In this document: positions 1-64,000 of the stretch, in pieces | How positions within the stretch are numbered: position 1 is the first letter of the stretch | Layout: each line of letters opens with the position of its first letter | Origin: Lentisphaerota bacterium | GTDB taxonomy: Bacteria; Verrucomicrobiota; Lentisphaeria; Victivallales; Victivallaceae | Assembly (NCBI GenBank): GCA_015061695.1 | Contig: SUWA01000002.1 | Location: 1-64,000, forward strand | DNA length: 64,000 nucleotides | Direction: 5' to 3' | Translations under genes and position numbers: made by a program | The notes under the pieces: generated by a model | The model's database searches: none | What the model was told of the DNA's origin: nothing | Seen by the model: only the letters and a program-made list of their open reading frames with translations

Positions 1-1545
1 CAAGGCTATGAAAAAGCCACTCTGGATTCTTTCAAAGAGTTTCTGCGCAAAAAATACCAAACCGATGCGGCTCTGCAAAAAGCCTGGAACGAGAAAAATC
101 TGACTTTTGATACGGTCGTCATGCTGCCCTCGGCATTGATCAAAAGTGCATCCTGCGGCGCGTTGCTCGACCCGGTCAAAGATCAGAAAATCAGCGACTT
201 TTTTGAGTGGCGCAACCTGATTTTTGCCCAACAGATCATCGCTTTCGGTCAGGCAGTCAAAGAAGCCACCGGCAACCGCTGGCTGACGGGGGCATACTAT
301 GGATACACCATTGAACTTACCACCAACAATAGCCGCCCGATCCAAGATCACGGACACAACGGAATCGTGGAGATCGTCCGCTCGCCTCACATTGACTTTG
401 TGCGCGGTATTTCCCGTTACATTCTGCGCAAACAAGGAGCGTCCGATGGTGTCATGCAAGCACAGGATACATTTAAATTGCACAACAAACTTGTCTATCT
501 GGAAAATGACTTCCGCTGTTATTACACCACCGAACTTGATGCTCGTTACGGCCGCCACAAATATCCGTTTGACAGTGTAGGAGCACTTAACCGCACTTTT
601 GCCATGATGCTGGCGACCGGTATCTGTCAGTATAATTTTGATTTGACCCATGCGTTTTACGAACCGATTTTCCGAGAAGTCTGCGCGGAGCAAATCAAAA
701 TACTCGAATCGCTGCCGGAAGTAAAAGGCACCACACCCTATGAGTGCGCCATCGTTACAGCCCGCGACAGCGTTTATTACACCAAGCGCAATTTCCATGA
801 TTCGATCCTCGCACAGTCGGCAGGATTCATCATGCGCCACTTCAATACGTTGGCAATACCCTACCGCTCGCTGACGGTGGAAGATCTGCTGGAAGATGGT
901 ATCGTGCCGCCGCAGAAGCTCTATATAATGACTTCCAGTATCATGCTGACCAAAGAGCAGCGTCAGAAACTTCTGCAGCGTTTTGAGCGCGAAAAAGCCG
1001 TTGTGGTCTGGATTTATGCCGCCGGATGCACCTATCCGGGCATGACACCATCGGCAGAAGCAAATGCGGATTTTCTCGGCATCAAAACAGTGATGGACAA
1101 AACGCAGAAACGCCAGCAGATGTTCTACGGCAATAAGCAGCATTGGTATCCGACCGTCAAATCCTGCCCGTGGTTCTATCCGGTAAGCGGCTTCGACGAA
1201 GTGCTGGGCAAGGACGAAAAAGGACAGCCCGTTCTGGTGCGCAAAAATCTGCGCGGTGCAACCCATTACTACACATCTATGCCTTCGCTGCCGATGGATC
1301 TGCTGGCGGATTTCGCCCAACAAGCCGGAGTCCACCGCTATAACGCTACGGCACAGGATCAGTATTGGATCGGCAACGACTATGTAAGCATTTACGCCGT
1401 TGCTTCCGGTGAAAAATCCTTTGATCTGCCCGCCGGAACCAAACTCGTGGGCATACACGGTCCGGTCGATGGTGAATATCAATCCGGCGAAAAGTTCTTT
1501 TTACACGCCGGCCAGACCGCAATTTTCCGGGTGAAAAAGCAATAA
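1..1545 (+). CDS. Glycoside hydrolase, GH42/beta-galactosidase-like (5' end outside window)
   Basis: Frame is open from base 1 (QGYEKATLDSFKEFLRKKYQTDAALQKAWNEKNLTF...), typical of GH42-like catalytic domains; the 121 start is internal. Confidence 0.65.
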   Translation, partial: QGYEKATLDSFKEFLRKKYQTDAALQKAWNEKNLTFDTVVMLPSALIKSASCGALLDPVKDQKISDFFEWRNLIFAQQIIAFGQAVKEATGNRWLTGAYYGYTIELTTNNSRPIQDHGHNGIVEIVRSPHIDFVRGISRYILRKQGASDGVMQAQDTFKLHNKLVYLENDFRCYYTTELDARYGRHKYPFDSVGALNRTFAMMLATGICQYNFDLTHAFYEPIFREVCAEQIKILESLPEVKGTTPYECAIVTARDSVYYTKRNFHDSILAQSAGFIMRHFNTLAIPYRSLTVEDLLEDGIVPPQKLYIMTSSIMLTKEQRQKLLQRFEREKAVVVWIYAAGCTYPGMTPSAEANADFLGIKTVMDKTQKRQQMFYGNKQHWYPTVKSCPWFYPVSGFDEVLGKDEKGQPVLVRKNLRGATHYYTSMPSLPMDLLADFAQQAGVHRYNATAQDQYWIGNDYVSIYAVASGEKSFDLPAGTKLVGIHGPVDGEYQSGEKFFLHAGQTAIFRVKKQ

Positions 1546-1625
1546 CAAACTGTACATTTTCACCCCGAACGATCTTGCCCTGCGCACGACAGAACTGCCG
1601 CTGCGCAGGGTATCAAATTCAAAGA

Positions 1626-2030
1626 ATGAGCGTTTTTATGGTCTATGTGCATATTGTAATGTTTCTGACATTTCAGATCATTGCCAACTTGTTTTTCAAA
1701 TGGGGGGCAAGCAATCCGGCGGCAGTGCATTGCTCTCTGGCGCAGGAGTATTGGGGATTTATCCTCGGTAATATTGTTGGCGTTACCAGCATTATTTTTA
1801 TGATCGGCATGTATAAAGCGCTGCCCGCCGCCAGCGTGGTGGCGATCGGCACCGGCGGAACTTTCCTGCTGGTACAGATCGTTATGTATTTACTTTACCG
1901 CGAACGCTTGAGCTTGACCGCCATCGGCGGGATCATGCTGATCTTTGCCGGGATCATGCTGGTGGCGTTCTGCAATCGGCCGGTTGCCGCCGATGACTCC
2001 GCGGCTGCCGGCAACCACAGTTCAAAGTAA
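1626..2030 (+). CDS. Small 4-TM DMT/EamA-SMR-like transporter protein
   Basis: Four hydrophobic segments with SMR/EamA-like pattern (FKWGA..., GTGGTFLLVQIVMYLLYRERL); ATG at 1626 more plausible than 1575. Confidence 0.6.
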   Translation: MSVFMVYVHIVMFLTFQIIANLFFKWGASNPAAVHCSLAQEYWGFILGNIVGVTSIIFMIGMYKALPAASVVAIGTGGTFLLVQIVMYLLYRERLSLTAIGGIMLIFAGIMLVAFCNRPVAADDSAAAGNHSSK

Positions 2031-2095
2031 AAAAAACCACCGGAGACTGCCGGATACCCTCACTGTATTGGTATGCTCCAATGGTGTTTTTTGCG
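2030..2095. terminator. Bidirectional terminator-like hairpin
   Basis: CACCGGAG...CTCCAATGGTG stem with inner ATACC/GGTAT pairing, T-tracts on both sides. Confidence 0.5.
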
Positions 2096-2193
2096 TGCTG
2101 TACTCAATCTTCCAGCATGGCGTTTTTCAGTTTGAGTAGTGTTTTCTTTGAGAATGATTATCATTTTTTTACCTCTCCGGTTATTGATGAAAC

Positions 2194-2225
2194 AAAAAAG
2201 GCGGCGGGATGATCCCGGCCGCCTT
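2194..2225 (-). terminator. Terminator hairpin downstream of hcp
   Basis: AAGGCGGC...GCCGCCTT inverted repeat followed by TTTTTT on the minus strand. Confidence 0.6.
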
Positions 2226-2241
2226 GGTCGCTTACAGATTT

Positions 2242-3786
2242 TTATTTGCCGGACATCATGGCAGCGATGTCGTTTTCCGGATCGGTGATCCCTTTTATAT
2301 CAAAGGTTTCGATCAGTATTTTTGCTATGTTGGGCGAGAGAAACGCCGGGAGCGTCGGCCCCAACCGGAGATTCTTAAAGCCAAGATGCAACAACGCAAG
2401 CAATACGGCTACCGCTTTCTGCTCGTACCATGCTATATCAAAGGATATGGGCAGATCGTTGATGTCTTTAACACCAAAAACTTCTTTGAGCTTCAGAGCG
2501 ATTACAGCCAAAGAGTAGCAATCATTGCACTGGCCGGCATCAAGCACCCGCGGAATACCGCCGATATTGCCGGTTACAAGTTTGTTGTAACGGTATTTGG
2601 CGCAACCGGCGGTGAGAATTACTGTATCTTTCGGCAGATTTTCTGCTACAGTGGTGTAATATTGACGTTCTTTTTGTCTGCCATCACAACCTGCCATTAC
2701 AACAAAACGCTTGATCGCTCCGGACTTGACGGCTTCGACCACCTTGTCTGCCAATGCCAAGACCTGTGCATGGGCAAAACCGCCGGTGATCGTACCGTTT
2801 TCCAGTTCTACAGGCGCTTTGCATTGTTTGGCCAGCTCTATAATTGCCGAAAAATCCTTCGGTTTGCCATCTTGCCGGTCGGCGATATGCGGTACGCCCG
2901 GATATCCGGCCATTCCGGTGGTGAAAATCCGGTCTTTGTAGCTATCCTGCACCGGAGTAATACAGTTGGTCGTCATCAATATCGGCCCATTGAATGTAGC
3001 GAATTCTTTATTTTGCAAGTGCCAGGCATTGCCGTAGTTACCGTAAAGATGCGGATACTTTTTCAGTTCCGGATAGTAGTGCGCCGGAAGCATTTCGCTA
3101 TGAGTGTAGATGTCAATCCCGGCATCTTTGCTTTGTTCCAACAGCTCCTTGAGGTCGAGCAGATCGTGTCCGGAAATCAAAATGCCGGGGCGGTCGCCAA
3201 CTCCGGTTTTGACGGAACTTATTTGCGCCTTGCCGAATGTTCCGGTATTGGCCTGATCAAGGAGTGCCATGGTTTTAACGGCAATTTCGCCGGCTTCCAG
3301 AATAAGCGCCAGCAGTCTGCCGGAATCATCTTCAGTGGCAATACCCTGCAATGCTTTGAATAAAAATGCGTAAACAGCATCATCTTCTTTCCCCAGTACG
3401 GCCGCGTGTTCTGCGTAAGCGGCAATACCTTTAATTCCATAAGTAAGCAATTCGCGCAAGGAGCGGATATCTTCATTGGTACATGCCAACACGCCAACCG
3501 GGAGCAGGGGCGGATTATCCCCGGTCAGTTTTATTGCTGCATCCAATTGGTTTTGCAGTGCAGCATTGTCGAAATTGGCATTGGTAATGGTCATAAAAAG
3601 CGATTTTACAGTGAAGCGCCCCAAATGCCGATCAACTTGCCGGGTCAACGCAATGAGTTTGAGCTGCAGAATTATTTTATCCATCAGGTTGGCGGTGTCT
3701 GCCTTTTTACCGCACATGCCATTCATAGTGCAACCGGTGTTGCGGCAGGTTTCCTGACATTGAAAACAGAACATTTTTTCTTCCAT
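2242..3786 (-). CDS. hcp: Hydroxylamine reductase (hybrid-cluster protein)
   Basis: N-terminal [32 protein letters not shown] cysteine motif and full-length Hcp-like sequence. Confidence 0.95.
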
Positions 3787-3813
3787 TATGAACCTCCTGT
3801 ATAAATATTTTGT

Positions 3814-4206
3814 TTATTTTATCTTAAAAAGCACATCCCAGGTATTAAACAGAATGCTGCTTTGTGCGGTCAAATCAAAAGCATTGCCGCTCATACCGTA
3901 CTGCTTGATCAACAGCCGCAAAGAGCCGGCCAACATACGAAACACCATCTCCGGTGCAATGTCATTGCGAATTTCTCCGGCTTTTGAAGCTATGACCAAA
4001 TTTGATATGATCATGTTCCGGTGTTTGTGCATCAGATCTTTCATCAGATCCGCATACTCACGATTGTGGATAAAAAGTTCCTCGGAATACATGATATTGG
4101 CCAGCGCCGGTTCTGAAATACCGACAGCACCGGCAAGTGCTTTGGTCGTCAAGCCTTCGATACCGTATTGGGAAATCAGAAGAAATGCCGTTCGGGGAGG
4201 GCGCAT
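3814..4206 (-). CDS. TetR-family regulator, apparently internally deleted (130 aa)
   Basis: HTH part (ISQYGIEGLTTKALAGAVGISEPAL) is joined directly to C-terminal domain part (ALANIMYSEELF...GSLRLLIKQYGMSGNAFDL). Confidence 0.6.
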   Translation of the reverse strand: MRPPRTAFLLISQYGIEGLTTKALAGAVGISEPALANIMYSEELFIHNREYADLMKDLMHKHRNMIISNLVIASKAGEIRNDIAPEMVFRMLAGSLRLLIKQYGMSGNAFDLTAQSSILFNTWDVLFKIK

Positions 4207-4240
4207 GAGTGAGCGCTGAAAAAAATATGGGACTTACGGT

Positions 4241-4268
4241 TTGCAATAGATCGCGGATGTGGTATATT
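4241..4268 (+). promoter_or_regulatory. Sigma70-like promoter for alpha/beta hydrolase
   Basis: TTGCAA-N16-TATATT upstream of the gene at 4322. Confidence 0.5.
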
Positions 4269-4321
4269 AATTCCTGCATACATAACTTGCTATAACCAAT
4301 ATTATTTTCAGGAGCAAAAAA

Positions 4322-5068
4322 ATGGCAGCTGGCATGTTTAAAATCGACCCGGAATGGGATGTTGATCTTTGGTATGGCTTCAACCGTTATAAGTTTGAGT
4401 TTGAGGGACGGCTGGCGTGGGTCGTGGTGCCGGATACTCCCGCCGGCGATGGCCGCTGGAGCTGGTGTACCCAGTGGGCCGAGGCGTTTGTTCCCCGAGT
4501 CGGTACGGTTGAGCTGTTGAAGAACGGTTTTCATCATGCTCATATCGATATATTCAACACCAAAGCCAGCCCGGAGGGGGTGGCTATTATGGGGCGTTTC
4601 CATGATTGGCTGGTCAGTCGCGGGCTTTCCGCCAAGGCTAATTTGATCGGCATGAGCTGGGGCGGGTATATTTCGTTGCGCTATGCGGGGACGTTCCCGG
4701 AAAGGATCGCCGCGATCTATCTGGATGCGCCGGTTTGCAATTCAGCGGATCCCGGCAGCGAAGCCGCCGACCGGGTCAAGGCGATTTGCGAGTGCTACAA
4801 TATGAGCGTTGAGGAATTGAAAACTTCTTCACTTAATCCACTTAATAATTTGCAATTCATTGCCGATCACAAGATTCCGCTGTTTATTGCCGTCGGCGAG
4901 GATGATTTGCTGGTCAAACCGGTTACCAATATTAATTTGGTCGAAGCTGAATTGCAGCGTATGCAAGTAGAATACAAGATCATACGCCGTGAGGCCTGGG
5001 GGCATCATCCGCACGGCTTTGATGATGTATCTGAATTGCTGGAGTTCCATCAGGCCAGCCGCGCTTGA
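4322..5068 (+). CDS. Alpha/beta hydrolase
   Basis: Nucleophile elbow GMSWGG, downstream Asp (VGEDD) and His (WGHHPHG) motifs. Confidence 0.8.
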   Translation: MAAGMFKIDPEWDVDLWYGFNRYKFEFEGRLAWVVVPDTPAGDGRWSWCTQWAEAFVPRVGTVELLKNGFHHAHIDIFNTKASPEGVAIMGRFHDWLVSRGLSAKANLIGMSWGGYISLRYAGTFPERIAAIYLDAPVCNSADPGSEAADRVKAICECYNMSVEELKTSSLNPLNNLQFIADHKIPLFIAVGEDDLLVKPVTNINLVEAELQRMQVEYKIIRREAWGHHPHGFDDVSELLEFHQASRA

Positions 5069-5096
5069 GTCGCATTGCGGACTTGAACTGGTAAAG

Positions 5097-5141
5097 AAAA
5101 CGGTTCCGGAGTATTATAAAAAATACGTTCGGAACCGTTTT
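5097..5141. terminator. Bidirectional terminator between convergent genes
   Basis: AAAACGGTTCCG...CGGAACCGTTTT perfect 12-bp inverted repeat. Confidence 0.75.
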
Positions 5142-5160
5142 CTGTTGCGCTGAAAAACAA

Positions 5161-6429
5161 TCACACCAGCCACGCCGCCAGATCCGGCTCGGCTTGCAGC
5201 TGCGGAATATCTTCAAACTCGACTTCTACTACTGTACAGTATGGGTTTTGCGGCAGATCCGGCAAGCCTTTGAGCATCATCTTGCCGGATATGGCGTTAT
5301 ACTCCACTTGCAGCTCTTGCCCGGTGGCCAGCAATCTGGCGCGCAGCGGCCGGGTACCGACTTTGACCGCGGTTGCGGTTGAGCCGGGGTAGCGGAACAT
5401 ACACCAGTAACCAATCTTGCCGCGGCGTGTCCACGGTCCTTGCAAATTCAAATCCACCACGCCGGGCAGGGAAGAACCGATCAGTTCGCAGCGCTGGCTG
5501 TTGCGGATGGCTTTTTCATTATCTTTCAGCCAATCACCTACGGCTTGCAGGCGTTCGACTTCTTCGATGCGTACCCGGCCATCGGGCTGCGGCCCGATAT
5601 TCAGCAGGTAATTGGCTTCGCCCTGGGCGGCATTGACCAGGTGTTGGATCAGCTGAACCGGGGTTTTCCAATTGGGGTTGAATCGGGTATAGCCCCAGCA
5701 GCAGGAGTCGCCAATGCACATACAGCTCTCGCAGCCGCGTCCGGGCCGGGCTTGAGTAATGACTTGCTCGGGGGTGTCAAGATCTTCTTCCAGACCGGAG
5801 CGGTTGTTGATGATTATATCCGGTTGCAGCGATCTGACCATGCGGTTAAGCTCGCGCGAGCGCCAGAAGTCGATTTGACGCTCAACACCGCCCTGCAGAT
5901 CGGCCATCCAACCGCCGTCATACTCCAACAGGTCGATCTTGCCGTAATTGCTCATCAGTTCGCGCACCTGATTGTGTACATACTGCACCAGAGCTTCCTT
6001 GTTTTCCGGGTATTTCTTTTCGTTGAAATATCCCGGATAGCGCCAGTCGAGCAATGAATAATAAAAACCCACTTTAAGCCCTTCATTACGGGCGGCTTCC
6101 ACATACTCGCGCACAATATCGCGCTTGCAGCCGCGTTTGGCGCTGGTGAAGTCGGAATAAGCACTGTCAAAAAGCGAAAAACCTTCGTGGTGGCGGGTGG
6201 TCAATACAATATATTTTGCTCCGGCGCGTTGGGCCAAACTGCACCACTCCTGCGCGGCATTGACTGCAGGCTGGAACATGTCGGCCAGATAATCGTAATT
6301 CTGCGGCGCAATGCGTTCGGAATACATTGTCCATTCGCCGCGTTCCAGCAGCGTGTAGAGTCCGTAATGCACATAAATGCCGAATCTGGCAGCATGAAAC
6401 CACTCAAGTCGTTCGGAATAGCTTTTCAT
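5161..6429 (-). CDS. Alpha-L-fucosidase (GH29 family)
   Basis: YSERLEWFHAARFGIYVHYGLYTLLERGEW, AKYIVLTTRHHEGFSLFDS motifs typical of GH29. Confidence 0.85.
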   Translation of the reverse strand: MKSYSERLEWFHAARFGIYVHYGLYTLLERGEWTMYSERIAPQNYDYLADMFQPAVNAAQEWCSLAQRAGAKYIVLTTRHHEGFSLFDSAYSDFTSAKRGCKRDIVREYVEAARNEGLKVGFYYSLLDWRYPGYFNEKKYPENKEALVQYVHNQVRELMSNYGKIDLLEYDGGWMADLQGGVERQIDFWRSRELNRMVRSLQPDIIINNRSGLEEDLDTPEQVITQARPGRGCESCMCIGDSCCWGYTRFNPNWKTPVQLIQHLVNAAQGEANYLLNIGPQPDGRVRIEEVERLQAVGDWLKDNEKAIRNSQRCELIGSSLPGVVDLNLQGPWTRRGKIGYWCMFRYPGSTATAVKVGTRPLRARLLATGQELQVEYNAISGKMMLKGLPDLPQNPYCTVVEVEFEDIPQLQAEPDLAAWLV

Positions 6430-6461
6430 TTTTTTGCTTTCTGTAAGATGTTTTTGTTTTT

Positions 6462-8258
6462 TCAGCGCAGCTGTTTGAGTTCTTCAAGAATCTGATATTG
6501 GCGCTGAATATCGCCGGTTTCGTTTAATTCATACAAGAGTTCCTGCCGTCTGCGCTTCTGGTATTCTCTCCGCAGTTCGGCCGGACAATCGGCCATGATC
6601 TGCGCACATTGTTCGCCGGTCAGGTCATTATCGCGGATCAGCAGTTTCACCACTTCCGGATCGCTGCTTAAATTTTCCGGCAGATTATTCAATAATTCAG
6701 CTCCATTGTACCACTCGCCATTAAGAGCCATACTCAAAAGCTCTTTCAGAACCAACGCGCTCGGAGCGTCGCTCAACAGCGACTCGTCCAGCACTTCAGC
6801 TATTTGCCGCGGTGCATCGGAGTTATTCAGCGCCAGCAAAAGCAGCGAAGCCTCGGCATGGCGGATATTTTCGGGCCGCATGTCGTTGTATTGGACTTTT
6901 TCGACTGCCGGTACGTCGGTGTTGCTTCCCGGCGCAGTCCGGGCAAAACGTTTGTATTTATTGTAAAACTCAAACAGCCGATCGACCGGCAGGCGGAACA
7001 GGGAGGCGATTTCTTCAAAGTAAACTTCGCGCAGCATGGCATTGGGGATCAGCGCCAGCAGTTTGACGGCCTGTTCCGCAGCCGCAACTTTGCCGTTGGG
7101 GGTCTTGAGATCAAAACTGCGGCTCAAACCATTAAGCAAGATGCGCGTAAGCGGTATAGCATTTTTTACGGCCTCGTGCAGAACTTCTGCGCCTTGCGTG
7201 CGCATTATTTCGTCAGGGTCTTTACCGCCGGCAATATTTACTGCCATGATCTCAAAGTTCATCGGCAGTAGAAATTCCAGTACCCGCAAAGTACCTTGCT
7301 GACCGGCGGCGTCGGAGTCAAAGCATAAATAGAGTTTGTCGGTATAGCGCTTGAGCAGTTCAGCCTGTTCACTGCGGAACGCCAGTCCTTGCGGTGCAAC
7401 AGCCATATCAAGCCCGGCCCGATGCAGTGCAATGGTATCCAACTGGCCTTCGCAGACGATCGCAAATTTATTGCGGCGTATGGAATCGCGGGCCTGGGCC
7501 AGCCCATAGAGGATACTGCCTTTGTGAAAAATAGCAGTTTCCGGGCTGTTTACATATTTTGGGGCATTGTCATCTTTGACGATTATACGGGCGCTGAAGC
7601 CGATGACCCGGTTATTTTCATCGGTAATGCTGAATATGAGCCGATTGCGGAAACGGTCGTAGCAGCGGCCGTTTTCTTTGGCGATCGCCACCCCGGAGTT
7701 GATGATTTCCGCCTCGGTAAAGCCATGTGATTTAAGAAAATTGATCCCGGCATCCCAACTGTCCGGAGCAGCTCCGATCAGAAATTTTTCAGCAAAATCT
7801 GCCGGTATCTTGCGCGTGGCAAAGTATTGCGCGACCGGGGAGGCGGGATTTTTGAGCAGTTCCTGCCGGTAAAAATCCGCCAGCAACCGGTGCAAATCAT
7901 ACATGCGGCCGGCTTCGGAGCGTTTTTTCCGGTAAGCGGCTTCTTCCGCCGGCGAAATTTCCTGCGGAATGACTACTCCGCAACGCTGTGCCAACTGCTG
8001 CATGGCTTCGACGTAGTCCAAATTGAGGTATTCACGCATGAATTTGACCACATCGCCGCCTTTTTGACAACCAAAGCAGTAATAAAGCTGTTTGCTTTCG
8101 CTGACATGAAAGGACGGAGTCTTTTCCTGATGAAACGGACAACAGGCTTTCCAGCTGGCGTTACCGGATTTTTTCAGCGGTACAAAAGAGTTGATCACCT
8201 CAACAATATTGCTGCGGCGCACGATCTCTTCGGCTACACTTTCCGGAATCATTGGCAT
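6462..8258 (-). CDS. dnaG: DNA primase
   Basis: N-terminal zinc-finger CCPFHQEKTPSFHVS...YYCFGCQKGGD; TOPRIM region VCEGQLDTIALHRAG. Confidence 0.97.
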   Translation of the reverse strand: MPMIPESVAEEIVRRSNIVEVINSFVPLKKSGNASWKACCPFHQEKTPSFHVSESKQLYYCFGCQKGGDVVKFMREYLNLDYVEAMQQLAQRCGVVIPQEISPAEEAAYRKKRSEAGRMYDLHRLLADFYRQELLKNPASPVAQYFATRKIPADFAEKFLIGAAPDSWDAGINFLKSHGFTEAEIINSGVAIAKENGRCYDRFRNRLIFSITDENNRVIGFSARIIVKDDNAPKYVNSPETAIFHKGSILYGLAQARDSIRRNKFAIVCEGQLDTIALHRAGLDMAVAPQGLAFRSEQAELLKRYTDKLYLCFDSDAAGQQGTLRVLEFLLPMNFEIMAVNIAGGKDPDEIMRTQGAEVLHEAVKNAIPLTRILLNGLSRSFDLKTPNGKVAAAEQAVKLLALIPNAMLREVYFEEIASLFRLPVDRLFEFYNKYKRFARTAPGSNTDVPAVEKVQYNDMRPENIRHAEASLLLLALNNSDAPRQIAEVLDESLLSDAPSALVLKELLSMALNGEWYNGAELLNNLPENLSSDPEVVKLLIRDNDLTGEQCAQIMADCPAELRREYQKRRRQELLYELNETGDIQRQYQILEELKQLR

Positions 8259-8299
8259 AAAGCGATCTCAACTGCTGTTACTGGTATATGCTTTCGGTT

Positions 8300-9085
8300 T
8301 TACCGGTACTCATTCCAGCACGGTTCATTTTCAAAGCTCCAGCGGTAATAGTCTTTACCTTCGAGTTTGGAGGCAGCCGCTTCGTCCACGATCACCACTA
8401 CGTTGCGGTGAAACTGGATGGCGGAGGCTGAAATCATACTTGTAACCGGTCCTTCCACGGCTTTGGCAATAATATCGGCCTTATGCTCTCCGGTAACCAG
8501 CATGACGATCCGGCGGGCATCGAGGATCGTACCGACCCCCATAGTAAAGGCCCGGCGCGGCATACTTTCCGGCGGGTCAAAGTAGATGCAGTTCTGCTTG
8601 TAAGTTACCGGTGTAAGCGATTTATCCCGGGTGCGCGATCCCAGCGAAGAGAGCGGTTCATTAAAACCGATATGGCCATCCTGACCAATCCCCAACAGCT
8701 GCAGATCAATGCCGCCGGCGGCCGCAATGGCAGCTTCGTAACGGGCGCCTTCGCCCGGAATATCCGTCGCCATGCCATTCGGCAGATGGGTGTTGGCCTT
8801 TTTGATGTTGATGTGATTGAATAAATGTTGTTCCATGTAATAGCGATAAGAGTTTTTATCTTCCGGTGCCAGTCCGATATATTCATCCAGATTGAAACTT
8901 TTGGCGTTGGAAAAATCCAAACCTTCTTCGCGGCACATACGCGCAAGTTCGGCATAAACAGCTTCCATCGTAGCTCCGGTAGCCAAACCGAAAACCATTT
9001 CCGGATTTTTGCGCAAAGCGTCGCCCATGATCCGGGCCGTCAGTTTTACCGCTGCCGCAGCATCGGGTTGAATGATCACTTCCAT
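8300..9085 (-). CDS. nagB: Glucosamine-6-phosphate deaminase
   Basis: FGLATGATMEAVY, FNLDEYIGL, GIGQDGHIGFNEP motifs. Confidence 0.95.
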   Translation of the reverse strand: MEVIIQPDAAAAVKLTARIMGDALRKNPEMVFGLATGATMEAVYAELARMCREEGLDFSNAKSFNLDEYIGLAPEDKNSYRYYMEQHLFNHINIKKANTHLPNGMATDIPGEGARYEAAIAAAGGIDLQLLGIGQDGHIGFNEPLSSLGSRTRDKSLTPVTYKQNCIYFDPPESMPRRAFTMGVGTILDARRIVMLVTGEHKADIIAKAVEGPVTSMISASAIQFHRNVVVIVDEAAASKLEGKDYYRWSFENEPCWNEYR

Positions 9086-9164
9086 TTTTTACCTCTAAAA
9101 TTATTTGTTGATTTGATTATATATTAATAAAATTATTCTGATTTTCAAACGGATTTTTCAGTTT

Positions 9165-9611
9165 TTACCGGCTGCGTTCCACTTGCCCTGCCGGCATAAA
9201 TTTCACTCCATCTGCCGGCAAATCCGGATAGCGGCTCTTTATGCGGTTCAACAGCGATTCAGCAGAACTTTTTTTGCGCAGCTCAATCAAAAAAGCCGGA
9301 TGGCTGACTTCCAGAACAAGCTCGTTATCCTGAATATTCACCAGATAGAGAAATTTATTCAGCGGCGGCCCGATCAGGGACTCCCATTCGCCGCGCAAAA
9401 GCATGAGCTGGCGGGTTTGATCGTTCAGTTTTTTCTCCAGCAAATCATCCAGCAGGGTCGAAAGTTTCCTTACTCCGTTGGTTCGGCTGGTGATTTCGCT
9501 GGCAGCAAACTCTTTCCCATACCACTCGCCGAGCATATCTTCGAGTTCGCGCCGCTGCTGGTTGCTTTTGAATTTAGGGTCGAATACCCCCAACTGATGA
9601 CGGTAAGCCAT
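9165..9611 (-). CDS. dciA: DUF721 / DciA-family protein (putative replicative helicase loader)
   Basis: DUF721-like core (LRGEWESLIGPPLNKFLYLVNIQDNELVLEVSHPAFLIEL); start set at MAYRHQLG. Confidence 0.65.
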   Translation of the reverse strand: MAYRHQLGVFDPKFKSNQQRRELEDMLGEWYGKEFAASEITSRTNGVRKLSTLLDDLLEKKLNDQTRQLMLLRGEWESLIGPPLNKFLYLVNIQDNELVLEVSHPAFLIELRKKSSAESLLNRIKSRYPDLPADGVKFMPAGQVERSR

Positions 9612-9646
9612 AATGTACAGAAAAAATCCGGCTGAAGAAAGCCGCT

Positions 9647-10027
9647 TTATATATCCACGCCCCATAGCGTGAATGGGAATGCCAATGTATTAAGTACCAG
9701 TTTGCCGGGGGCAACCAGTCCTTTGCCGATATTACGGATGCCATCGCTGAAAAAACCGAATGGCGCACCTAAAGTTATTTGCACAGCCCCCAGCGGCAGG
9801 TAGAGTATTTCAAAAATATTACCGCCCATTTGCACCAGTTTGCGGCCGCCGTAGAGCGCGCCTTTGACAATACGCGGTTCTGCCACCTTGTAAACCTCAA
9901 TGGCCACCGGTGCCAATAATGCCATCGTAACCGGTTCAAAAGCCTGTGCCTCGGGCGCAAAAAATCCCGGCAGGAGCAGCAAGGCCGCCAGTAAAGCATA
10001 TTTTATAGAGTTTTTCAAAATATCCAC
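9647..10027 (-). CDS. Hypothetical exported/membrane protein
   Basis: N-terminal signal-like segment YALLAALLLLPGFFAPEAQA. Confidence 0.5.
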   Translation of the reverse strand: MDILKNSIKYALLAALLLLPGFFAPEAQAFEPVTMALLAPVAIEVYKVAEPRIVKGALYGGRKLVQMGGNIFEILYLPLGAVQITLGAPFGFFSDGIRNIGKGLVAPGKLVLNTLAFPFTLWGVDI

Positions 10028-10230
10028 CTGTCATGTTATTGATAAGAGTACAAAGTTGCAACGAATGAATATAACCCCCGCAACGCAAAATTGCAAATCA
10101 TTTACCCGCTATAATTACATTATTACCCGTTAAAGATAAATAAAAACTTGATTGCGGGGGTTGATTTTATAAAAAAATGCTTTATATTAATACTATGTAT
10201 AAATTATTTTTTTCAGGAGTTTATTGTTTT

Positions 10231-10623
10231 ATGGCTGTGAATTCTCAAATAATCCAACTGCTGACTGCTTTTGCGGTTGGGTATTTGCCGGGGGTGATCA
10301 TCGGACTTGTTTTATGGTATGCCGGGCGGAGAAGCAACCACCCGATGCCGCTGTTTCATGCAGATTTGATCAGTTTTGCCGCTCCGATCATTATCTGGCT
10401 TGTCATGTTCCGCTATAATCTGACTCTGACTGATTTACCGCATAACAATTATGAGGAATTGGCCATTCTGGGCTGGATATGGAGTTTGTGCGTGCTGGGG
10501 CGCAGTACGATCCCGCGTTTTACCCACAAACTGCGCTTCCGGCTGGCGGCGATACACACCGGGTCGATTTGTATTATTGCCGCTGTATTGCTGGCGCTGT
10601 TTTATCAAGTCATCTGGGATTGA
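10231..10623 (+). CDS. Hypothetical membrane protein
   Basis: Multiple TM segments; RBS-like caggag upstream of ATG 10231; close to downstream tyrA. Confidence 0.5.
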   Translation: MAVNSQIIQLLTAFAVGYLPGVIIGLVLWYAGRRSNHPMPLFHADLISFAAPIIIWLVMFRYNLTLTDLPHNNYEELAILGWIWSLCVLGRSTIPRFTHKLRFRLAAIHTGSICIIAAVLLALFYQVIWD

Positions 10624-10626
10624 TCT

Positions 10627-11550
10627 ATGAGCAAGTGGGCCGGAAAACGCGTAGCGGTCATCGGTTTGGGTTTGCTGGGCGCCTCGCTGGGGTTGGCATT
10701 AAAGAAAAGTCAGGTCTGCCGTTTAGGGTGGGCGCGCCGGGAAGAAACGCGCCGCTGGTGTGTTGAACACGATGTTGTTGACCAAACGTGCGATAAACTC
10801 GAAGATGTACTTGCCCAGGCTGATTTAACGATCTTATGCTTGCCGATTCCGGTGATAACTCAAACTTTGATCGAATATGCGCATTGCTTCAAATCAGGTT
10901 CGATCGTTACTGATATCGGCAGCGATAAAGGCGTGATCGTAGCCGCCGGCGAAGCGGCTTTGAAAAAATATAATGTCCACTTTATTGGTTCGCATCCGAT
11001 GGCCGGAACCGAAAAAAACGGCTGCCAGGCAGCATTTGCCGAACTCTATGATAATGCGGAAATCTTTGTTACAACTACTCCGGACTGCAATCAGGATGCG
11101 CTCCGGAGTGTGGAAGATTTCTGGCATCTGCTCAAGATCGCTTCGGTGCGTTTGATAACGCCGGAAGTTCACGACAGTCTGGTAGCGCATACCAGTCATA
11201 TATCGCACTTGCTGGCGCTGGCCTTGACCTTGGCGGTGCTGGATTGTGATTCAAGCGAAGAAGAAGCGTTGCGTTATTCCGGCTGCGCCACCGGTTTCCG
11301 CGATACATCGCGCATCGCCTCAAGCTCGCCCTTGATGTGGCGCGAGATCATTGAAAATAACCAGCCGGCGGTAGTGGCGGCCGCGCAAAAATGCGGGCAT
11401 ATTTATCAGGAAATCGTTGATTCCATTGCCCAGAGCGATTTTGACCGCTTTGAGGAGCTGTTTGCCCGCGGCAAGTTTTTGCGCGATAAATGGATGGATT
11501 ACAAGCAATCTCAAAAATCCTGCCGGGAAAAGCAGGATTCTGAACGTTAA
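10627..11550 (+). CDS. tyrA: Prephenate dehydrogenase
   Basis: VAVIGLGLLGASLGLALK, GSHPMAGTEKNG, TSHISHLLALAL motifs. Confidence 0.9.
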   Translation: MSKWAGKRVAVIGLGLLGASLGLALKKSQVCRLGWARREETRRWCVEHDVVDQTCDKLEDVLAQADLTILCLPIPVITQTLIEYAHCFKSGSIVTDIGSDKGVIVAAGEAALKKYNVHFIGSHPMAGTEKNGCQAAFAELYDNAEIFVTTTPDCNQDALRSVEDFWHLLKIASVRLITPEVHDSLVAHTSHISHLLALALTLAVLDCDSSEEEALRYSGCATGFRDTSRIASSSPLMWREIIENNQPAVVAAAQKCGHIYQEIVDSIAQSDFDRFEELFARGKFLRDKWMDYKQSQKSCREKQDSER

Positions 11551-11554
11551 GCTC

Positions 11555-12703
11555 TTAAATGCACCGCCAATTGGCCGATATGGCATGATAAAACTCACTG
11601 CTGCCGGAAACATCCCCCAGCAAAACACAGCCGACCAACTGTTGATTGCGGTAATAAAGTTTGCGCAAAAAACCTTGTTTTATATGCACTGCAAACTCAA
11701 GATCATCCGATAATATTTCGCCGGCGCAATAGAGTTTGAAATCCATAAAAGAGCCGCGCATTTCCCGCGGCGGGATCCGGATAAACTCCTGTTCGCCGGC
11801 TATATTGGCACCTGCGATCCGCCCCATTTGCACCGCATTCCGGTACGATCCGGAAGGTATTTGCGGATAAAAAGCACAATCCCCGGCCGCAAAAATATTT
11901 TCAAAACCTTTTAATTTCATAAAGCGGTCGACTTCCAGCTTGCAGTTTTTTACCGGCGGTTGCCAACCCGGCGGAGAAGTCTGAAAACCCAATGCCAGAA
12001 TAACATTTTCAACACTCATCCGGTCAGTTGTTCCAGACGCAAAAATGCAGTTTATCTGGCCTGCAGCCGACTCGTGCAAAGCGGTCAAATCACAATTGGT
12101 AATGATCTGTAAATCAGGATTACGCGCCAAAAGTTGTTCGTGCAGAAAATTGCCGCACTCGCAATCCAGAATGCCGTGCATAATTTCAGAACTGCGTTCG
12201 ATCAGAGTCGTTTTTTTATTCAGTTGCAAGCAGCTGCCGGCCGTTTCCAACCCCAGAATACCACCGCCGATCACGGTCGCAGATCGGGCTTTTGTCAGCA
12301 TTGCTCTGACCGGCGGCACATCTTCTGAATCATGTAAAGTAAACACGTTAGCGGGGAGCTGGCCGGCGGTTTTTTTGGCCGAAGCACCATAAGCCAGCAG
12401 CAACGAGTCGTAACTGCAGCGGGTTTGATCGGATAACACGATGCAATTTTCCGGCCAGTCGATCGCAATCACGCGACTGTTCAGCTTGATTTCGATATTG
12501 TTCCGGTCATAAAAGTGTTGGTCATGAATAAAAAAACGCTCGTCGGGCACCGGGTTATTCAACTTGCTTATCAATAATGGACGGCGGTAAGGCAGAATTT
12601 TTTCGGCGGAAAAAATAATTATGCGGCTGTGCCGGTCATAAACTCTGATACTTTCTGCCGCTGCAACCGCAGCGGGGCCGCCTCCTACAATAATTATCTG
12701 CAT
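11555..12703 (-). CDS. FAD-dependent pyridine nucleotide-disulfide oxidoreductase (NADH:rubredoxin/nitrite-reductase-like)
   Basis: MQIIIVGGGPAAVAAAESIR, VIGGGILGLETA, IFAAGDCAFYP motifs. Confidence 0.85.
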   Translation of the reverse strand: MQIIIVGGGPAAVAAAESIRVYDRHSRIIIFSAEKILPYRRPLLISKLNNPVPDERFFIHDQHFYDRNNIEIKLNSRVIAIDWPENCIVLSDQTRCSYDSLLLAYGASAKKTAGQLPANVFTLHDSEDVPPVRAMLTKARSATVIGGGILGLETAGSCLQLNKKTTLIERSSEIMHGILDCECGNFLHEQLLARNPDLQIITNCDLTALHESAAGQINCIFASGTTDRMSVENVILALGFQTSPPGWQPPVKNCKLEVDRFMKLKGFENIFAAGDCAFYPQIPSGSYRNAVQMGRIAGANIAGEQEFIRIPPREMRGSFMDFKLYCAGEILSDDLEFAVHIKQGFLRKLYYRNQQLVGCVLLGDVSGSSEFYHAISANWRCI

Positions 12704-12837
12704 AAAAATCCTTTCAAAAATGGAACTTTCCTGAATTTGGATTACATTATAAACAGTTGATTCAACGAGGGTCGAATTTACCGGTAAAAATATCTTGATT
12801 TTATAAAAATACTGTTTTATACAGTTAGACACTTAAA

Positions 12838-14595
12838 ATGAAAACATTGTTCCATTTCAGCGAATATTTATTGCAGAAATACAACATGCCGCTGCAACGG
12901 ATCCCCATTGACTTGGCATTGGGCTGTCCCAACCGGACTAACGGCGGCTTTGGCGAGGGGTGCATATTCTGTACCGAAGACGGGGCCAGAGCCAGACACC
13001 TGACGCGTACCGGGCTTGATTTACGCGAACAGGTGGCCCGGGGCAGGGCGTACATTGCAAGCAGATATGGCGAGATCTCAAGCTACATAGCGTACTTTCA
13101 GAGTTTCACCTCCACCAATGCTCCGGTGGAGCGTTTGCGCGAACTCTACGAAACTGTTTTTCAGGAAGCTGATTTCAAAGTGCTTATAATCTCCACCCGG
13201 CCGGATGCGCTGCCGGATGATGTGCTGGATTATCTGGAAGAACTCGCGGAGCGTTACGATCTTTTTGTGGAGCTGGGGATCCAAAGTGCAGTCGATCGCA
13301 CTTTGCAGGAAATCAATCGCGGCCATGATTTTGCAACTGTTCAGGATGCCTGTATGCGTTTGCACAAACGCAATATCAAAATCGCCGGCCATTTTATTCT
13401 GGGTTTGCCGGGCGAAAAATTTGATGATTGGATGTATACTGCCCGGGCTGCCGCTCAACTGCCGCTGACGGCAGTGAAAATACATCAGCTTATGGTGCTG
13501 AAAAATACCGCACTGGCACGCCGTTGCGGCATGGATCGCAACTATGTAAAACCTTTGAATGAATATGACTACGCCGCGGCGTTAAAAGCGTTTTTAGATA
13601 TATTGCCGGAAAAAACAATGTTGATGCGTTTGACCGGCGATGCCCCGGCAGATATACTGGAAGCTCCACGCTGGTGGATGAAAAAAGGTCAGTTTTTGAG
13701 TTTCTTCAAGGATTATTTCAACAATCAAACTGCGGATAGCGCGTTTGTTTTGACTCCGACTGCGGATGGATCGCCTACGCTTTATCACCCCGGCTACCGC
13801 CAGCATTTTCACAGTCTGGCCGGAGCCGGCAGCGAGGCTGAAAAAAAGTTTGCCGAACCATCCGCTTTGCCGGAGCGTTTGCGCTCTGCCGCCGGACAGC
13901 AACGTGCTTTACAACTGCTGGATATCGGATTCGGCTTGGGCGGCAATGCCTTTGCCGCAGCCGCAATCGCCTTGAAGATCCCGGAAGCACGATTGCAGAT
14001 CACTTCGTTGGAAAACGACATCCGCACTCTGCAAGCCGCGCAGAATCTTTATGCTGCCGGCAGTATGGAACACGAAGCGCTGGTGCAATTGGAGCAACAC
14101 GGCTTTTGGCAAAAAGATAATGTATCAATAACGCTGTTGCTGGAGGACGGACGCAACAGTATTCAAACATTACCGGACAAAAGTTTTGATTTGATCTGGC
14201 TGGATGCCTTTTCCAGCGATGTCAATCCGGAATTATGGAGTTGGCAGTTTGCCGCCGGATGTTTCCGTATAATGCGCAGTGAAGGAGCGCTTTTGACCTA
14301 CAGCAGCTCACCGGCGGTTCGCGGCGGACTGTTCAAAGCCGGATTCAACGTGGGCGAAACTCCATCGTTCGGCCGGAAACGCAGCGGCACGATCGCCTGG
14401 ATCGGATCGGGCAATGACTGTTGGTGTTTAAGCGAAAAAGAAACTCATATTATTTTTGACTCCACCGCCGGGGTACCGTACAGCGACCCCGACTTGAACC
14501 ACTCCGCTGATTGGATGATCGAATACAGAAAGCGCTTGGTGGAAAAACTGCGGAGGCAGGGCGTACCCAAGTGGTACCGCTGTAAGGATAAATAA
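12838..14595 (+). CDS. Fusion: TIGR01212-type radical SAM protein (YhcC/YtqA-like) + MnmC-like (DUF752) SAM-dependent methyltransferase
   Basis: N-terminal PIDLALGCPNRTNGGFGEGCIFC; C-terminal LLDIGFGLGGNAF...IWLDAFSSDVNPELWS...LTYSSSPAVRGGLFKAGFNVGETPSFGRKRSGTIAW, in one frame. Confidence 0.85.
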   Translation: MKTLFHFSEYLLQKYNMPLQRIPIDLALGCPNRTNGGFGEGCIFCTEDGARARHLTRTGLDLREQVARGRAYIASRYGEISSYIAYFQSFTSTNAPVERLRELYETVFQEADFKVLIISTRPDALPDDVLDYLEELAERYDLFVELGIQSAVDRTLQEINRGHDFATVQDACMRLHKRNIKIAGHFILGLPGEKFDDWMYTARAAAQLPLTAVKIHQLMVLKNTALARRCGMDRNYVKPLNEYDYAAALKAFLDILPEKTMLMRLTGDAPADILEAPRWWMKKGQFLSFFKDYFNNQTADSAFVLTPTADGSPTLYHPGYRQHFHSLAGAGSEAEKKFAEPSALPERLRSAAGQQRALQLLDIGFGLGGNAFAAAAIALKIPEARLQITSLENDIRTLQAAQNLYAAGSMEHEALVQLEQHGFWQKDNVSITLLLEDGRNSIQTLPDKSFDLIWLDAFSSDVNPELWSWQFAAGCFRIMRSEGALLTYSSSPAVRGGLFKAGFNVGETPSFGRKRSGTIAWIGSGNDCWCLSEKETHIIFDSTAGVPYSDPDLNHSADWMIEYRKRLVEKLRRQGVPKWYRCKDK

Positions 14596-14601
14596 ATTTA
14601 T

Positions 14602-14630
14602 TTGACAAAAGATGTTAAGCTGTGTATTTT
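14602..14630 (+). promoter_or_regulatory. Sigma70-type promoter for pseudopilin gene
   Basis: TTGACA-N17-TATTTT followed by aaggag RBS. Confidence 0.75.
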
Positions 14631-14650
14631 AAAATAAGGAGTGCCTAACT

Positions 14651-15421
14651 ATGAAAACGCGTTCTTTTACTTTGATCGAGCTGTTGGTCGTTATCGCTAT
14701 TATTGCCATATTGGCTGCGATGCTTTTGCCGGCATTGTCAGCTGCAAGGGAACGGGCCAGAAACGCCAACTGTATTGCCAAGCTCAAGCAGATCGGTCTG
14801 GCGCAACTGCTTTATGCGGACAATCATAAGAGCAGTATTGCGGTGTCGTTTCATCACAGTACCGAAAAAGAGATGTACCGCATGTGCGGGTACGGCCGTT
14901 ATTGCCGGATCGTCAGCGGCCGTCATGCTGTACCCAACCTGCTGACCATCGGCGGATACTTCGGCAGTCAGCCCAGCCCTGATGCGGCTAACCTGACTGA
15001 AAAAGATATGGAACCGAACTTTCATTGCCCCAGTGACTCGGTTTTGTGGAACACTTATTCAGCTGATGAAGATTACTACATGAACACATCTTATGTGTTT
15101 TTGTTCCACACTCCGCAACAGGCGGCCGATGAAACAGAACTGTTAAGTCCGTATACGCTCAAAGATTCAGCCAATCGCGGGATCGGCCGCCGTATTGCGG
15201 GGCGGGATAATCCGGCGGCGATGATTGCTCACGATGTACCGGGCAGTCTGGCAGCTGCGCTTTCCCAAAGCAGCGCAGACAGTACACCGATCCACCCGAA
15301 CAATATCAACACATTGAATCTGGGCGGTTCGGTAAAGAGTGTAAATATTTCCCAAGCCGATCAGGCCAAAGATTGGAAATGGGCCGGTTTTGCCGCCGGT
15401 TATGAAGATATAAGTAAATAA
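14651..15421 (+). CDS. Prepilin-type (DUF1559-like) protein
   Basis: N-terminal [32 protein letters not shown] methylation motif. Confidence 0.85.
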
Positions 15422-15433
15422 AGGAACTCGTTT

Positions 15434-17653
15434 TTGATAATGAACAAGTCGAAGAACACCGTGGTTACTGACCCGGTATGCAAGATGCAGTTTCCCGTCG
15501 GACGATCCGCTGCGCAGTATGAATATAACTCAACGATATATTATTTTTGCAATCCGCGCTGCAAAGAACGTTTTGCCGCAGATCCGGAACTTTATTTGAA
15601 AAGTACATCCCCTGCGCCGGGTTGCTGCTGTTGCTCTGAAGCATTTGAAGATGATCAAAACAAAATCGACCGCCGCTTGCGTTCGCTGCGTAACGGATTT
15701 ATTATCAGCGCAGTTATAACGGTGCTGTTGGCTGGCTTGGAGCATTGCAGTTATCTTGATTTATATCTGCGGCAGAATCTGCAATGGTTATTGGCGTCGC
15801 TGGCGGTATTCGGTGCCGGAGGATTTCTTTTAAAAAACGGAATCAAATCGCTTTCCGGGTTCAGATTCAACATGTTTACCCTGATAAGCATGGGTATCAT
15901 GACAGCTTACATCTTCAGTGTTTACGCTTTATTTTTCGGTTTTACACTGCCTGAATCGCTGCTGAACGGCAATGGATTGGCCAAACTGCACTTTGTACCG
16001 GCAGCCATGATCACGACTTTGGTGATTTTGGGGCAATACCTGGAAAGCCGGGCCAGTCGCGGAGCCAGTCGGGCTATCAGAGCATTGATGGAGTTGGTTC
16101 CGCCGACTGCTCACCGGATTTCAGAGTGTGGATGTGTTAAAGATGTAGCATTGGATCAGATAAAAAAGGGCGATTGCCTGAAAGTTATGCCGCATGAAAA
16201 AATTCCGGTCGATGGTGTGGTCATTGCCGGCTGCAGCAGCGTGGATGAGTCAATGCTTTCCGGCGAAGCACTGCCGATCGCCAAACAGCCCGGCGACCGC
16301 TTGGCAGCCGGCACGGAAAATGGCGAAAGTGTACTGGAAATGCGCTCCGAAGCGGTCGGACGCGATACGCTGCTGGGGCAAATCGTGGATCTGGTCAGGG
16401 CGGCGCGTAATACCAGGTTGCCGATCCAGAAACTGGCGGATAAAGTTTCGGCAATTTTTGTGCCAACGGTACTGGCGATCGCGGTTGCGGCGCTGCTGAT
16501 CTGGGGGTTAGCGGTAAAAGATTGGTCGATGGCATTGGGCTGTTTTACCTCCGTATTGCTGGCGGCGTGCCCGTGCGCGTTGGGCTTGGCGGCACCGCTG
16601 GCGGTAATGGTGGGGATCGGACGCGGCGCCCGCTGCGGTATATTGATAAAAAATGCTTCAACATTGGAAGATTTGCGCAAAGTAGATATCATAATGTTGG
16701 ATAAAACCGGTACTTTGACCGAAAATAAGCCTGAAATCACCGAAGTCTATATCGATGATGCTATTGGCGAAAAAGAGTTTTATCAAACGCTGCTGGCATT
16801 GGAGCAAAACAGTCTGCATCCGCTGGCTCATGCAGTAAAAAATATGCCGCAAGCGGCTCAATTCAATCATGATCTGCCACCGGTCGAAAAATTTATTTCG
16901 ATTCCGGGGCAGGGGGTGAAAGGTGTTTGCAACAACGCTTTTTTCCTGTTGGGCAGTCCGGAATTCATGCGGCAAAATCAACTGGATCTTCAAAGTTTCC
17001 TGAACAGGATCAAAGTCGATATTACTGCGCTTGAACGCAGTGTGATCATGCTTGGATGCGATAAAAAACTTTTGGGGATGCTGGTTGCCTCTGACCGCAT
17101 CCGGCCGGACGCCGCCGGCGTGATTGCTGAAATCAAACAGCACCGGATCGAACCGATCCTGTTGAGCGGAGATAATCCAACTGCCGTCAAAAGCGTGGCG
17201 CTTAAATTAGGGATCGAAGAATTCTACGGCGCGTTATCTCCGCAGCAAAAACTGGAAAAAGTCAAAGCCATGCAAGCCTTCGGGCGCCGGGTGGCCATGG
17301 TGGGCGACGGGGTCAACGATGCCGCAGCACTGGCGGCCGCCGAAGTCGGGATCGCCATGGGCAGCGGTACGGATGCGGCATTGGAAAACGCCGGTGTAAC
17401 TCTGTTGGCCGGCAATATCGGCAAATTGGGCGCGCTGCTGCACTTGAGCCGTGCAGTTAACGAAACGATCAAGGTCAATTTATACTTGGCATTTGCTTAC
17501 AACATGCTGCTGATACCGTTTGCCGCCGGGGCTTTTTACTCGCTGGTACACTTTCAGATTACCCCGGCGGTGAGTGCGATCGCCATGTCGGGATCATGTT
17601 TGTTGGTGGTGAGTAATTCTTTGCGGTTGTGGAATTTAAAGCTCAATAAGTAA
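15434..17653 (+). CDS. copA: Copper-type heavy-metal translocating P-type ATPase with N-terminal YHS domain
   Basis: VTDPVCKMQF...YYFCNPRCKERF (YHS), CPCALGLAAPLA, DKTGTLTEN, MVGDGVNDAAAL. Confidence 0.9.
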   Translation: MIMNKSKNTVVTDPVCKMQFPVGRSAAQYEYNSTIYYFCNPRCKERFAADPELYLKSTSPAPGCCCCSEAFEDDQNKIDRRLRSLRNGFIISAVITVLLAGLEHCSYLDLYLRQNLQWLLASLAVFGAGGFLLKNGIKSLSGFRFNMFTLISMGIMTAYIFSVYALFFGFTLPESLLNGNGLAKLHFVPAAMITTLVILGQYLESRASRGASRAIRALMELVPPTAHRISECGCVKDVALDQIKKGDCLKVMPHEKIPVDGVVIAGCSSVDESMLSGEALPIAKQPGDRLAAGTENGESVLEMRSEAVGRDTLLGQIVDLVRAARNTRLPIQKLADKVSAIFVPTVLAIAVAALLIWGLAVKDWSMALGCFTSVLLAACPCALGLAAPLAVMVGIGRGARCGILIKNASTLEDLRKVDIIMLDKTGTLTENKPEITEVYIDDAIGEKEFYQTLLALEQNSLHPLAHAVKNMPQAAQFNHDLPPVEKFISIPGQGVKGVCNNAFFLLGSPEFMRQNQLDLQSFLNRIKVDITALERSVIMLGCDKKLLGMLVASDRIRPDAAGVIAEIKQHRIEPILLSGDNPTAVKSVALKLGIEEFYGALSPQQKLEKVKAMQAFGRRVAMVGDGVNDAAALAAAEVGIAMGSGTDAALENAGVTLLAGNIGKLGALLHLSRAVNETIKVNLYLAFAYNMLLIPFAAGAFYSLVHFQITPAVSAIAMSGSCLLVVSNSLRLWNLKLNK

Positions 17654-17657
17654 AAAA

Positions 17658-17687
17658 CGGTACAGCAAAAATTGCTTTGCTGTACCG
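17658..17687. terminator. Hairpin between copA and the capsid cassette
   Basis: CGGTACAGCAAA...TTTGCTGTACCG inverted repeat. Confidence 0.55.
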
Positions 17688-17721
17688 ATAACAACAACAT
17701 AAATGAGCGTATGTCAAAAAC

Positions 17722-18135
17722 TCATCCGCGGTTTATTTTGATTTCGCCGTAGCCGGGCAAACGGGAGAGAAATAATTCACAACGCGGAGCCAATACTCCA
17801 CTTGCCGCAACGCCCACGGACTCCGACTCGACAGAGCGTTCGTAATACTCCCGCTTGCCGATGCCATCGATGGATTCGCTTTTAAGTGCGCCATGCGCTG
17901 TGCTTTCCCCCGAACGGCAATTTTCCTGCAATGCCAGATAGAGCGCCTGTTCGCAAACGGCGCAAAACACCAGCAGGTCGCCAATATCCAGCGTGGGAGT
18001 ATTCAATGCCAATTTGATGTCATCTTCCGCCATTTTTACAGCTGCACTTTGAGTGTCAGCCGGCAAATTCTGCCAATGACGCCGTTGCAAATGGCATTGA
18101 AAATACTCTTGAACCTGAATCATATTGCTTTGCAT
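17722..18135 (-). CDS. Small phage head-completion/adaptor-like protein
   Basis: Position directly after the MCP gene; N-terminal pattern VQEYFQCHLQRRHWQNLPADTQSAAVKMAEDDIKLAL resembles phage head adaptors. Confidence 0.4.
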   Translation of the reverse strand: MQSNMIQVQEYFQCHLQRRHWQNLPADTQSAAVKMAEDDIKLALNTPTLDIGDLLVFCAVCEQALYLALQENCRSGESTAHGALKSESIDGIGKREYYERSVESESVGVAASGVLAPRCELFLSRLPGYGEIKINRG

Positions 18136-18222
18136 AAAATATACTCCTCGTTTTTGCAGAACCTCCGGAATGGGGTAATGGAGGCAGATGATCCCATTCC
18201 GGAGGTTTATGCAAAGTCAGTT

Positions 18223-19374
18223 TTAATTGGCGTTTTTCAACTGCTTGATCGCTTCGGCACTGTTCAGAACATTGTGGATCCGGCACAGACGCTGACGGGC
18301 ATTTTTAAACTCAAAAGTAAGTTCCCCAAGCGCCATACGTTTGACGCCGTCAAAGCCCTGCGGCGTAGCGTCCACATCGGTAATACTGCGGCCTTTCAAG
18401 CTGGCCAGCCCCAAACCGGTGGTATCCATCACCCAAATATCGTTATCCGGCACATCCGGATCGGCCATGATGGTCATACCGCGACCGGAAATTTCGTTCA
18501 CGATCGTAGCAACGTAGGCTCCGCGGCGGTTGTCGCTGCGCAGAATCTGCAAGCTGGGCTTGTATTCGTTGGAAAGCACGCGTGCCTGACCGGGACTGCA
18601 CAAGATCTGCATCGGTTCGCCGCCTTCGGAAAGAATATTCTGGGCCGCGTCGTTGATCATAAAACTGTCCAACGCCAGATTGGCTCCATCAATACTCATG
18701 CAATCTTCGCCGGCGGCAAAACAATACAGACCGCCGGCTTCGCCGCGCACGCCGGATGTCGGTTCACGCCGCACGCCGAAAAGCGCCACCCGGTTGAGAT
18801 CGCGGGCCAGTTCCCCCAAAGCAAAGGCGGTCTGACGGTTGAGCTGGTTATCCACCGAACCGTAAACATTGATCGCCAGCGCGGTGCCGGTAAGCACAAT
18901 ATCTTTGCGGAAGATCTGCATGTAGTTGTAGTTTACACCGCTGGCGTGGCTGGTTTCTTCGCCATCGCCATTGACCGAACCTTCCGCCATGGGGCTGCTG
19001 ACGATATTCATAATTGCGCCGTTATCCGGCATGAGCGTATCCGAACCGTTGGCACCGGCCAGTTCCAAAGCAAAACTGCCGCTGTTGACTGCAGTTACCC
19101 GGAACAAGGCCGGATCGTTTTTGACCACCAGCAAAGTACCGACTTTAAGTTTGCTGATATCTTCAGCTGCCGCACTCATCTGATTGCCGGATACCCCGGT
19201 AACGGTTACATTGCGGCCTTCGATCTGATCTTCGAGCCACTCATGTTTCTGCGCGGTGCCATCCTGCACGGTTTTGAAGTTGGAAATGAAACGCGGTTCG
19301 TCCTTTACCACCGACGAAAGCACGTCCGAAAGATCACGTTTTTTATTGGCAAAACTGTAAGCATAAATAGTCAT
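18223..19374 (-). CDS. Phage major capsid protein (SU10/DUF5309-like)
   Basis: DLSDVLSSVVKDEPRFISNFKTV N-terminus, RKDIVLTGTALA, C-terminal ELTFEFKNARQRLCRIHNV; intact 383 aa. Confidence 0.8.
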   Translation of the reverse strand: MTIYAYSFANKKRDLSDVLSSVVKDEPRFISNFKTVQDGTAQKHEWLEDQIEGRNVTVTGVSGNQMSAAAEDISKLKVGTLLVVKNDPALFRVTAVNSGSFALELAGANGSDTLMPDNGAIMNIVSSPMAEGSVNGDGEETSHASGVNYNYMQIFRKDIVLTGTALAINVYGSVDNQLNRQTAFALGELARDLNRVALFGVRREPTSGVRGEAGGLYCFAAGEDCMSIDGANLALDSFMINDAAQNILSEGGEPMQILCSPGQARVLSNEYKPSLQILRSDNRRGAYVATIVNEISGRGMTIMADPDVPDNDIWVMDTTGLGLASLKGRSITDVDATPQGFDGVKRMALGELTFEFKNARQRLCRIHNVLNSAEAIKQLKNAN

Positions 19375-19412
19375 ATTGATAATCCTTTTTTATTGTTTTT
19401 TGATTTGAAAAG

Positions 19413-19985
19413 TTAAAAAATTTCCGGCGCGCCGGCCAGCATTGACTCCAATGCAGCCATCCGGTTGGCGCCGTGCGGCAGCTCCGAAACTCCATTGTGC
19501 AAATTAGTTCCGGGGCGACTGCCGGAACCCGGCTTGAGCGGCAGCGAAAAATATCTGGGGTTGGCAGCCTTGAACTCCTGCAGAAAACGGGTTGCACCGG
19601 TATTATCATCCGGATCGATCTGGTGTTTTTGAAGGAGAAAATCCAAAAACTCCACATCATTGAACCCGCTGCCGGAGGCCAGCTTCTGCAGCTGATTGCT
19701 CCGCTGCAAAAGCTTAAGCTCGCCGTGAAGCTGATCGCGCTGCGCCGCAGTTGATTGCAATTCGCGCCGGATCTGCTCCGTTCCGGAAAGTGTTTCCTGG
19801 GTCAGAATACCGCGCAGACTCTTTTTGAGTTCGGCTAATTCCTGCTGCAAGGCCGCCAGTTCAACCGGTGGGTTTTCCGGTTCCGGCGACGGACTGCCAG
19901 GTGATCCCGGAATGTTCTCCGGGGGAGGGGGAGATGCTGCCTTGTCTGACAAAGCAGCAACATCGTTGAATGTTTCATCAACCAT
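19413..19985 (-). CDS. Phage scaffold-like protein
   Basis: Pro-rich N-terminus, coiled-coil centre, FLQEFKAANPRYF near C-terminus, immediately upstream of MCP. Confidence 0.55.
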   Translation of the reverse strand: MVDETFNDVAALSDKAASPPPPENIPGSPGSPSPEPENPPVELAALQQELAELKKSLRGILTQETLSGTEQIRRELQSTAAQRDQLHGELKLLQRSNQLQKLASGSGFNDVEFLDFLLQKHQIDPDDNTGATRFLQEFKAANPRYFSLPLKPGSGSRPGTNLHNGVSELPHGANRMAALESMLAGAPEIF

Positions 19986-20100
19986 AAAAACTCCTGTATG
20001 AATAAGTTTTGAAACGTCTTACTTCATTGCCGGATGCAGTGAAAGCTGCGTTTCGTTATCCATAGAGTTTTTTGTCAACAAAACCCTTTTTACAAGCACA

Positions 20101-20134
20101 AAAAAAGCCCGCAGACTGCAATGTCCCGGGCTTG
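20101..20134 (-). terminator. Terminator after leuD
   Basis: AAGCCCG...CGGGCTTTTTTT on minus strand. Confidence 0.75.
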
Positions 20135-20150
20135 AAAAAATCGGTTGTTT

Positions 20151-20675
20151 TCAGTATTTTTTGTCGGCGTAAGCAACCCAGCCGCCGGCTTTGACCAACT
20201 CCAGGTCAAAGGGGGCGATCTCAAACTTATACACCTTGCTGGTCTGATCGTTGGTGATCGTAAATTCACATTTATCAAGATCGGTCTTGCACTCCGCCGG
20301 AGTTCCGGCAAAGGTGGCAAAAATATCGTCGATCTGTTCAGAACTCAACGAAATAGCCGCCAGACCGCAGTTGAACATATTCTGACGGAAAATACGGGCA
20401 AAGTTGACCGCAATCACCAGATTGATATTGTTGCACTCCAACACCCAGGGGGCATGTTCGCGCGAAGAACCGCACCCAAAGTTGGCCCGCGTTACGATGA
20501 CCGCTTTGCCGTCAATATCTTTTTTAGGATCAAAACCGGGCAGGGAAAGATCTTCCAGGCAGTACGGTTTGAGCGCAGCCTTGGTCAGCTCGGTCAAATA
20601 TTTAGCCGGAATGATCTCGTCGGTATTGATATCGGAACGGTCAAGAAACAGGATTTTTCCATTAAAATTTTTCAT
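20151..20675 (-). CDS. leuD: 3-isopropylmalate dehydratase-type small subunit
   Basis: DRSDINTDEIIPAKYL, GCGSSREHAPW. Confidence 0.9.
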   Translation of the reverse strand: MKNFNGKILFLDRSDINTDEIIPAKYLTELTKAALKPYCLEDLSLPGFDPKKDIDGKAVIVTRANFGCGSSREHAPWVLECNNINLVIAVNFARIFRQNMFNCGLAAISLSSEQIDDIFATFAGTPAECKTDLDKCEFTITNDQTSKVYKFEIAPFDLELVKAGGWVAYADKKY

Positions 20676-20702
20676 AATTATCTATGCCTTGCTGCTTATT
20701 GT

Positions 20703-21989
20703 TCAACCTTTGTAGAGCGGAGAGTTGGTAATAACCCCGGCAATGGCTGTAGCCGCCGCCGTAGCCGGACTCATCAGGTGTACCATACCGCCTTTGCCCA
20801 TACGGCCATTGAAGTTGCGGTTAGTGGTGGAAGCACAAACTTCTCCATTGGCCAAAACGCCGTTGCTCATGCCCAGACAAGCTCCGCAAGTGGGGTTGGT
20901 AACACAGAACCCGGCTTCCATAAAGATTTCGATCAAACCTTCTTTGAGCGCCTGCTGATAGATCAGCGGAGTGGCGGGCGACACTACCGCACGCACATTG
21001 TCGCTGATGCGTTTGCCTTTGAGAATACTGGCGGCAATGCGCAAGTCTTCCAGACGGCCGTTGGTGCAGCTGCCAATGTAGACCTGATCGACCGGCGTAC
21101 CGGTCATTTCGCGCACGCTTTTGACCTGATCGGGTTTGTAGTTGAACGTTACCATCGGTTCCAGCGTTGTTACATCAAAATCGATGACTTTGGCGTATTT
21201 TGCATCGGCATCGGGCAGGAACTTGGAATATTCCGCCAGCGCAGCTTCTTTACTGGCAAATTCATCCTGAATAAAGGGCCAGAGGTAATCCACCGTAACC
21301 ATATCCGGATAGCAGATACCGCAGGTGCCGCCGGCTTCGATCGCCATGTTGCAAAGGGTCATACGGGCATCCATCTTCATGGCCGATACAGTTTCGCCGG
21401 CAAATTCAATAACGTGGTCAGTTGCACCATTGACGGTCAAAGTTTTGATGACAGCAAGAATAACATCTTTGGCATAAACACCTTCCGGCAGAGTTCCGGT
21501 AATGTTTACTTTGATCGTTTCCGGCTCGCGCATAGTGCATACGCCTTTGAGAATGCCGACTTCGAGGTCGGTAGTACCAACGCCGGCAGCAAACGCGCCG
21601 AATGCACCATGAGTACAAGTGTGGGAGTCCCCCATGATGATCGTATATCCGGGGCGGACAAAACCCTTTTCCGGGAAGATCGCGTGGCAAACCCCATTGC
21701 GCCCGACATCAAAAAAGTCTTTGATCCCGTGGCGGCGGGCCCAATCGCGCATAGTCTTGCCCTGTTCGGCCGTCTTGGAGTCTTTAGCCGGAGTAACGTG
21801 GTCGATCACCGCCTTGATTTTGGTGGGATCAAAAACCCGGTCTTTACCGATAGCAACCAGATCATTGATAGCGATCGGTGTGGTGATTTCGTGACAGAAA
21901 ACGCGATCCAGACTCAATACGGCCACGCCGGGGGCAGGGGAGTCGATGCGGTGCGCGTCAAAAATCTTTTGAGCAGCAGTTTTACCCAT
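20703..21989 (-). CDS. leuC: 3-isopropylmalate dehydratase-type large subunit
   Basis: MGKTAAQKIFDAH, GDSHTCTHGAFGAFA, GSCTNGRLEDL; start corrected to 21989. Confidence 0.92.
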   Translation of the reverse strand: MGKTAAQKIFDAHRIDSPAPGVAVLSLDRVFCHEITTPIAINDLVAIGKDRVFDPTKIKAVIDHVTPAKDSKTAEQGKTMRDWARRHGIKDFFDVGRNGVCHAIFPEKGFVRPGYTIIMGDSHTCTHGAFGAFAAGVGTTDLEVGILKGVCTMREPETIKVNITGTLPEGVYAKDVILAVIKTLTVNGATDHVIEFAGETVSAMKMDARMTLCNMAIEAGGTCGICYPDMVTVDYLWPFIQDEFASKEAALAEYSKFLPDADAKYAKVIDFDVTTLEPMVTFNYKPDQVKSVREMTGTPVDQVYIGSCTNGRLEDLRIAASILKGKRISDNVRAVVSPATPLIYQQALKEGLIEIFMEAGFCVTNPTCGACLGMSNGVLANGEVCASTTNRNFNGRMGKGGMVHLMSPATAAATAIAGVITNSPLYKG

Positions 21990-22088
21990 AAAATATTCTC
22001 CTTGAAATAAAAACAGCGTCCCGGAGTCGCTCCGGAACAAATTAAAAAACAATGCTGAATGGTAATTTAGCGCAACTTGTTATTTTTG

Positions 22089-22856
22089 TCAATCTTTAAT
22101 CGGAGTTTTTCCCCGGAAAAAGAGTGCGCCATCGCATAAAAATCCATACAAATCATCATTCCAGCGGTCACCATTGATCAGGGCAGGGGTATCGGCGGGG
22201 ATTTGCAGCAATAAAGAGTTTAATTCTTCCTTGCTGACAGTCGGCTCATCAATATAGACGGCCGCGATTTGCGGAAGCAGCGGCTTGATCCGATCCCAGT
22301 CGCTTTGATTCAGAACTTCGGCCACCACTTCCAGCTTCAAACTGACAGCTTGTTCAATAAACTTATTCAGCTCATATTGATCGAGCAGGGCAACCGTCAG
22401 CCGGACCGCATCCGCACCCCACAAAACTGATTGCATAAGCTGGTAATCGTCGATTATAAAATCCCAGCGGATGACCGGCGGTTTAACCAGATGAGTTACT
22501 CCGGTAAGCATACTGGGCGCGCCGCCGTAGAAATTCTTTTCGGTAACTACCGCTACTGCAGCGCACGCCGCGGCTTCATACTTGCCGGCTTGCTGCAAAC
22601 AGTCAAAATCGGCCATTAAAGTGCCATCTTCAGGAAAGTTTTTCTGGATCACACCAACGATCTTTTTGCTGTTGTTTTTTTCAGAACGCGCTCCGGGCAG
22701 GGTTAGAACACTTTTCAAATCCCGGTGCGTCCGGCAATGCTCCCGGCAAAGCTCCAGAATATTTTCCGGCGGCAATAACATCTTTTGTTTGACTAAATCG
22801 CGCCGGATCAAAGCAGATACTTCGCAATAAAAATCAATTAAACGGCTCTGCGGCAT
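22089..22856 (-). CDS. Indole-3-glycerol-phosphate synthase-like protein, catalytic residues not conserved
   Basis: IGPS fold pattern (AAVAVVTEKNFYGG, VIRWDFIIDDYQLMQSVLWGADAVRLTVALL) without canonical catalytic residues. Confidence 0.7.
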   Translation of the reverse strand: MPQSRLIDFYCEVSALIRRDLVKQKMLLPPENILELCREHCRTHRDLKSVLTLPGARSEKNNSKKIVGVIQKNFPEDGTLMADFDCLQQAGKYEAAACAAVAVVTEKNFYGGAPSMLTGVTHLVKPPVIRWDFIIDDYQLMQSVLWGADAVRLTVALLDQYELNKFIEQAVSLKLEVVAEVLNQSDWDRIKPLLPQIAAVYIDEPTVSKEELNSLLLQIPADTPALINGDRWNDDLYGFLCDGALFFRGKTPIKD

Positions 22857-22903
22857 AATACACCCTATCCTTAATAAAACATTTTCTTATTTTTTCGGTG
22901 CAT

Positions 22904-22932
22904 ATTGTAGCACACAACTCTTCATTTGTCAA
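22904..22932 (-). promoter_or_regulatory. Promoter for IGPS-like gene
   Basis: Minus strand TTGACA-N17-TACAAT. Confidence 0.7.
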
Positions 22933-22954
22933 ATGTTGACAAAAGTTCTATATA
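22926..22954 (+). promoter_or_regulatory. Divergent sigma70-like promoter facing non-coding DNA
   Basis: TTGTCA-N17-TATATA(AT); no convincing ORF downstream. Confidence 0.45.
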
Positions 22955-23327
22955 ATGAAAACCGTAAAAATTGATTTTTTCAAGCATCACGGAGTTGACA
23001 CTGCAAAAAGACCAAACTTATTAACAAAATTAATCACAAGTTATTAACAGGCTTTGTTTGCATTATATTTAACTTGTTTATTGCAAGGTTGTTGTGGCAA
23101 TAACAACCAATCAACAAGCACATACTCGACTTAACATAACGTGTATTATGCGACATAATAAAATAGCCGGAAACGCCCCTCTGACGCGAGTTAATCTTGG
23201 TGCATGGATCATATCGGGTTTATCAATAAGCCCTGCTCTGAAGCGATTTTATTTTGCATCCGGATTTTTATTTTTACTTTAATCTATTTCCAATACGACT
23301 ATGATCAACTTTGGTATTGGCAATTTT

Positions 23328-24584
23328 TTAAGATTGGAAACAGAGCTTTTTACTTTTCAATGATCCGGCCAGATAGCCACTGCTCAATGCCCATTGAATA
23401 TTGTAACCGCCGCACGGACCATCCACGTCTATAAATTCGCCGGCAAAATATAAATTGCTTATCCGTTTACTCTGCATTGTATTGGCGTTGATTTCGGTCC
23501 GTGCGACTCCGCCGGTGGATGCCATGGATTTATCCCACGATTCCGTGGCGTAAACTGTTATCGGGCAGGCGGTAAGATTGGTTATCAGCGCACCGGTCAT
23601 GCTTTTATTCAACTGTGCGGCTATACATTCCCCTGCTCCTGAAAGCGTAGTCAGCGCTTTAGCTAACGCGGTTGGCATTTTACTGCTCAACAAATTGTAA
23701 ATCAAGCGTTTACCATTGATTTGCCGCTGTTGATTCCAAAAATCCAGCCAATCCTGTTGGCTAATATCCGGCAGAAAATTGATTTTCAGCTGAACATCTT
23801 TGCATTTTCCGGCCAGCAGTTTGGCTGCCCGCCCAGCCATATCCAGCGCGGCGGGACCGGATATCCCCTCCCCGGTAAACAACAGCGTACCGGCAGATGA
23901 ATTCTTTTTATCCAGTTCAACTGCAACGTCTTCCAATACAATACCGCTTAAATCTTCCAGCCAATTGTCGCGGCATTTCAGCCCGCACAATGCCGGAGTC
24001 CGGGAAACTACTGCGATCTCGCATTTTTGAATATGTTTATCCAGAGAGCCACGGGCGCCCAAACGCGGAAACCCCGGCCCGCCGCCGGCTGCGATCAAAT
24101 AATCACAAGGATAAATATTGTTATTGACCGTACGGACTGCCGTTATCAGGCCGGATTGGATCTCTATAGCGCTGACTTCTTCTCCGCAAATCACTTGAAC
24201 ATTATAATCGTTAAATATTTTCAAAAAAACATTTAATATATCTGACGCTTTTTCGCTGGCCGGAAAGCAGTAGAAATCATCGACCAATTTATGCCCTACC
24301 CCATGTTTACGGAAAAATTTTCTGGTCATTTCCGGCGTAAAATTCAACAGGGCCGGCCGGACAAAGCGACGCTGTTCCGGCGCAAAACGGTCGGCCATAG
24401 CTTCGGCTGACAGCATATTGGTAAAATTACATTTCCCTGCCCCGGAAGCCAGCAGTTTGCGCCCCGGCGCCGGCAACGCTTCCAGCAGGGTAACTGCCGC
24501 CCCCTGCCCCGCAGCTACGGCCGCGGCCATCAATCCGGCCGGGCCGGAGCCGATCACAACGACTTGAGTACCCCAATCCAGCAT
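23328..24584 (-). CDS. HI0933/YhiN-family flavoprotein (NAD(P)/FAD-dependent oxidoreductase)
   Basis: VIGSGPAGLMAAAVAAGQG, ASGAGKCNFTNM, GGVARTEINANTMQSK, FAGEFIDVDGPCGGYNIQWA. Confidence 0.92.
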   Translation of the reverse strand: MLDWGTQVVVIGSGPAGLMAAAVAAGQGAAVTLLEALPAPGRKLLASGAGKCNFTNMLSAEAMADRFAPEQRRFVRPALLNFTPEMTRKFFRKHGVGHKLVDDFYCFPASEKASDILNVFLKIFNDYNVQVICGEEVSAIEIQSGLITAVRTVNNNIYPCDYLIAAGGGPGFPRLGARGSLDKHIQKCEIAVVSRTPALCGLKCRDNWLEDLSGIVLEDVAVELDKKNSSAGTLLFTGEGISGPAALDMAGRAAKLLAGKCKDVQLKINFLPDISQQDWLDFWNQQRQINGKRLIYNLLSSKMPTALAKALTTLSGAGECIAAQLNKSMTGALITNLTACPITVYATESWDKSMASTGGVARTEINANTMQSKRISNLYFAGEFIDVDGPCGGYNIQWALSSGYLAGSLKSKKLCFQS

Positions 24585-24586
24585 TT

Positions 24587-25993
24587 TCAGTTATTTTCTT
24601 TTATCGGATCACCGTTGACGGCGTATTCTTTCAGCCGGCGCAGCAAAGTCCGCCGGCTGATGCCGAGTATTTCGGCCGCTTGAGTGCGGTTGCCTTTGGT
24701 CGTATGCAGCGCCTGCTCGATAAGTTTGCGCTCGTTATTACCCAAATCCAGTTTGATTGCTTCCGGCTCTGTTGTCCGGGGCGATTCTGCAATCGCCTTG
24801 GGCATAAGAGTGGTATTGTTCCGCACCTGCTCCGGAATATCTTCCACATCAATCGTATCGGTTCTGGCCAACACCACCATGCGTTCGACCAGATTGCGAA
24901 GTTCGCGGATATTGCCGGGGAAGCTGTATCGCTCGAGTACACTCATCGCCTGCGGAGTGATCTTCAACGGTTCAAGATTGTTATCGCGGCACACCGAATC
25001 AATGAAGTGCTTGACCAGCAACGGTATATCTTCCTTGCGCTCCCGCAAGCCCGGCAGTTTTATACTGACCACGTTCAAGCGGTAATAAAGGTCTTCGCGG
25101 AATTCGCCCCTGGCGATCATGCTTTCCAGGTCCCGGTTGGTGGCCGCTACGATCCTTGCATCGCTGGTGATGCTTTCGCTGCCGCCGACCCGTTCAAAGG
25201 TTCGGTTTTCCAAAACCCGCAGCAATTTGACTTGCGTGGCCAGATCGATTTCGCCGATTTCATCCAGAAACAGCGTCCCGCCGGCCGCCAGCTCAAAACG
25301 CCCCTTGCGTTCTTCGGTCGCGCCGGTAAAAGCGCCTTTTTCGTGCCCGAAAAGCTCGCTCTCCAGCAAAGTTGCCGGCAACGCGGCACAATGCACCGGC
25401 ACAAATTTGCCGGTACGATTGCTCCAATCGTGCAGAGCCTTGGCCATAACTTCTTTACCGGTACCGCTTTCGCCGGTCAGCAGAACCGTTGTCCGGCTGG
25501 GGGCGACTTGTTTTATCAGTTCCAGGATCGAACGCATCTGTGCGGACTGTGCCACGACCGGAGCGTTATTTTGATCTTGCGAAAGTTTCTGGCGCAGTTC
25601 ACGATTTTCGCACTGCAGTTGCCGGGTCGCCAGCGCACGGTCGATTATCAAAGTCAGTTGCTCAAGATTGACCGGTTTCATCACAAAGTCAAAAGCACCG
25701 CGTTTGACGGCATTCACCGCGCTTTCCACCGTGCCGTAAGCCGAAAGAATGATGCAAAGCGGCTGCGGATTTTTTTGTAATGCCGCATCCAGAACGCCCA
25801 TACCATCTCTGCCCGGCATCCGCAAATCGGTCAAGACCAGATCATAGTCATTTTTTTGAATAAAATCTATTGCGGCAGCTCCGTTATCAGCCGCAGTCAC
25901 TTCAAAACGACGCTTCAGAAAGCGCTGCATGGCATCAAGTGTACCGCGTTCATCATCTACCAGCAATATGCGATGTTTACCCATAACACTCAT
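24587..25993 (-). CDS. Sigma-54-dependent response regulator (NtrC family)
   Basis: REC (LVDDE, LTDLRMPG), AAA+ (GESGTGKEVMAKAL, GAFTGATEERKGRFELA), C-terminal Fis-like HTH. Confidence 0.95.
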   Translation of the reverse strand: MSVMGKHRILLVDDERGTLDAMQRFLKRRFEVTAADNGAAAIDFIQKNDYDLVLTDLRMPGRDGMGVLDAALQKNPQPLCIILSAYGTVESAVNAVKRGAFDFVMKPVNLEQLTLIIDRALATRQLQCENRELRQKLSQDQNNAPVVAQSAQMRSILELIKQVAPSRTTVLLTGESGTGKEVMAKALHDWSNRTGKFVPVHCAALPATLLESELFGHEKGAFTGATEERKGRFELAAGGTLFLDEIGEIDLATQVKLLRVLENRTFERVGGSESITSDARIVAATNRDLESMIARGEFREDLYYRLNVVSIKLPGLRERKEDIPLLVKHFIDSVCRDNNLEPLKITPQAMSVLERYSFPGNIRELRNLVERMVVLARTDTIDVEDIPEQVRNNTTLMPKAIAESPRTTEPEAIKLDLGNNERKLIEQALHTTKGNRTQAAEILGISRRTLLRRLKEYAVNGDPIKENN

Positions 25994-26907
25994 TCCTCAA
26001 AGTAGTACTGCAAAACTGTTTTTATATCATCCGGCGAGGCATCAGCTATTTCCAGCACGATATGCTTCAGTTTATTTTGCCGGCAGCAGCGGATGATTTG
26101 CGCTACATCCATAGTTGTGGGGTGATTCAGCGGCAAGTGGCCATCTCCCCACAGATGGTGCGGCATATCAAATGTATAACGTGAACTGTGCAAGTGGATC
26201 ATTCCGGCGCGCCCGGATTCCAACACGGTGTGCATTTCCCGGTAAAAATCCAGATCCAGCATCTTGCATGTTGCCCACATGTGGCCGGTATCGAAACAAA
26301 CTTCATGCTCCAACGCAACCAGATCTTCGCCGCGCAGCACCCCGGCAACAAAAGCCGGAAAGTCATTTTCCACGCACCAGCAAAACTGCGGATATTTTTG
26401 ACGCAGTTTCTTCAAATTTTCCTTCAAGCGTTCACGCCGCATCAAATATTCTTCGCAACCGGTATAATTACTGCTGAACACACAACCGTTGCCGCGCTGC
26501 AGTTCCGGCCGTTCCACCTGACGCATACACTCCTGATAAGTCATGCCGTGACCAAAAGCATAAACCACCTGATCGGTCATCAATGCAGCGTGAAAAACCG
26601 CCCGCTTAACGTTGTATTGCCGCATAAGAGCAACCTGCTCATCAATCATCTGCCACGATACAGACGCATCTTCGGCGGCCAGATTCATCATATATTTCCC
26701 CAGCACCGGCGCGTGAAAACTCAATGGAAAACCGCTCTTTGCCGCCAAGTCCAACTCTTCGGCCGAAGCCGAATTATGCACTTGCACGCCGATAGTACAA
26801 TTATACGGTCCGGCCAGCTCCACGGCTTGCCGCATCCAATCTGCCGCACCGGGTTTAGAGAGAGCCGCCGAAGTTACATCTATGATCAAATCAGCTTGTT
26901 CAGACAT
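25990..26907 (-). CDS. Sugar phosphate isomerase/epimerase-like TIM-barrel protein
   Basis: AP-endonuclease-2/xylose-isomerase-like pattern (FHAPVL, ENDFPAF, CFDTGHMWAT, HLHSSR, LEIAD). Confidence 0.75.
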   Translation of the reverse strand: MSEQADLIIDVTSAALSKPGAADWMRQAVELAGPYNCTIGVQVHNSASAEELDLAAKSGFPLSFHAPVLGKYMMNLAAEDASVSWQMIDEQVALMRQYNVKRAVFHAALMTDQVVYAFGHGMTYQECMRQVERPELQRGNGCVFSSNYTGCEEYLMRRERLKENLKKLRQKYPQFCWCVENDFPAFVAGVLRGEDLVALEHEVCFDTGHMWATCKMLDLDFYREMHTVLESGRAGMIHLHSSRYTFDMPHHLWGDGHLPLNHPTTMDVAQIIRCCRQNKLKHIVLEIADASPDDIKTVLQYYFEE

Positions 26908-26910
26908 ATT

Positions 26911-28083
26911 TCACTCCTGCTTTTCACTCTTATCCGGCAACATCCGGTGCCGCCGGCCCTGCCGCGGAAAACTTATAGCAATTGTCATACCTTCATCCGG
27001 AGCGCTGTTCAAGATCAATTCAGCCCCATGCGCCCGGACTACCCGCTCGATGATCATCATGCCCAAGCCGTTACCGCCTTTTTTGAAACTGGCAAACGGT
27101 TCAAACATCATACTCAATTCACGCACATTGACCCCTTTACCGCTATCGGCAAACTCCAATACCACATTATTTTCGTCCAGCGAACCGGCGATCAGCAGCT
27201 CGCCGCCGGAATTCATTGCCTGGGCCGCATTTTTGATTATATTGTAAAAGGCTTGCTTGAGCTGTTCGGCGTCGCCGGAAATCATCGGCCACGATTCCGG
27301 AAAATCGCAACGCACCGTCAACGAACGCAGTTCAAGTTCGTGCCGCATAAATTTGAGCGTATCCAGCAAAAGTTCCCGCAAATCCACCATCTGAAATGTC
27401 ATTCCAGATGGCCGCACTGCAGTCAGGAATTGCCGGATCAAATTATCCAGCCGCTGAACTTCGCCACGGCAGCTTACCACCGTTTCCAACGCTTCCTCCC
27501 GGTCAAATCCGCCCCCGTCTTTGAGGTCATGTTCCAACAACTGCAAGTTCAAATAAAGACTGTTCAACGGATTGCCGATTTCGTGTGCCACGCTCCCTGC
27601 CAGCATTGCCACCACTCCGGCGGTACGGCTTTCCAACTCTTCATCGGTCTGCTTGCGCCGTTCAGTTACATCGTGCAGAATGATCGTGGCAAAGCGTTCT
27701 TTTTCCTTTTCCTGCGGCACAATATACACTTGCAGCCAGCGATGCACCGGATAGTCGATTTCGATCTCCTGCCGCGCCATCCGCGTCCACGATTCAGTTT
27801 TGCCGCCCAGTAATTTACCCCAATCCAGCTGCGGCAACAGCTTGGAGATCTTCAGCTTGCGCAAATCATCCGGCAAACCGAGCAGTGTTTTGGCCGCACT
27901 GTTGAAATATTTGATCGAAAAATGGCGGTCGATTACCAGTATACCCTCGTGAATGGCGTTGAAAACGGATTCAAAAAAGCCCCGTTCCCGAAACAAATGC
28001 ACAATATACGCTTGCAAACTGTTGGAGTCGATCGCATCCAGCCGTTCGATAAACCGATCCTGAAAACTGGCTTTTTCCTGCAT
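26911..28083 (-). CDS. PAS-domain sensor histidine kinase
   Basis: SVAHEIGNPLNSLYLNLQLL H-box, NIIKNAAQAM N-box, GNGLGMMI G-box. Confidence 0.95.
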   Translation of the reverse strand: MQEKASFQDRFIERLDAIDSNSLQAYIVHLFRERGFFESVFNAIHEGILVIDRHFSIKYFNSAAKTLLGLPDDLRKLKISKLLPQLDWGKLLGGKTESWTRMARQEIEIDYPVHRWLQVYIVPQEKEKERFATIILHDVTERRKQTDEELESRTAGVVAMLAGSVAHEIGNPLNSLYLNLQLLEHDLKDGGGFDREEALETVVSCRGEVQRLDNLIRQFLTAVRPSGMTFQMVDLRELLLDTLKFMRHELELRSLTVRCDFPESWPMISGDAEQLKQAFYNIIKNAAQAMNSGGELLIAGSLDENNVVLEFADSGKGVNVRELSMMFEPFASFKKGGNGLGMMIIERVVRAHGAELILNSAPDEGMTIAISFPRQGRRHRMLPDKSEKQE

Positions 28084-28098
28084 AAACTCCTCCTTGTA

Positions 28099-29274
28099 TT
28101 AACTGGATCGCGCCACCTGACTGCGCAACGACTCATCCTGCAGATAGTTCAATGCCAGTTTGGCCATTACAGTTGCTGCACCCACCATTCCCGGCCGGGC
28201 TTCCGGTGCGGCTGCAGCTTGGCGGAAGGCTTCAGAATGCAGTGCCAGCGGTTTTCCACCGGTTACATCAAAGTAAATATTCACGCCGGGCAGAGCATCA
28301 CAAACATTGGCAAAATCCGTAGAAAACGGCTGCGGAATAGAATCCGGATAATCAATACCGCACGCGGTCATGATTTTTTCGGCTTCTGCGGCCAGTATTG
28401 CATTGGGTTTACCCGCCGAATACGCTGCGGATCCATACTCCAGCTTGTACTCGCATCCGGCAATCAACGCGGCTCCGCGGGCAATATCATCGAAACGGGC
28501 TTCCATAATTTTCTGATAATCGTTATTATCGCTGCGCACATAAAAAATGCCACTTGTGTGATCCGGAATAACATTGGCAACAGTTCCGCCATCGGTAATG
28601 ATCCCGTGTACCCGGGCAGACGAGGGTAACTGCTGCCGCCATGCGTTGATTCCGTTCATAAAAATCGTCATAGCATCCAATGCATTGATCCCCTGCTCCG
28701 GGGCCGTTGAAGCATGGGCACTGCGGCCGAAAAATTCCACATTATAATGACTTACCGCCAAGATATTGCGCGTTACACCGTTGCAGAAAAACGGATGGCT
28801 CAACAGCGCGATTTCCATGTTTTCAAAAGCGCCATCCTCCAGCATAAAGATCTTGCCGCCCAACAGCTCTTCGCCGGGACACCCGAACACATTTATTGAG
28901 CCATTGATCTGATATTTTTGCATTAATTTTTTCAAAATCAACGCCGACAGCAATCCGGCTCCCATGATCAGCTGGTGCCCGCAGGCATGGCCCAACGGCG
29001 GAGGCAGCGCATCAAATTCTGTAAGCACTGCGATCTGACAACCGGGTTCATTGCCAACAGTAAAGACCGCTTTATACGCAGTCGCCAGCCGGCCGATACC
29101 TTGTTGAACAGCAAAGCCGTTTTCCTGTAAAAAGCGGCTCTGCAGACGGGCAGCATTATGTTCCTGAAAGCCGATTTCCGGCTCCTGCCCCACCTGTTCA
29201 ATCACAGGGAGTAATGTCGGCAACAGTTCCGCAGCTGCAGAACGTATTTCTTCCGGATCGATCATATTATTCAT
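28099..29274 (-). CDS. M20-family amidohydrolase/peptidase
   Basis: AVLTEFDALPPPLGHACGHQL, FGRSAHASTAPEQGINALDA. Confidence 0.88.
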   Translation of the reverse strand: MNNMIDPEEIRSAAAELLPTLLPVIEQVGQEPEIGFQEHNAARLQSRFLQENGFAVQQGIGRLATAYKAVFTVGNEPGCQIAVLTEFDALPPPLGHACGHQLIMGAGLLSALILKKLMQKYQINGSINVFGCPGEELLGGKIFMLEDGAFENMEIALLSHPFFCNGVTRNILAVSHYNVEFFGRSAHASTAPEQGINALDAMTIFMNGINAWRQQLPSSARVHGIITDGGTVANVIPDHTSGIFYVRSDNNDYQKIMEARFDDIARGAALIAGCEYKLEYGSAAYSAGKPNAILAAEAEKIMTACGIDYPDSIPQPFSTDFANVCDALPGVNIYFDVTGGKPLALHSEAFRQAAAAPEARPGMVGAATVMAKLALNYLQDESLRSQVARSS

Positions 29275-29280
29275 AACTTT

Positions 29281-31998
29281 TTAAAAACCTAACTCCGGTT
29301 GAACAATTCCCAAATCATCATCCGGGCGGGAATTTTTTTCGCTTGTATTTTTTACCGGACGCGCGTTGGAAGGTTTGCGCTGAACCTTTTTTTCCGGCGG
29401 CAAATTACCATCCAGCACTAAATCATTCACCGGAGAATCTTCCGCCACTTCCTCAACTGCAATATCTTTATCCTCATCGGGCATTGAATTGTCTTCTGTT
29501 GCCGGAGTATTATCATTGTCATCGTTCGGAATGTCAGCTTCAGCTTCCGGCTGGTTGTTTTCCGGGGCAACGACTTCCGCTGCAGCCTCAACGACTTCTT
29601 CAAGCGCGGGGGCCAACTCATCCGGCACTGCGTCTGCCGGTTGAGTTTGCGCCGGAATATCTTCAACGTTTTCTGCCGCAGCAGTTGATTCAGATGCAAT
29701 TTCCGGTTCAATTGCCGCATCTGAACGGAGATTTTCAGTTTTTGTTTCCGCAACCGCCTCGATTGGCATATCGGGGGGCAAAGCGGCAACAGCAGCAGTT
29801 TTTCCGGTATTTTCTGCCGTAACAGCGGCAGTTTCAATCACTTCATCACCGTTGACCGCTTCTTCAACAGTCCCGCTGTCGTTGGCTGATGCCAGAAATT
29901 CAGCCAGTTCAACTTCTTCCAAATAACGCTGATGCGTGATCTTGAGTATGTTGCTGCCGATCAAAAATCCGCGGGCTTTAGGCGTGCGCACAGGCAAGGT
30001 CATCAAGTTGAGATCTTCGACCTTGTTGCCGCCGCGTTTGGCTTCGATTTCGATCGTGTAAACAGCATCTGCCCGGGGGGTAAACAGCTCCAGACGCGTC
30101 CCGGCCGGACAGAGTTGATAATCTTTGTCTTTGATAAACTTGTCGATCGTGGAACGCTTGCCGTAAAACTTACCGGTTTTCTTTTCCGAATAGATCACGC
30201 CGAATTCCTGTTTGGCATCGTATTTGCGGAAATCATACAATTTGCCGATAAACATTTTATCCGGAATGTCAATGATCTTGTAATTGCCGCTGCGCTCCAC
30301 GCACAAAAGTTTATCAAACTCATTGCACATGATCACATCATCGCTCTTGATCCCGGTACCGATATGACCGTTTTTGCGATCCCAGAACACCTTGATGTTG
30401 TTGAGCGCGGCCCGGTTACGGTCGATCTTATCGATTTTTTCGATTTCAGTCCTGCGCGGAAAATTCTTGCCGTAGCGTTCTTTGATCGACTCCAGATAGC
30501 CGATCGTGTATTCCACCAGATGTTTCAGGTGATGCTTTATTTCTTTGAGCCGGTCTTCGATGGCCCGGATCTCCTGCTGGTTCTTTTCTATATCGAACCG
30601 CGCGATCCGGCGCACCGGCAAGGCCAGAAGTTTATCCACATCGTCATTGGTAACATCGCGCAAAAGCTGGTCGCGGAACGGAGCCAACCCATCCAGCACT
30701 TCCTTGTATTCTTCTTCCTGCGAACGGCACTCTTCAATCCGTTTATAAATACGGTTTTCAAAAAACAACTGCGCCAGTGTTTTGGCGTGTTTGGCTTCCA
30801 GCAAACGGCCCAGCTCGATTTCAAACTCCTGCTTAAGATAATCCAGGAGTTTGGCAACATTGCGCTTCAGCACATCGCTGACACTCATCTGCACCGGACG
30901 GCGGTCGCAGATGACCGTCATTTTAGGCGAAATGCTCACCGAACAATCCGTGTACATAAAAAGTCCCTGCCGGGTCTTTTCCGGATCATATCCGCGCGTG
31001 GGGGTAATGCGTATTTCCACCCGGTCAGTAGTAAAATCGTTGATCGCGGCAATACGGATCTTGTTTTTTTCGGCCGCGCGCTCGATGGAACTCATCAGCG
31101 ATGCCGTGTTGGTGGTGGCCGGGATTTCGCGTATCACCAGCTCCCTGCCCTCAATGTCGATCCGGGCACGGAGCGTGATCTTACCGTTACCGTCCAGGTA
31201 CTCGCGCACATCCATCACCCCGCCTTGTTGAAAGTCGGGGTAAAGTTCAAATTCTTCGCCGCGCAAGTGCGCTATTTCCGCATCAATAAGTTCGTTAAAG
31301 TTGTGCGGCAGAACCAATGTACTCATCCCGACGGCAATACCATCTGACCCCAGCATCAGCAAACTCGGCACCTTGGCCGGCAGCTGGGTGGGTTCTTTTT
31401 TGCGCCCGTCATAGTTGGGTACAAAATTGGTGATGTCGTTATTGAACATGGTTTCGTGTGCCAATTTACTCAACGCACACTCGGTATAACGCGCAGCAGC
31501 AGCCGGAGAACCGGTCAGAATATTCCCGAAGTTCCCTTCTTTGTGGATAAAGTAAGGTGTATTCACATTACGCAACCGCTCCACACCGTCGCTGTCAAGC
31601 TCCATGCGCTCAATACAACCGCCTTTGTTGGCCAGCACTACGATCGCATCGCCGATCGAAGCATCACCGTGCGGGTGATAGTGCATGGTATTACCGACCA
31701 CATTAGCCGTTTTGGTCGGCCGGCCATTGTCGTAATTCTGATACAGCGTCCACAAGATACGCCGCTGCACCGGTTTAAGGCCGTCATCCACATCAGGTAT
31801 GGCGCGCGAACCGATAACATAACTGGCGTAGTCCAGAAAGTTGCGGTCCATCATTTGCCGGAAAAACTCATTATTGCCGCGCTTGCGCACTACGCTTACA
31901 GCCTCCTCGCGGTCAAATTCATCAGCTTGCGGAGTGTTTTCAGCCGGAGGCTGCAACTGTTCATTGCCGGGCTGCGGATCGACTTTTTCGTCACTCAT
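29281..31998 (-). CDS. parC: Type IIA topoisomerase subunit A (ParC/GyrA-like) with long acidic C-terminal tail
   Basis: RAIPDVDDGLKPVQRRILWTLYQ, HYHPHGDASIGDAI, AAARYTE catalytic Tyr region. Confidence 0.9.
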   Translation of the reverse strand: MSDEKVDPQPGNEQLQPPAENTPQADEFDREEAVSVVRKRGNNEFFRQMMDRNFLDYASYVIGSRAIPDVDDGLKPVQRRILWTLYQNYDNGRPTKTANVVGNTMHYHPHGDASIGDAIVVLANKGGCIERMELDSDGVERLRNVNTPYFIHKEGNFGNILTGSPAAAARYTECALSKLAHETMFNNDITNFVPNYDGRKKEPTQLPAKVPSLLMLGSDGIAVGMSTLVLPHNFNELIDAEIAHLRGEEFELYPDFQQGGVMDVREYLDGNGKITLRARIDIEGRELVIREIPATTNTASLMSSIERAAEKNKIRIAAINDFTTDRVEIRITPTRGYDPEKTRQGLFMYTDCSVSISPKMTVICDRRPVQMSVSDVLKRNVAKLLDYLKQEFEIELGRLLEAKHAKTLAQLFFENRIYKRIEECRSQEEEYKEVLDGLAPFRDQLLRDVTNDDVDKLLALPVRRIARFDIEKNQQEIRAIEDRLKEIKHHLKHLVEYTIGYLESIKERYGKNFPRRTEIEKIDKIDRNRAALNNIKVFWDRKNGHIGTGIKSDDVIMCNEFDKLLCVERSGNYKIIDIPDKMFIGKLYDFRKYDAKQEFGVIYSEKKTGKFYGKRSTIDKFIKDKDYQLCPAGTRLELFTPRADAVYTIEIEAKRGGNKVEDLNLMTLPVRTPKARGFLIGSNILKITHQRYLEEVELAEFLASANDSGTVEEAVNGDEVIETAAVTAENTGKTAAVAALPPDMPIEAVAETKTENLRSDAAIEPEIASESTAAAENVEDIPAQTQPADAVPDELAPALEEVVEAAAEVVAPENNQPEAEADIPNDDNDNTPATEDNSMPDEDKDIAVEEVAEDSPVNDLVLDGNLPPEKKVQRKPSNARPVKNTSEKNSRPDDDLGIVQPELGF

Positions 31999-33850
31999 AG
32001 TCCGTAACCTCCAGATTGCTCATAATGTAGTCCTTGCGCTCCACGGAATTTTCGCCCATGTAAAAGCGCAGCAAATCATTTACTCCGTGCATATTATCCA
32101 GCGTTACCGGCGAAAGACGCATATCCTTGCCGATGAACACCCCGAAGTCATCCGGAGAAATCTCCCCCAACCCCTTAAAACGGGTGATTTCGGCCGTTTT
32201 ACCCAGTTTGGCAACGGCTTTATCGCGCTCGCTGTCGCTGTAACAGTAGATTGGGGCGGTACCGCTTTTGCGCACCCGGTAGAGCGGAGTTTCCAGCACA
32301 TACAAGTGGCCGGAAAGCACCAGCTGATCAAAGAAACACAAAAAGAATGTAATCATCAAATTGCGGATATGCAATCCGTCAACATCAGCATCAGTGGCCA
32401 GAATGATTTTGTCGTAACGCAGAAACTCCGTGGAATCCTCCACACCCAGCGCCTTCATCAAGAAGGTGAGTTCCTCGTTTTTATAAATCATTTCAAACGA
32501 TTCGCCGTAAGCGTTTTTGGGCTTGCCGCGCAGTTCAAAGATCGCCTGACAATCCGGATCGCGCCGTTTTTCCAGACTCCCGGCCGCCGATTTACCTTCG
32601 GTAAGAAAGATCATCGTTTCCTTGGGTTGGGTTCCGCGCGGCCATTTTGAGCCGATATGGTATTTGCAATCCTTGAGTTTGGGGATGCGCAAAACTGTTT
32701 TCTGCGACGTTTCGCGCGACTGTTTTTTCACTTCCTGAACTTTGCGCCGCACCTGTTCGTTGCGCGAAATTTTGTCCAGCAGAATATCTTTTACATCCAG
32801 ATTTTTCAGCAGGAAGTTGCAAATTTCATCTTTGACCGTCTGCACGATCGGGCCGCGCACTTCGGTGCTGCCCAGCTTGTTTTTGGTCTGCGATTCAAAG
32901 ACCGGCTCCTGCATTTTTATGGCAATGGCACCGGTGATACCGTCGCGCACATCCGGGGCCTGATAGTTTTTGCCCGAAATCTCGTTGACTGCTTTCAGGA
33001 TCCCCTCGCAAAACGCCGACTGGTGGGTGCCGCCATCGGTGGTATGCTGACCGTTGACAAACGAAAAATAGGTCTGCCCATACTCATCGCTGTGCGTAAA
33101 AGCAAATTCCAACGTTTTGCTTTTGTAGTGAATGACATTGTAAATGGCGTTGTCTTCCACCTCGCTGGTCAGCAGATCTTTCAAACCTTCTTTGCTGTAA
33201 AAGCGCTGATCGTTCAGATAGATCGACAAACCGGTGTTCAAATAAGCATACATCCAGAGCCGTTTTTCGACAAAACTCATCCGGAAGCGGAAGTCGTGGA
33301 ATATTTCCGGGTCGGGCCGGAAAACGATCAAAGTGCCGTCCCGTTCTTCAGTATCACCTTCAGTATCTCCGGATAAAATCCCCTGTTTGAAAGTTACTTC
33401 CCGGTAATGCCCGGCACGGATACTGCGGGCCACAAAGGTTTCGGAAAGAAAGTTTACTGCCTTGACCCCCACACCGTTCATACCAACCGAAAACTGGAAA
33501 GCCTCGGTGCTGTATTTACCACCGGTATTGATATCCGACACACATTCCACCAGTTTGCCCTGCGGAATGCCGCGACCGTAGTCGCGCACCGAAACGGTTC
33601 CGTCCTCGGTGATATTAATATCCAGCCGGCGGCCGAAGTTCATAATGAACTCATCCACACCGTTATCGACCACTTCTTTGAGCAGAACATATATACCGTC
33701 ATCGGGGTGCGAGCCATCGCCGGCCCGGCCGATATACATGCCAAGCCGGCTGCGCACATGATCGCGCGGATCCATATGCTTGATATGCGACTCATCATAA
33801 GCGGCAGTGCCGGCCGGAGCAGTATTCAAATTTTCCAAATCTTCCGCCAT
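31991..33850 (-). CDS. parE: Type IIA topoisomerase subunit B (ParE/GyrB-like)
   Basis: GHKL motifs (EVVDNGVDEF, DYGRGIP, GMNGVGVKAVN), LTEGKSAAGS TOPRIM. Confidence 0.92.
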   Translation of the reverse strand: MAEDLENLNTAPAGTAAYDESHIKHMDPRDHVRSRLGMYIGRAGDGSHPDDGIYVLLKEVVDNGVDEFIMNFGRRLDINITEDGTVSVRDYGRGIPQGKLVECVSDINTGGKYSTEAFQFSVGMNGVGVKAVNFLSETFVARSIRAGHYREVTFKQGILSGDTEGDTEERDGTLIVFRPDPEIFHDFRFRMSFVEKRLWMYAYLNTGLSIYLNDQRFYSKEGLKDLLTSEVEDNAIYNVIHYKSKTLEFAFTHSDEYGQTYFSFVNGQHTTDGGTHQSAFCEGILKAVNEISGKNYQAPDVRDGITGAIAIKMQEPVFESQTKNKLGSTEVRGPIVQTVKDEICNFLLKNLDVKDILLDKISRNEQVRRKVQEVKKQSRETSQKTVLRIPKLKDCKYHIGSKWPRGTQPKETMIFLTEGKSAAGSLEKRRDPDCQAIFELRGKPKNAYGESFEMIYKNEELTFLMKALGVEDSTEFLRYDKIILATDADVDGLHIRNLMITFFLCFFDQLVLSGHLYVLETPLYRVRKSGTAPIYCYSDSERDKAVAKLGKTAEITRFKGLGEISPDDFGVFIGKDMRLSPVTLDNMHGVNDLLRFYMGENSVERKDYIMSNLEVTDYE

Positions 33851-34003
33851 AAAAATCCTGTTTTCAGTCGGCAGACAATCCGCCGACATATCAATATAAT
33901 ATTACACTAATTTAACTCAAAAGTGCAAAATTTCAAGTCAATAAAGTGATTTTTTTGTAATTCCGACCTTGAAAACAGCTAAAAAAGGTTATATCTTAAT
34001 AAC

Positions 34004-34888
34004 ATGAAAGCGTTACATGGTAAATCCCGTCCGGCCAGACGGCTGAAAATTTTCTGGAAGCGTAATTACGCCATACTGCTCACCGGCATATTTCTGCTGG
34101 TGATCGGTTGGTATGCCTTGCACATGGAACCGCGGTTGCGTAAAATCAGAGAAATCGAATTCAGCTCGCCGGCCGTTACCGGCGATGTTGATGGTTTGAC
34201 GATCGCTTTTGTAGCCGATATACACCTTAATGAACTCCAGATGCAAGAGCTGCCGGAAACTGTCGAGATCATCAATCAGCGCAAGGCCGATATTATCCTG
34301 CTGGGCGGAGATTTTGTAAACGGCAATGGCACCGGTCCGGACGCGCAAGTGTTGATAAAATACCTGCAGAAACTTTCTGCTCCGCTGGGTGTTTACGCTG
34401 TTCCCGGCAATCACGATGTGCGCCGCGGCATCGAACCGGTCAAGGCCGCGTTTGCCGGCAGCCATATCAAACTGCTGCAGGATCAGAATGTTATCATCGA
34501 CGCTGGCCGCGGCCGACGCTTCAATTTGATCGGACTGGACTACCACACCAACCCGCACCGGCAAAATGATCCGCAGCGTATTCGACAGTTGATCGAGCCG
34601 GATATGTTCAATCTGGTTTTGACTCATACACCGGCAGATTTCAAGTTTATGAACGATGATGTTGATCTGGTGCTGGCCGGCCACACCCACGGCGGCCAGC
34701 TGAATATACCGTTTTTAGGCAGCGTTATCAATCCGGCGATCGGGCGCAAATATAATTACGGATTGATCCGCGAAGAGCGCAAAAGCATGTATGTAACTTG
34801 CGGCCTCGGCTCGGCTTACGCCCCTGCCCGGCTGGCAATGAGGCCCGAAATAGTCTTTATTACGCTTAAAAACCAGCCGGAAAAGTGA
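34004..34888 (+). CDS. Metallophosphoesterase (YaeI-like)
   Basis: FVADIHLNE, LLGGDFVN, PGNHDVR, LAGHTHGGQL motifs. Confidence 0.9.
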   Translation: MKALHGKSRPARRLKIFWKRNYAILLTGIFLLVIGWYALHMEPRLRKIREIEFSSPAVTGDVDGLTIAFVADIHLNELQMQELPETVEIINQRKADIILLGGDFVNGNGTGPDAQVLIKYLQKLSAPLGVYAVPGNHDVRRGIEPVKAAFAGSHIKLLQDQNVIIDAGRGRRFNLIGLDYHTNPHRQNDPQRIRQLIEPDMFNLVLTHTPADFKFMNDDVDLVLAGHTHGGQLNIPFLGSVINPAIGRKYNYGLIREERKSMYVTCGLGSAYAPARLAMRPEIVFITLKNQPEK

Positions 34889-34967
34889 TTCAATACTTGC
34901 AACTTGTCCTTTGCGGAGTATATTATAAAGATTTTTTTAATACAAACCCAAAAAACAAGGCAGAAAA

Positions 34968-36254
34968 ATGAATATTTATCAGGAACTCAAAGCCCGCGGT
35001 TTTGTCTACCAGATGACCGATGAAGCAGCGATCGAAAAGAAATTCACCACCGAAAAAGTGGTATTTTATTGCGGCTTTGACCCCACCGGCAGCAGTTTGC
35101 ATGTAGGGCACCTGCTCCCGGTCATGGCCATGCGTATGCTCCAGAAGGCCGGCCACGTTCCGACCGTGCTGGTCGGCGGCGCTACCGGTGCCATCGGCGA
35201 CCCATCCGGCCGCAGTACTGCCCGCAACATGATCACCATGGACGAAGTTGCGCACAATGTGGAGTGCCTCAAGAGTCAGCTGGCGCGTTTTATCACGCTC
35301 GAAAACGGCGAAGCTAACTTTGTCAATAACTTCGACTGGTTCGGCCAGATCAAACTGCTGGATTTTTTGCGCGATATCGGCAGTCGTTTTTCGGTCAACC
35401 GTATGCTGGCGCAAAAGTCGGTGGAAAGCCGGCTGGAAAACGGTCTTTCGTTCCTTGAATTCAGCTATTCGCTGCTGCAAGGCTATGACTTTTACCACCT
35501 CAATAAAGAATACAATTGTACGCTCGAAATCGGCGGTCAGGATCAGTGGGGCAACATGGTTGCCGGTACCGAACTCATCCGCCGCATGTACGAAGAAGAA
35601 AAAGATGTGCATGTGCTGACCATTCCGCTGCTGATCAACCCGGCCACCGGTCAGAAATTCGGCAAATCCATTGGCGGCACCAGTGTCTGGCTGGATGTCA
35701 ACCGCACCAGTGTCTTTGATTACTACCAGTTCTGGCGCAACTGCGATGATGCCATGCTGGGCGATCTTTTGAAAAAATTCGCCATCGAACTGCCGCTGGA
35801 AGAATGTATTGCACTGGCTGATTGCGGCAACATCAACCGCGCCAAAGAAATCCTGGCGTTTGAAGCCACCAAGATGGCGCACGGCGAACAGGCAGCCAAA
35901 GAAGCGTTCCTCACCGCCGGCAGTCAGTTCGGCTTTGCCGATCCGGAACGTAAAATCGCCACCAGCAGCGCCATCGGTACTATTGAGTGCAAAGCCGAAG
36001 CCAGCTATCCGGAAACGACGCTGCCGGCCGACAGCCTGAACGGCGACGGTTTGTGGATCGTCCAGCTGCTGACCAACGCCGGCATGACCAAAACCAACAG
36101 CGAGGCCCGCCGTCTGATCCAGGGCAACGCCGTAAAAGTCAATGGCGAAAAAGTCAGCGATATGAATCTGATGATCAAAGCGGCCGACGTTCCGGAAAAA
36201 GAACTGCTGTTGCAAACCGGCAAAAAGAATTTCAAGAAAGTGATTTTTGCCTGA
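34968..36254 (+). CDS. tyrS: Tyrosyl-tRNA synthetase
   Basis: YCGFDPTGSSLHVGHLLPVM, GGQDQWGN, KFGKSIGG, C-terminal S4-like domain. Confidence 0.97.
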   Translation: MNIYQELKARGFVYQMTDEAAIEKKFTTEKVVFYCGFDPTGSSLHVGHLLPVMAMRMLQKAGHVPTVLVGGATGAIGDPSGRSTARNMITMDEVAHNVECLKSQLARFITLENGEANFVNNFDWFGQIKLLDFLRDIGSRFSVNRMLAQKSVESRLENGLSFLEFSYSLLQGYDFYHLNKEYNCTLEIGGQDQWGNMVAGTELIRRMYEEEKDVHVLTIPLLINPATGQKFGKSIGGTSVWLDVNRTSVFDYYQFWRNCDDAMLGDLLKKFAIELPLEECIALADCGNINRAKEILAFEATKMAHGEQAAKEAFLTAGSQFGFADPERKIATSSAIGTIECKAEASYPETTLPADSLNGDGLWIVQLLTNAGMTKTNSEARRLIQGNAVKVNGEKVSDMNLMIKAADVPEKELLLQTGKKNFKKVIFA

Positions 36255-36274
36255 TATAAAAAATATATATCTAC

Positions 36275-36314
36275 AAAACTGCTGCAAGCTCAACAACTTG
36301 CAGCAGTTTTTTTT
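36275..36314 (+). terminator. Terminator after tyrS
   Basis: AAAACTGCTGCAAG...CTTGCAGCAGTTTTTTTT. Confidence 0.85.
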
Positions 36315-36337
36315 ATAAAAATACCGGCATGCTTTAG

Positions 36338-38104
36338 TTATTTTTGCACGATCGCAACTCTGAACCCCAACCAATAATGACGGTCTTCAGGCATCCCGCA
36401 GGCCCGGATCGCCGCCCGATGCGAGCTGCTGCCGCTGACATCGCTGCCGCCGCGATAAACTTTGCGGTCCCCCTCTTCGCATAACGGATCGGTGCCATCC
36501 TGATAGTATGTGTAAGTCATCAGTAGATCATTTTCATATTTACAACTGTCCAGACACCACTCCCAGACTCCCCGGAGAAAACGATTGTTGGAATCACGAC
36601 ATGCCTTTTCCCATTGAGCTTCAGTAGGCAGATCATATTTCCAACCTTTCGGCAACGGATATTTTTCATTTAACTTACTGCAAAAATCTCTGGCTTCAAA
36701 CCACGAAATATTTCTTACCGGCGAAACGTTTCCTTTTTGCCGCTCCCAATCCTGCCCCATTACAATGGCATATTGTTCTTCTGTAACTTCCGATGCCGCA
36801 ATATAATAATCTTGCGATAATGTTACCACATGGGGCCGCTCGTCCGCTCTTCTGTCCGGATCGTTTTCCGCACTGCCCATTTTGAATTTACCGGATTTAA
36901 CTTTGAAAAATTCCATCTTTACATTTTTTCGCAAATTCACCACGGTCTTTTGTTCATCCATTATCACTCGCGGCGTTCTAAAACACCAGATACCGATTGC
37001 TACACCGGCAATCAGCAATAATATCCCACCACAAATCACTTTGCCTTTGGGAGGAAGCTCCCAAAATACCTTACCCAAGCCAATAATAATCCCTGACAAT
37101 CCGAGCAACAGCCACTTGACAGCGCCAAGCAGCCAGCTGACTGCTTTTTTCAATATTTTGCCGGTCAGCGATAGGCCATTCTGCCGATACGACGAACGCA
37201 TGGCATCAGAAAAGTCTTTACAGGTTGGAAACCGGTCTTCCGGTTTTTTACTTAACGCTTTGAGAATAGCTTTCCGGACAGGCAAACTGGTATTATCCGG
37301 ATCTTCCGGCGTTTCATTAAGAGCACAACGGCAAACATCATCGCTGTCAATTGCAGAACCGAAAGGCGGTTCTCCGGCAAACATTTCGTAAACCGTAGCC
37401 GCCAATGCGTACTGGTCACTGGCGGCAGTCAACGTTTTACCGCGCCACTGTTCGGGTGATTTATAATGCAAGGTGCCGGTAGTGTCAAAAAACTGTTGTG
37501 ATACCCGGCTCATCGAACTGTGCAACTGCGCCGCCAACCCGAAATCCAGCAGTTTTACATTACCCTGCCGGTCAATCATTATATTACCGGGTTTAACATC
37601 GCGGTGCAAAACTTTTTTACTGTGAGCGTAGTTCAGCGCATCGGCAATTTGCCCAACCAGATTCAGTATCAACGGTTCTGAAAACTCGCCATTATTGCGT
37701 TTTTCCCGCAAAAAGCTACGCAGTTCCACCCCATCAACATACTCCATTACAAGGTAATAGAGGCGGGTGGTTTTATCCAGACGCAACGCATTATAACTGG
37801 CTATATAGGGGTGGTGAAGATCGTGTACCAGCTTGAAATTTTCTTTAACGCGTTCCATTTCCGCCTGATTGCCGGATAGTTCCGCAGTCAGAGTTTTCAC
37901 AGCAACCTTAATCTGAGCTTCTTCATCCCAGCACTCATAAACCACGCCCATGCCGCCACGTCCAAGCTCGGCAAGAACTTTATACTGTCCAAGAATGGTA
38001 TCGCCGATTTTTATTCCGGCAGTGTTTTTCGGCTTTACGCCACCGGGAATGGTTATTCCCCTATCGGGCTGTTCGCCGCCTGTCCAAAAATCATGATCTG
38101 ACAT
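36338..38104 (-). CDS. Ser/Thr protein kinase - TM - formylglycine-generating-enzyme-like (SUMF1) domain fusion
   Basis: LGRGGMGVVYE, HRDVKPGNIM, DFGLA; TM GGILLLIAGVAIGIWCF; MGSAENDPDRRADERPHVVTL, LPTEAQWEKAC, VWEWC, WLGFRV. Start set at 38104. Confidence 0.9.
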   Translation of the reverse strand: MSDHDFWTGGEQPDRGITIPGGVKPKNTAGIKIGDTILGQYKVLAELGRGGMGVVYECWDEEAQIKVAVKTLTAELSGNQAEMERVKENFKLVHDLHHPYIASYNALRLDKTTRLYYLVMEYVDGVELRSFLREKRNNGEFSEPLILNLVGQIADALNYAHSKKVLHRDVKPGNIMIDRQGNVKLLDFGLAAQLHSSMSRVSQQFFDTTGTLHYKSPEQWRGKTLTAASDQYALAATVYEMFAGEPPFGSAIDSDDVCRCALNETPEDPDNTSLPVRKAILKALSKKPEDRFPTCKDFSDAMRSSYRQNGLSLTGKILKKAVSWLLGAVKWLLLGLSGIIIGLGKVFWELPPKGKVICGGILLLIAGVAIGIWCFRTPRVIMDEQKTVVNLRKNVKMEFFKVKSGKFKMGSAENDPDRRADERPHVVTLSQDYYIAASEVTEEQYAIVMGQDWERQKGNVSPVRNISWFEARDFCSKLNEKYPLPKGWKYDLPTEAQWEKACRDSNNRFLRGVWEWCLDSCKYENDLLMTYTYYQDGTDPLCEEGDRKVYRGGSDVSGSSSHRAAIRACGMPEDRHYWLGFRVAIVQK

Positions 38105-38529
38105 TATCGATCCCCTCACCAATCTTAAACTTATATATTTTACATAACATAACATAAAAAGCATAATTTGCAAATCAGTCCGCTATATTGCCTGAATGAA
38201 AAAATATTTTATTTTTATGTTTGCAGCATTTTTTATTGACCGGTCCGAGTTTGCCTTTGTTATTGCGATCATAACCTCACTGGCGGGTGCGATCGGCTTA
38301 TTTGAAGAAATACCCGGCAATCGTGCCGTCCACGGTAAAAGTTGCCGCCTATTGCCGCTGTTGTTTGCTTCCGGAGCCGGGACGGAAAGCCGCCGGGTGA
38401 GCGGCACGACCACTTTCCGGGGTATGCTTGCAGCTGCCGGGCCGGGGGATTCATTCCGCCGCTCTACGCTTTGTTTCAAAAAGTGCGCAAAAGGGCAAAA
38501 CACACCGACAATAAATAACTAAAAACAAT

Positions 38530-38576
38530 CCGGGCTGCAGCCAAACTTATTTGTTCTGACTGCAGCCCGTTTTTTA
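38530..38576. terminator. Terminator downstream of clpB
   Basis: CGGGCTGCAG...CTGCAGCCCG followed by T-tract. Confidence 0.75.
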
Positions 38577-38587
38577 CGGCTGTTTTT

Positions 38588-41200
38588 TTATTCCACTGTT
38601 TCCGGTTCAACAGCCACCGGAGCCAGACATTCAAAGGTCAATTTACCTTCCGCAACATCGACTTTAAGCTCGCCGCCGGGAATAAGTTCACCCCCGATAA
38701 GCAGACGTGATACCGGTGTTTCCAGCTCGCGGATGACCGCCCGTTTCAGCGGACGCGCCCCGAATGCCGGATCAAAACCGCTTTCGACGATCAGCTCTTT
38801 AGCCGCAGAGGTAATATTGAATTTGATTTCATACTCCGCCAGCCGCTTACTGAAATGCTTCAGCTGAATATCCACAATTGCAATCATATCGGCCTTGCTC
38901 AACTGCCGGAAAATCAGCACTTCGTCAATACGGTTAAGAAACTCCGGCCGGAAATGCCGTTTGAGTTCATCCGTTACCATATCTTTGACTTCGTTGACCG
39001 CACCATGGTGTTCAAGGATCAGATGACTTGCCAGATTGCTGGTCATAATGATGATGGTATTTTTAAAGCTCACCACCCTGCCCTGCGAATCGGTAACACG
39101 ACCGTCCTCAAGAATTTGCAGCAAGATATTGAACACATCGCTGTGAGCTTTTTCTATTTCATCAAACAAAACCACCGAATACGGTTTGCGCCGTACCGCT
39201 TCGGTCAGCTGGCCGCCTTCTTCGTAGCCGACATATCCGGGAGGCGCCCCGATCAGGCGCGATACATTGTATTTTTCCATATATTCCGACATGTCGATTC
39301 TGACCACACTGCGCTCATCATCAAAAAGCTGTTCAGCCAAGGCCCGCGCCAATTCCGTTTTGCCGACCCCGGTGGGCCCGAGGAAGATAAACGAGGCGAT
39401 CGGCCGGTTGGGATCCTGCAAACCGGCTCTGGCCCGCAAAACCGCATCCGCCACCGCCTGCACGGCTTCGTCCTGACCGATAACACGCTCGTGCAGCGTA
39501 TCAGCAAGCTTCAGCAGTTTGGCTTTTTCGCTGGCCAGCAGTTTGCTGACCGGAATATGAGTCCAGCGACTGACGATATTGGCAATATCTTCGGCATCGA
39601 CTTCTTCCTTGAGCAACCGGCTGGAAGAACTGGTTTTGAGCTGTTCTTCGGCAGCTTTGATCTGTTTTTCAATGCCGGGAATCGTGCCATGCCGAAGTTC
39701 AGCCGCGCGGTTGAGGTCATAGTCGCGTTCAGCTTTCTCCAACTGTACGCGGGCCAATTCCAGCGATTCACGCAAATTCTGCAATCCGGTGATGGATTTT
39801 TTTTCATTTTCCCAGCGGGCGCGCAGTTCGGTGGCCTGACTTTTCAGCTCCGAGAGTTCGGCTTCCAACGCTTCGCGCCGTTTGATACTGGCAGTATCTT
39901 TATCTTTTTTCAGCCCGGTGATCTCGATTTCCAGTCGCATGATGCGCCGTTCGATCTCATCGATCTCGATGGGCGAACTTTCTATTTCAGTACGCAGCAC
40001 CGCCGCGGCTTCATCCACCAGGTCAATAGCTTTGTCGGGCAGAAAACGATCGGCAATGTATTTATCAGACAACACCGCCGCCGCCACCAGCGCACCATCC
40101 TGCAGATGGATTCCGTGATGCAGTTCGTAACGCTCCTTAAGCCCGCGCAGGATCGAAATCGTATCTTCGACCGAGGGCGGTTCCACCAGTACCGACTGAA
40201 AACGCCGTTCAAGTGCCGCATCTTTTTCTATGTATTTGCGGTATTCATCCAGCGTGGTAGCCCCAATGCAGTGCAACTCACCCCGCGCCAACATCGGCTT
40301 GAGCAAATTCCCGGCATCCATACTGCCTTCAGAAGCACCGGCACCAACCACGGTATGCAATTCATCAATAAACAGGATCACATTGCCGTTGGCACTGGTA
40401 ACTTCTTTAAGCACTGCTTTGAGCCGTTCTTCAAATTCTCCGCGATATTTGGCTCCGGCGATCAGACTGCCCATATCCAGCGCCACAAGTTTGCGGTTTT
40501 TCAAACTTTCCGGCACATCACCTTTGAAAATACGCAACGCCAACCCTTCCACGATGGCAGTTTTACCAACCCCGGGTTCACCGATCAAGACCGGATTGTT
40601 TTTGGTGCGGCGCGAAAGTATCTGCACCACCCGCCGGATCTCCTCATCGCGGCCGATGACCGGGTCGAGTTTTCCCCGTGCGGCTTGCAAGGTAAGGTCG
40701 CGCCCATACTTGTTCAAGGCATCGAACGTGCCTTCCGGGTCCGGTGAAGTTACGCGCTGATTGCCGCGAACACTCTGCAGAGCTTTGAGTACAGCATCAT
40801 AAGTAACCCCGCAATCACGGAGAATCCGCGCGGATTCACACTTGCACTTGATCAAAGCCAGCAGAATATGCTCCACGCTGACAAATTCATCTTTCATACC
40901 TGAAGCTATCTTACCGGATTCAACCAATACTTCGCTGAATTCCCGACTCTGATATAAATCGCCGTTGCCATTGCCGGAAAAGTGCGGTTCTTTGGCCAGA
41001 GCGGCGGCCACAACTTCCTGCAATTCAGCGGTGTTGATATTGAGTTTTTCCAGTAAACTGCCGGCCAAACCGTCCTGTTGCTCCAACAATGCTTTGAACA
41101 AATGCAAATCGCTCAAAGCCGTATGGCGCGATTCAACCGCCAGAGCCTGGGCTCCGGCAAGAGCTTCACGACTGCGATTGGTAAATTTTTCAATATTCAT
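38588..41200 (-). CDS. clpB: ATP-dependent chaperone ClpB
   Basis: [46 protein letters not shown], coiled-coil middle domain. Confidence 0.97.
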
Positions 41201-41245
41201 GATCTACCTCCTTACGGTTTGTTTTTTTTGTTTACCGTTATCAAT

Positions 41246-41261
41246 AGCAATATGCGTGCCA
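41246..41261 (-). promoter_or_regulatory. Sigma-54 (-24/-12) promoter upstream of clpB
   Basis: Minus strand TGGCAC-GCATA-TTGCT, perfect match to TGGCAC-N5-TTGCW. Confidence 0.7.
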
Positions 41262-41363
41262 ACTTTTGGCACAAGCTCAAAAATTATCCAAAAAACAGCC
41301 ATTTGCGCCAAAATGGCCCAAGTGGATGCGTCAAATTGACCCGCAAAAAATGTAATAAATGAC

Positions 41364-41392
41364 TTGCATTTTTTTACAGACTATGATATAGT
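41364..41392 (+). promoter_or_regulatory. Sigma70-like promoter for zinc-ribbon protein gene
   Basis: TTGCAT-N17-TATAGT. Confidence 0.55.
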
Positions 41393-41430
41393 ACCAAATA
41401 GTTTCATAAAAAAACAGGATAAGCGCTTTT

Positions 41431-41805
41431 ATGCAACCCAATGAAAAAATTATTTGCCCGTTCTGCCATGAATCGAGCATAGCCAAAGCCAAGACCAAAC
41501 TCGACGGTTTTACACCGGTCGGAACAGTGCTGGTCTGTATGCTGTGCAATGCAGAACTCGCCGGGTTGGAGGAAGCATCGACTGAAAATACTACGACACC
41601 GGAAAGTCATAAACTGCAAGATCTGGGTGTGCTGCTCGGTGCAGCGCCTGCGGCTCGGGCGCGGCTGGCCGCCGCTGATGATGAAAAACGCTTCTGCAAA
41701 GATTGTGTTCACTTCCTGAAACACCCGTTTGTGGATCGGTGCGAGTTGGACAATCACCCGGTGGAAGCAATGAGTGATTGCGGGAATTTCCGGAAACGCG
41801 ATTGA
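41431..41805 (+). CDS. Hypothetical cysteine-rich (zinc-ribbon-like) protein
   Basis: Two Cys clusters: CPFC...CMLC and CKDC...C...C. Confidence 0.65.
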   Translation: MQPNEKIICPFCHESSIAKAKTKLDGFTPVGTVLVCMLCNAELAGLEEASTENTTTPESHKLQDLGVLLGAAPAARARLAAADDEKRFCKDCVHFLKHPFVDRCELDNHPVEAMSDCGNFRKRD

Positions 41806-41851
41806 AAAATTCCCCACGACTGATAATAAAACTTATTTTACGGATAAAAAA

Positions 41852-42331
41852 ATGAAAGATCGTTTGCTTAATATACTCGAACGCAATGCCGCTTTAAGCA
41901 TTGAAGAATTAGCCATCCGCCTCGGCTGCGACGCCGACAGTGTGCGACTGGCTATAAATGAACTGGTAGCCGACCGCAAGATCATCGGTTACAAAGCGAT
42001 CCTGCCGGAAAACAGTACCTCCAAACAGGTTCAGGCTTTGATCGAAGTCAAGATCGCTCCCCGCCGCGAAGGTGGATTTGATACTCCGGCCAAACGAATC
42101 GCCCTCTTTCCGGAAGTTACCGATCTGGCACTGGTTTCCGGCTCTTGCGACCTTTTTGTCAGCGTGCGCGGCGATTCATTGCAGGAAGTTGCCGCCTTTA
42201 TTGCCGAAAAACTGGCCACCATCGACGGAGTGATTGCCACATCTACGACTTTCCAACTCAAGCAATACAAGGTTTCCGGCCGCTTGCTTGACGATCAGGA
42301 AAGTACCGAACGTCTGGCTGTTTGTCCGTAA
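41852..42331 (+). CDS. Lrp/AsnC-family transcriptional regulator
   Basis: N-terminal HTH (LLNILERNAALSIEELAIRLG) and AsnC-type ligand domain (VTDLALVSGSCDLFVSVRG). Confidence 0.85.
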   Translation: MKDRLLNILERNAALSIEELAIRLGCDADSVRLAINELVADRKIIGYKAILPENSTSKQVQALIEVKIAPRREGGFDTPAKRIALFPEVTDLALVSGSCDLFVSVRGDSLQEVAAFIAEKLATIDGVIATSTTFQLKQYKVSGRLLDDQESTERLAVCP

Positions 42332-42591
42332 AAAACTTTACAGCCTGCGACTTGCAAGGTCCTTGCCGAAAAACTCCCGGCAACCAGCCTCAAACAGTGT
42401 TTCAGGCCCGTAAACAGGTATTTTTGTACAAAATTGGCCGATAATGATGCAAAAATCGCATTTTTTGCAGAAAAAAATTTGCATAAAAACAAATAACAAA
42501 TTACTTTAAGGAAAACTGAACAACACGGTTTAGCAGATTTGCTGACACTTGTTTTTCAAAAGATATTGAATATATCAGAGGAGAAGATAAT

Positions 42592-43785
42592 ATGAGTAAT
42601 TGCATCGAAAATTTTTCAGCAGAGTCATTCATAGTTGCTCCCGTAAGAGATTTGCCCAAGAGCGGCATCCGCGAATTTTTTGATCTGGTAGCCGGCCGCA
42701 GCGATGTTATTTCGCTGGGCGTGGGCGAACCGGACTTTACCACGCCGTGGAACATCCGCGAGAGCGCCATCTATTCGCTCGAAGCCGGCCATACATCCTA
42801 CACCTCCAACGCTGGCTTGCCGGCTTTGCGCAAAGCCATCTGCGATTACCTCGGCAAATATTATAATGTAAACTACGATCCGGCACATGAGTGTCTGGTA
42901 ACGATCGGCGTCAGCGAAGCGCTGGATCTGGCCATGCGCGCACTCATCAATCCGGGTGACGAAGTTATTTACACCTCGCCCTGCTTTGTTTCTTACCCGG
43001 CGGAAGTGCTGATGGCACGCGGAGTGCCGGTACCGCTGGTAACGCGAGACTGCGATAACTTCAGTGTCGATCCGGCCGAATTGCGCAAACTCATCACGCC
43101 TAAAAGCAAAGTCCTGCTGCTGAATTTTCCCTGCAATCCCACCGGAGCGATTGCGCCGGAAGCGGTTTTGCGTGAAATCGCCGATATAGCCAAAGAAAAC
43201 AACCTGATCGTCATTACCGACGAAATTTACTCCGAACTGGTCTACGACGATTGCAAACATGTATCCATTGCCTCGTTCCCGGGCATGAAAGAACGCACGA
43301 TCTTCCTGCACGGATTTTCCAAAGCCTTTGCCATGACCGGATTCCGCATCGGCTATGTGTGCGGGCCGCAAGTTATTATGGATGCCATGTACAAGATCCA
43401 TCAATACGCGATCATGTGCGCACCGATCACCGCGCAGGAAGCCGCATTGGAAGCGCTCAAATCCGCCCGCAAAGACATGCTCCGGATGCGCGACAGTTAC
43501 TGGGAACGGCGCAATATCATCGTCCACGGCTTGCGCAACGCCGGTTTGGAGTGCGTAATGCCGCAAGGCGCCTTTTACTCGTTTCCGTCGATCAAATCCA
43601 CCGGCATGACCAGCCGTGAATTTGCCGAAGGTCTGCTTAAAGAAGAAAGCGTGGCCGTAGTGCCGGGTTCAGCGTTCGGCCCCGGCGGCGAAGGCTATGT
43701 ACGCGCCTGTTACGCCACCGCCGAAGATCAGATCATCGAAGCCCTGAAGCGAATCAAGCGTTTTGTTGCCCAAAACAGTAAGTAA
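42592..43785 (+). CDS. Class I/II aminotransferase
   Basis: ISLGVGEPDFTTPWNIRE, NFPCNPTGA, ITDEIYSELVYD, HGFSKAFAMTGFRIGY (PLP Lys). Confidence 0.93.
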   Translation: MSNCIENFSAESFIVAPVRDLPKSGIREFFDLVAGRSDVISLGVGEPDFTTPWNIRESAIYSLEAGHTSYTSNAGLPALRKAICDYLGKYYNVNYDPAHECLVTIGVSEALDLAMRALINPGDEVIYTSPCFVSYPAEVLMARGVPVPLVTRDCDNFSVDPAELRKLITPKSKVLLLNFPCNPTGAIAPEAVLREIADIAKENNLIVITDEIYSELVYDDCKHVSIASFPGMKERTIFLHGFSKAFAMTGFRIGYVCGPQVIMDAMYKIHQYAIMCAPITAQEAALEALKSARKDMLRMRDSYWERRNIIVHGLRNAGLECVMPQGAFYSFPSIKSTGMTSREFAEGLLKEESVAVVPGSAFGPGGEGYVRACYATAEDQIIEALKRIKRFVAQNSK

Positions 43786-43799
43786 TTTAAGTTTGTAGC

Positions 43800-43836
43800 A
43801 AAAAGCGGCAGAGAAGTAAATCACTGCCGCTTTTTT
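43800..43836. terminator. Terminator after aminotransferase gene
   Basis: AAAAAGCGGCAG...CTGCCGCTTTTTT. Confidence 0.8.
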
Positions 43837-43842
43837 ATGGTT

Positions 43843-44661
43843 TTATTCATAGAATATTTTTTCACTCAAACGCTTGAGTGCAGCTTGGGCTTCCGGCACT
43901 GTCCCGGCGGCATTACGGTACAACTCAATGGCTTTAGCGGTGTCTTGCGGCACGCCGATGCCTTTTTCGTAACAGAACCCCAGCATATAACAAGAATAAA
44001 CTTCGCCTTGGGCGGCGGCTTTGGTCCACAAATTAGCGGCTTCGGCGCGGTCTTGCTTTATTCCCCAACCGTTATAATAACATACGCCCAGCATATATTG
44101 AGCTTCCGGAAGATCCTTTACTGCCGCCTGACGGAAATATTTTACAGCTTCGCCATAGTCAATTTGCACTCCCAGCCCCAGATAATAGCAGCGCCCCAGC
44201 GCGAATTGAGCATCGGCATTACCCTTTGCCGCCGCCTGACGGAAGCAGTTTACCGCTTCAGCGTGATCTTTATTTACGCCACGCCCTTCACAGTAACACA
44301 CCCCCAACATATATTGAGCATCCGGAAAACCTTGTTCCGCAGCCTGCTTAAAGTATTTTACCGCTTGGCTGTAATCCTGTTTTACTCCATTGCCGTTATA
44401 AAACTGCAAGCCGCAATTATATTGCCCCTCCGGAGTATCAAGAACACCTTTTTGCGATACAGTGCAAAATCTGTAAAAACACCCCTGTCCGACTGTTACA
44501 TTCACGATCAGATAAACAAAACTTAATCCCCACAGAAAATTCAGAAATTTTAAGATTTTACGGCGCAGAGCCTTCTTTCTGATCGGATATCCGCATTGCG
44601 GACAAACTTCTGCTGATTCAGAAATTACCACCCCGCACTCCGGGCATTTTATCATAGCCAT
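43843..44661 (-). CDS. Sel1-repeat protein with N-terminal zinc ribbon and TM segment
   Basis: IKCPECGVVISESAEVCPQCGYPI then TM then repeated A-Q-Y-x-L-G-x-C-Y-x-x-G-x-G-V units. Confidence 0.88.
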   Translation of the reverse strand: MAMIKCPECGVVISESAEVCPQCGYPIRKKALRRKILKFLNFLWGLSFVYLIVNVTVGQGCFYRFCTVSQKGVLDTPEGQYNCGLQFYNGNGVKQDYSQAVKYFKQAAEQGFPDAQYMLGVCYCEGRGVNKDHAEAVNCFRQAAAKGNADAQFALGRCYYLGLGVQIDYGEAVKYFRQAAVKDLPEAQYMLGVCYYNGWGIKQDRAEAANLWTKAAAQGEVYSCYMLGFCYEKGIGVPQDTAKAIELYRNAAGTVPEAQAALKRLSEKIFYE

Positions 44662-44665
44662 CGCT

Positions 44666-45397
44666 TTAACTTCCCAGCATCCGCAACAGTTCCCGCAATG
44701 TTTCGACTTCCCGATCACGGATAAAATCAATAAATTTTTCCGGAACACTATGCGATTCTTCTAAAATTGAAATGTATTCTGAACGTAATACAGGCGGAAT
44801 AATCGTTACCGGGAATCCATGACGGAGCAGAATCAAATTCATCAGCAATCTGGCAACCCGACCGTTACCGTCGATAAAAGGGTGAATAAAAACAAAACGG
44901 CGATGTGCTTCAGCAGCCAATTCCACCGGATGCAGTAATGACTCTGACTCATTGACCCACGCAATAAACTCATCCATCAAACCGGTTATTTTTTCCGGTG
45001 CCGGCAATGGGTAATGGCTGCCGCTGATAAACACCCGCACTCTGCGATACTCCCCGGCATTGACCGGATCTATGCGTTTGTAAAAAAGCTCATGCAATTT
45101 GCAAATATCAACAGCGGTCAAATCTTTATCTGTTGCCATGGAATGTATATAATCATACGCATCGGCATGGCCCAGCGCCTCATAAACCTCTTGCAGCGGC
45201 TTACCATGCACGGTAAGTCCATCTTCAAGAATAACCTTGGTTTCAGATTCAGTTAAACTGTTACCTTCCAAGGCATTACTCGACCAGGTAAGCCCTACTC
45301 TGTAAAATTTGCGCAGAGAGTCCAAAGTCTCAATCGGAAAAGGACGGAATTTATCCAATTCCAATTTCAGTTTATCGCATAAATCAAACTGTGACAT
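44666..45397 (-). CDS. Fic-domain protein (putative AMPylator, class II self-inhibited)
   Basis: HPFIDGNGRVARLLMN motif; N-terminal inhibitory motif SNALEGN. Confidence 0.9.
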   Translation of the reverse strand: MSQFDLCDKLKLELDKFRPFPIETLDSLRKFYRVGLTWSSNALEGNSLTESETKVILEDGLTVHGKPLQEVYEALGHADAYDYIHSMATDKDLTAVDICKLHELFYKRIDPVNAGEYRRVRVFISGSHYPLPAPEKITGLMDEFIAWVNESESLLHPVELAAEAHRRFVFIHPFIDGNGRVARLLMNLILLRHGFPVTIIPPVLRSEYISILEESHSVPEKFIDFIRDREVETLRELLRMLGS

Positions 45398-45472
45398 TTT
45401 TTCACTCCATTATTACTTACTCTTAATATACATTTAACGGAGTTTTTTACAAATATCTTGTTTGCAAACCTA

Positions 45473-45519
45473 CAAAAAAACAACGGTACTTCCCGTATAT
45501 CAGGAAAATACCGTTGTTG
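45473..45519 (-). terminator. Terminator after second nagB-like gene
   Basis: Minus strand CAACGGTATTTTCC...GGGAAGTACCGTTGTTTTTTT. Confidence 0.75.
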
Positions 45520-45555
45520 GATTCAATCCAAGCCTTGCGGCTTTTCAGCAATGAG

Positions 45556-46299
45556 TTACTTGCTCAATTTGGAAGCACTGGCTTCGTCGAGGAAGGTAAC
45601 GCAATGCGGATGGTTCTGCAGGATCGAAGCCGGGCAGGTGTTGGTGACCGGACCTTCGATCATGTTCTTGATCGCTTCGGCCTTGCGTTCGTCCGGAACA
45701 ACGTTGACGATGACCTTGCTCTTGCAGATCTGCGGCACGCTCATGCTGAACGCATGGGTGGGAACAGCGTCGAAAGTGGGGAACCAGCCTTCGCCCAGCT
45801 GCTGATTGCGGCAGGCATCATCCAGTTTCACAACCAGGAACGCTTCGTCGGTATCAAAGTCAGCCGGCGGGTCATTGAACGCAATGTGGCCGTTTTCGCC
45901 AACGCCGATAAAGGCGATGTCGACCGGGTGATCGGCCAGAACTTTCTTCATCTTGGCACAGAAAGCAGCCGGATCATCGGTGTCGCCTTCGACAAAGTAA
46001 ACCGCAGCCAGTTCGCAGGGCAGTTTGTCGATGAGGTTTTCACGCAGATTCAGGCGGAAACCAGCCTTGTGGCCTTTGGGCAGACCAATGTATTCATCAA
46101 GGTGGAACAGGGTGACTTTGGACCAGTCGATGCCCGGTTCCTGCACCAGAAAGCTCATCATTTCAAACTGGCTCGGGGCGGTCGCGGCGATCATGTTGAC
46201 CGCGCCTTTTTCAGCCAATACTTTACGCAGCACTTCGGCACCGTAAGCGGCTGCCGCCTTGCTCATTTCGGTCTTGTTCTTGAGAACTTTGACTTCCAT
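45556..46299 (-). CDS. NagB-like glucosamine-6-phosphate isomerase/deaminase paralog
   Basis: LFHLDEYIGLPKGH, GVGENGHIAFNDPPADF. Confidence 0.82.
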   Translation of the reverse strand: MEVKVLKNKTEMSKAAAAYGAEVLRKVLAEKGAVNMIAATAPSQFEMMSFLVQEPGIDWSKVTLFHLDEYIGLPKGHKAGFRLNLRENLIDKLPCELAAVYFVEGDTDDPAAFCAKMKKVLADHPVDIAFIGVGENGHIAFNDPPADFDTDEAFLVVKLDDACRNQQLGEGWFPTFDAVPTHAFSMSVPQICKSKVIVNVVPDERKAEAIKNMIEGPVTNTCPASILQNHPHCVTFLDEASASKLSK

Positions 46300-46454
46300 T
46301 TTTCCACCTTCTTCTTTTTATGAATGGATTTTTATACAATTTTCCGCTGAACCGATTCAGCGTGTAAAACATAACAACTAAATATACATCAAAAATGCTT
46401 TTATTACAAGTTTACAGCGTAAAAAATCCGGCTTTTTAGGTAGGCAACAATAAA

Positions 46455-47855
46455 TCAGATGCGCCGGATCAAAATTGCCGTACGGTCGTCGTGCTGCTCG
46501 GGTTCAAAATCATTCACTGCTTCCAGCAAGCCATCCAAAACTTCTTCGGCGCTCATGTTAGCTGCGCAGCGGCTTTCAAACTCATCAGCCAGTTTATCCA
46601 CTCCAAACTCTTCGGATTTTACATCCAGCGCTTCAGTTATACCGTCGCTGTAAAGCAAGACCGACATTCCCGGAGGCATCTGCAGACAAATCGTATCAAA
46701 CGTGGCAAACTCATCCGGCAAAATCCCCACCCCGGTACCGTCCGGATAAAGCCGCCGGATATGATTACGGATAAAGTAGATCAATTCAGTGTGCCCTGCC
46801 CGCGCATATTCTATAAGGCCGTGTTTTTTATCCAGCAAACAGCAGCCGAGAGTAACAAAACGCTCATCATCAGTATCGCGGTACAAGTTGCGGTTGACTT
46901 CGCGCAACATATCCTCCAGCGTGGTAAAATGATCCACCGCCGCCCGGATAAAACTGCGGGTCATAGAAGCCAGCAAACATGCCGGCACCCCTTTACCGCA
47001 CGCATCGCCCATAACGATCAGCAGCCGGTCATCGTCAATACGCACAAAGTCATAAAAATCGCCATTGACCTCTTTGGCCGAACTGGTTTTGGCGTAAACC
47101 GAAAATGTTCCCCAATCCGGCACTGAATCCGGCAGCAGCGATGCCTGCAACTTGCGGGCAAATCCCAACTCCTGATTCAGCCGTTCCTGCGCACTGCGTA
47201 TTTTGTATGAATCCTCCAGATCCATGATCAAGCGAACCTGCGAAGCGGCAAACTGCAGTTGGGACATTTTTTCCTGATCGAAACGCCCCCAACTGCTGCC
47301 GCCCGTGGCGCAGATCACCCCGGCTAACTCATCATTGCGGAATACCGGTACCGCCATCACCTGTTCCGGCAGCAGTTCCATAGGGAACTCGCTCAAGTGT
47401 TCATCGTGTCTGGCATTGGGCAGCAGGATGGCCCGTTTGCGGGCGGCAGTGCGCCCGATGAACCCCTCGCCGATAGCAATTTCCTCTTCAGCTAAAGCCT
47501 GCCGGAAAAACTCCGGAGCAGCATCTTTATCCATAGTAATAGTGTGTTCCGAGAGCTGATAAGGCCCATGCACACCGGCCACCCAGAGAATATTATCTTC
47601 CACGCGGTAAATGCAAACCGCTTCGGCCATGATCATTTCAGCAATATGTTTGGCCGCCTGATACATGGAGTCGGAAAGTTTGTCATTGGAGCGCAAACTG
47701 CGCGAAAAAAGATCCAGAAAGTGGTCTATTTCGGTCTGCTGGCGTATCACTTGTGCCAAATGTCCCCCGCGCCTCCGCCATGCAATAATCAGAATCAAAA
47801 CAATTATCAGAAACAAAAGGCTCATTATGCCCAAAGTGATATTAACGTTATTCAT
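46455..47855 (-). CDS. GAF-domain SpoIIE/PP2C-type serine phosphatase
   Basis: N-terminal TM, GAF-like region, GDFYDFVRIDDDRLLIVMGDACGKGVPACLLAS, LYSDGITEALD. Confidence 0.88.
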   Translation of the reverse strand: MNNVNITLGIMSLLFLIIVLILIIAWRRRGGHLAQVIRQQTEIDHFLDLFSRSLRSNDKLSDSMYQAAKHIAEMIMAEAVCIYRVEDNILWVAGVHGPYQLSEHTITMDKDAAPEFFRQALAEEEIAIGEGFIGRTAARKRAILLPNARHDEHLSEFPMELLPEQVMAVPVFRNDELAGVICATGGSSWGRFDQEKMSQLQFAASQVRLIMDLEDSYKIRSAQERLNQELGFARKLQASLLPDSVPDWGTFSVYAKTSSAKEVNGDFYDFVRIDDDRLLIVMGDACGKGVPACLLASMTRSFIRAAVDHFTTLEDMLREVNRNLYRDTDDERFVTLGCCLLDKKHGLIEYARAGHTELIYFIRNHIRRLYPDGTGVGILPDEFATFDTICLQMPPGMSVLLYSDGITEALDVKSEEFGVDKLADEFESRCAANMSAEEVLDGLLEAVNDFEPEQHDDRTAILIRRI

Positions 47856-48027
47856 AATTCTAAATAACTCTCTTCTGCCGCTGACGGTTTACCGGGTGAA
47901 GCCGCTTTGAAAAAAAACCGCCATTTTCTGCTCTACATTTTTTCCATATATTGATAACATAACACAACAAATAACAAACTGCAAAAGTTTTTTTACATTT
48001 TTTACAGAACAGAAAGCATTTTTTTTC

Positions 48028-48055
48028 TTGAAATCATGCTCTTTTATACTATATT
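48028..48055 (+). promoter_or_regulatory. Sigma70-like promoter for NDK-like gene
   Basis: TTGAAA-N16-TATATT. Confidence 0.5.
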
Positions 48056-48094
48056 ATGAGCCAGACAATAGTGTAATCAAGGAGTTTTTGGTAA

Positions 48095-49093
48095 ATGAGT
48101 GAAACTGTTCTTATCGTATTTTCGCCCTGTGCAGTGGAGCGGAAACTGTCCGGAGTGATGCTGTCGCGCCTGATGAGTCGCGGCAAACTGGAACTGGACG
48201 CGGCTCAATTGATAAAACTTACCGCCGATGATCAAGCAAAACTTACCGCCGTTATGCCCGAAGCCGCCAACTGGGATATTGCAAACAGCGCTGCAATGGT
48301 CTGCCTGTTGACCGGAGAAAATGCTGCTGCGAACATTCAAGCGTTGCTGCCGGAATTGAATTTTTCGCTGGGCAGCAACTTATTGGCTTGCTCGGCTGAT
48401 CGTGCTGCCATGGCAGCGATCGCCTCGATCGCCGACCGCAATAATCTGCTGGCCGCGGCTCCGGCCGCCGGCGAAGAACGCACATTGCTGATCATCAAAC
48501 CGGAAAATTTCCGGGCGCCCAGTGTCCGCCCCGGAGCCATCCTGGATATGCTTATGAGCCTTGACCTCAAGTGGATCGGGTGCAAAGTCCATGGCATGAC
48601 CATTGCCGATGCTTTGGAGTTTTACGGTCCGGTCCGTCAGGCGCTGCGCAGCAAGCTCGGACCTAAAATCGGAACTAAAGCACTGGCCACAGTGGAAAAT
48701 GAGTTTGAATTCAAATTTGATTCCGATGCCGCCGACCGGCTGATCGAAACCGTTGGCAATGGTTTTGCAGACGATCAATTTGAACAGATCGTTGAATTTA
48801 TGGCCGGCAAGCGCCCATCGCAAGTGCCGGAATCCGAGCAACATCTGCCCGGCGGCGCCAAGTGCATGGTGCTGATTTTTGACGGGGTGGATGCGGTTGC
48901 CAAGATCCGTACCATCCTCGGGCCGACCAACCCGGCCCAAGCCACCGGCGGCACCGTTCGCTATGACTTTGGCACCAATATCATGGTCAATGCGTCCCAT
49001 GCATCGGATTCGGTCGAAAGTTTCCAGCGCGAAGGCCGTATTGTCCGGGTGGAAGAAAATGATTTAAGCCAACTTGCTTCTGCATTGGCTTGA
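48095..49093 (+). CDS. Extended nucleoside diphosphate kinase-like protein, possible tandem NDK domains
   Basis: LLIIKPENF, GPTNPAQATGGTVRYDFG, VNASHASDSVESFQRE (active-site His); N-terminal TVLIVFSPCAVERKLSGVMLSRL resembles a second NDK start. Confidence 0.75.
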   Translation: MSETVLIVFSPCAVERKLSGVMLSRLMSRGKLELDAAQLIKLTADDQAKLTAVMPEAANWDIANSAAMVCLLTGENAAANIQALLPELNFSLGSNLLACSADRAAMAAIASIADRNNLLAAAPAAGEERTLLIIKPENFRAPSVRPGAILDMLMSLDLKWIGCKVHGMTIADALEFYGPVRQALRSKLGPKIGTKALATVENEFEFKFDSDAADRLIETVGNGFADDQFEQIVEFMAGKRPSQVPESEQHLPGGAKCMVLIFDGVDAVAKIRTILGPTNPAQATGGTVRYDFGTNIMVNASHASDSVESFQREGRIVRVEENDLSQLASALA

Positions 49094-49110
49094 TCCAACC
49101 GCATAAAAAA

Positions 49111-49148
49111 ACACCGGTTGCCGCTGAACGGTAAACCGGTGTTTTTTT
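49111..49148. terminator. Terminator between convergent genes
   Basis: ACACCGGTT...AACCGGTGTTTTTTT. Confidence 0.8.
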
Positions 49149-49165
49149 ATTTATGCTTCAAATAT

Positions 49166-49912
49166 TTACTGCATATTTCCCGCCAGATCACGCAAAGCAG
49201 AATTCATGGCTTGCTTCATCAGCTGCGGATACATGCTTACATCTTCGCCCTGCCGGTAGAGCCAGTGATTCACATAATCGCTGTTGCGGTAATTGTAAGT
49301 CCAGACGACTTTGCCGCTGCGCCGTTCAACCAGCTCAAAACCGACCCACAGTTCGTTGACCGAATCGCCCATTGGGGCCCCCAGGGTCCACAACACCGGA
49401 GCCAGAAAGTACGTTATGCAATACTGGTAATAATGCCCGCTGTAACGGGTGCTGTAAACTTTACCGCGCCAAATATAATCAGTATCGGCCTGACTCATAT
49501 TGTTGGCCTTTTTGACAGACTTGAAGAGATTGGAAGCCTTCAAGCTCTGCATGGCGGCATCGGCAAAATCCTGCTCAACATCCAGGTGGTAACGCCCCAG
49601 CGTAACAAAATCCTTGCTCTTTTCCGGCTCGGTCTTTTCAACTCCGGCAAACGGAAAGAGAGGCAAAAAACCCCAATAAAAAGAACCGCTGTCGCCCGGC
49701 TTATAAACATAAAGCTCTTCCCCGGGGCCGCCCAAACTGCGCTGATCCATAAACGGCATTACCGCTACGGTTTTATCAGCACCGCCCTGCTCCTGAAGCC
49801 GGATCATCGTTCCCGGAGCAGATGAGTAATCAAATTTGGCAACACTGGTACAGCCGCCGGCCAGCAGCAGCACCGCTCCGCAAACCGCAGAAAGCAATAA
49901 ACTCTTTTTCAT
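49166..49912 (-). CDS. Hypothetical lipoprotein
   Basis: Lipobox LLAGGC; TolB/CsgG-like N-terminal region (KTVAVMPFMDQRS). Confidence 0.65.
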   Translation of the reverse strand: MKKSLLLSAVCGAVLLLAGGCTSVAKFDYSSAPGTMIRLQEQGGADKTVAVMPFMDQRSLGGPGEELYVYKPGDSGSFYWGFLPLFPFAGVEKTEPEKSKDFVTLGRYHLDVEQDFADAAMQSLKASNLFKSVKKANNMSQADTDYIWRGKVYSTRYSGHYYQYCITYFLAPVLWTLGAPMGDSVNELWVGFELVERRSGKVVWTYNYRNSDYVNHWLYRQGEDVSMYPQLMKQAMNSALRDLAGNMQ

Positions 49913-49933
49913 AAAAATTCCCCCGTGGGTAAA

Positions 49934-50575
49934 TTACCAGCCGAAAGTTCCTCGTTCCTTCATAAAACCGAGTTGCTTGGTGTATTTCCACATCACCAGA
50001 CCGGTTTTAACGTCAGCCATTTCCATCACAAAAGTCCGGACAACGGCACGGCGGCCGTTATCTGTAACGGTGTTGCTGATAACTTTAGGCCGCAACACCA
50101 GACGCGCCGCCTGCAGAGTTCCGCGCTGGGCAACGGTACTCTGATCAAAGTTTTCGTCATTTTCCAGCTCGCGCGAGGCGGCAATAGCGTTGGAACGGCC
50201 GACGCCTTCTGCCATGGTAACTTCGACCATTTCGCAGTTGAGCAGAGCTTCGTTGATCATATCGGTCATTTCGGTAACATTCAGATCCGGATCGTCAGTA
50301 TCATTCACCACCCGGTCAAGTTTCAGCACCGGAATAGCATCCGGATCGTTCATTTCCTTGCGGTATTTGCGCAGAAAACTGTTGAACTTGCTGCTGGTGG
50401 TGGCAGACCGGACCGACGCGATGGCAATTTCCCGGAATTCTTCGCTGGAAACATTGCCTTCCTGACGGATGCTGTGTTTGGTCGTGGCCGGATCATAGAT
50501 CGTAGTGGTTGTGCTGCATCCGGTAAAAATCATCCCCGCGGCAGCAACTCCGATGAACAAACTGCTTTTTTTCAT
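49934..50575 (-). CDS. LpoB-like penicillin-binding-protein activator lipoprotein
   Basis: Lipobox IFTGC; LKLDRVVNDTDDPDLNVTEMTDMINEALLNCEMVEV resembles LpoB. Confidence 0.75.
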   Translation of the reverse strand: MKKSSLFIGVAAAGMIFTGCSTTTTIYDPATTKHSIRQEGNVSSEEFREIAIASVRSATTSSKFNSFLRKYRKEMNDPDAIPVLKLDRVVNDTDDPDLNVTEMTDMINEALLNCEMVEVTMAEGVGRSNAIAASRELENDENFDQSTVAQRGTLQAARLVLRPKVISNTVTDNGRRAVVRTFVMEMADVKTGLVMWKYTKQLGFMKERGTFGW

Positions 50576-50598
50576 AATATAAACTCCTTGTTGAAAAA

Positions 50599-51057
50599 TT
50601 ATTCAGCTTCTCTGATACTTACCCGGAAATCCTTGCAGTTTCTGTTGGGTGCAACTGACCGCAAGTAAACTGTTTCGCCGGGAATAACCGTGGCATCCTG
50701 CCAGTCGGACATAATAGACTCAACTTCCATACCGCCTTCATCGAACCAGGTGAACTTATAGCGGATCTTATAGGGATTTTCATCGGTTGCACTGCTCCAC
50801 AGCTGATCCAGTGTGCCGGTACGGACGTTGACTGCTTCGACTTGCGCCTGCAGTAAACCGTGGGATGTTTCGGATGTAACGATACGGGTCAGCGCCAAAC
50901 GATCGCGCAAAAAACCATCGGTTACGAACCGGGTATCACGGATTACATTGGGAGTCATCTGTTTATCTGCATTTTCAATAGTATTCACCGAATTCTGGCA
51001 ACCGGTAAATCCCAGCGCAGCGGCGGTCAACATACCAAGTAAAAGAGTTTTTTTCAT
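50599..51057 (-). CDS. YcfL-like (DUF1425) lipoprotein
   Basis: Lipobox GFTGC; QAQVEAVNVRTG...YKFTWFDEGGMEV pattern. Confidence 0.72.
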   Translation of the reverse strand: MKKTLLLGMLTAAALGFTGCQNSVNTIENADKQMTPNVIRDTRFVTDGFLRDRLALTRIVTSETSHGLLQAQVEAVNVRTGTLDQLWSSATDENPYKIRYKFTWFDEGGMEVESIMSDWQDATVIPGETVYLRSVAPNRNCKDFRVSIREAE

Positions 51058-51071
51058 AAAATACCTCCTGA

Positions 51072-52568
51072 TTATTTTGATGCTATAGGCAAAACATGAC
51101 ATGCTACATTATCTTTGGATGGCGCACTGACAAACACAATGGCCGAGCGGCAGTTTTCCGCCGGCAAATCGAGTTGTATCCGGCAATTTTTGCTGCCGGA
51201 GAGTTCAATTTCCAATTTACGCTCCTGCGGCATAGGCAGTTGGGTAACTTTGAATTCCTGCGGCAGCATTTCCCACGAGCGGGTATCAGCCGTGTTGGTT
51301 GCGGCGTTGTAGGTAGTCGAAAGCAGGAAAAACAACAGCGCCAAACCTTCGTCGTGTTGAGCGATCACCGCAGTTCCGGCATAGCGGATACCTTCTTTGA
51401 TGGCAGTCGACAATATCGTGCGGGTGATCATGGCCGGCAAACGCTCTTCAAACTCCTGCACAATAATACCGTCCATATCAGCCAGCGGCCACGATACAAA
51501 ATTTCTGCCGTCAGCCTTTACTGTGCAATTTTGAAAGTCCGGTGTATAAAATTCACATCCGGCCCAGGCGGCCATTACCGGAAAATAGATTTCAATTTCC
51601 TTAAAAGCCGCACTGCGGCCGAGCGCACTTACAACATATACACAATCTCTATCCAGCGGGAAATCAAAAGGCTGAACTTCAGCAAGTTCTGATGGTACAT
51701 CGCGGTTGGTCAAATTAAGGCTTGTAACATAATACCGTTGCGCCATCGGATTATTCGGCATAGCCTGATAAAGCCGCTTAAACTCGATCCGGGCATTATC
51801 ATAATGGCCATCCCGGAGCAGACCGATCCCGGAGAGATAAGTCGCAGCCGGATTCAAAAAGTTGCCATAGCCGCGATGCCCGACTTTGCGCATTTCTTCC
51901 AGATTCCGGGTGAATTGAGTGTTTTGAGCATTGCCGGCCAGTTGATCCGGCGTCCAGTGGCTTTTGGCAGCCGCTCCGGGATTTTTTTGTTGAGCAGCTT
52001 TCAGCTCTTTGTTTTCATTTTCAAAAAAATCCCGGTAATCATCCTGAACTTTTTTCTGGGCACCGCGCAATCTTTTCAGCTGCGCCCGGAACGCATCTTC
52101 GCGCCCGCAACCTAAATAAGCCAGCGATTTATAAATTTCCAACGCCATACGGTCGCGGCAAAGTCCCCGATAGGGCAATGCGTTCAGATTAACCAGCGCC
52201 GAACCGATTTCAGCTCCGGCATCACGCGCACTGACTACCGCCCGGTAATCGTATGCTTCGATCAGCTTTTCCGCCGCCGTAAAATGCTCAATACTTTTCT
52301 GATACTCACCGATATGGAAGTAAAAACTGCCGGCTTCCAGACGCCACATTATTTCGTCGCCGGTATTGACCGCTGAAAATGAACTCTCTTCATCCAGCTG
52401 TTCTAAAAGTTCTTCTTTTACAGCTTCATTATCGCCGCTCATAAAACTGTTCATCATATCGGCTTTGCTGCTGTGGGCATCGGTTATGGAAGAACATCCG
52501 CAAAAGCCCAGCATAAATGCAAGCAGCACCAGCAGCTTACTGCCGATATTTTTGATTTTATTCAACAT
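51072..52568 (-). CDS. COG3014-like lipoprotein
   Basis: Lipobox GFCGC; TPR-like FHIGEYQKSIEHFTAAE; neighbours LpoB/YcfL homologs. Confidence 0.65.
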   Translation of the reverse strand: MLNKIKNIGSKLLVLLAFMLGFCGCSSITDAHSSKADMMNSFMSGDNEAVKEELLEQLDEESSFSAVNTGDEIMWRLEAGSFYFHIGEYQKSIEHFTAAEKLIEAYDYRAVVSARDAGAEIGSALVNLNALPYRGLCRDRMALEIYKSLAYLGCGREDAFRAQLKRLRGAQKKVQDDYRDFFENENKELKAAQQKNPGAAAKSHWTPDQLAGNAQNTQFTRNLEEMRKVGHRGYGNFLNPAATYLSGIGLLRDGHYDNARIEFKRLYQAMPNNPMAQRYYVTSLNLTNRDVPSELAEVQPFDFPLDRDCVYVVSALGRSAAFKEIEIYFPVMAAWAGCEFYTPDFQNCTVKADGRNFVSWPLADMDGIIVQEFEERLPAMITRTILSTAIKEGIRYAGTAVIAQHDEGLALLFFLLSTTYNAATNTADTRSWEMLPQEFKVTQLPMPQERKLEIELSGSKNCRIQLDLPAENCRSAIVFVSAPSKDNVACHVLPIASK

Positions 52569-52588
52569 ACACACACTCCAGAGAGCCT

Positions 52589-53587
52589 TTACTTAAGCGC
52601 TTTGACCTTCAGCAATTCCGGAACAAACTGCTGCATACCGGCAGTGATCATGTATTTGCCGTAATCTTTTTCGGTCCAGTCCCGGGTAACGCTCCGCTTG
52701 AGCTGACGGAAATCGATTTGCACTTCAAAGGGAATACTGGCCACAATATTACCGCTCTTGGTTTCGACAACTCTCACATTGCCTTCAAAATACCCGATAT
52801 AATAAGCTCCGCGCGCACCGGTTTCGCTGACATAGTATTTGGTTTCCGCGACTTCAAAGCGGGTAATGGTCGGCATGATCAGATTTTTAACTTCCAAAAG
52901 CTCTCCGACTTTGCGGTAAGTCTTGGGTTCCATCGAACTCAACCGGCCCAAATTGTTGCGTTCAAGGATATTATTGACCGACTGCAAATTCTGCAATGCC
53001 ACGCCGTTATTCAGCAGAGTTGCCTCCAACTGACCGGTGAAATCTTTTTCCAGAAACGGCGGTATCACCACCAACCGGATATTAGGCCGCAGCAGCGCCG
53101 AACGGGCCATTTGTTTATCATCGGCCAGCAGTTTATCCAACGTATCTTCGATCCGGTCAGCCAACTCATCCAGATCACTGACCCGCAAGTTGGCCGTGCG
53201 CATCTGGTCGATTTCGCCGGTGGAAACATCTATAATGCGCAACGTGCAATTCAACTTGCTGCCGAATTTGCTCACTTCAGTGATCAATATATATTTTACG
53301 CCGGATACTTTGCCCAGCTGCGCCCGCTGCTTTTCGTTCAAATTAACCAGATCCGAACTGTTGGTCAAACCGATTTCAGTCAACATCTGCTTGAGAGATG
53401 CGCGCGATATAACCCGGTATTCATCGGAGTGGATCGAAGACTCCAGTATTCCCCACAACGCTTCAATATCGCCGGCTTGAACGCCCCCCTTGCCTACCGG
53501 TTCTGCAACCGCCAGTTTATCAGCAGCAAAGCTGCTGACAGTCAACACCAACATCAAAACAGCTGCTATACGCTTGAAAATATTCAT
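52589..53587 (-). CDS. CsgG-like exported protein
   Basis: Signal peptide; YRVISRASLKQMLTEIGL...LGKVSGVKYILITEVSKFG pattern. Confidence 0.65.
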   Translation of the reverse strand: MNIFKRIAAVLMLVLTVSSFAADKLAVAEPVGKGGVQAGDIEALWGILESSIHSDEYRVISRASLKQMLTEIGLTNSSDLVNLNEKQRAQLGKVSGVKYILITEVSKFGSKLNCTLRIIDVSTGEIDQMRTANLRVSDLDELADRIEDTLDKLLADDKQMARSALLRPNIRLVVIPPFLEKDFTGQLEATLLNNGVALQNLQSVNNILERNNLGRLSSMEPKTYRKVGELLEVKNLIMPTITRFEVAETKYYVSETGARGAYYIGYFEGNVRVVETKSGNIVASIPFEVQIDFRQLKRSVTRDWTEKDYGKYMITAGMQQFVPELLKVKALK

Positions 53588-53602
53588 AAACAACCACCTT
53601 TC

Positions 53603-54565
53603 TTATTTTTTATTTTCCGGCAAAGGAGTAACAGTAACTTTGTTTTTGCGTCCCGGCTTGCAAACGCTGTAAAGATCATCGGCGGCCTGCTGTAAAGCCG
53701 ATTTCATCAACAGCTGAAACACATCATTGCTCAAAGTTTCGCCGCCGACGGCCGGCAACTTGATTTGGTACACTCCGGTATAAACATTGCTGTAGACAGT
53801 TCCCTGGGCCACCAGGTCAACCATTTTTACGACCACATCCAACTCATACACCAGAGTTTTGGTTTCAATACCATAACCTTTGAAACTTTTTTCGCCGGAA
53901 CGTATATCCGAAACTGTTCCGTAAATCAAATGTGTTGCACCGGTTTCGCGGGCAAGATTGATCATGTAATCTTTCGGGAAATCCTTGCTGTCCTGCAATT
54001 TATACATAGCGCTCAATATCAGCGACTGATCCATACAACTGAACACATCGTTGTACTGACCGAGGTAAGCGCTCAAATAATTAGCGCCAATGACCATCGG
54101 ACGGCTGGGCCCCGCCACGATCTTCTTATAGAGTTCCAAAGCCTTGGCGCGTTCAAAATCATTATCGTCCATCTGAACAGTGCGATTGGCTTCGTTGGTG
54201 CGGGAATTATCTTCGGCATCAATCATCCGGACCCAGCCCTGCATTACGGCACACATGGCGGCATTATCATCCGGCGTAAGGGTGGATTGTGCCGGAATCA
54301 CGATCGGCTGATTTCTTACATCCAGAAAACGTTTCTGCCCCAGGATATCAATACTGGTAAAATCCAGCACACAAACCTTGAACGGGCGCCACTCTTTTTC
54401 TTTTTTTACCACCGTTTGGGTTTGGCTGACCACTGTGGTCGTGGTGGTAGTCGTCGTTGTGGTTTGCGCATCAATTCTGCTGCCGACACTGCCGGATCCC
54501 CAACTGATTGCCGGGCACAATACGCTTACTGTCAACAATGTTATGCAAAAGATATTTCTATTCAT
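53603..54565 (-). CDS. CsgG-family-like exported protein with poly-Thr tract
   Basis: Signal peptide, DAQTTTTTTTTTTVVSQT, KVCVLDFTSI, ATHLIYGTVSDI. Confidence 0.6.
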   Translation of the reverse strand: MNRNIFCITLLTVSVLCPAISWGSGSVGSRIDAQTTTTTTTTTTVVSQTQTVVKKEKEWRPFKVCVLDFTSIDILGQKRFLDVRNQPIVIPAQSTLTPDDNAAMCAVMQGWVRMIDAEDNSRTNEANRTVQMDDNDFERAKALELYKKIVAGPSRPMVIGANYLSAYLGQYNDVFSCMDQSLILSAMYKLQDSKDFPKDYMINLARETGATHLIYGTVSDIRSGEKSFKGYGIETKTLVYELDVVVKMVDLVAQGTVYSNVYTGVYQIKLPAVGGETLSNDVFQLLMKSALQQAADDLYSVCKPGRKNKVTVTPLPENKK

Positions 54566-54657
54566 ATCCCCTCCTTGTGTTTATATTTTTCCAATCACAC
54601 AACTATACAACTACGGAAATATAACACCATTTGTTAATTATACAAAAAAATACACCA

Positions 54658-54697
54658 AAAAAAAACGGCACCCGGATAAATTTTCCGGATGCCATTG
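54658..54697 (-). terminator. Terminator after pta
   Basis: Minus strand GGCATCCGGA...TCCGGGTGCCGTTTTTTT. Confidence 0.7.
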
Positions 54698-54713
54698 AAA
54701 AAAACAACAGTTT

Positions 54714-55724
54714 TTATTGAGCGCTCTGGCAGATAGCGATCGCCGCGGCACCGACAATGTCTTCGGCCGAACAACCGCGCGAAAGATCGCTCATCGGCTT
54801 GGCCAAGCCCTGCAGAACCGGCCCGAACGCATCGGCATTACCCAAACGCTGCACCAGTTTGTAAGCAATATTTCCGGCGTTCAAATCCGGGAAAATCAGC
54901 ACATTGGCATCGCCTTTAAGCGCACTGCCGGGTACTTTGCTCTTGGCCACCGACGGCACGATCGCGGCATCAGCCTGCATTTCGCCGTCAACAATAATAT
55001 CAAGATTTTCTGCCGCAACACGTTCTTTGCACAGCTTGGCAGCCGCAACCACCTTTTCCAGCAACTCATGTTCAGCGCTGCCAAAACTGGAGAACGAGAG
55101 GAACGCCACTTTGGGCTGCTTGCCGAAAAGCGAACGGTAGGTTGCCGCAGTAGCCAGCGCAATATCCACCAGCTGTTCAGCGTTGGGGTCGGGGTTAACA
55201 GCGCAGTCGGCAAACATCAGAGTGTTTTCGCCGTTGGGCGCAGTGGTGGCCAAATCCATCACAAAGCAGCTGCTGCCGATCTTGATGCCCGGCGCAGTAC
55301 CAATGCACTGAAACGCCGCGCGCAGCATATCCGCCGTGGAGGCAATACTGCCGGCCACCAACGCATCAGCCATGCCGTTGCGTACCATCATGGCAGAAAA
55401 GTAAATGCGGTCAGACATGGTCTTGAGCGCTTTTTCCATAGTACAGCCTTTTTTGGCGCGCATTTCACAAAACTGTTCCACATACTGCTGGAAGAAATCG
55501 CAATTAAGATAGTCGATCGCTTCAAATTTGCGTTCGGTAACACCGGCTTCTGCACAAGCCTTGTCGATTTCGGCGTGACTGCCCAGCACGATAACTTTTT
55601 TGGCGATTTTTTCGTCAGCGATCATATTGGCCGCTTTGGCCACACGCGGGTCCTGACCTTCGGGCAACACCAGAGTTCTGCCCAGCGCCATGGCGCGGGC
55701 CTTGATCGTATCAATTACAGCCAT
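54714..55724 (-). CDS. pta: Phosphate acetyltransferase
   Basis: LVLPEGQDPRVAKAA, ADALVAGSIASTADMLRA, MLFADCAVNPDP. Confidence 0.95.
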   Translation of the reverse strand: MAVIDTIKARAMALGRTLVLPEGQDPRVAKAANMIADEKIAKKVIVLGSHAEIDKACAEAGVTERKFEAIDYLNCDFFQQYVEQFCEMRAKKGCTMEKALKTMSDRIYFSAMMVRNGMADALVAGSIASTADMLRAAFQCIGTAPGIKIGSSCFVMDLATTAPNGENTLMFADCAVNPDPNAEQLVDIALATAATYRSLFGKQPKVAFLSFSSFGSAEHELLEKVVAAAKLCKERVAAENLDIIVDGEMQADAAIVPSVAKSKVPGSALKGDANVLIFPDLNAGNIAYKLVQRLGNADAFGPVLQGLAKPMSDLSRGCSAEDIVGAAAIAICQSAQ

Positions 55725-55752
55725 CTTTTATCTCCCTGTAACGGTTATGGAT

Positions 55753-56955
55753 TTATTGAGCCAGAACTTCAACCGCGCTTTCCGCGATCATCAGTTCTTC
55801 ATTAGTGGGCATGACAATAGCTTTGAGCGTGCTGTCATCGGTCGAAATAACACCGGCTTTGCCGAAACATTCTTCGTTGCGCTTGCTGCAGACATTCACG
55901 CCCAGACTGCGGACGCCGGTCAGCACCTTTTCGCGGATCGGCACCGAGAATTCACCGATACCGCCGGTAAAGACCAACGCATCAATTTTGCCATCCAGCA
56001 GCACATAGTACGAACCGATGTATTTGACGATTCTGCGGACAAACATCTTGACCGCCAAATCAGCACGGCCTTCGCCCTTTTCGGCCGCGGCCAGCATGTC
56101 GCGCATATCGCCGGAGTTGATGCCGCCGATCGCCAGCAAACCGGATTTTTTATTGAGAATGGTACCGACTTCGGCCGGAGTATAACCGATTTCGATCATG
56201 CGCAGCGCCGCAGCTGCGTCAATATCGCCGGAGCGGGTACCCATCATCAAACCTTCGAGCGGGGTCAGTCCCATGGTCGTATCAATAACTTTGCCGTCTT
56301 TTACCGCTGCGATGCTGCAACCGTTACCCAGATGGCAGGTGATCAAACTTACTTCGCTGGCTTTCTTCCCGAGAAATTCAGCCGAGGCCCGGGTAACAAA
56401 GCGATGGCTGGTACCGTGGAAACCATATTTACGGATACCATGCTTTTCGTAAAATTCATACGGGATCGGGTAGAGATACGCTTCCGGCGGCATGGTCTGA
56501 TGGAATTCAGTATCGAACACACCGACGTTGGGTACGCCCGGCATGGCGGCTTCGCACGCTTCGATACCGGCCAGGTTGGCGGGGTTGTGCAGCGGCCCGA
56601 GCGGAATGTAATCGCGGATGATCTGCTTGACATCTTCATCGACTTTGATCGGCTTGGTGATCTTGTCGCCGCCCAGCAGCACGCGGTGGCCGCAGGCGGA
56701 AATTTCGGTCAAACTCTTGATAACGCCGCCATCGGGACTGACCAGTTTAGCCGCGATTTCGTTCAGCGAGCCGACATGATCTTTAGCGGAAATTTCGCCT
56801 TCAAACTTATAACCATCGGCGCGTTTGTAGATAAAATTGGGGTGATCCGAACCGATACGTTCCACCTGACCTTTGCACAGCACGCTCTTATCGGTCATGT
56901 CAAAAAGCGTGAATTTCAGCGAACTGCTGCCGGCATTCAATACCAATACTTTCAT
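55753..56955 (-). CDS. ackA: Acetate kinase
   Basis: VLVLNAGSSSLKF, FHGTSHRFV, HLGNGCSIAA. Confidence 0.97.
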   Translation of the reverse strand: MKVLVLNAGSSSLKFTLFDMTDKSVLCKGQVERIGSDHPNFIYKRADGYKFEGEISAKDHVGSLNEIAAKLVSPDGGVIKSLTEISACGHRVLLGGDKITKPIKVDEDVKQIIRDYIPLGPLHNPANLAGIEACEAAMPGVPNVGVFDTEFHQTMPPEAYLYPIPYEFYEKHGIRKYGFHGTSHRFVTRASAEFLGKKASEVSLITCHLGNGCSIAAVKDGKVIDTTMGLTPLEGLMMGTRSGDIDAAAALRMIEIGYTPAEVGTILNKKSGLLAIGGINSGDMRDMLAAAEKGEGRADLAVKMFVRRIVKYIGSYYVLLDGKIDALVFTGGIGEFSVPIREKVLTGVRSLGVNVCSKRNEECFGKAGVISTDDSTLKAIVMPTNEELMIAESAVEVLAQ

Positions 56956-57009
56956 TTCTTCCTATCCCTGTTACGGTTTACAGATAAATATTTTTATTCT
57001 CTTTATTAA

Positions 57010-57045
57010 AAAAGCAATCTGCGCGCACCGGATTTTTCAATCCGG
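57010..57045 (-). terminator. Terminator after infA
   Basis: GCGCG/TCCGGATT...AATCCGG/GCGC hairpin followed by T-run on minus strand. Confidence 0.55.
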
Positions 57046-57077
57046 AACGCGCTTTACCATCAGCGCAGAGTGCTGAC

Positions 57078-57296
57078 TTACTTTTTGCGGAAAACGATCC
57101 GACCTTTGCTCAAATCGTAGGGCGACATTTCCAGCGTTACACTGTCCCCCGGCAGGATGCGGATAAAATTCAACCGCATACGGCCGCTGATATGAGCGTT
57201 CACCATATGCCCATTGGCAAGTTCAACCTTGAACATGGTGTTGGGCAACAGTTCCCGCACGGTACCTTCCACTTTGATTACATCGTCTTTGGCCAC
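57078..57296 (-). CDS. infA: Translation initiation factor IF-1
   Basis: [65 protein letters not shown]. Confidence 0.97.
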
Positions 57297-58051
57297 GTCA
57301 ATATCTCCGGTTTATTTTCGGTAATTAATATAGAATGTTCAAAATGAGCTGACAAACTTCCGTCTTTAGTACGAATTGTCCAGCCATCGCTGTCCTGGGT
57401 GATCCGGTTGCCGCCCAGATTCAGCATCGGCTCGATCGCCAACACCATACCCGGCACCAGTTTTGGCCCGCGCACCGGGGTTACATAGTTGGGCACATCC
57501 GGCGGTTCGTGCAGTTTGATGCCGACTCCGTGTCCGACCATTTCGCGCACGATCCCCAGACGGTCAGCCATGGCGCGTTTTTCCACGGCCCGGCTTATAT
57601 CGCGTATACAGTTGCCTTTGACCGCAGCAGCAATACCGGCCATCAGGGCTTCGCGGGTAGCAGTCAGCAATCGTTTGGTATCTTTGGGCAGCTCGCCAAA
57701 ACCGAACGTTATGGCGCTGTCGCCCACCGCCCCGTTGTACTTTACGCCGATATCCACACTGACAATATCGCTTTCCTGCACAATGCGGTTGGCTACCCCG
57801 ATGCCATGCACAACCTCATCGTTGAGCGATATACATATATTACCGGGGAAACCGTGATAATTGAGAAACCCGCTTGTGCCGCCGGCAGCCTGGATCAGAT
57901 CACCGGCCAGCATGTCGATCTGCAAAGTACTCATCCCGGGGCGCACCAGTTCCACAAGCTGATCGCGCACCTGTGCAGTCATCTGCATGGCTACACGGAT
58001 GCGTTCGATCTCCTCGGGAGTGTGAACCACAAAATCACGAAAAAAAGCCAT
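57278..58051 (-). CDS. map: Methionine aminopeptidase type I
   Basis: [36 protein letters not shown]. Confidence 0.97.
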
Positions 58052-58068
58052 AAAGCTATGCCTTCAAA

Positions 58069-58722
58069 TTATTTCAAACCATCCAACAGAGTCTGGAAGA
58101 TCTTGGCTTTGTCCAATTCAGTGATCGGCATCAGCAAACCGCTTTCGCGGTAGAAGTCGATCAAAGGCTGGGTGCTTTCGTGGAAGACTTTCAGACGGCC
58201 CTGGGCTGTTTCCAGCGAATCATCGCTGCGCTGGATCAGTTCGCCGCCGCAATGATCGCAGATCCCCGGCTTGGCCGGCTTCATGAAAAGTTTGTTGAAG
58301 ATCGCGCCGCACTTGCTGCAGCTCATACGGGCGGTCAGGCGTTCCAACACCACTTCGTCCGGCACATCAAAAAAGACTACCGCATCGAGTTTTTTGCCGA
58401 TTTTTTCCAGAATCTTGTTCAGCATTTCGGCCTGCGCAATGGTACGGGGATAGCCGTCAAGGATAAAACCTTTATCGCAGTCGGGCTTGCTCAAACGACT
58501 GGCCACGATTTCACCGACCAGTTCGTCAGATACCAGCTGACCGGCATCCATGATCGCCGCCAGTTTTTTACCCAGTTCGCTGCCGGAAGCCTTTTCCGCA
58601 CGGAGCATATCGCCCGTAGAAATGTGAGCCAGTTCCACCTGTTCAAGCAACAGCGCAGAAAAAGTACCTTTACCGGCGCCGGGCGCTCCCATAAAGACCA
58701 GATTTTTCTTGGTTAATTCCAT
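58069..58722 (-). CDS. adk: Adenylate kinase with Zn-binding lid
   Basis: GAPGAGKGT, ISTGDMLR, DGYPRT, lid CSKC...CDHC. Confidence 0.96.
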   Translation of the reverse strand: MELTKKNLVFMGAPGAGKGTFSALLLEQVELAHISTGDMLRAEKASGSELGKKLAAIMDAGQLVSDELVGEIVASRLSKPDCDKGFILDGYPRTIAQAEMLNKILEKIGKKLDAVVFFDVPDEVVLERLTARMSCSKCGAIFNKLFMKPAKPGICDHCGGELIQRSDDSLETAQGRLKVFHESTQPLIDFYRESGLLMPITELDKAKIFQTLLDGLK

Positions 58723-58756
58723 TTTCTCTTCTCCTTAAAAATATTTGATAACGATA

Positions 58757-60025
58757 TTATTTGTTTATCAACTTCTTTATTTCAGACTCAAGCTCACCCA
58801 ACGCAACTTCTTTCTGCTCGCCACCGGCCAGATCCCGCAACACAGCGACCTGCCGGGAGAGTTCATCATCGCCTACGATCACTGCACACGCAGCATTGAC
58901 CCGGTTGGCGGCCCGCATTTGTGCTTTGAGCGATTTGCCGGCCAATTCAGACGCAGCGGCAATACCTTGCTTGCGCAAAGATGCTGTAAATTTAAACTTG
59001 AACTCTTCGGCCGCTTCGCCCAACGCTGCTACAAATACACACGGAGGCGCTTGAATACCGCCATCCGCCGGCAAATTCAATGCTTCGCGCACCATCAGCA
59101 AGCGTTCCATCCCGGCGGCAAATCCAACCCCGATCACCGGCTTGCTTTCGCCGGGCAGAGTCAATTCGTAGCGGCCGCCGCCGGCAATGGCGTTCTGCGC
59201 GCCCAAGCCGGGGTGAGTGATCTCAAAGACAGTATGCACATAGTAATCCAGACCGCGTACCAGGAAGGGGTCGATTTCGTACTTGATTCCCAGCCAGTCC
59301 AGGTACTGACAGACTTTCTGGAAATAAGCGCGGGATTCTTCGCTGAACATCCCCGCGTAATCCGGCACATCGGCAATGATATTGCGGCAGGATTCAACCT
59401 TGCAGTCCAAAATGCGCCACACATTGCCCTGCAAACGCTTACGGCAATCTTCGCACAGAAGATCGATATGTTTGCTGAAGTACGCTTTCAACGCTTCTGC
59501 CGCTGCCGGACGGTCAGCAGCCACGCCGCGGGTGTTGAGTTTAAGCGTAGCGCCGGTGATCCCCAATTCTTCCAGGAATCCCAACAGCATGGCAATGGTT
59601 TCAGCATCCAGTTCAGGCGCAACCCGCCCTACATTTTCCACGCCTACCTGATGAAACTGACGACGGCGCCCGGCGGCCGGACGTTCACCGCGGAACATGG
59701 GCCCAATATAAAAAACGCGCTGTTCCACGCCATTGAGTACATCCGTATTGAGCAACGCCCGCATTGCTCCGGCCGTACCTTCCGGGCGCAGTGTGCAGCT
59801 GCGGCCGCCCCGGTCATCAAAAGTGTACATTTCTTTTTGAACGACTTCGGTTTCGTCCCCCAGACCGCGCTGAAAAACTTCAGTCGCTTCAAAGATCGGG
59901 GTGCGCAACTCGCCGTAATTGTAGCGTTCAAAAACGCTGCGCGCTGTATTTTCCAAAAAGCGCCATGCGCCGATTTCGGCCGGAAAAATATCCGAAGTTC
60001 CGGGCAACGGTGCGGATTTAGCCAT
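58757..60025 (-). CDS. hisS: Histidyl-tRNA synthetase
   Basis: GTSDIFPAE, TLRPEGTAGAMRA, GLDYYVHTVFEI, GGGRYE. Confidence 0.96.
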   Translation of the reverse strand: MAKSAPLPGTSDIFPAEIGAWRFLENTARSVFERYNYGELRTPIFEATEVFQRGLGDETEVVQKEMYTFDDRGGRSCTLRPEGTAGAMRALLNTDVLNGVEQRVFYIGPMFRGERPAAGRRRQFHQVGVENVGRVAPELDAETIAMLLGFLEELGITGATLKLNTRGVAADRPAAAEALKAYFSKHIDLLCEDCRKRLQGNVWRILDCKVESCRNIIADVPDYAGMFSEESRAYFQKVCQYLDWLGIKYEIDPFLVRGLDYYVHTVFEITHPGLGAQNAIAGGGRYELTLPGESKPVIGVGFAAGMERLLMVREALNLPADGGIQAPPCVFVAALGEAAEEFKFKFTASLRKQGIAAASELAGKSLKAQMRAANRVNAACAVIVGDDELSRQVAVLRDLAGGEQKEVALGELESEIKKLINK

Positions 60026-60222
60026 GGTATTACCTTTGTTTTATCAAATGAAAATGCGCCGGATCGCTTCAGCCTTGCCGGCTGCGGATCTGGCGCTTAT
60101 ATTGCTGGCGGCAGTGATTTTCAGACAGAAAATGCCCCGTTGAACCAGCTGAAAGCTGTTTGAACACTGCATTTTCTCACTCATAGCTGCCGCCGGTGAT
60201 AAACTTATGCAAAGTTTTCTGC

Positions 60223-60522
60223 TCAATTAAATTTGGCAGGATCGAGCTTTTCGACCGCATCTTTAAGCTCTTTGCCGGCGCGGAATTTGACCACGGCGCG
60301 TTCCGGGATCACTACTTCGTTTTCCGGCTGATTGGGGTTGCGTCCCTTGCGGCTCTTGCGAACTTTGATTTCAAAAACACCAAAGTTGCGCAATTCGATG
60401 GTGCGACCGGCAACGAGTTCAGCTGCGATGTAATCAAGAGTCTTCTGAACGACCTGGGCAACATCATTCTGGATAAGGTCGGTTTCTTTGGCGATCTTGA
60501 CGACTAAATCACGCTTGGTCAT
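60223..60522 (-). CDS. HU/IHF-family DNA-binding protein
   Basis: MTKRDLVVKIAKET...VVQKTLDYIAAELVAGRTIELRNFGVFEIKVRKSRKGRNP. Confidence 0.95.
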   Translation of the reverse strand: MTKRDLVVKIAKETDLIQNDVAQVVQKTLDYIAAELVAGRTIELRNFGVFEIKVRKSRKGRNPNQPENEVVIPERAVVKFRAGKELKDAVEKLDPAKFN

Positions 60523-60791
60523 TTTTTTCTCCTTGTTTTATTTTATTTTTATGCGTAAAAAAGATTTTTATTGATCTAAAAGTCAAAACTCTATTAATGT
60601 ATCACTACTTCCGGCTTCCGTCAAGTCCAAATCTGTTTTTTTTGCATTTTTCTTACTTGAAAGCGCTTCAAACTGTACCAATTTGAAATATTGAAAGGTT
60701 TTGTGATTGTTTTTTCTGTTCCGACTGCTTGAAAGTTTCAAGTTGTGTATTAAATTATAATCAATATAAAAAAATCAAATAAGGTAATAAT

Positions 60792-62684
60792 ATGCTTATA
60801 AAAGCCAATTCACTGGTTCTGTACAAAAATAAAGCGGCACTCGTTGTGGAAGTTTCCGGCGACAAATACCAAATTCGCACTGCTTCCGGAGATCGAAAAT
60901 CCGTACGCCTCAAAGATATTGAATTTCTGCACGCCGGCCCCTGCAGCAGCATACCGCAAATGCTGGAAATCCCCCCGCTGGAATTGCAGCAGGAAACCGC
61001 CGAACTGATCACCGGCGATACAATAGCCTTTTCGGAATTTCTTGATCTGCTGTTCGGCAACACCTCGCCGGCAGCAGCATTGAGCGGCATGGAAATACTC
61101 GCAGAAAACTGCTGTTTCAGCGGATCGCCCGGCGCCGGAGTAAAAGCCAATTCCATTGAGCATATTCAGGCAGTATTGGATAAAGAACAACAGAAAAACG
61201 CGGCCCGGCAAGCCCGAATTGAACTGCTCGAACGCATCCGCAGCGGCAATGTTTCCGCCGACGACCGCATTGCCTTGCGTGAAATCGAAAATGTAGCCTA
61301 TGGCGAAAGCGCTTCCAGTAAGCTCATGCAGGAATTGGATATGGAGGCGTTGCCGGAAAAAGCGCAAAACCTGCTGCTGAAAATCGGGGTCTGGAATTAT
61401 TTTGACAATAATCCGTGGCCGCGCCGGTTTGAAGTGGAAACCCTTCCGGACTATCCGGAGCTGCCATCCACTCTGCCCGACGAAGAACGTCTTGATTTGA
61501 CCGGTCTGCCGGCGTATGCTATTGACGACATCGGCAGCGATGACCCGGATGATGCCATAAGTTTTGACCTGCAAAACGATCTTCTGTGGGTGCATGTAGC
61601 CGATCCGGCGGCACTGGTTCAGGCGGATTCCGAACTGGAAAACTTTGCCCGGCAATGCGGCTCTACATTATATCTGCCGGAAAAGATCGTCCCCATGCTG
61701 CCGGAACAGGCCGTATCGATGTTCGGTTTGGGGCTGCAGGAAACCTCGCCGGCGTTGAGTTTTGCTGTAAAAATAGATCAAACCGGCCGGTGCGAATTGC
61801 AGAAACTTACGCTTTCCACCGTCAAAGTAACCCGCATGAACTACCAGCAGGCCGAAGAACTTATGCAAACGCCGGATTTTATTCCTTGCGTGGAAACCTT
61901 GCAACGCTTCAAAAATATGCGTGCAGCTGAAAATGCTGTAATGATCAAACTCCCGGAAGTCAAGGTAAAAGTCGATATTCCCCGGCGCTCGGTCGCCATA
62001 ACTTTGCTGGAACAATCTCCGGCCCGCGAACTGGTGGCAAATGCCATGCTGGCCGCCGGCAGTGCCGTGGCCCGTTTTGCTGCCGAACACGATATTGTCA
62101 TGCCCTTTGCCATTCAGGAAGAGCCGGAAATCACCGAACGGCCCGATACACTCCCGGGCATGTATGCTTTGCGCAAAAGCTGCCGTCAAAGCACGCTTTC
62201 CACCCTCCCCGGCCGACATGCCGGATTAGGATTGGAGCCTTACTGCCGCGTAACCAGTCCGCTGCGCCGTTACGAAGACCTGCTGGGGCATATCCAATTA
62301 CGCAAATATCTGAAAGGAGAAGCACTTCTGTCGATTTCCGAAATGGATGAACGTTTGAGTGTATCCGAACCGGCCGCTGTACTGCGCAGCAAACTTGAGC
62401 GTCAATGCCGGGAATACTGGACTTTGGTCATGCTGCACGAACAACCGGAAGCATGGAAAGGCGAAGCTATTTATATAGCCAAACCCGATGAACGCAGTGT
62501 CTGGCTGTTGCCGGATCTGGCCTATGAATTCAAAAACCGCTACAACGCCCGGCTGCCGCTGGGCGAATCCATGCTTGCAGAGTGTATTGCCAGCGATCCG
62601 GCGTTTTTAACTGCCCAATTCCGCCTTTCAACCGGAACGATCCATGCTGAAGACGCGGCCGATTCACCGGAGAGCCTTGGGTAA
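60792..62684 (+). CDS. RNB-domain exoribonuclease (RNase II/R family)
   Basis: YAIDDIGSDDPDDAISFDL active-site cluster, VHVADPAALV, YCRVTSPLRRYEDLLGHIQLRKYL. Confidence 0.88.
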   Translation: MLIKANSLVLYKNKAALVVEVSGDKYQIRTASGDRKSVRLKDIEFLHAGPCSSIPQMLEIPPLELQQETAELITGDTIAFSEFLDLLFGNTSPAAALSGMEILAENCCFSGSPGAGVKANSIEHIQAVLDKEQQKNAARQARIELLERIRSGNVSADDRIALREIENVAYGESASSKLMQELDMEALPEKAQNLLLKIGVWNYFDNNPWPRRFEVETLPDYPELPSTLPDEERLDLTGLPAYAIDDIGSDDPDDAISFDLQNDLLWVHVADPAALVQADSELENFARQCGSTLYLPEKIVPMLPEQAVSMFGLGLQETSPALSFAVKIDQTGRCELQKLTLSTVKVTRMNYQQAEELMQTPDFIPCVETLQRFKNMRAAENAVMIKLPEVKVKVDIPRRSVAITLLEQSPARELVANAMLAAGSAVARFAAEHDIVMPFAIQEEPEITERPDTLPGMYALRKSCRQSTLSTLPGRHAGLGLEPYCRVTSPLRRYEDLLGHIQLRKYLKGEALLSISEMDERLSVSEPAAVLRSKLERQCREYWTLVMLHEQPEAWKGEAIYIAKPDERSVWLLPDLAYEFKNRYNARLPLGESMLAECIASDPAFLTAQFRLSTGTIHAEDAADSPESLG

Positions 62685-63707
62685 GTTTTTGCGGTTGATC
62701 GCATCCAGCCGCCGGAAAACCTCTTTCCAGCCGCCGGCTTTGTGCCACGAGCGCAAAAGCCGGTAGCCATCGCCATAAACTTTATCTTTGGATTTTTCTT
62801 TGCGATAGTTCCACTTGCCGTTGCCGGTAGCGGAATTGTATTCTGCGGCGACCAGTTCAGCAAACCCTTCCTGAATTTTCAGGTCTTTGATGTAATACCA
62901 GCGGTGTTTCATATAATCGTGCGCCAACTCATGCGCCAGCACTTCGGCCATCAAAGACCGCGGAAGATGATCCAGTACCACGATCTTGCAAAACTCATCG
63001 GTATGCTTTACTGAAGCCTGGGGTTGGCCGGATTTTCCGGTGCGCTTTTTCGGAACGCTGATCACTTCGCGCCCCCGGTAGATAAAAACGCCCAATTCCT
63101 GATGTTCAATAAATTTATGATCCCGGTCAACTCCGTACGAGCGCATCATAAGTTCAATATGATGGTCAAACTTGAAATTGAACTTCCGGATCAAAGTATT
63201 TTTGACCCGGTTGAACAACCATTGCAATTCTTTGTGATTATCCACAATATCAACGTTGCACGGCTTGCAGATATACCCGGTATTCGGCAACCGGGTAAGT
63301 TGTTTAAGCGGGCGCTGACAAACCAGACAAACCGGGCGTTTTCCGCACTCCATGCAGTATTTGTACACGCCATAAGGCGTAGGCAGCGCCATACCTTGCG
63401 CAACGAACTTACCGCAAGTCATGCACTGGAGTTTAAGTTTTTTATCCAGACACAACTGCGAACAGAAAATCCCTTTATTGGTCTTTATATAACCTCCGCG
63501 GATAGCCTTGCCGCAGTTCCGGCATTTGGGCAAAACAGAATCAAAACACTCATGCGAACAATAATTCTTTTTGCCGCTTTTGATAAACTTCCCCTTGATG
63601 AGCCTACGGCAATTATCGCAAGCAAGCTCATCTCCGGCTGCAGCCAAGTACGGCAATAACAAGCCCCAACAACCGGCCAGCAATATCAGTACCAAGCGGT
63701 ATTTCAC
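62664..63707 (-). CDS. Exported DA1-like metallopeptidase with LIM-like zinc modules
   Basis: Signal peptide; repeated CxxC/HxxC modules (CDNC...CSHEC, CRNC...CSQLC, CMTC...CMEC, CLVC...CKPC); HELAHDYMKHRW and EGFAELVAAEYNSATG. Confidence 0.75.
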   Translation of the reverse strand: MKYRLVLILLAGCWGLLLPYLAAAGDELACDNCRRLIKGKFIKSGKKNYCSHECFDSVLPKCRNCGKAIRGGYIKTNKGIFCSQLCLDKKLKLQCMTCGKFVAQGMALPTPYGVYKYCMECGKRPVCLVCQRPLKQLTRLPNTGYICKPCNVDIVDNHKELQWLFNRVKNTLIRKFNFKFDHHIELMMRSYGVDRDHKFIEHQELGVFIYRGREVISVPKKRTGKSGQPQASVKHTDEFCKIVVLDHLPRSLMAEVLAHELAHDYMKHRWYYIKDLKIQEGFAELVAAEYNSATGNGKWNYRKEKSKDKVYGDGYRLLRSWHKAGGWKEVFRRLDAINRKNLPKALR

Positions 63708-63719
63708 AGTCCTCTCCTT

Positions 63720-64000
63720 TCATCCGGAGTGTTTTTTGCGCACTACGGTCTGCCCATCCTCCGGCAGACTGTTGGTCATGCGCCACACCAACAGCCAGCC
63801 TATCGCGCCTGCCACCAGATCGGCCGCCAGACGGGCAACAAACAAACCGTTCAAACTTTTCAGCCAGAGCGCCAACAGCGAAAACGGTATCAGCAAGCCT
63901 AAAATGCGCAATGCCGACAGCCACGCACTGCCGTGCGGATAGTTGCATCCGGTAAAGAAAAATCCGCTGTAACGATGTATTTCGATCAAACCGAATCCCC
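63720..64000 (-). CDS. Membrane protein, MATE-efflux-like C-terminus (continues beyond window)
   Basis: HRYSGFFFTGCNYPHGSAWLSALRILGLLIPFSLLALWLKSLNGLFVARLAADLVAGAIGWLL resembles MATE C-terminal helices. Confidence 0.5.
   Translation of the reverse strand, partial: GFGLIEIHRYSGFFFTGCNYPHGSAWLSALRILGLLIPFSLLALWLKSLNGLFVARLAADLVAGAIGWLLVWRMTNSLPEDGQTVVRKKHSG

Follow-up and report, generated by a model that had tools for sequence, protein, structure and literature searches.

The three-gene capsid cassette between leuD and copA in the 64-kb stretch of DNA from a gut bacterium of the Lentisphaerota analysed here (hereafter the window) is probably the capsid operon of a domesticated phage gene set that is dispersed over the chromosome and constitutes a gene-transfer-agent (GTA)-like system of the Victivallaceae. 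A sequence-only reading had considered a domesticated protein shell, one locus of a split GTA or satellite, or a remnant whose capsid genes are under selection. The split-GTA option is now strongly supported, in that genes for terminase, portal, TerS, and tail proteins from the same lineage are located elsewhere in the genomes and are connected by co-occurrence, inheritance, and, for most of them, an upstream element, whereas the stand-alone shell and the satellite found no support.

The capsid cassette and its flanks

The window is contig C125 of genome G000 (2.65 Mb, 133 contigs, 84.8% complete). As first read, the cassette consists of three intact, co-directional minus-strand ORFs and is bounded by a hairpin on each side; the one facing leuD was recognised by eye, because its loop is too long for the terminator scan. 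The features are as follows.

15434..17653, plus strand: copA-like ATPase, cassette flank; conserved in 5/5 species of the genus
17658..17687, minus strand: intrinsic terminator-like hairpin in the gap between the adaptor gene and copA, from the terminator scan
17722..18135, minus strand: head-tail (neck) adaptor-like protein, 137 aa, from a weak phrog_541 match and fold matches of its model
18223..19374, minus strand: major capsid protein (MCP) of SU10/HK97 fold, 383 aa, from PF17236, an AlphaFold model, and dN/dS
19413..19985, minus strand: scaffolding protein, 190 aa, first gene of the cassette, from PF06810 and phrog_194 matches
20070..20079, minus strand: element GTTGACAAAA upstream of the scaffold gene, common to the TerL, portal, TerS, and putative tail-protein units
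20105..20133, minus strand: hairpin separating leuD from the cassette (AAGCCCG...CGGGCTT and a minus-strand T run)
20151..20675, minus strand: leuD, cassette flank; conserved, with leuC, in the 4 species of the genus whose contig reaches this side
20703-22052: leuC, next after leuD

The identities originally proposed for the three products agree with Pfam and PHROGs, strongly for the MCP (SU10_MCP PF17236, E 4e-48; phrog_1328, major head protein, E 5e-35), less so for the scaffold (phrog_194, E 5e-6; PF06810 Phage_scaffold, E 1.6e-6, which does not reach Pfam's curated cut-off), and weakly for the adaptor-like protein (head-tail adaptor phrog_541, E 0.03). The AlphaFold model of the MCP, with a modest pLDDT of 70, matches the HK97-fold capsids VP1, Pa223, and SU10 (best E 2.9e-14), the structural result that the reading had called for. 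The top three fold matches of the adaptor model (pLDDT 84) are the T1 portal-adaptor, the XM1 neck protein, and YqbG, all weak (E 0.25–1.2). The gene order of scaffold, MCP, and adaptor is kept in about 50 related loci.

A search detected no TerL, TerS, portal, tail tube, terminator, or tape measure of the cassette's lineage elsewhere in the 64 kb, as the reading had also noted for terminase, portal, and tail genes. The cassette is alone within the window, but "stand-alone" does not hold for the genome, where matching phage genes are present at other loci. With leuD and copA as flanks and the remaining set on other contigs, the locus is also not an intact prophage. Its solitary position among housekeeping genes, together with the occurrence of some encapsulins among the structural matches of the MCP model, could point to an encapsulin-type compartment made from the MCP independently of other phage genes. 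We consider this highly improbable: phage capsids, rather than encapsulins, give the best fold matches, the scaffold and adaptor genes are kept alongside, and the MCP is inherited together with portal and TerL in 30/30 carrier genomes. It is the retention of the portal and of a catalytically intact TerL that leaves a protein shell standing alone without support.

Scattered units and their common upstream element

By searching G000 with profiles built from relatives, the terminase and portal genes that the reading had proposed to look for were both found on other contigs, along with further members of the set.

C124:8032-9258: TerL (large terminase), single copy; Terminase_6N/6C, phrog_979
C76:10026-11393: portal, single copy; phrog_145
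C76, directly after the portal gene: short neck-like gene
C114:12156-12524: TerS (small terminase), single copy; phrog_309
C109:10912-11382: Zn-finger/HTH protein, regulator candidate
C80: putative tail protein, found via the upstream-element search

The phage set of this genome occupies at least six separate loci. Across the window's genus, head and packaging genes are divided among the cassette, the portal unit, TerL, and TerS, and host neighbours are conserved around the loci of TerL, portal, TerS, and the HTH protein. The genomes compared are mostly fragmented MAGs; in two near-closed genomes, six units each are located at 739, 1276, 1604, 1774, 1786, and 1974 kb (strain zth2, G014, complete) and at 569, 1858, 2242, 2585, 2779, and 3060 kb (G022), with inter-locus distances of >1 Mb and up to 2.5 Mb, a spacing that one packaged piece of DNA would hardly be expected to span. 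The regulator candidate has weak HTH matches only in Pfam and PHROGs, and its assignment as an activator is for this reason a guess. A second, different Zn-finger/HTH family copy is present in G000 at C58:25458-25931 (L327).

Upstream alignment within the genus revealed that TTGACAAAA precedes the scaffold, TerL, portal, and TerS genes. As a family-wide element this exact 9-mer was rejected, because it fails in most other genera, while the shorter core RTTGAC[AG] holds. Scored as the core within 130 bp upstream, the element is present in 15/15 leaders of the set and 6/121 control genes of the window's genus, and in 34/50 leaders and 16/342 controls of the other genera; the corresponding p values (1e-15 and 1e-24, respectively) overstate the difference, because the core was picked after viewing the leaders of both groups and related species are non-independent. 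ORF starts were picked mechanically. For the cassette's element, a promoter scan gave no canonical -10, and such a -10 at 16–18 bp from the element is rare in general (2/15 in the genus and 2/34 in the other genera). Nor is the element exclusive to phage units, with 57 sites in the genome versus 32 for a reversed control. Since it is also found before the late genes in 6/8 prophage leaders, and in 5/13 compact clusters (see below), RTTGAC[AG] may represent an ancestral phage late promoter. The scattered units are apparently co-regulated.

A search for ORFs led by the motif, which covered two congeners and, for G000, most of the listed sites, yielded one convincing family, that of the C80 protein, in all three genomes (L498, L412, and L434; 49–53% identical), whose counterparts in other genera adjoin TerL (L186, L173, and L171) or the tail terminator (L067). 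A second motif-led ORF, present in G002 (L460) and G003 (L368) and not found in G000, matches a tail-tube profile in this small set (E 7e-9 and 1e-6). The C80 protein, the only putative tail part of G000, received no name from Pfam or PHROGs.

Profile searches detected no tape measure in the scattered sets, and in those of the window's genus no match to the tape-measure, tube, or terminator profiles. Tube and terminator are separate genes in prophages and often a single ORF in scattered sets (298 aa in zth2), and G022 has repeated terminator domains in one 506-aa ORF; fused tube/terminator or multi-terminator ORFs of scattered-set genomes are located at L210, L222, L211, L216, and L218. Judging from what is absent, the tail of the scattered set may be reduced. 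A reduced tail, with no tape measure and a fused tube and terminator, and packaging genes under selection would also suit a domesticated particle that packages DNA and is maintained for something other than gene transfer, such as extracellular DNA release, nutrient export, or competitor killing; assembly and packaging would then be GTA-like, but delivery to recipients would not be the selected function. Homologues of the portal, neck protein, terminator, and tube are, however, kept in most intact genera, which is sensible if a DNA-delivering tail is needed, and we regard a non-transfer particle as unlikely. Any particles built by the phage set would probably be DNA-packaging and gene-transfer-agent-like.

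In other lineages, the genes form a compact cluster (TerS–portal–scaffold–MCP–adaptor–HTH–TerL) between housekeeping genes, often with a divergent S24-type repressor. Compact seven-gene clusters with no tail genes nearby, in most cases accompanied by a divergent S24/CI-type repressor, are seen at L046, L056, L058, L061, L070, L071, L074, and L079. Some genomes of the family carry full prophages of this lineage (L176/L177, L181, L182, and L183). In the MCP tree, the copies group strongly by type (35 scattered, 20 compact), with 5 label changes versus 24 after shuffling.

Distribution, inheritance, and selection

Homologues of the MCP were found in 30/37 Victivallaceae genomes, which excludes a chance origin of the cassette; they are usually single, the main copies share 58–80% identity, and the named relatives carrying one belong to Lentisphaerota (Victivallaceae/Victivallales). 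The same 30 genomes carry all four of MCP, TerL, portal, and TerS, and the remaining seven (G006, G009, G015, G018, G020, G026, and G032) carry none of them, although these counts include some prophage copies in a few genomes. By genus, 14 of 19 have the set and 5 do not. The HTH protein is present in 26/30 carriers and 0/7 non-carriers, and the terminator-domain profile has matches in most carrier genera and likewise in 0/7 non-carriers.

The loci are syntenic within the genus, and gene trees group the copies at the genus level. Pairwise distances correlate with those of rpoB (r 0.64 for MCP, 0.53 for TerL, and 0.64 for portal; Mantel p 0.0002–0.0006), less strongly after exclusion of within-genus pairs (0.52, 0.25, and 0.55, respectively), and the distances of the three proteins correlate mutually (Mantel p 0.0002). 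Congruence with rpoB is partial and weakest for TerL; a few copies could have been exchanged, because related true prophages occur in some of the same genomes. Against four congeners, dN/dS was 0.14–0.17 for MCP, 0.10–0.20 for TerL, and 0.17–0.20 for portal, with an MCP dS of about 1 that is comparable to that of the flanking leuC, and these low ratios indicate purifying selection on the three loci. In the same comparison, synonymous sites of the scaffold and adaptor genes are near saturation, and the neck-like gene downstream of portal is fast-evolving. All 28 TerLs examined retain Walker A, Walker B, and the acidic residues of the nuclease.

Some copies depart from the intact pattern. In genus g4 (G035, G007, and G024), TerL is represented by fragments only, as several partial pieces on separate contigs, and TerS-like domains are amplified (22, 12, and 7 matches, respectively), often with two per ORF, for example at G035:C436:2226-2963. 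In Victivallis vadensis DSM 14823 (G028, L087:74-2031), the scattered MCP is cut down to its C-terminal part (approximately residues 295–380) and directly adjoins a serine recombinase ORF, with an intact adaptor gene next; the N-terminal part was not found in this genome, where portal, TerL, and TerS remain. One portal copy in G010 has a stop.

The truncated Victivallis vadensis MCP beside its recombinase gene, the stop in the G010 portal copy, and the related true prophages in several genomes (listed above) are what dispersed prophage remnants would look like if they had been kept by chance or were decaying, with no joint function. This explanation is largely refuted and has very little probability left: the frames are open in nearly all species, so that the refuting case envisaged by the reading, decaying frames in a single strain, does not apply; the relatives examined for synteny and dN/dS gave ratios well below 1; and the exact co-presence and co-absence over 37 genomes, the intact TerL motifs, and the common upstream element all speak against it. 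A satellite or parasite whose capsid genes hijack or interfere with an incoming phage would account for capsid genes outside a full phage in a family where related prophages coexist. We give it just as little credence, because no integrase or other integration gene is seen beside the units and the host itself has the packaging set, vertically inherited and at constant syntenic positions.

Relation to known systems

Few lineages are known to have GTAs, which are difficult to recognise owing to their resemblance to prophage debris; RcGTA keeps a large contiguous head-tail cluster. Under published criteria for GTAs (PMC9662315), the Victivallaceae set shows caudoviricete ancestry (MCP, scaffold, portal, TerL, and TerS match phage families), endogenisation over multiple loci (at least six in G000, six in zth2, and six in G022), and mostly vertical inheritance, as seen in genus synteny, tree grouping, and the partial congruence with rpoB. 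Like RcGTA (Rhodogtaviriformidae), it is derived from a tailed phage, vertically inherited, dispersed among several loci (R. capsulatus has five, PMC9662315), and apparently host-controlled; it differs in the splitting of head and packaging genes, in the SU10-type MCP, in the Lentisphaerota host, and in having one upstream element common to the units. Brachyspira VSH-1/BhGTA (Brachygtaviriformidae) is likewise a GTA outside Alphaproteobacteria with genes probably dispersed over loci (PMC9662315), a likeness by description, and Faecalibacterium FpGTA is a recently recognised GTA-like element of a gut bacterium, found via packaged-DNA reads, with a 10.5 kb operon and podovirus-like morphology (PMC12946183). 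The Victivallaceae system is known here from its genes; unlike FpGTA it is atomised, and it includes homologues of tube and terminator. Scattering of GTA genes, with some loci holding one or two of them, is already known (PMC11841831).

The closest complete elements are temperate siphophage-like relatives from Victivallaceae and IMG/VR (L176/L177, L183, L094, and L091), which share homologous TerS, TerL, portal, scaffold, MCP, adaptor, neck protein, terminator, and tube, and a similar upstream element before their late genes; their genes are contiguous and include a tape measure, with tube and terminator encoded separately, whereas the scattered set has no detectable tape measure. Isolated SU10/DUF5309-type phages share the family and fold of the MCP, but among the phage records listed MCP identity is ≤28%, and the closest TerLs are those of Synechococcus phages (46% identical).

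In the favored GTA-like model, the RTTGAC[AG] promoters would be turned on by an activator, for which the co-inherited Zn-finger/HTH protein (G000 C109) is a possible candidate; scaffold and MCP would build a prohead on the portal, into which TerS/TerL would package host DNA; the adaptor, the short post-portal protein, and the tube/terminator proteins would close the head and possibly form a reduced tail; and the particles would exit the cell and may carry DNA to relatives. The chances seem evenly balanced for the fuller proposal of a family-wide GTA of independent origin with almost gene-by-gene dispersal, copies of an ancestral late promoter, possibly an ancestral regulator, and a reduced tail with fused tube and terminator.

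An experimental test is possible, because the carrier zth2 (complete genome CP071032) is cultured and released hexagonal particles with polysaccharide; under this condition, filamentous, hexagonal, and icosahedral particles were reported and Caudoviricetes genomes assembled, and the sister strain WC36 gave hexagonal particles of <100 nm (PMC11361711). Those particles need not be products of the phage set of zth2. In a literature search with preprints and subscription papers outside its scope, no GTA report for Lentisphaerota was found. The set is a candidate GTA in Lentisphaerota and would represent a new, extremely dispersed GTA-like system, recognised independently of gene clustering through co-presence, co-absence, and a common upstream element. 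It shows that even genes for the core of the head can be divided into units of one gene each and yet be held together by selection.
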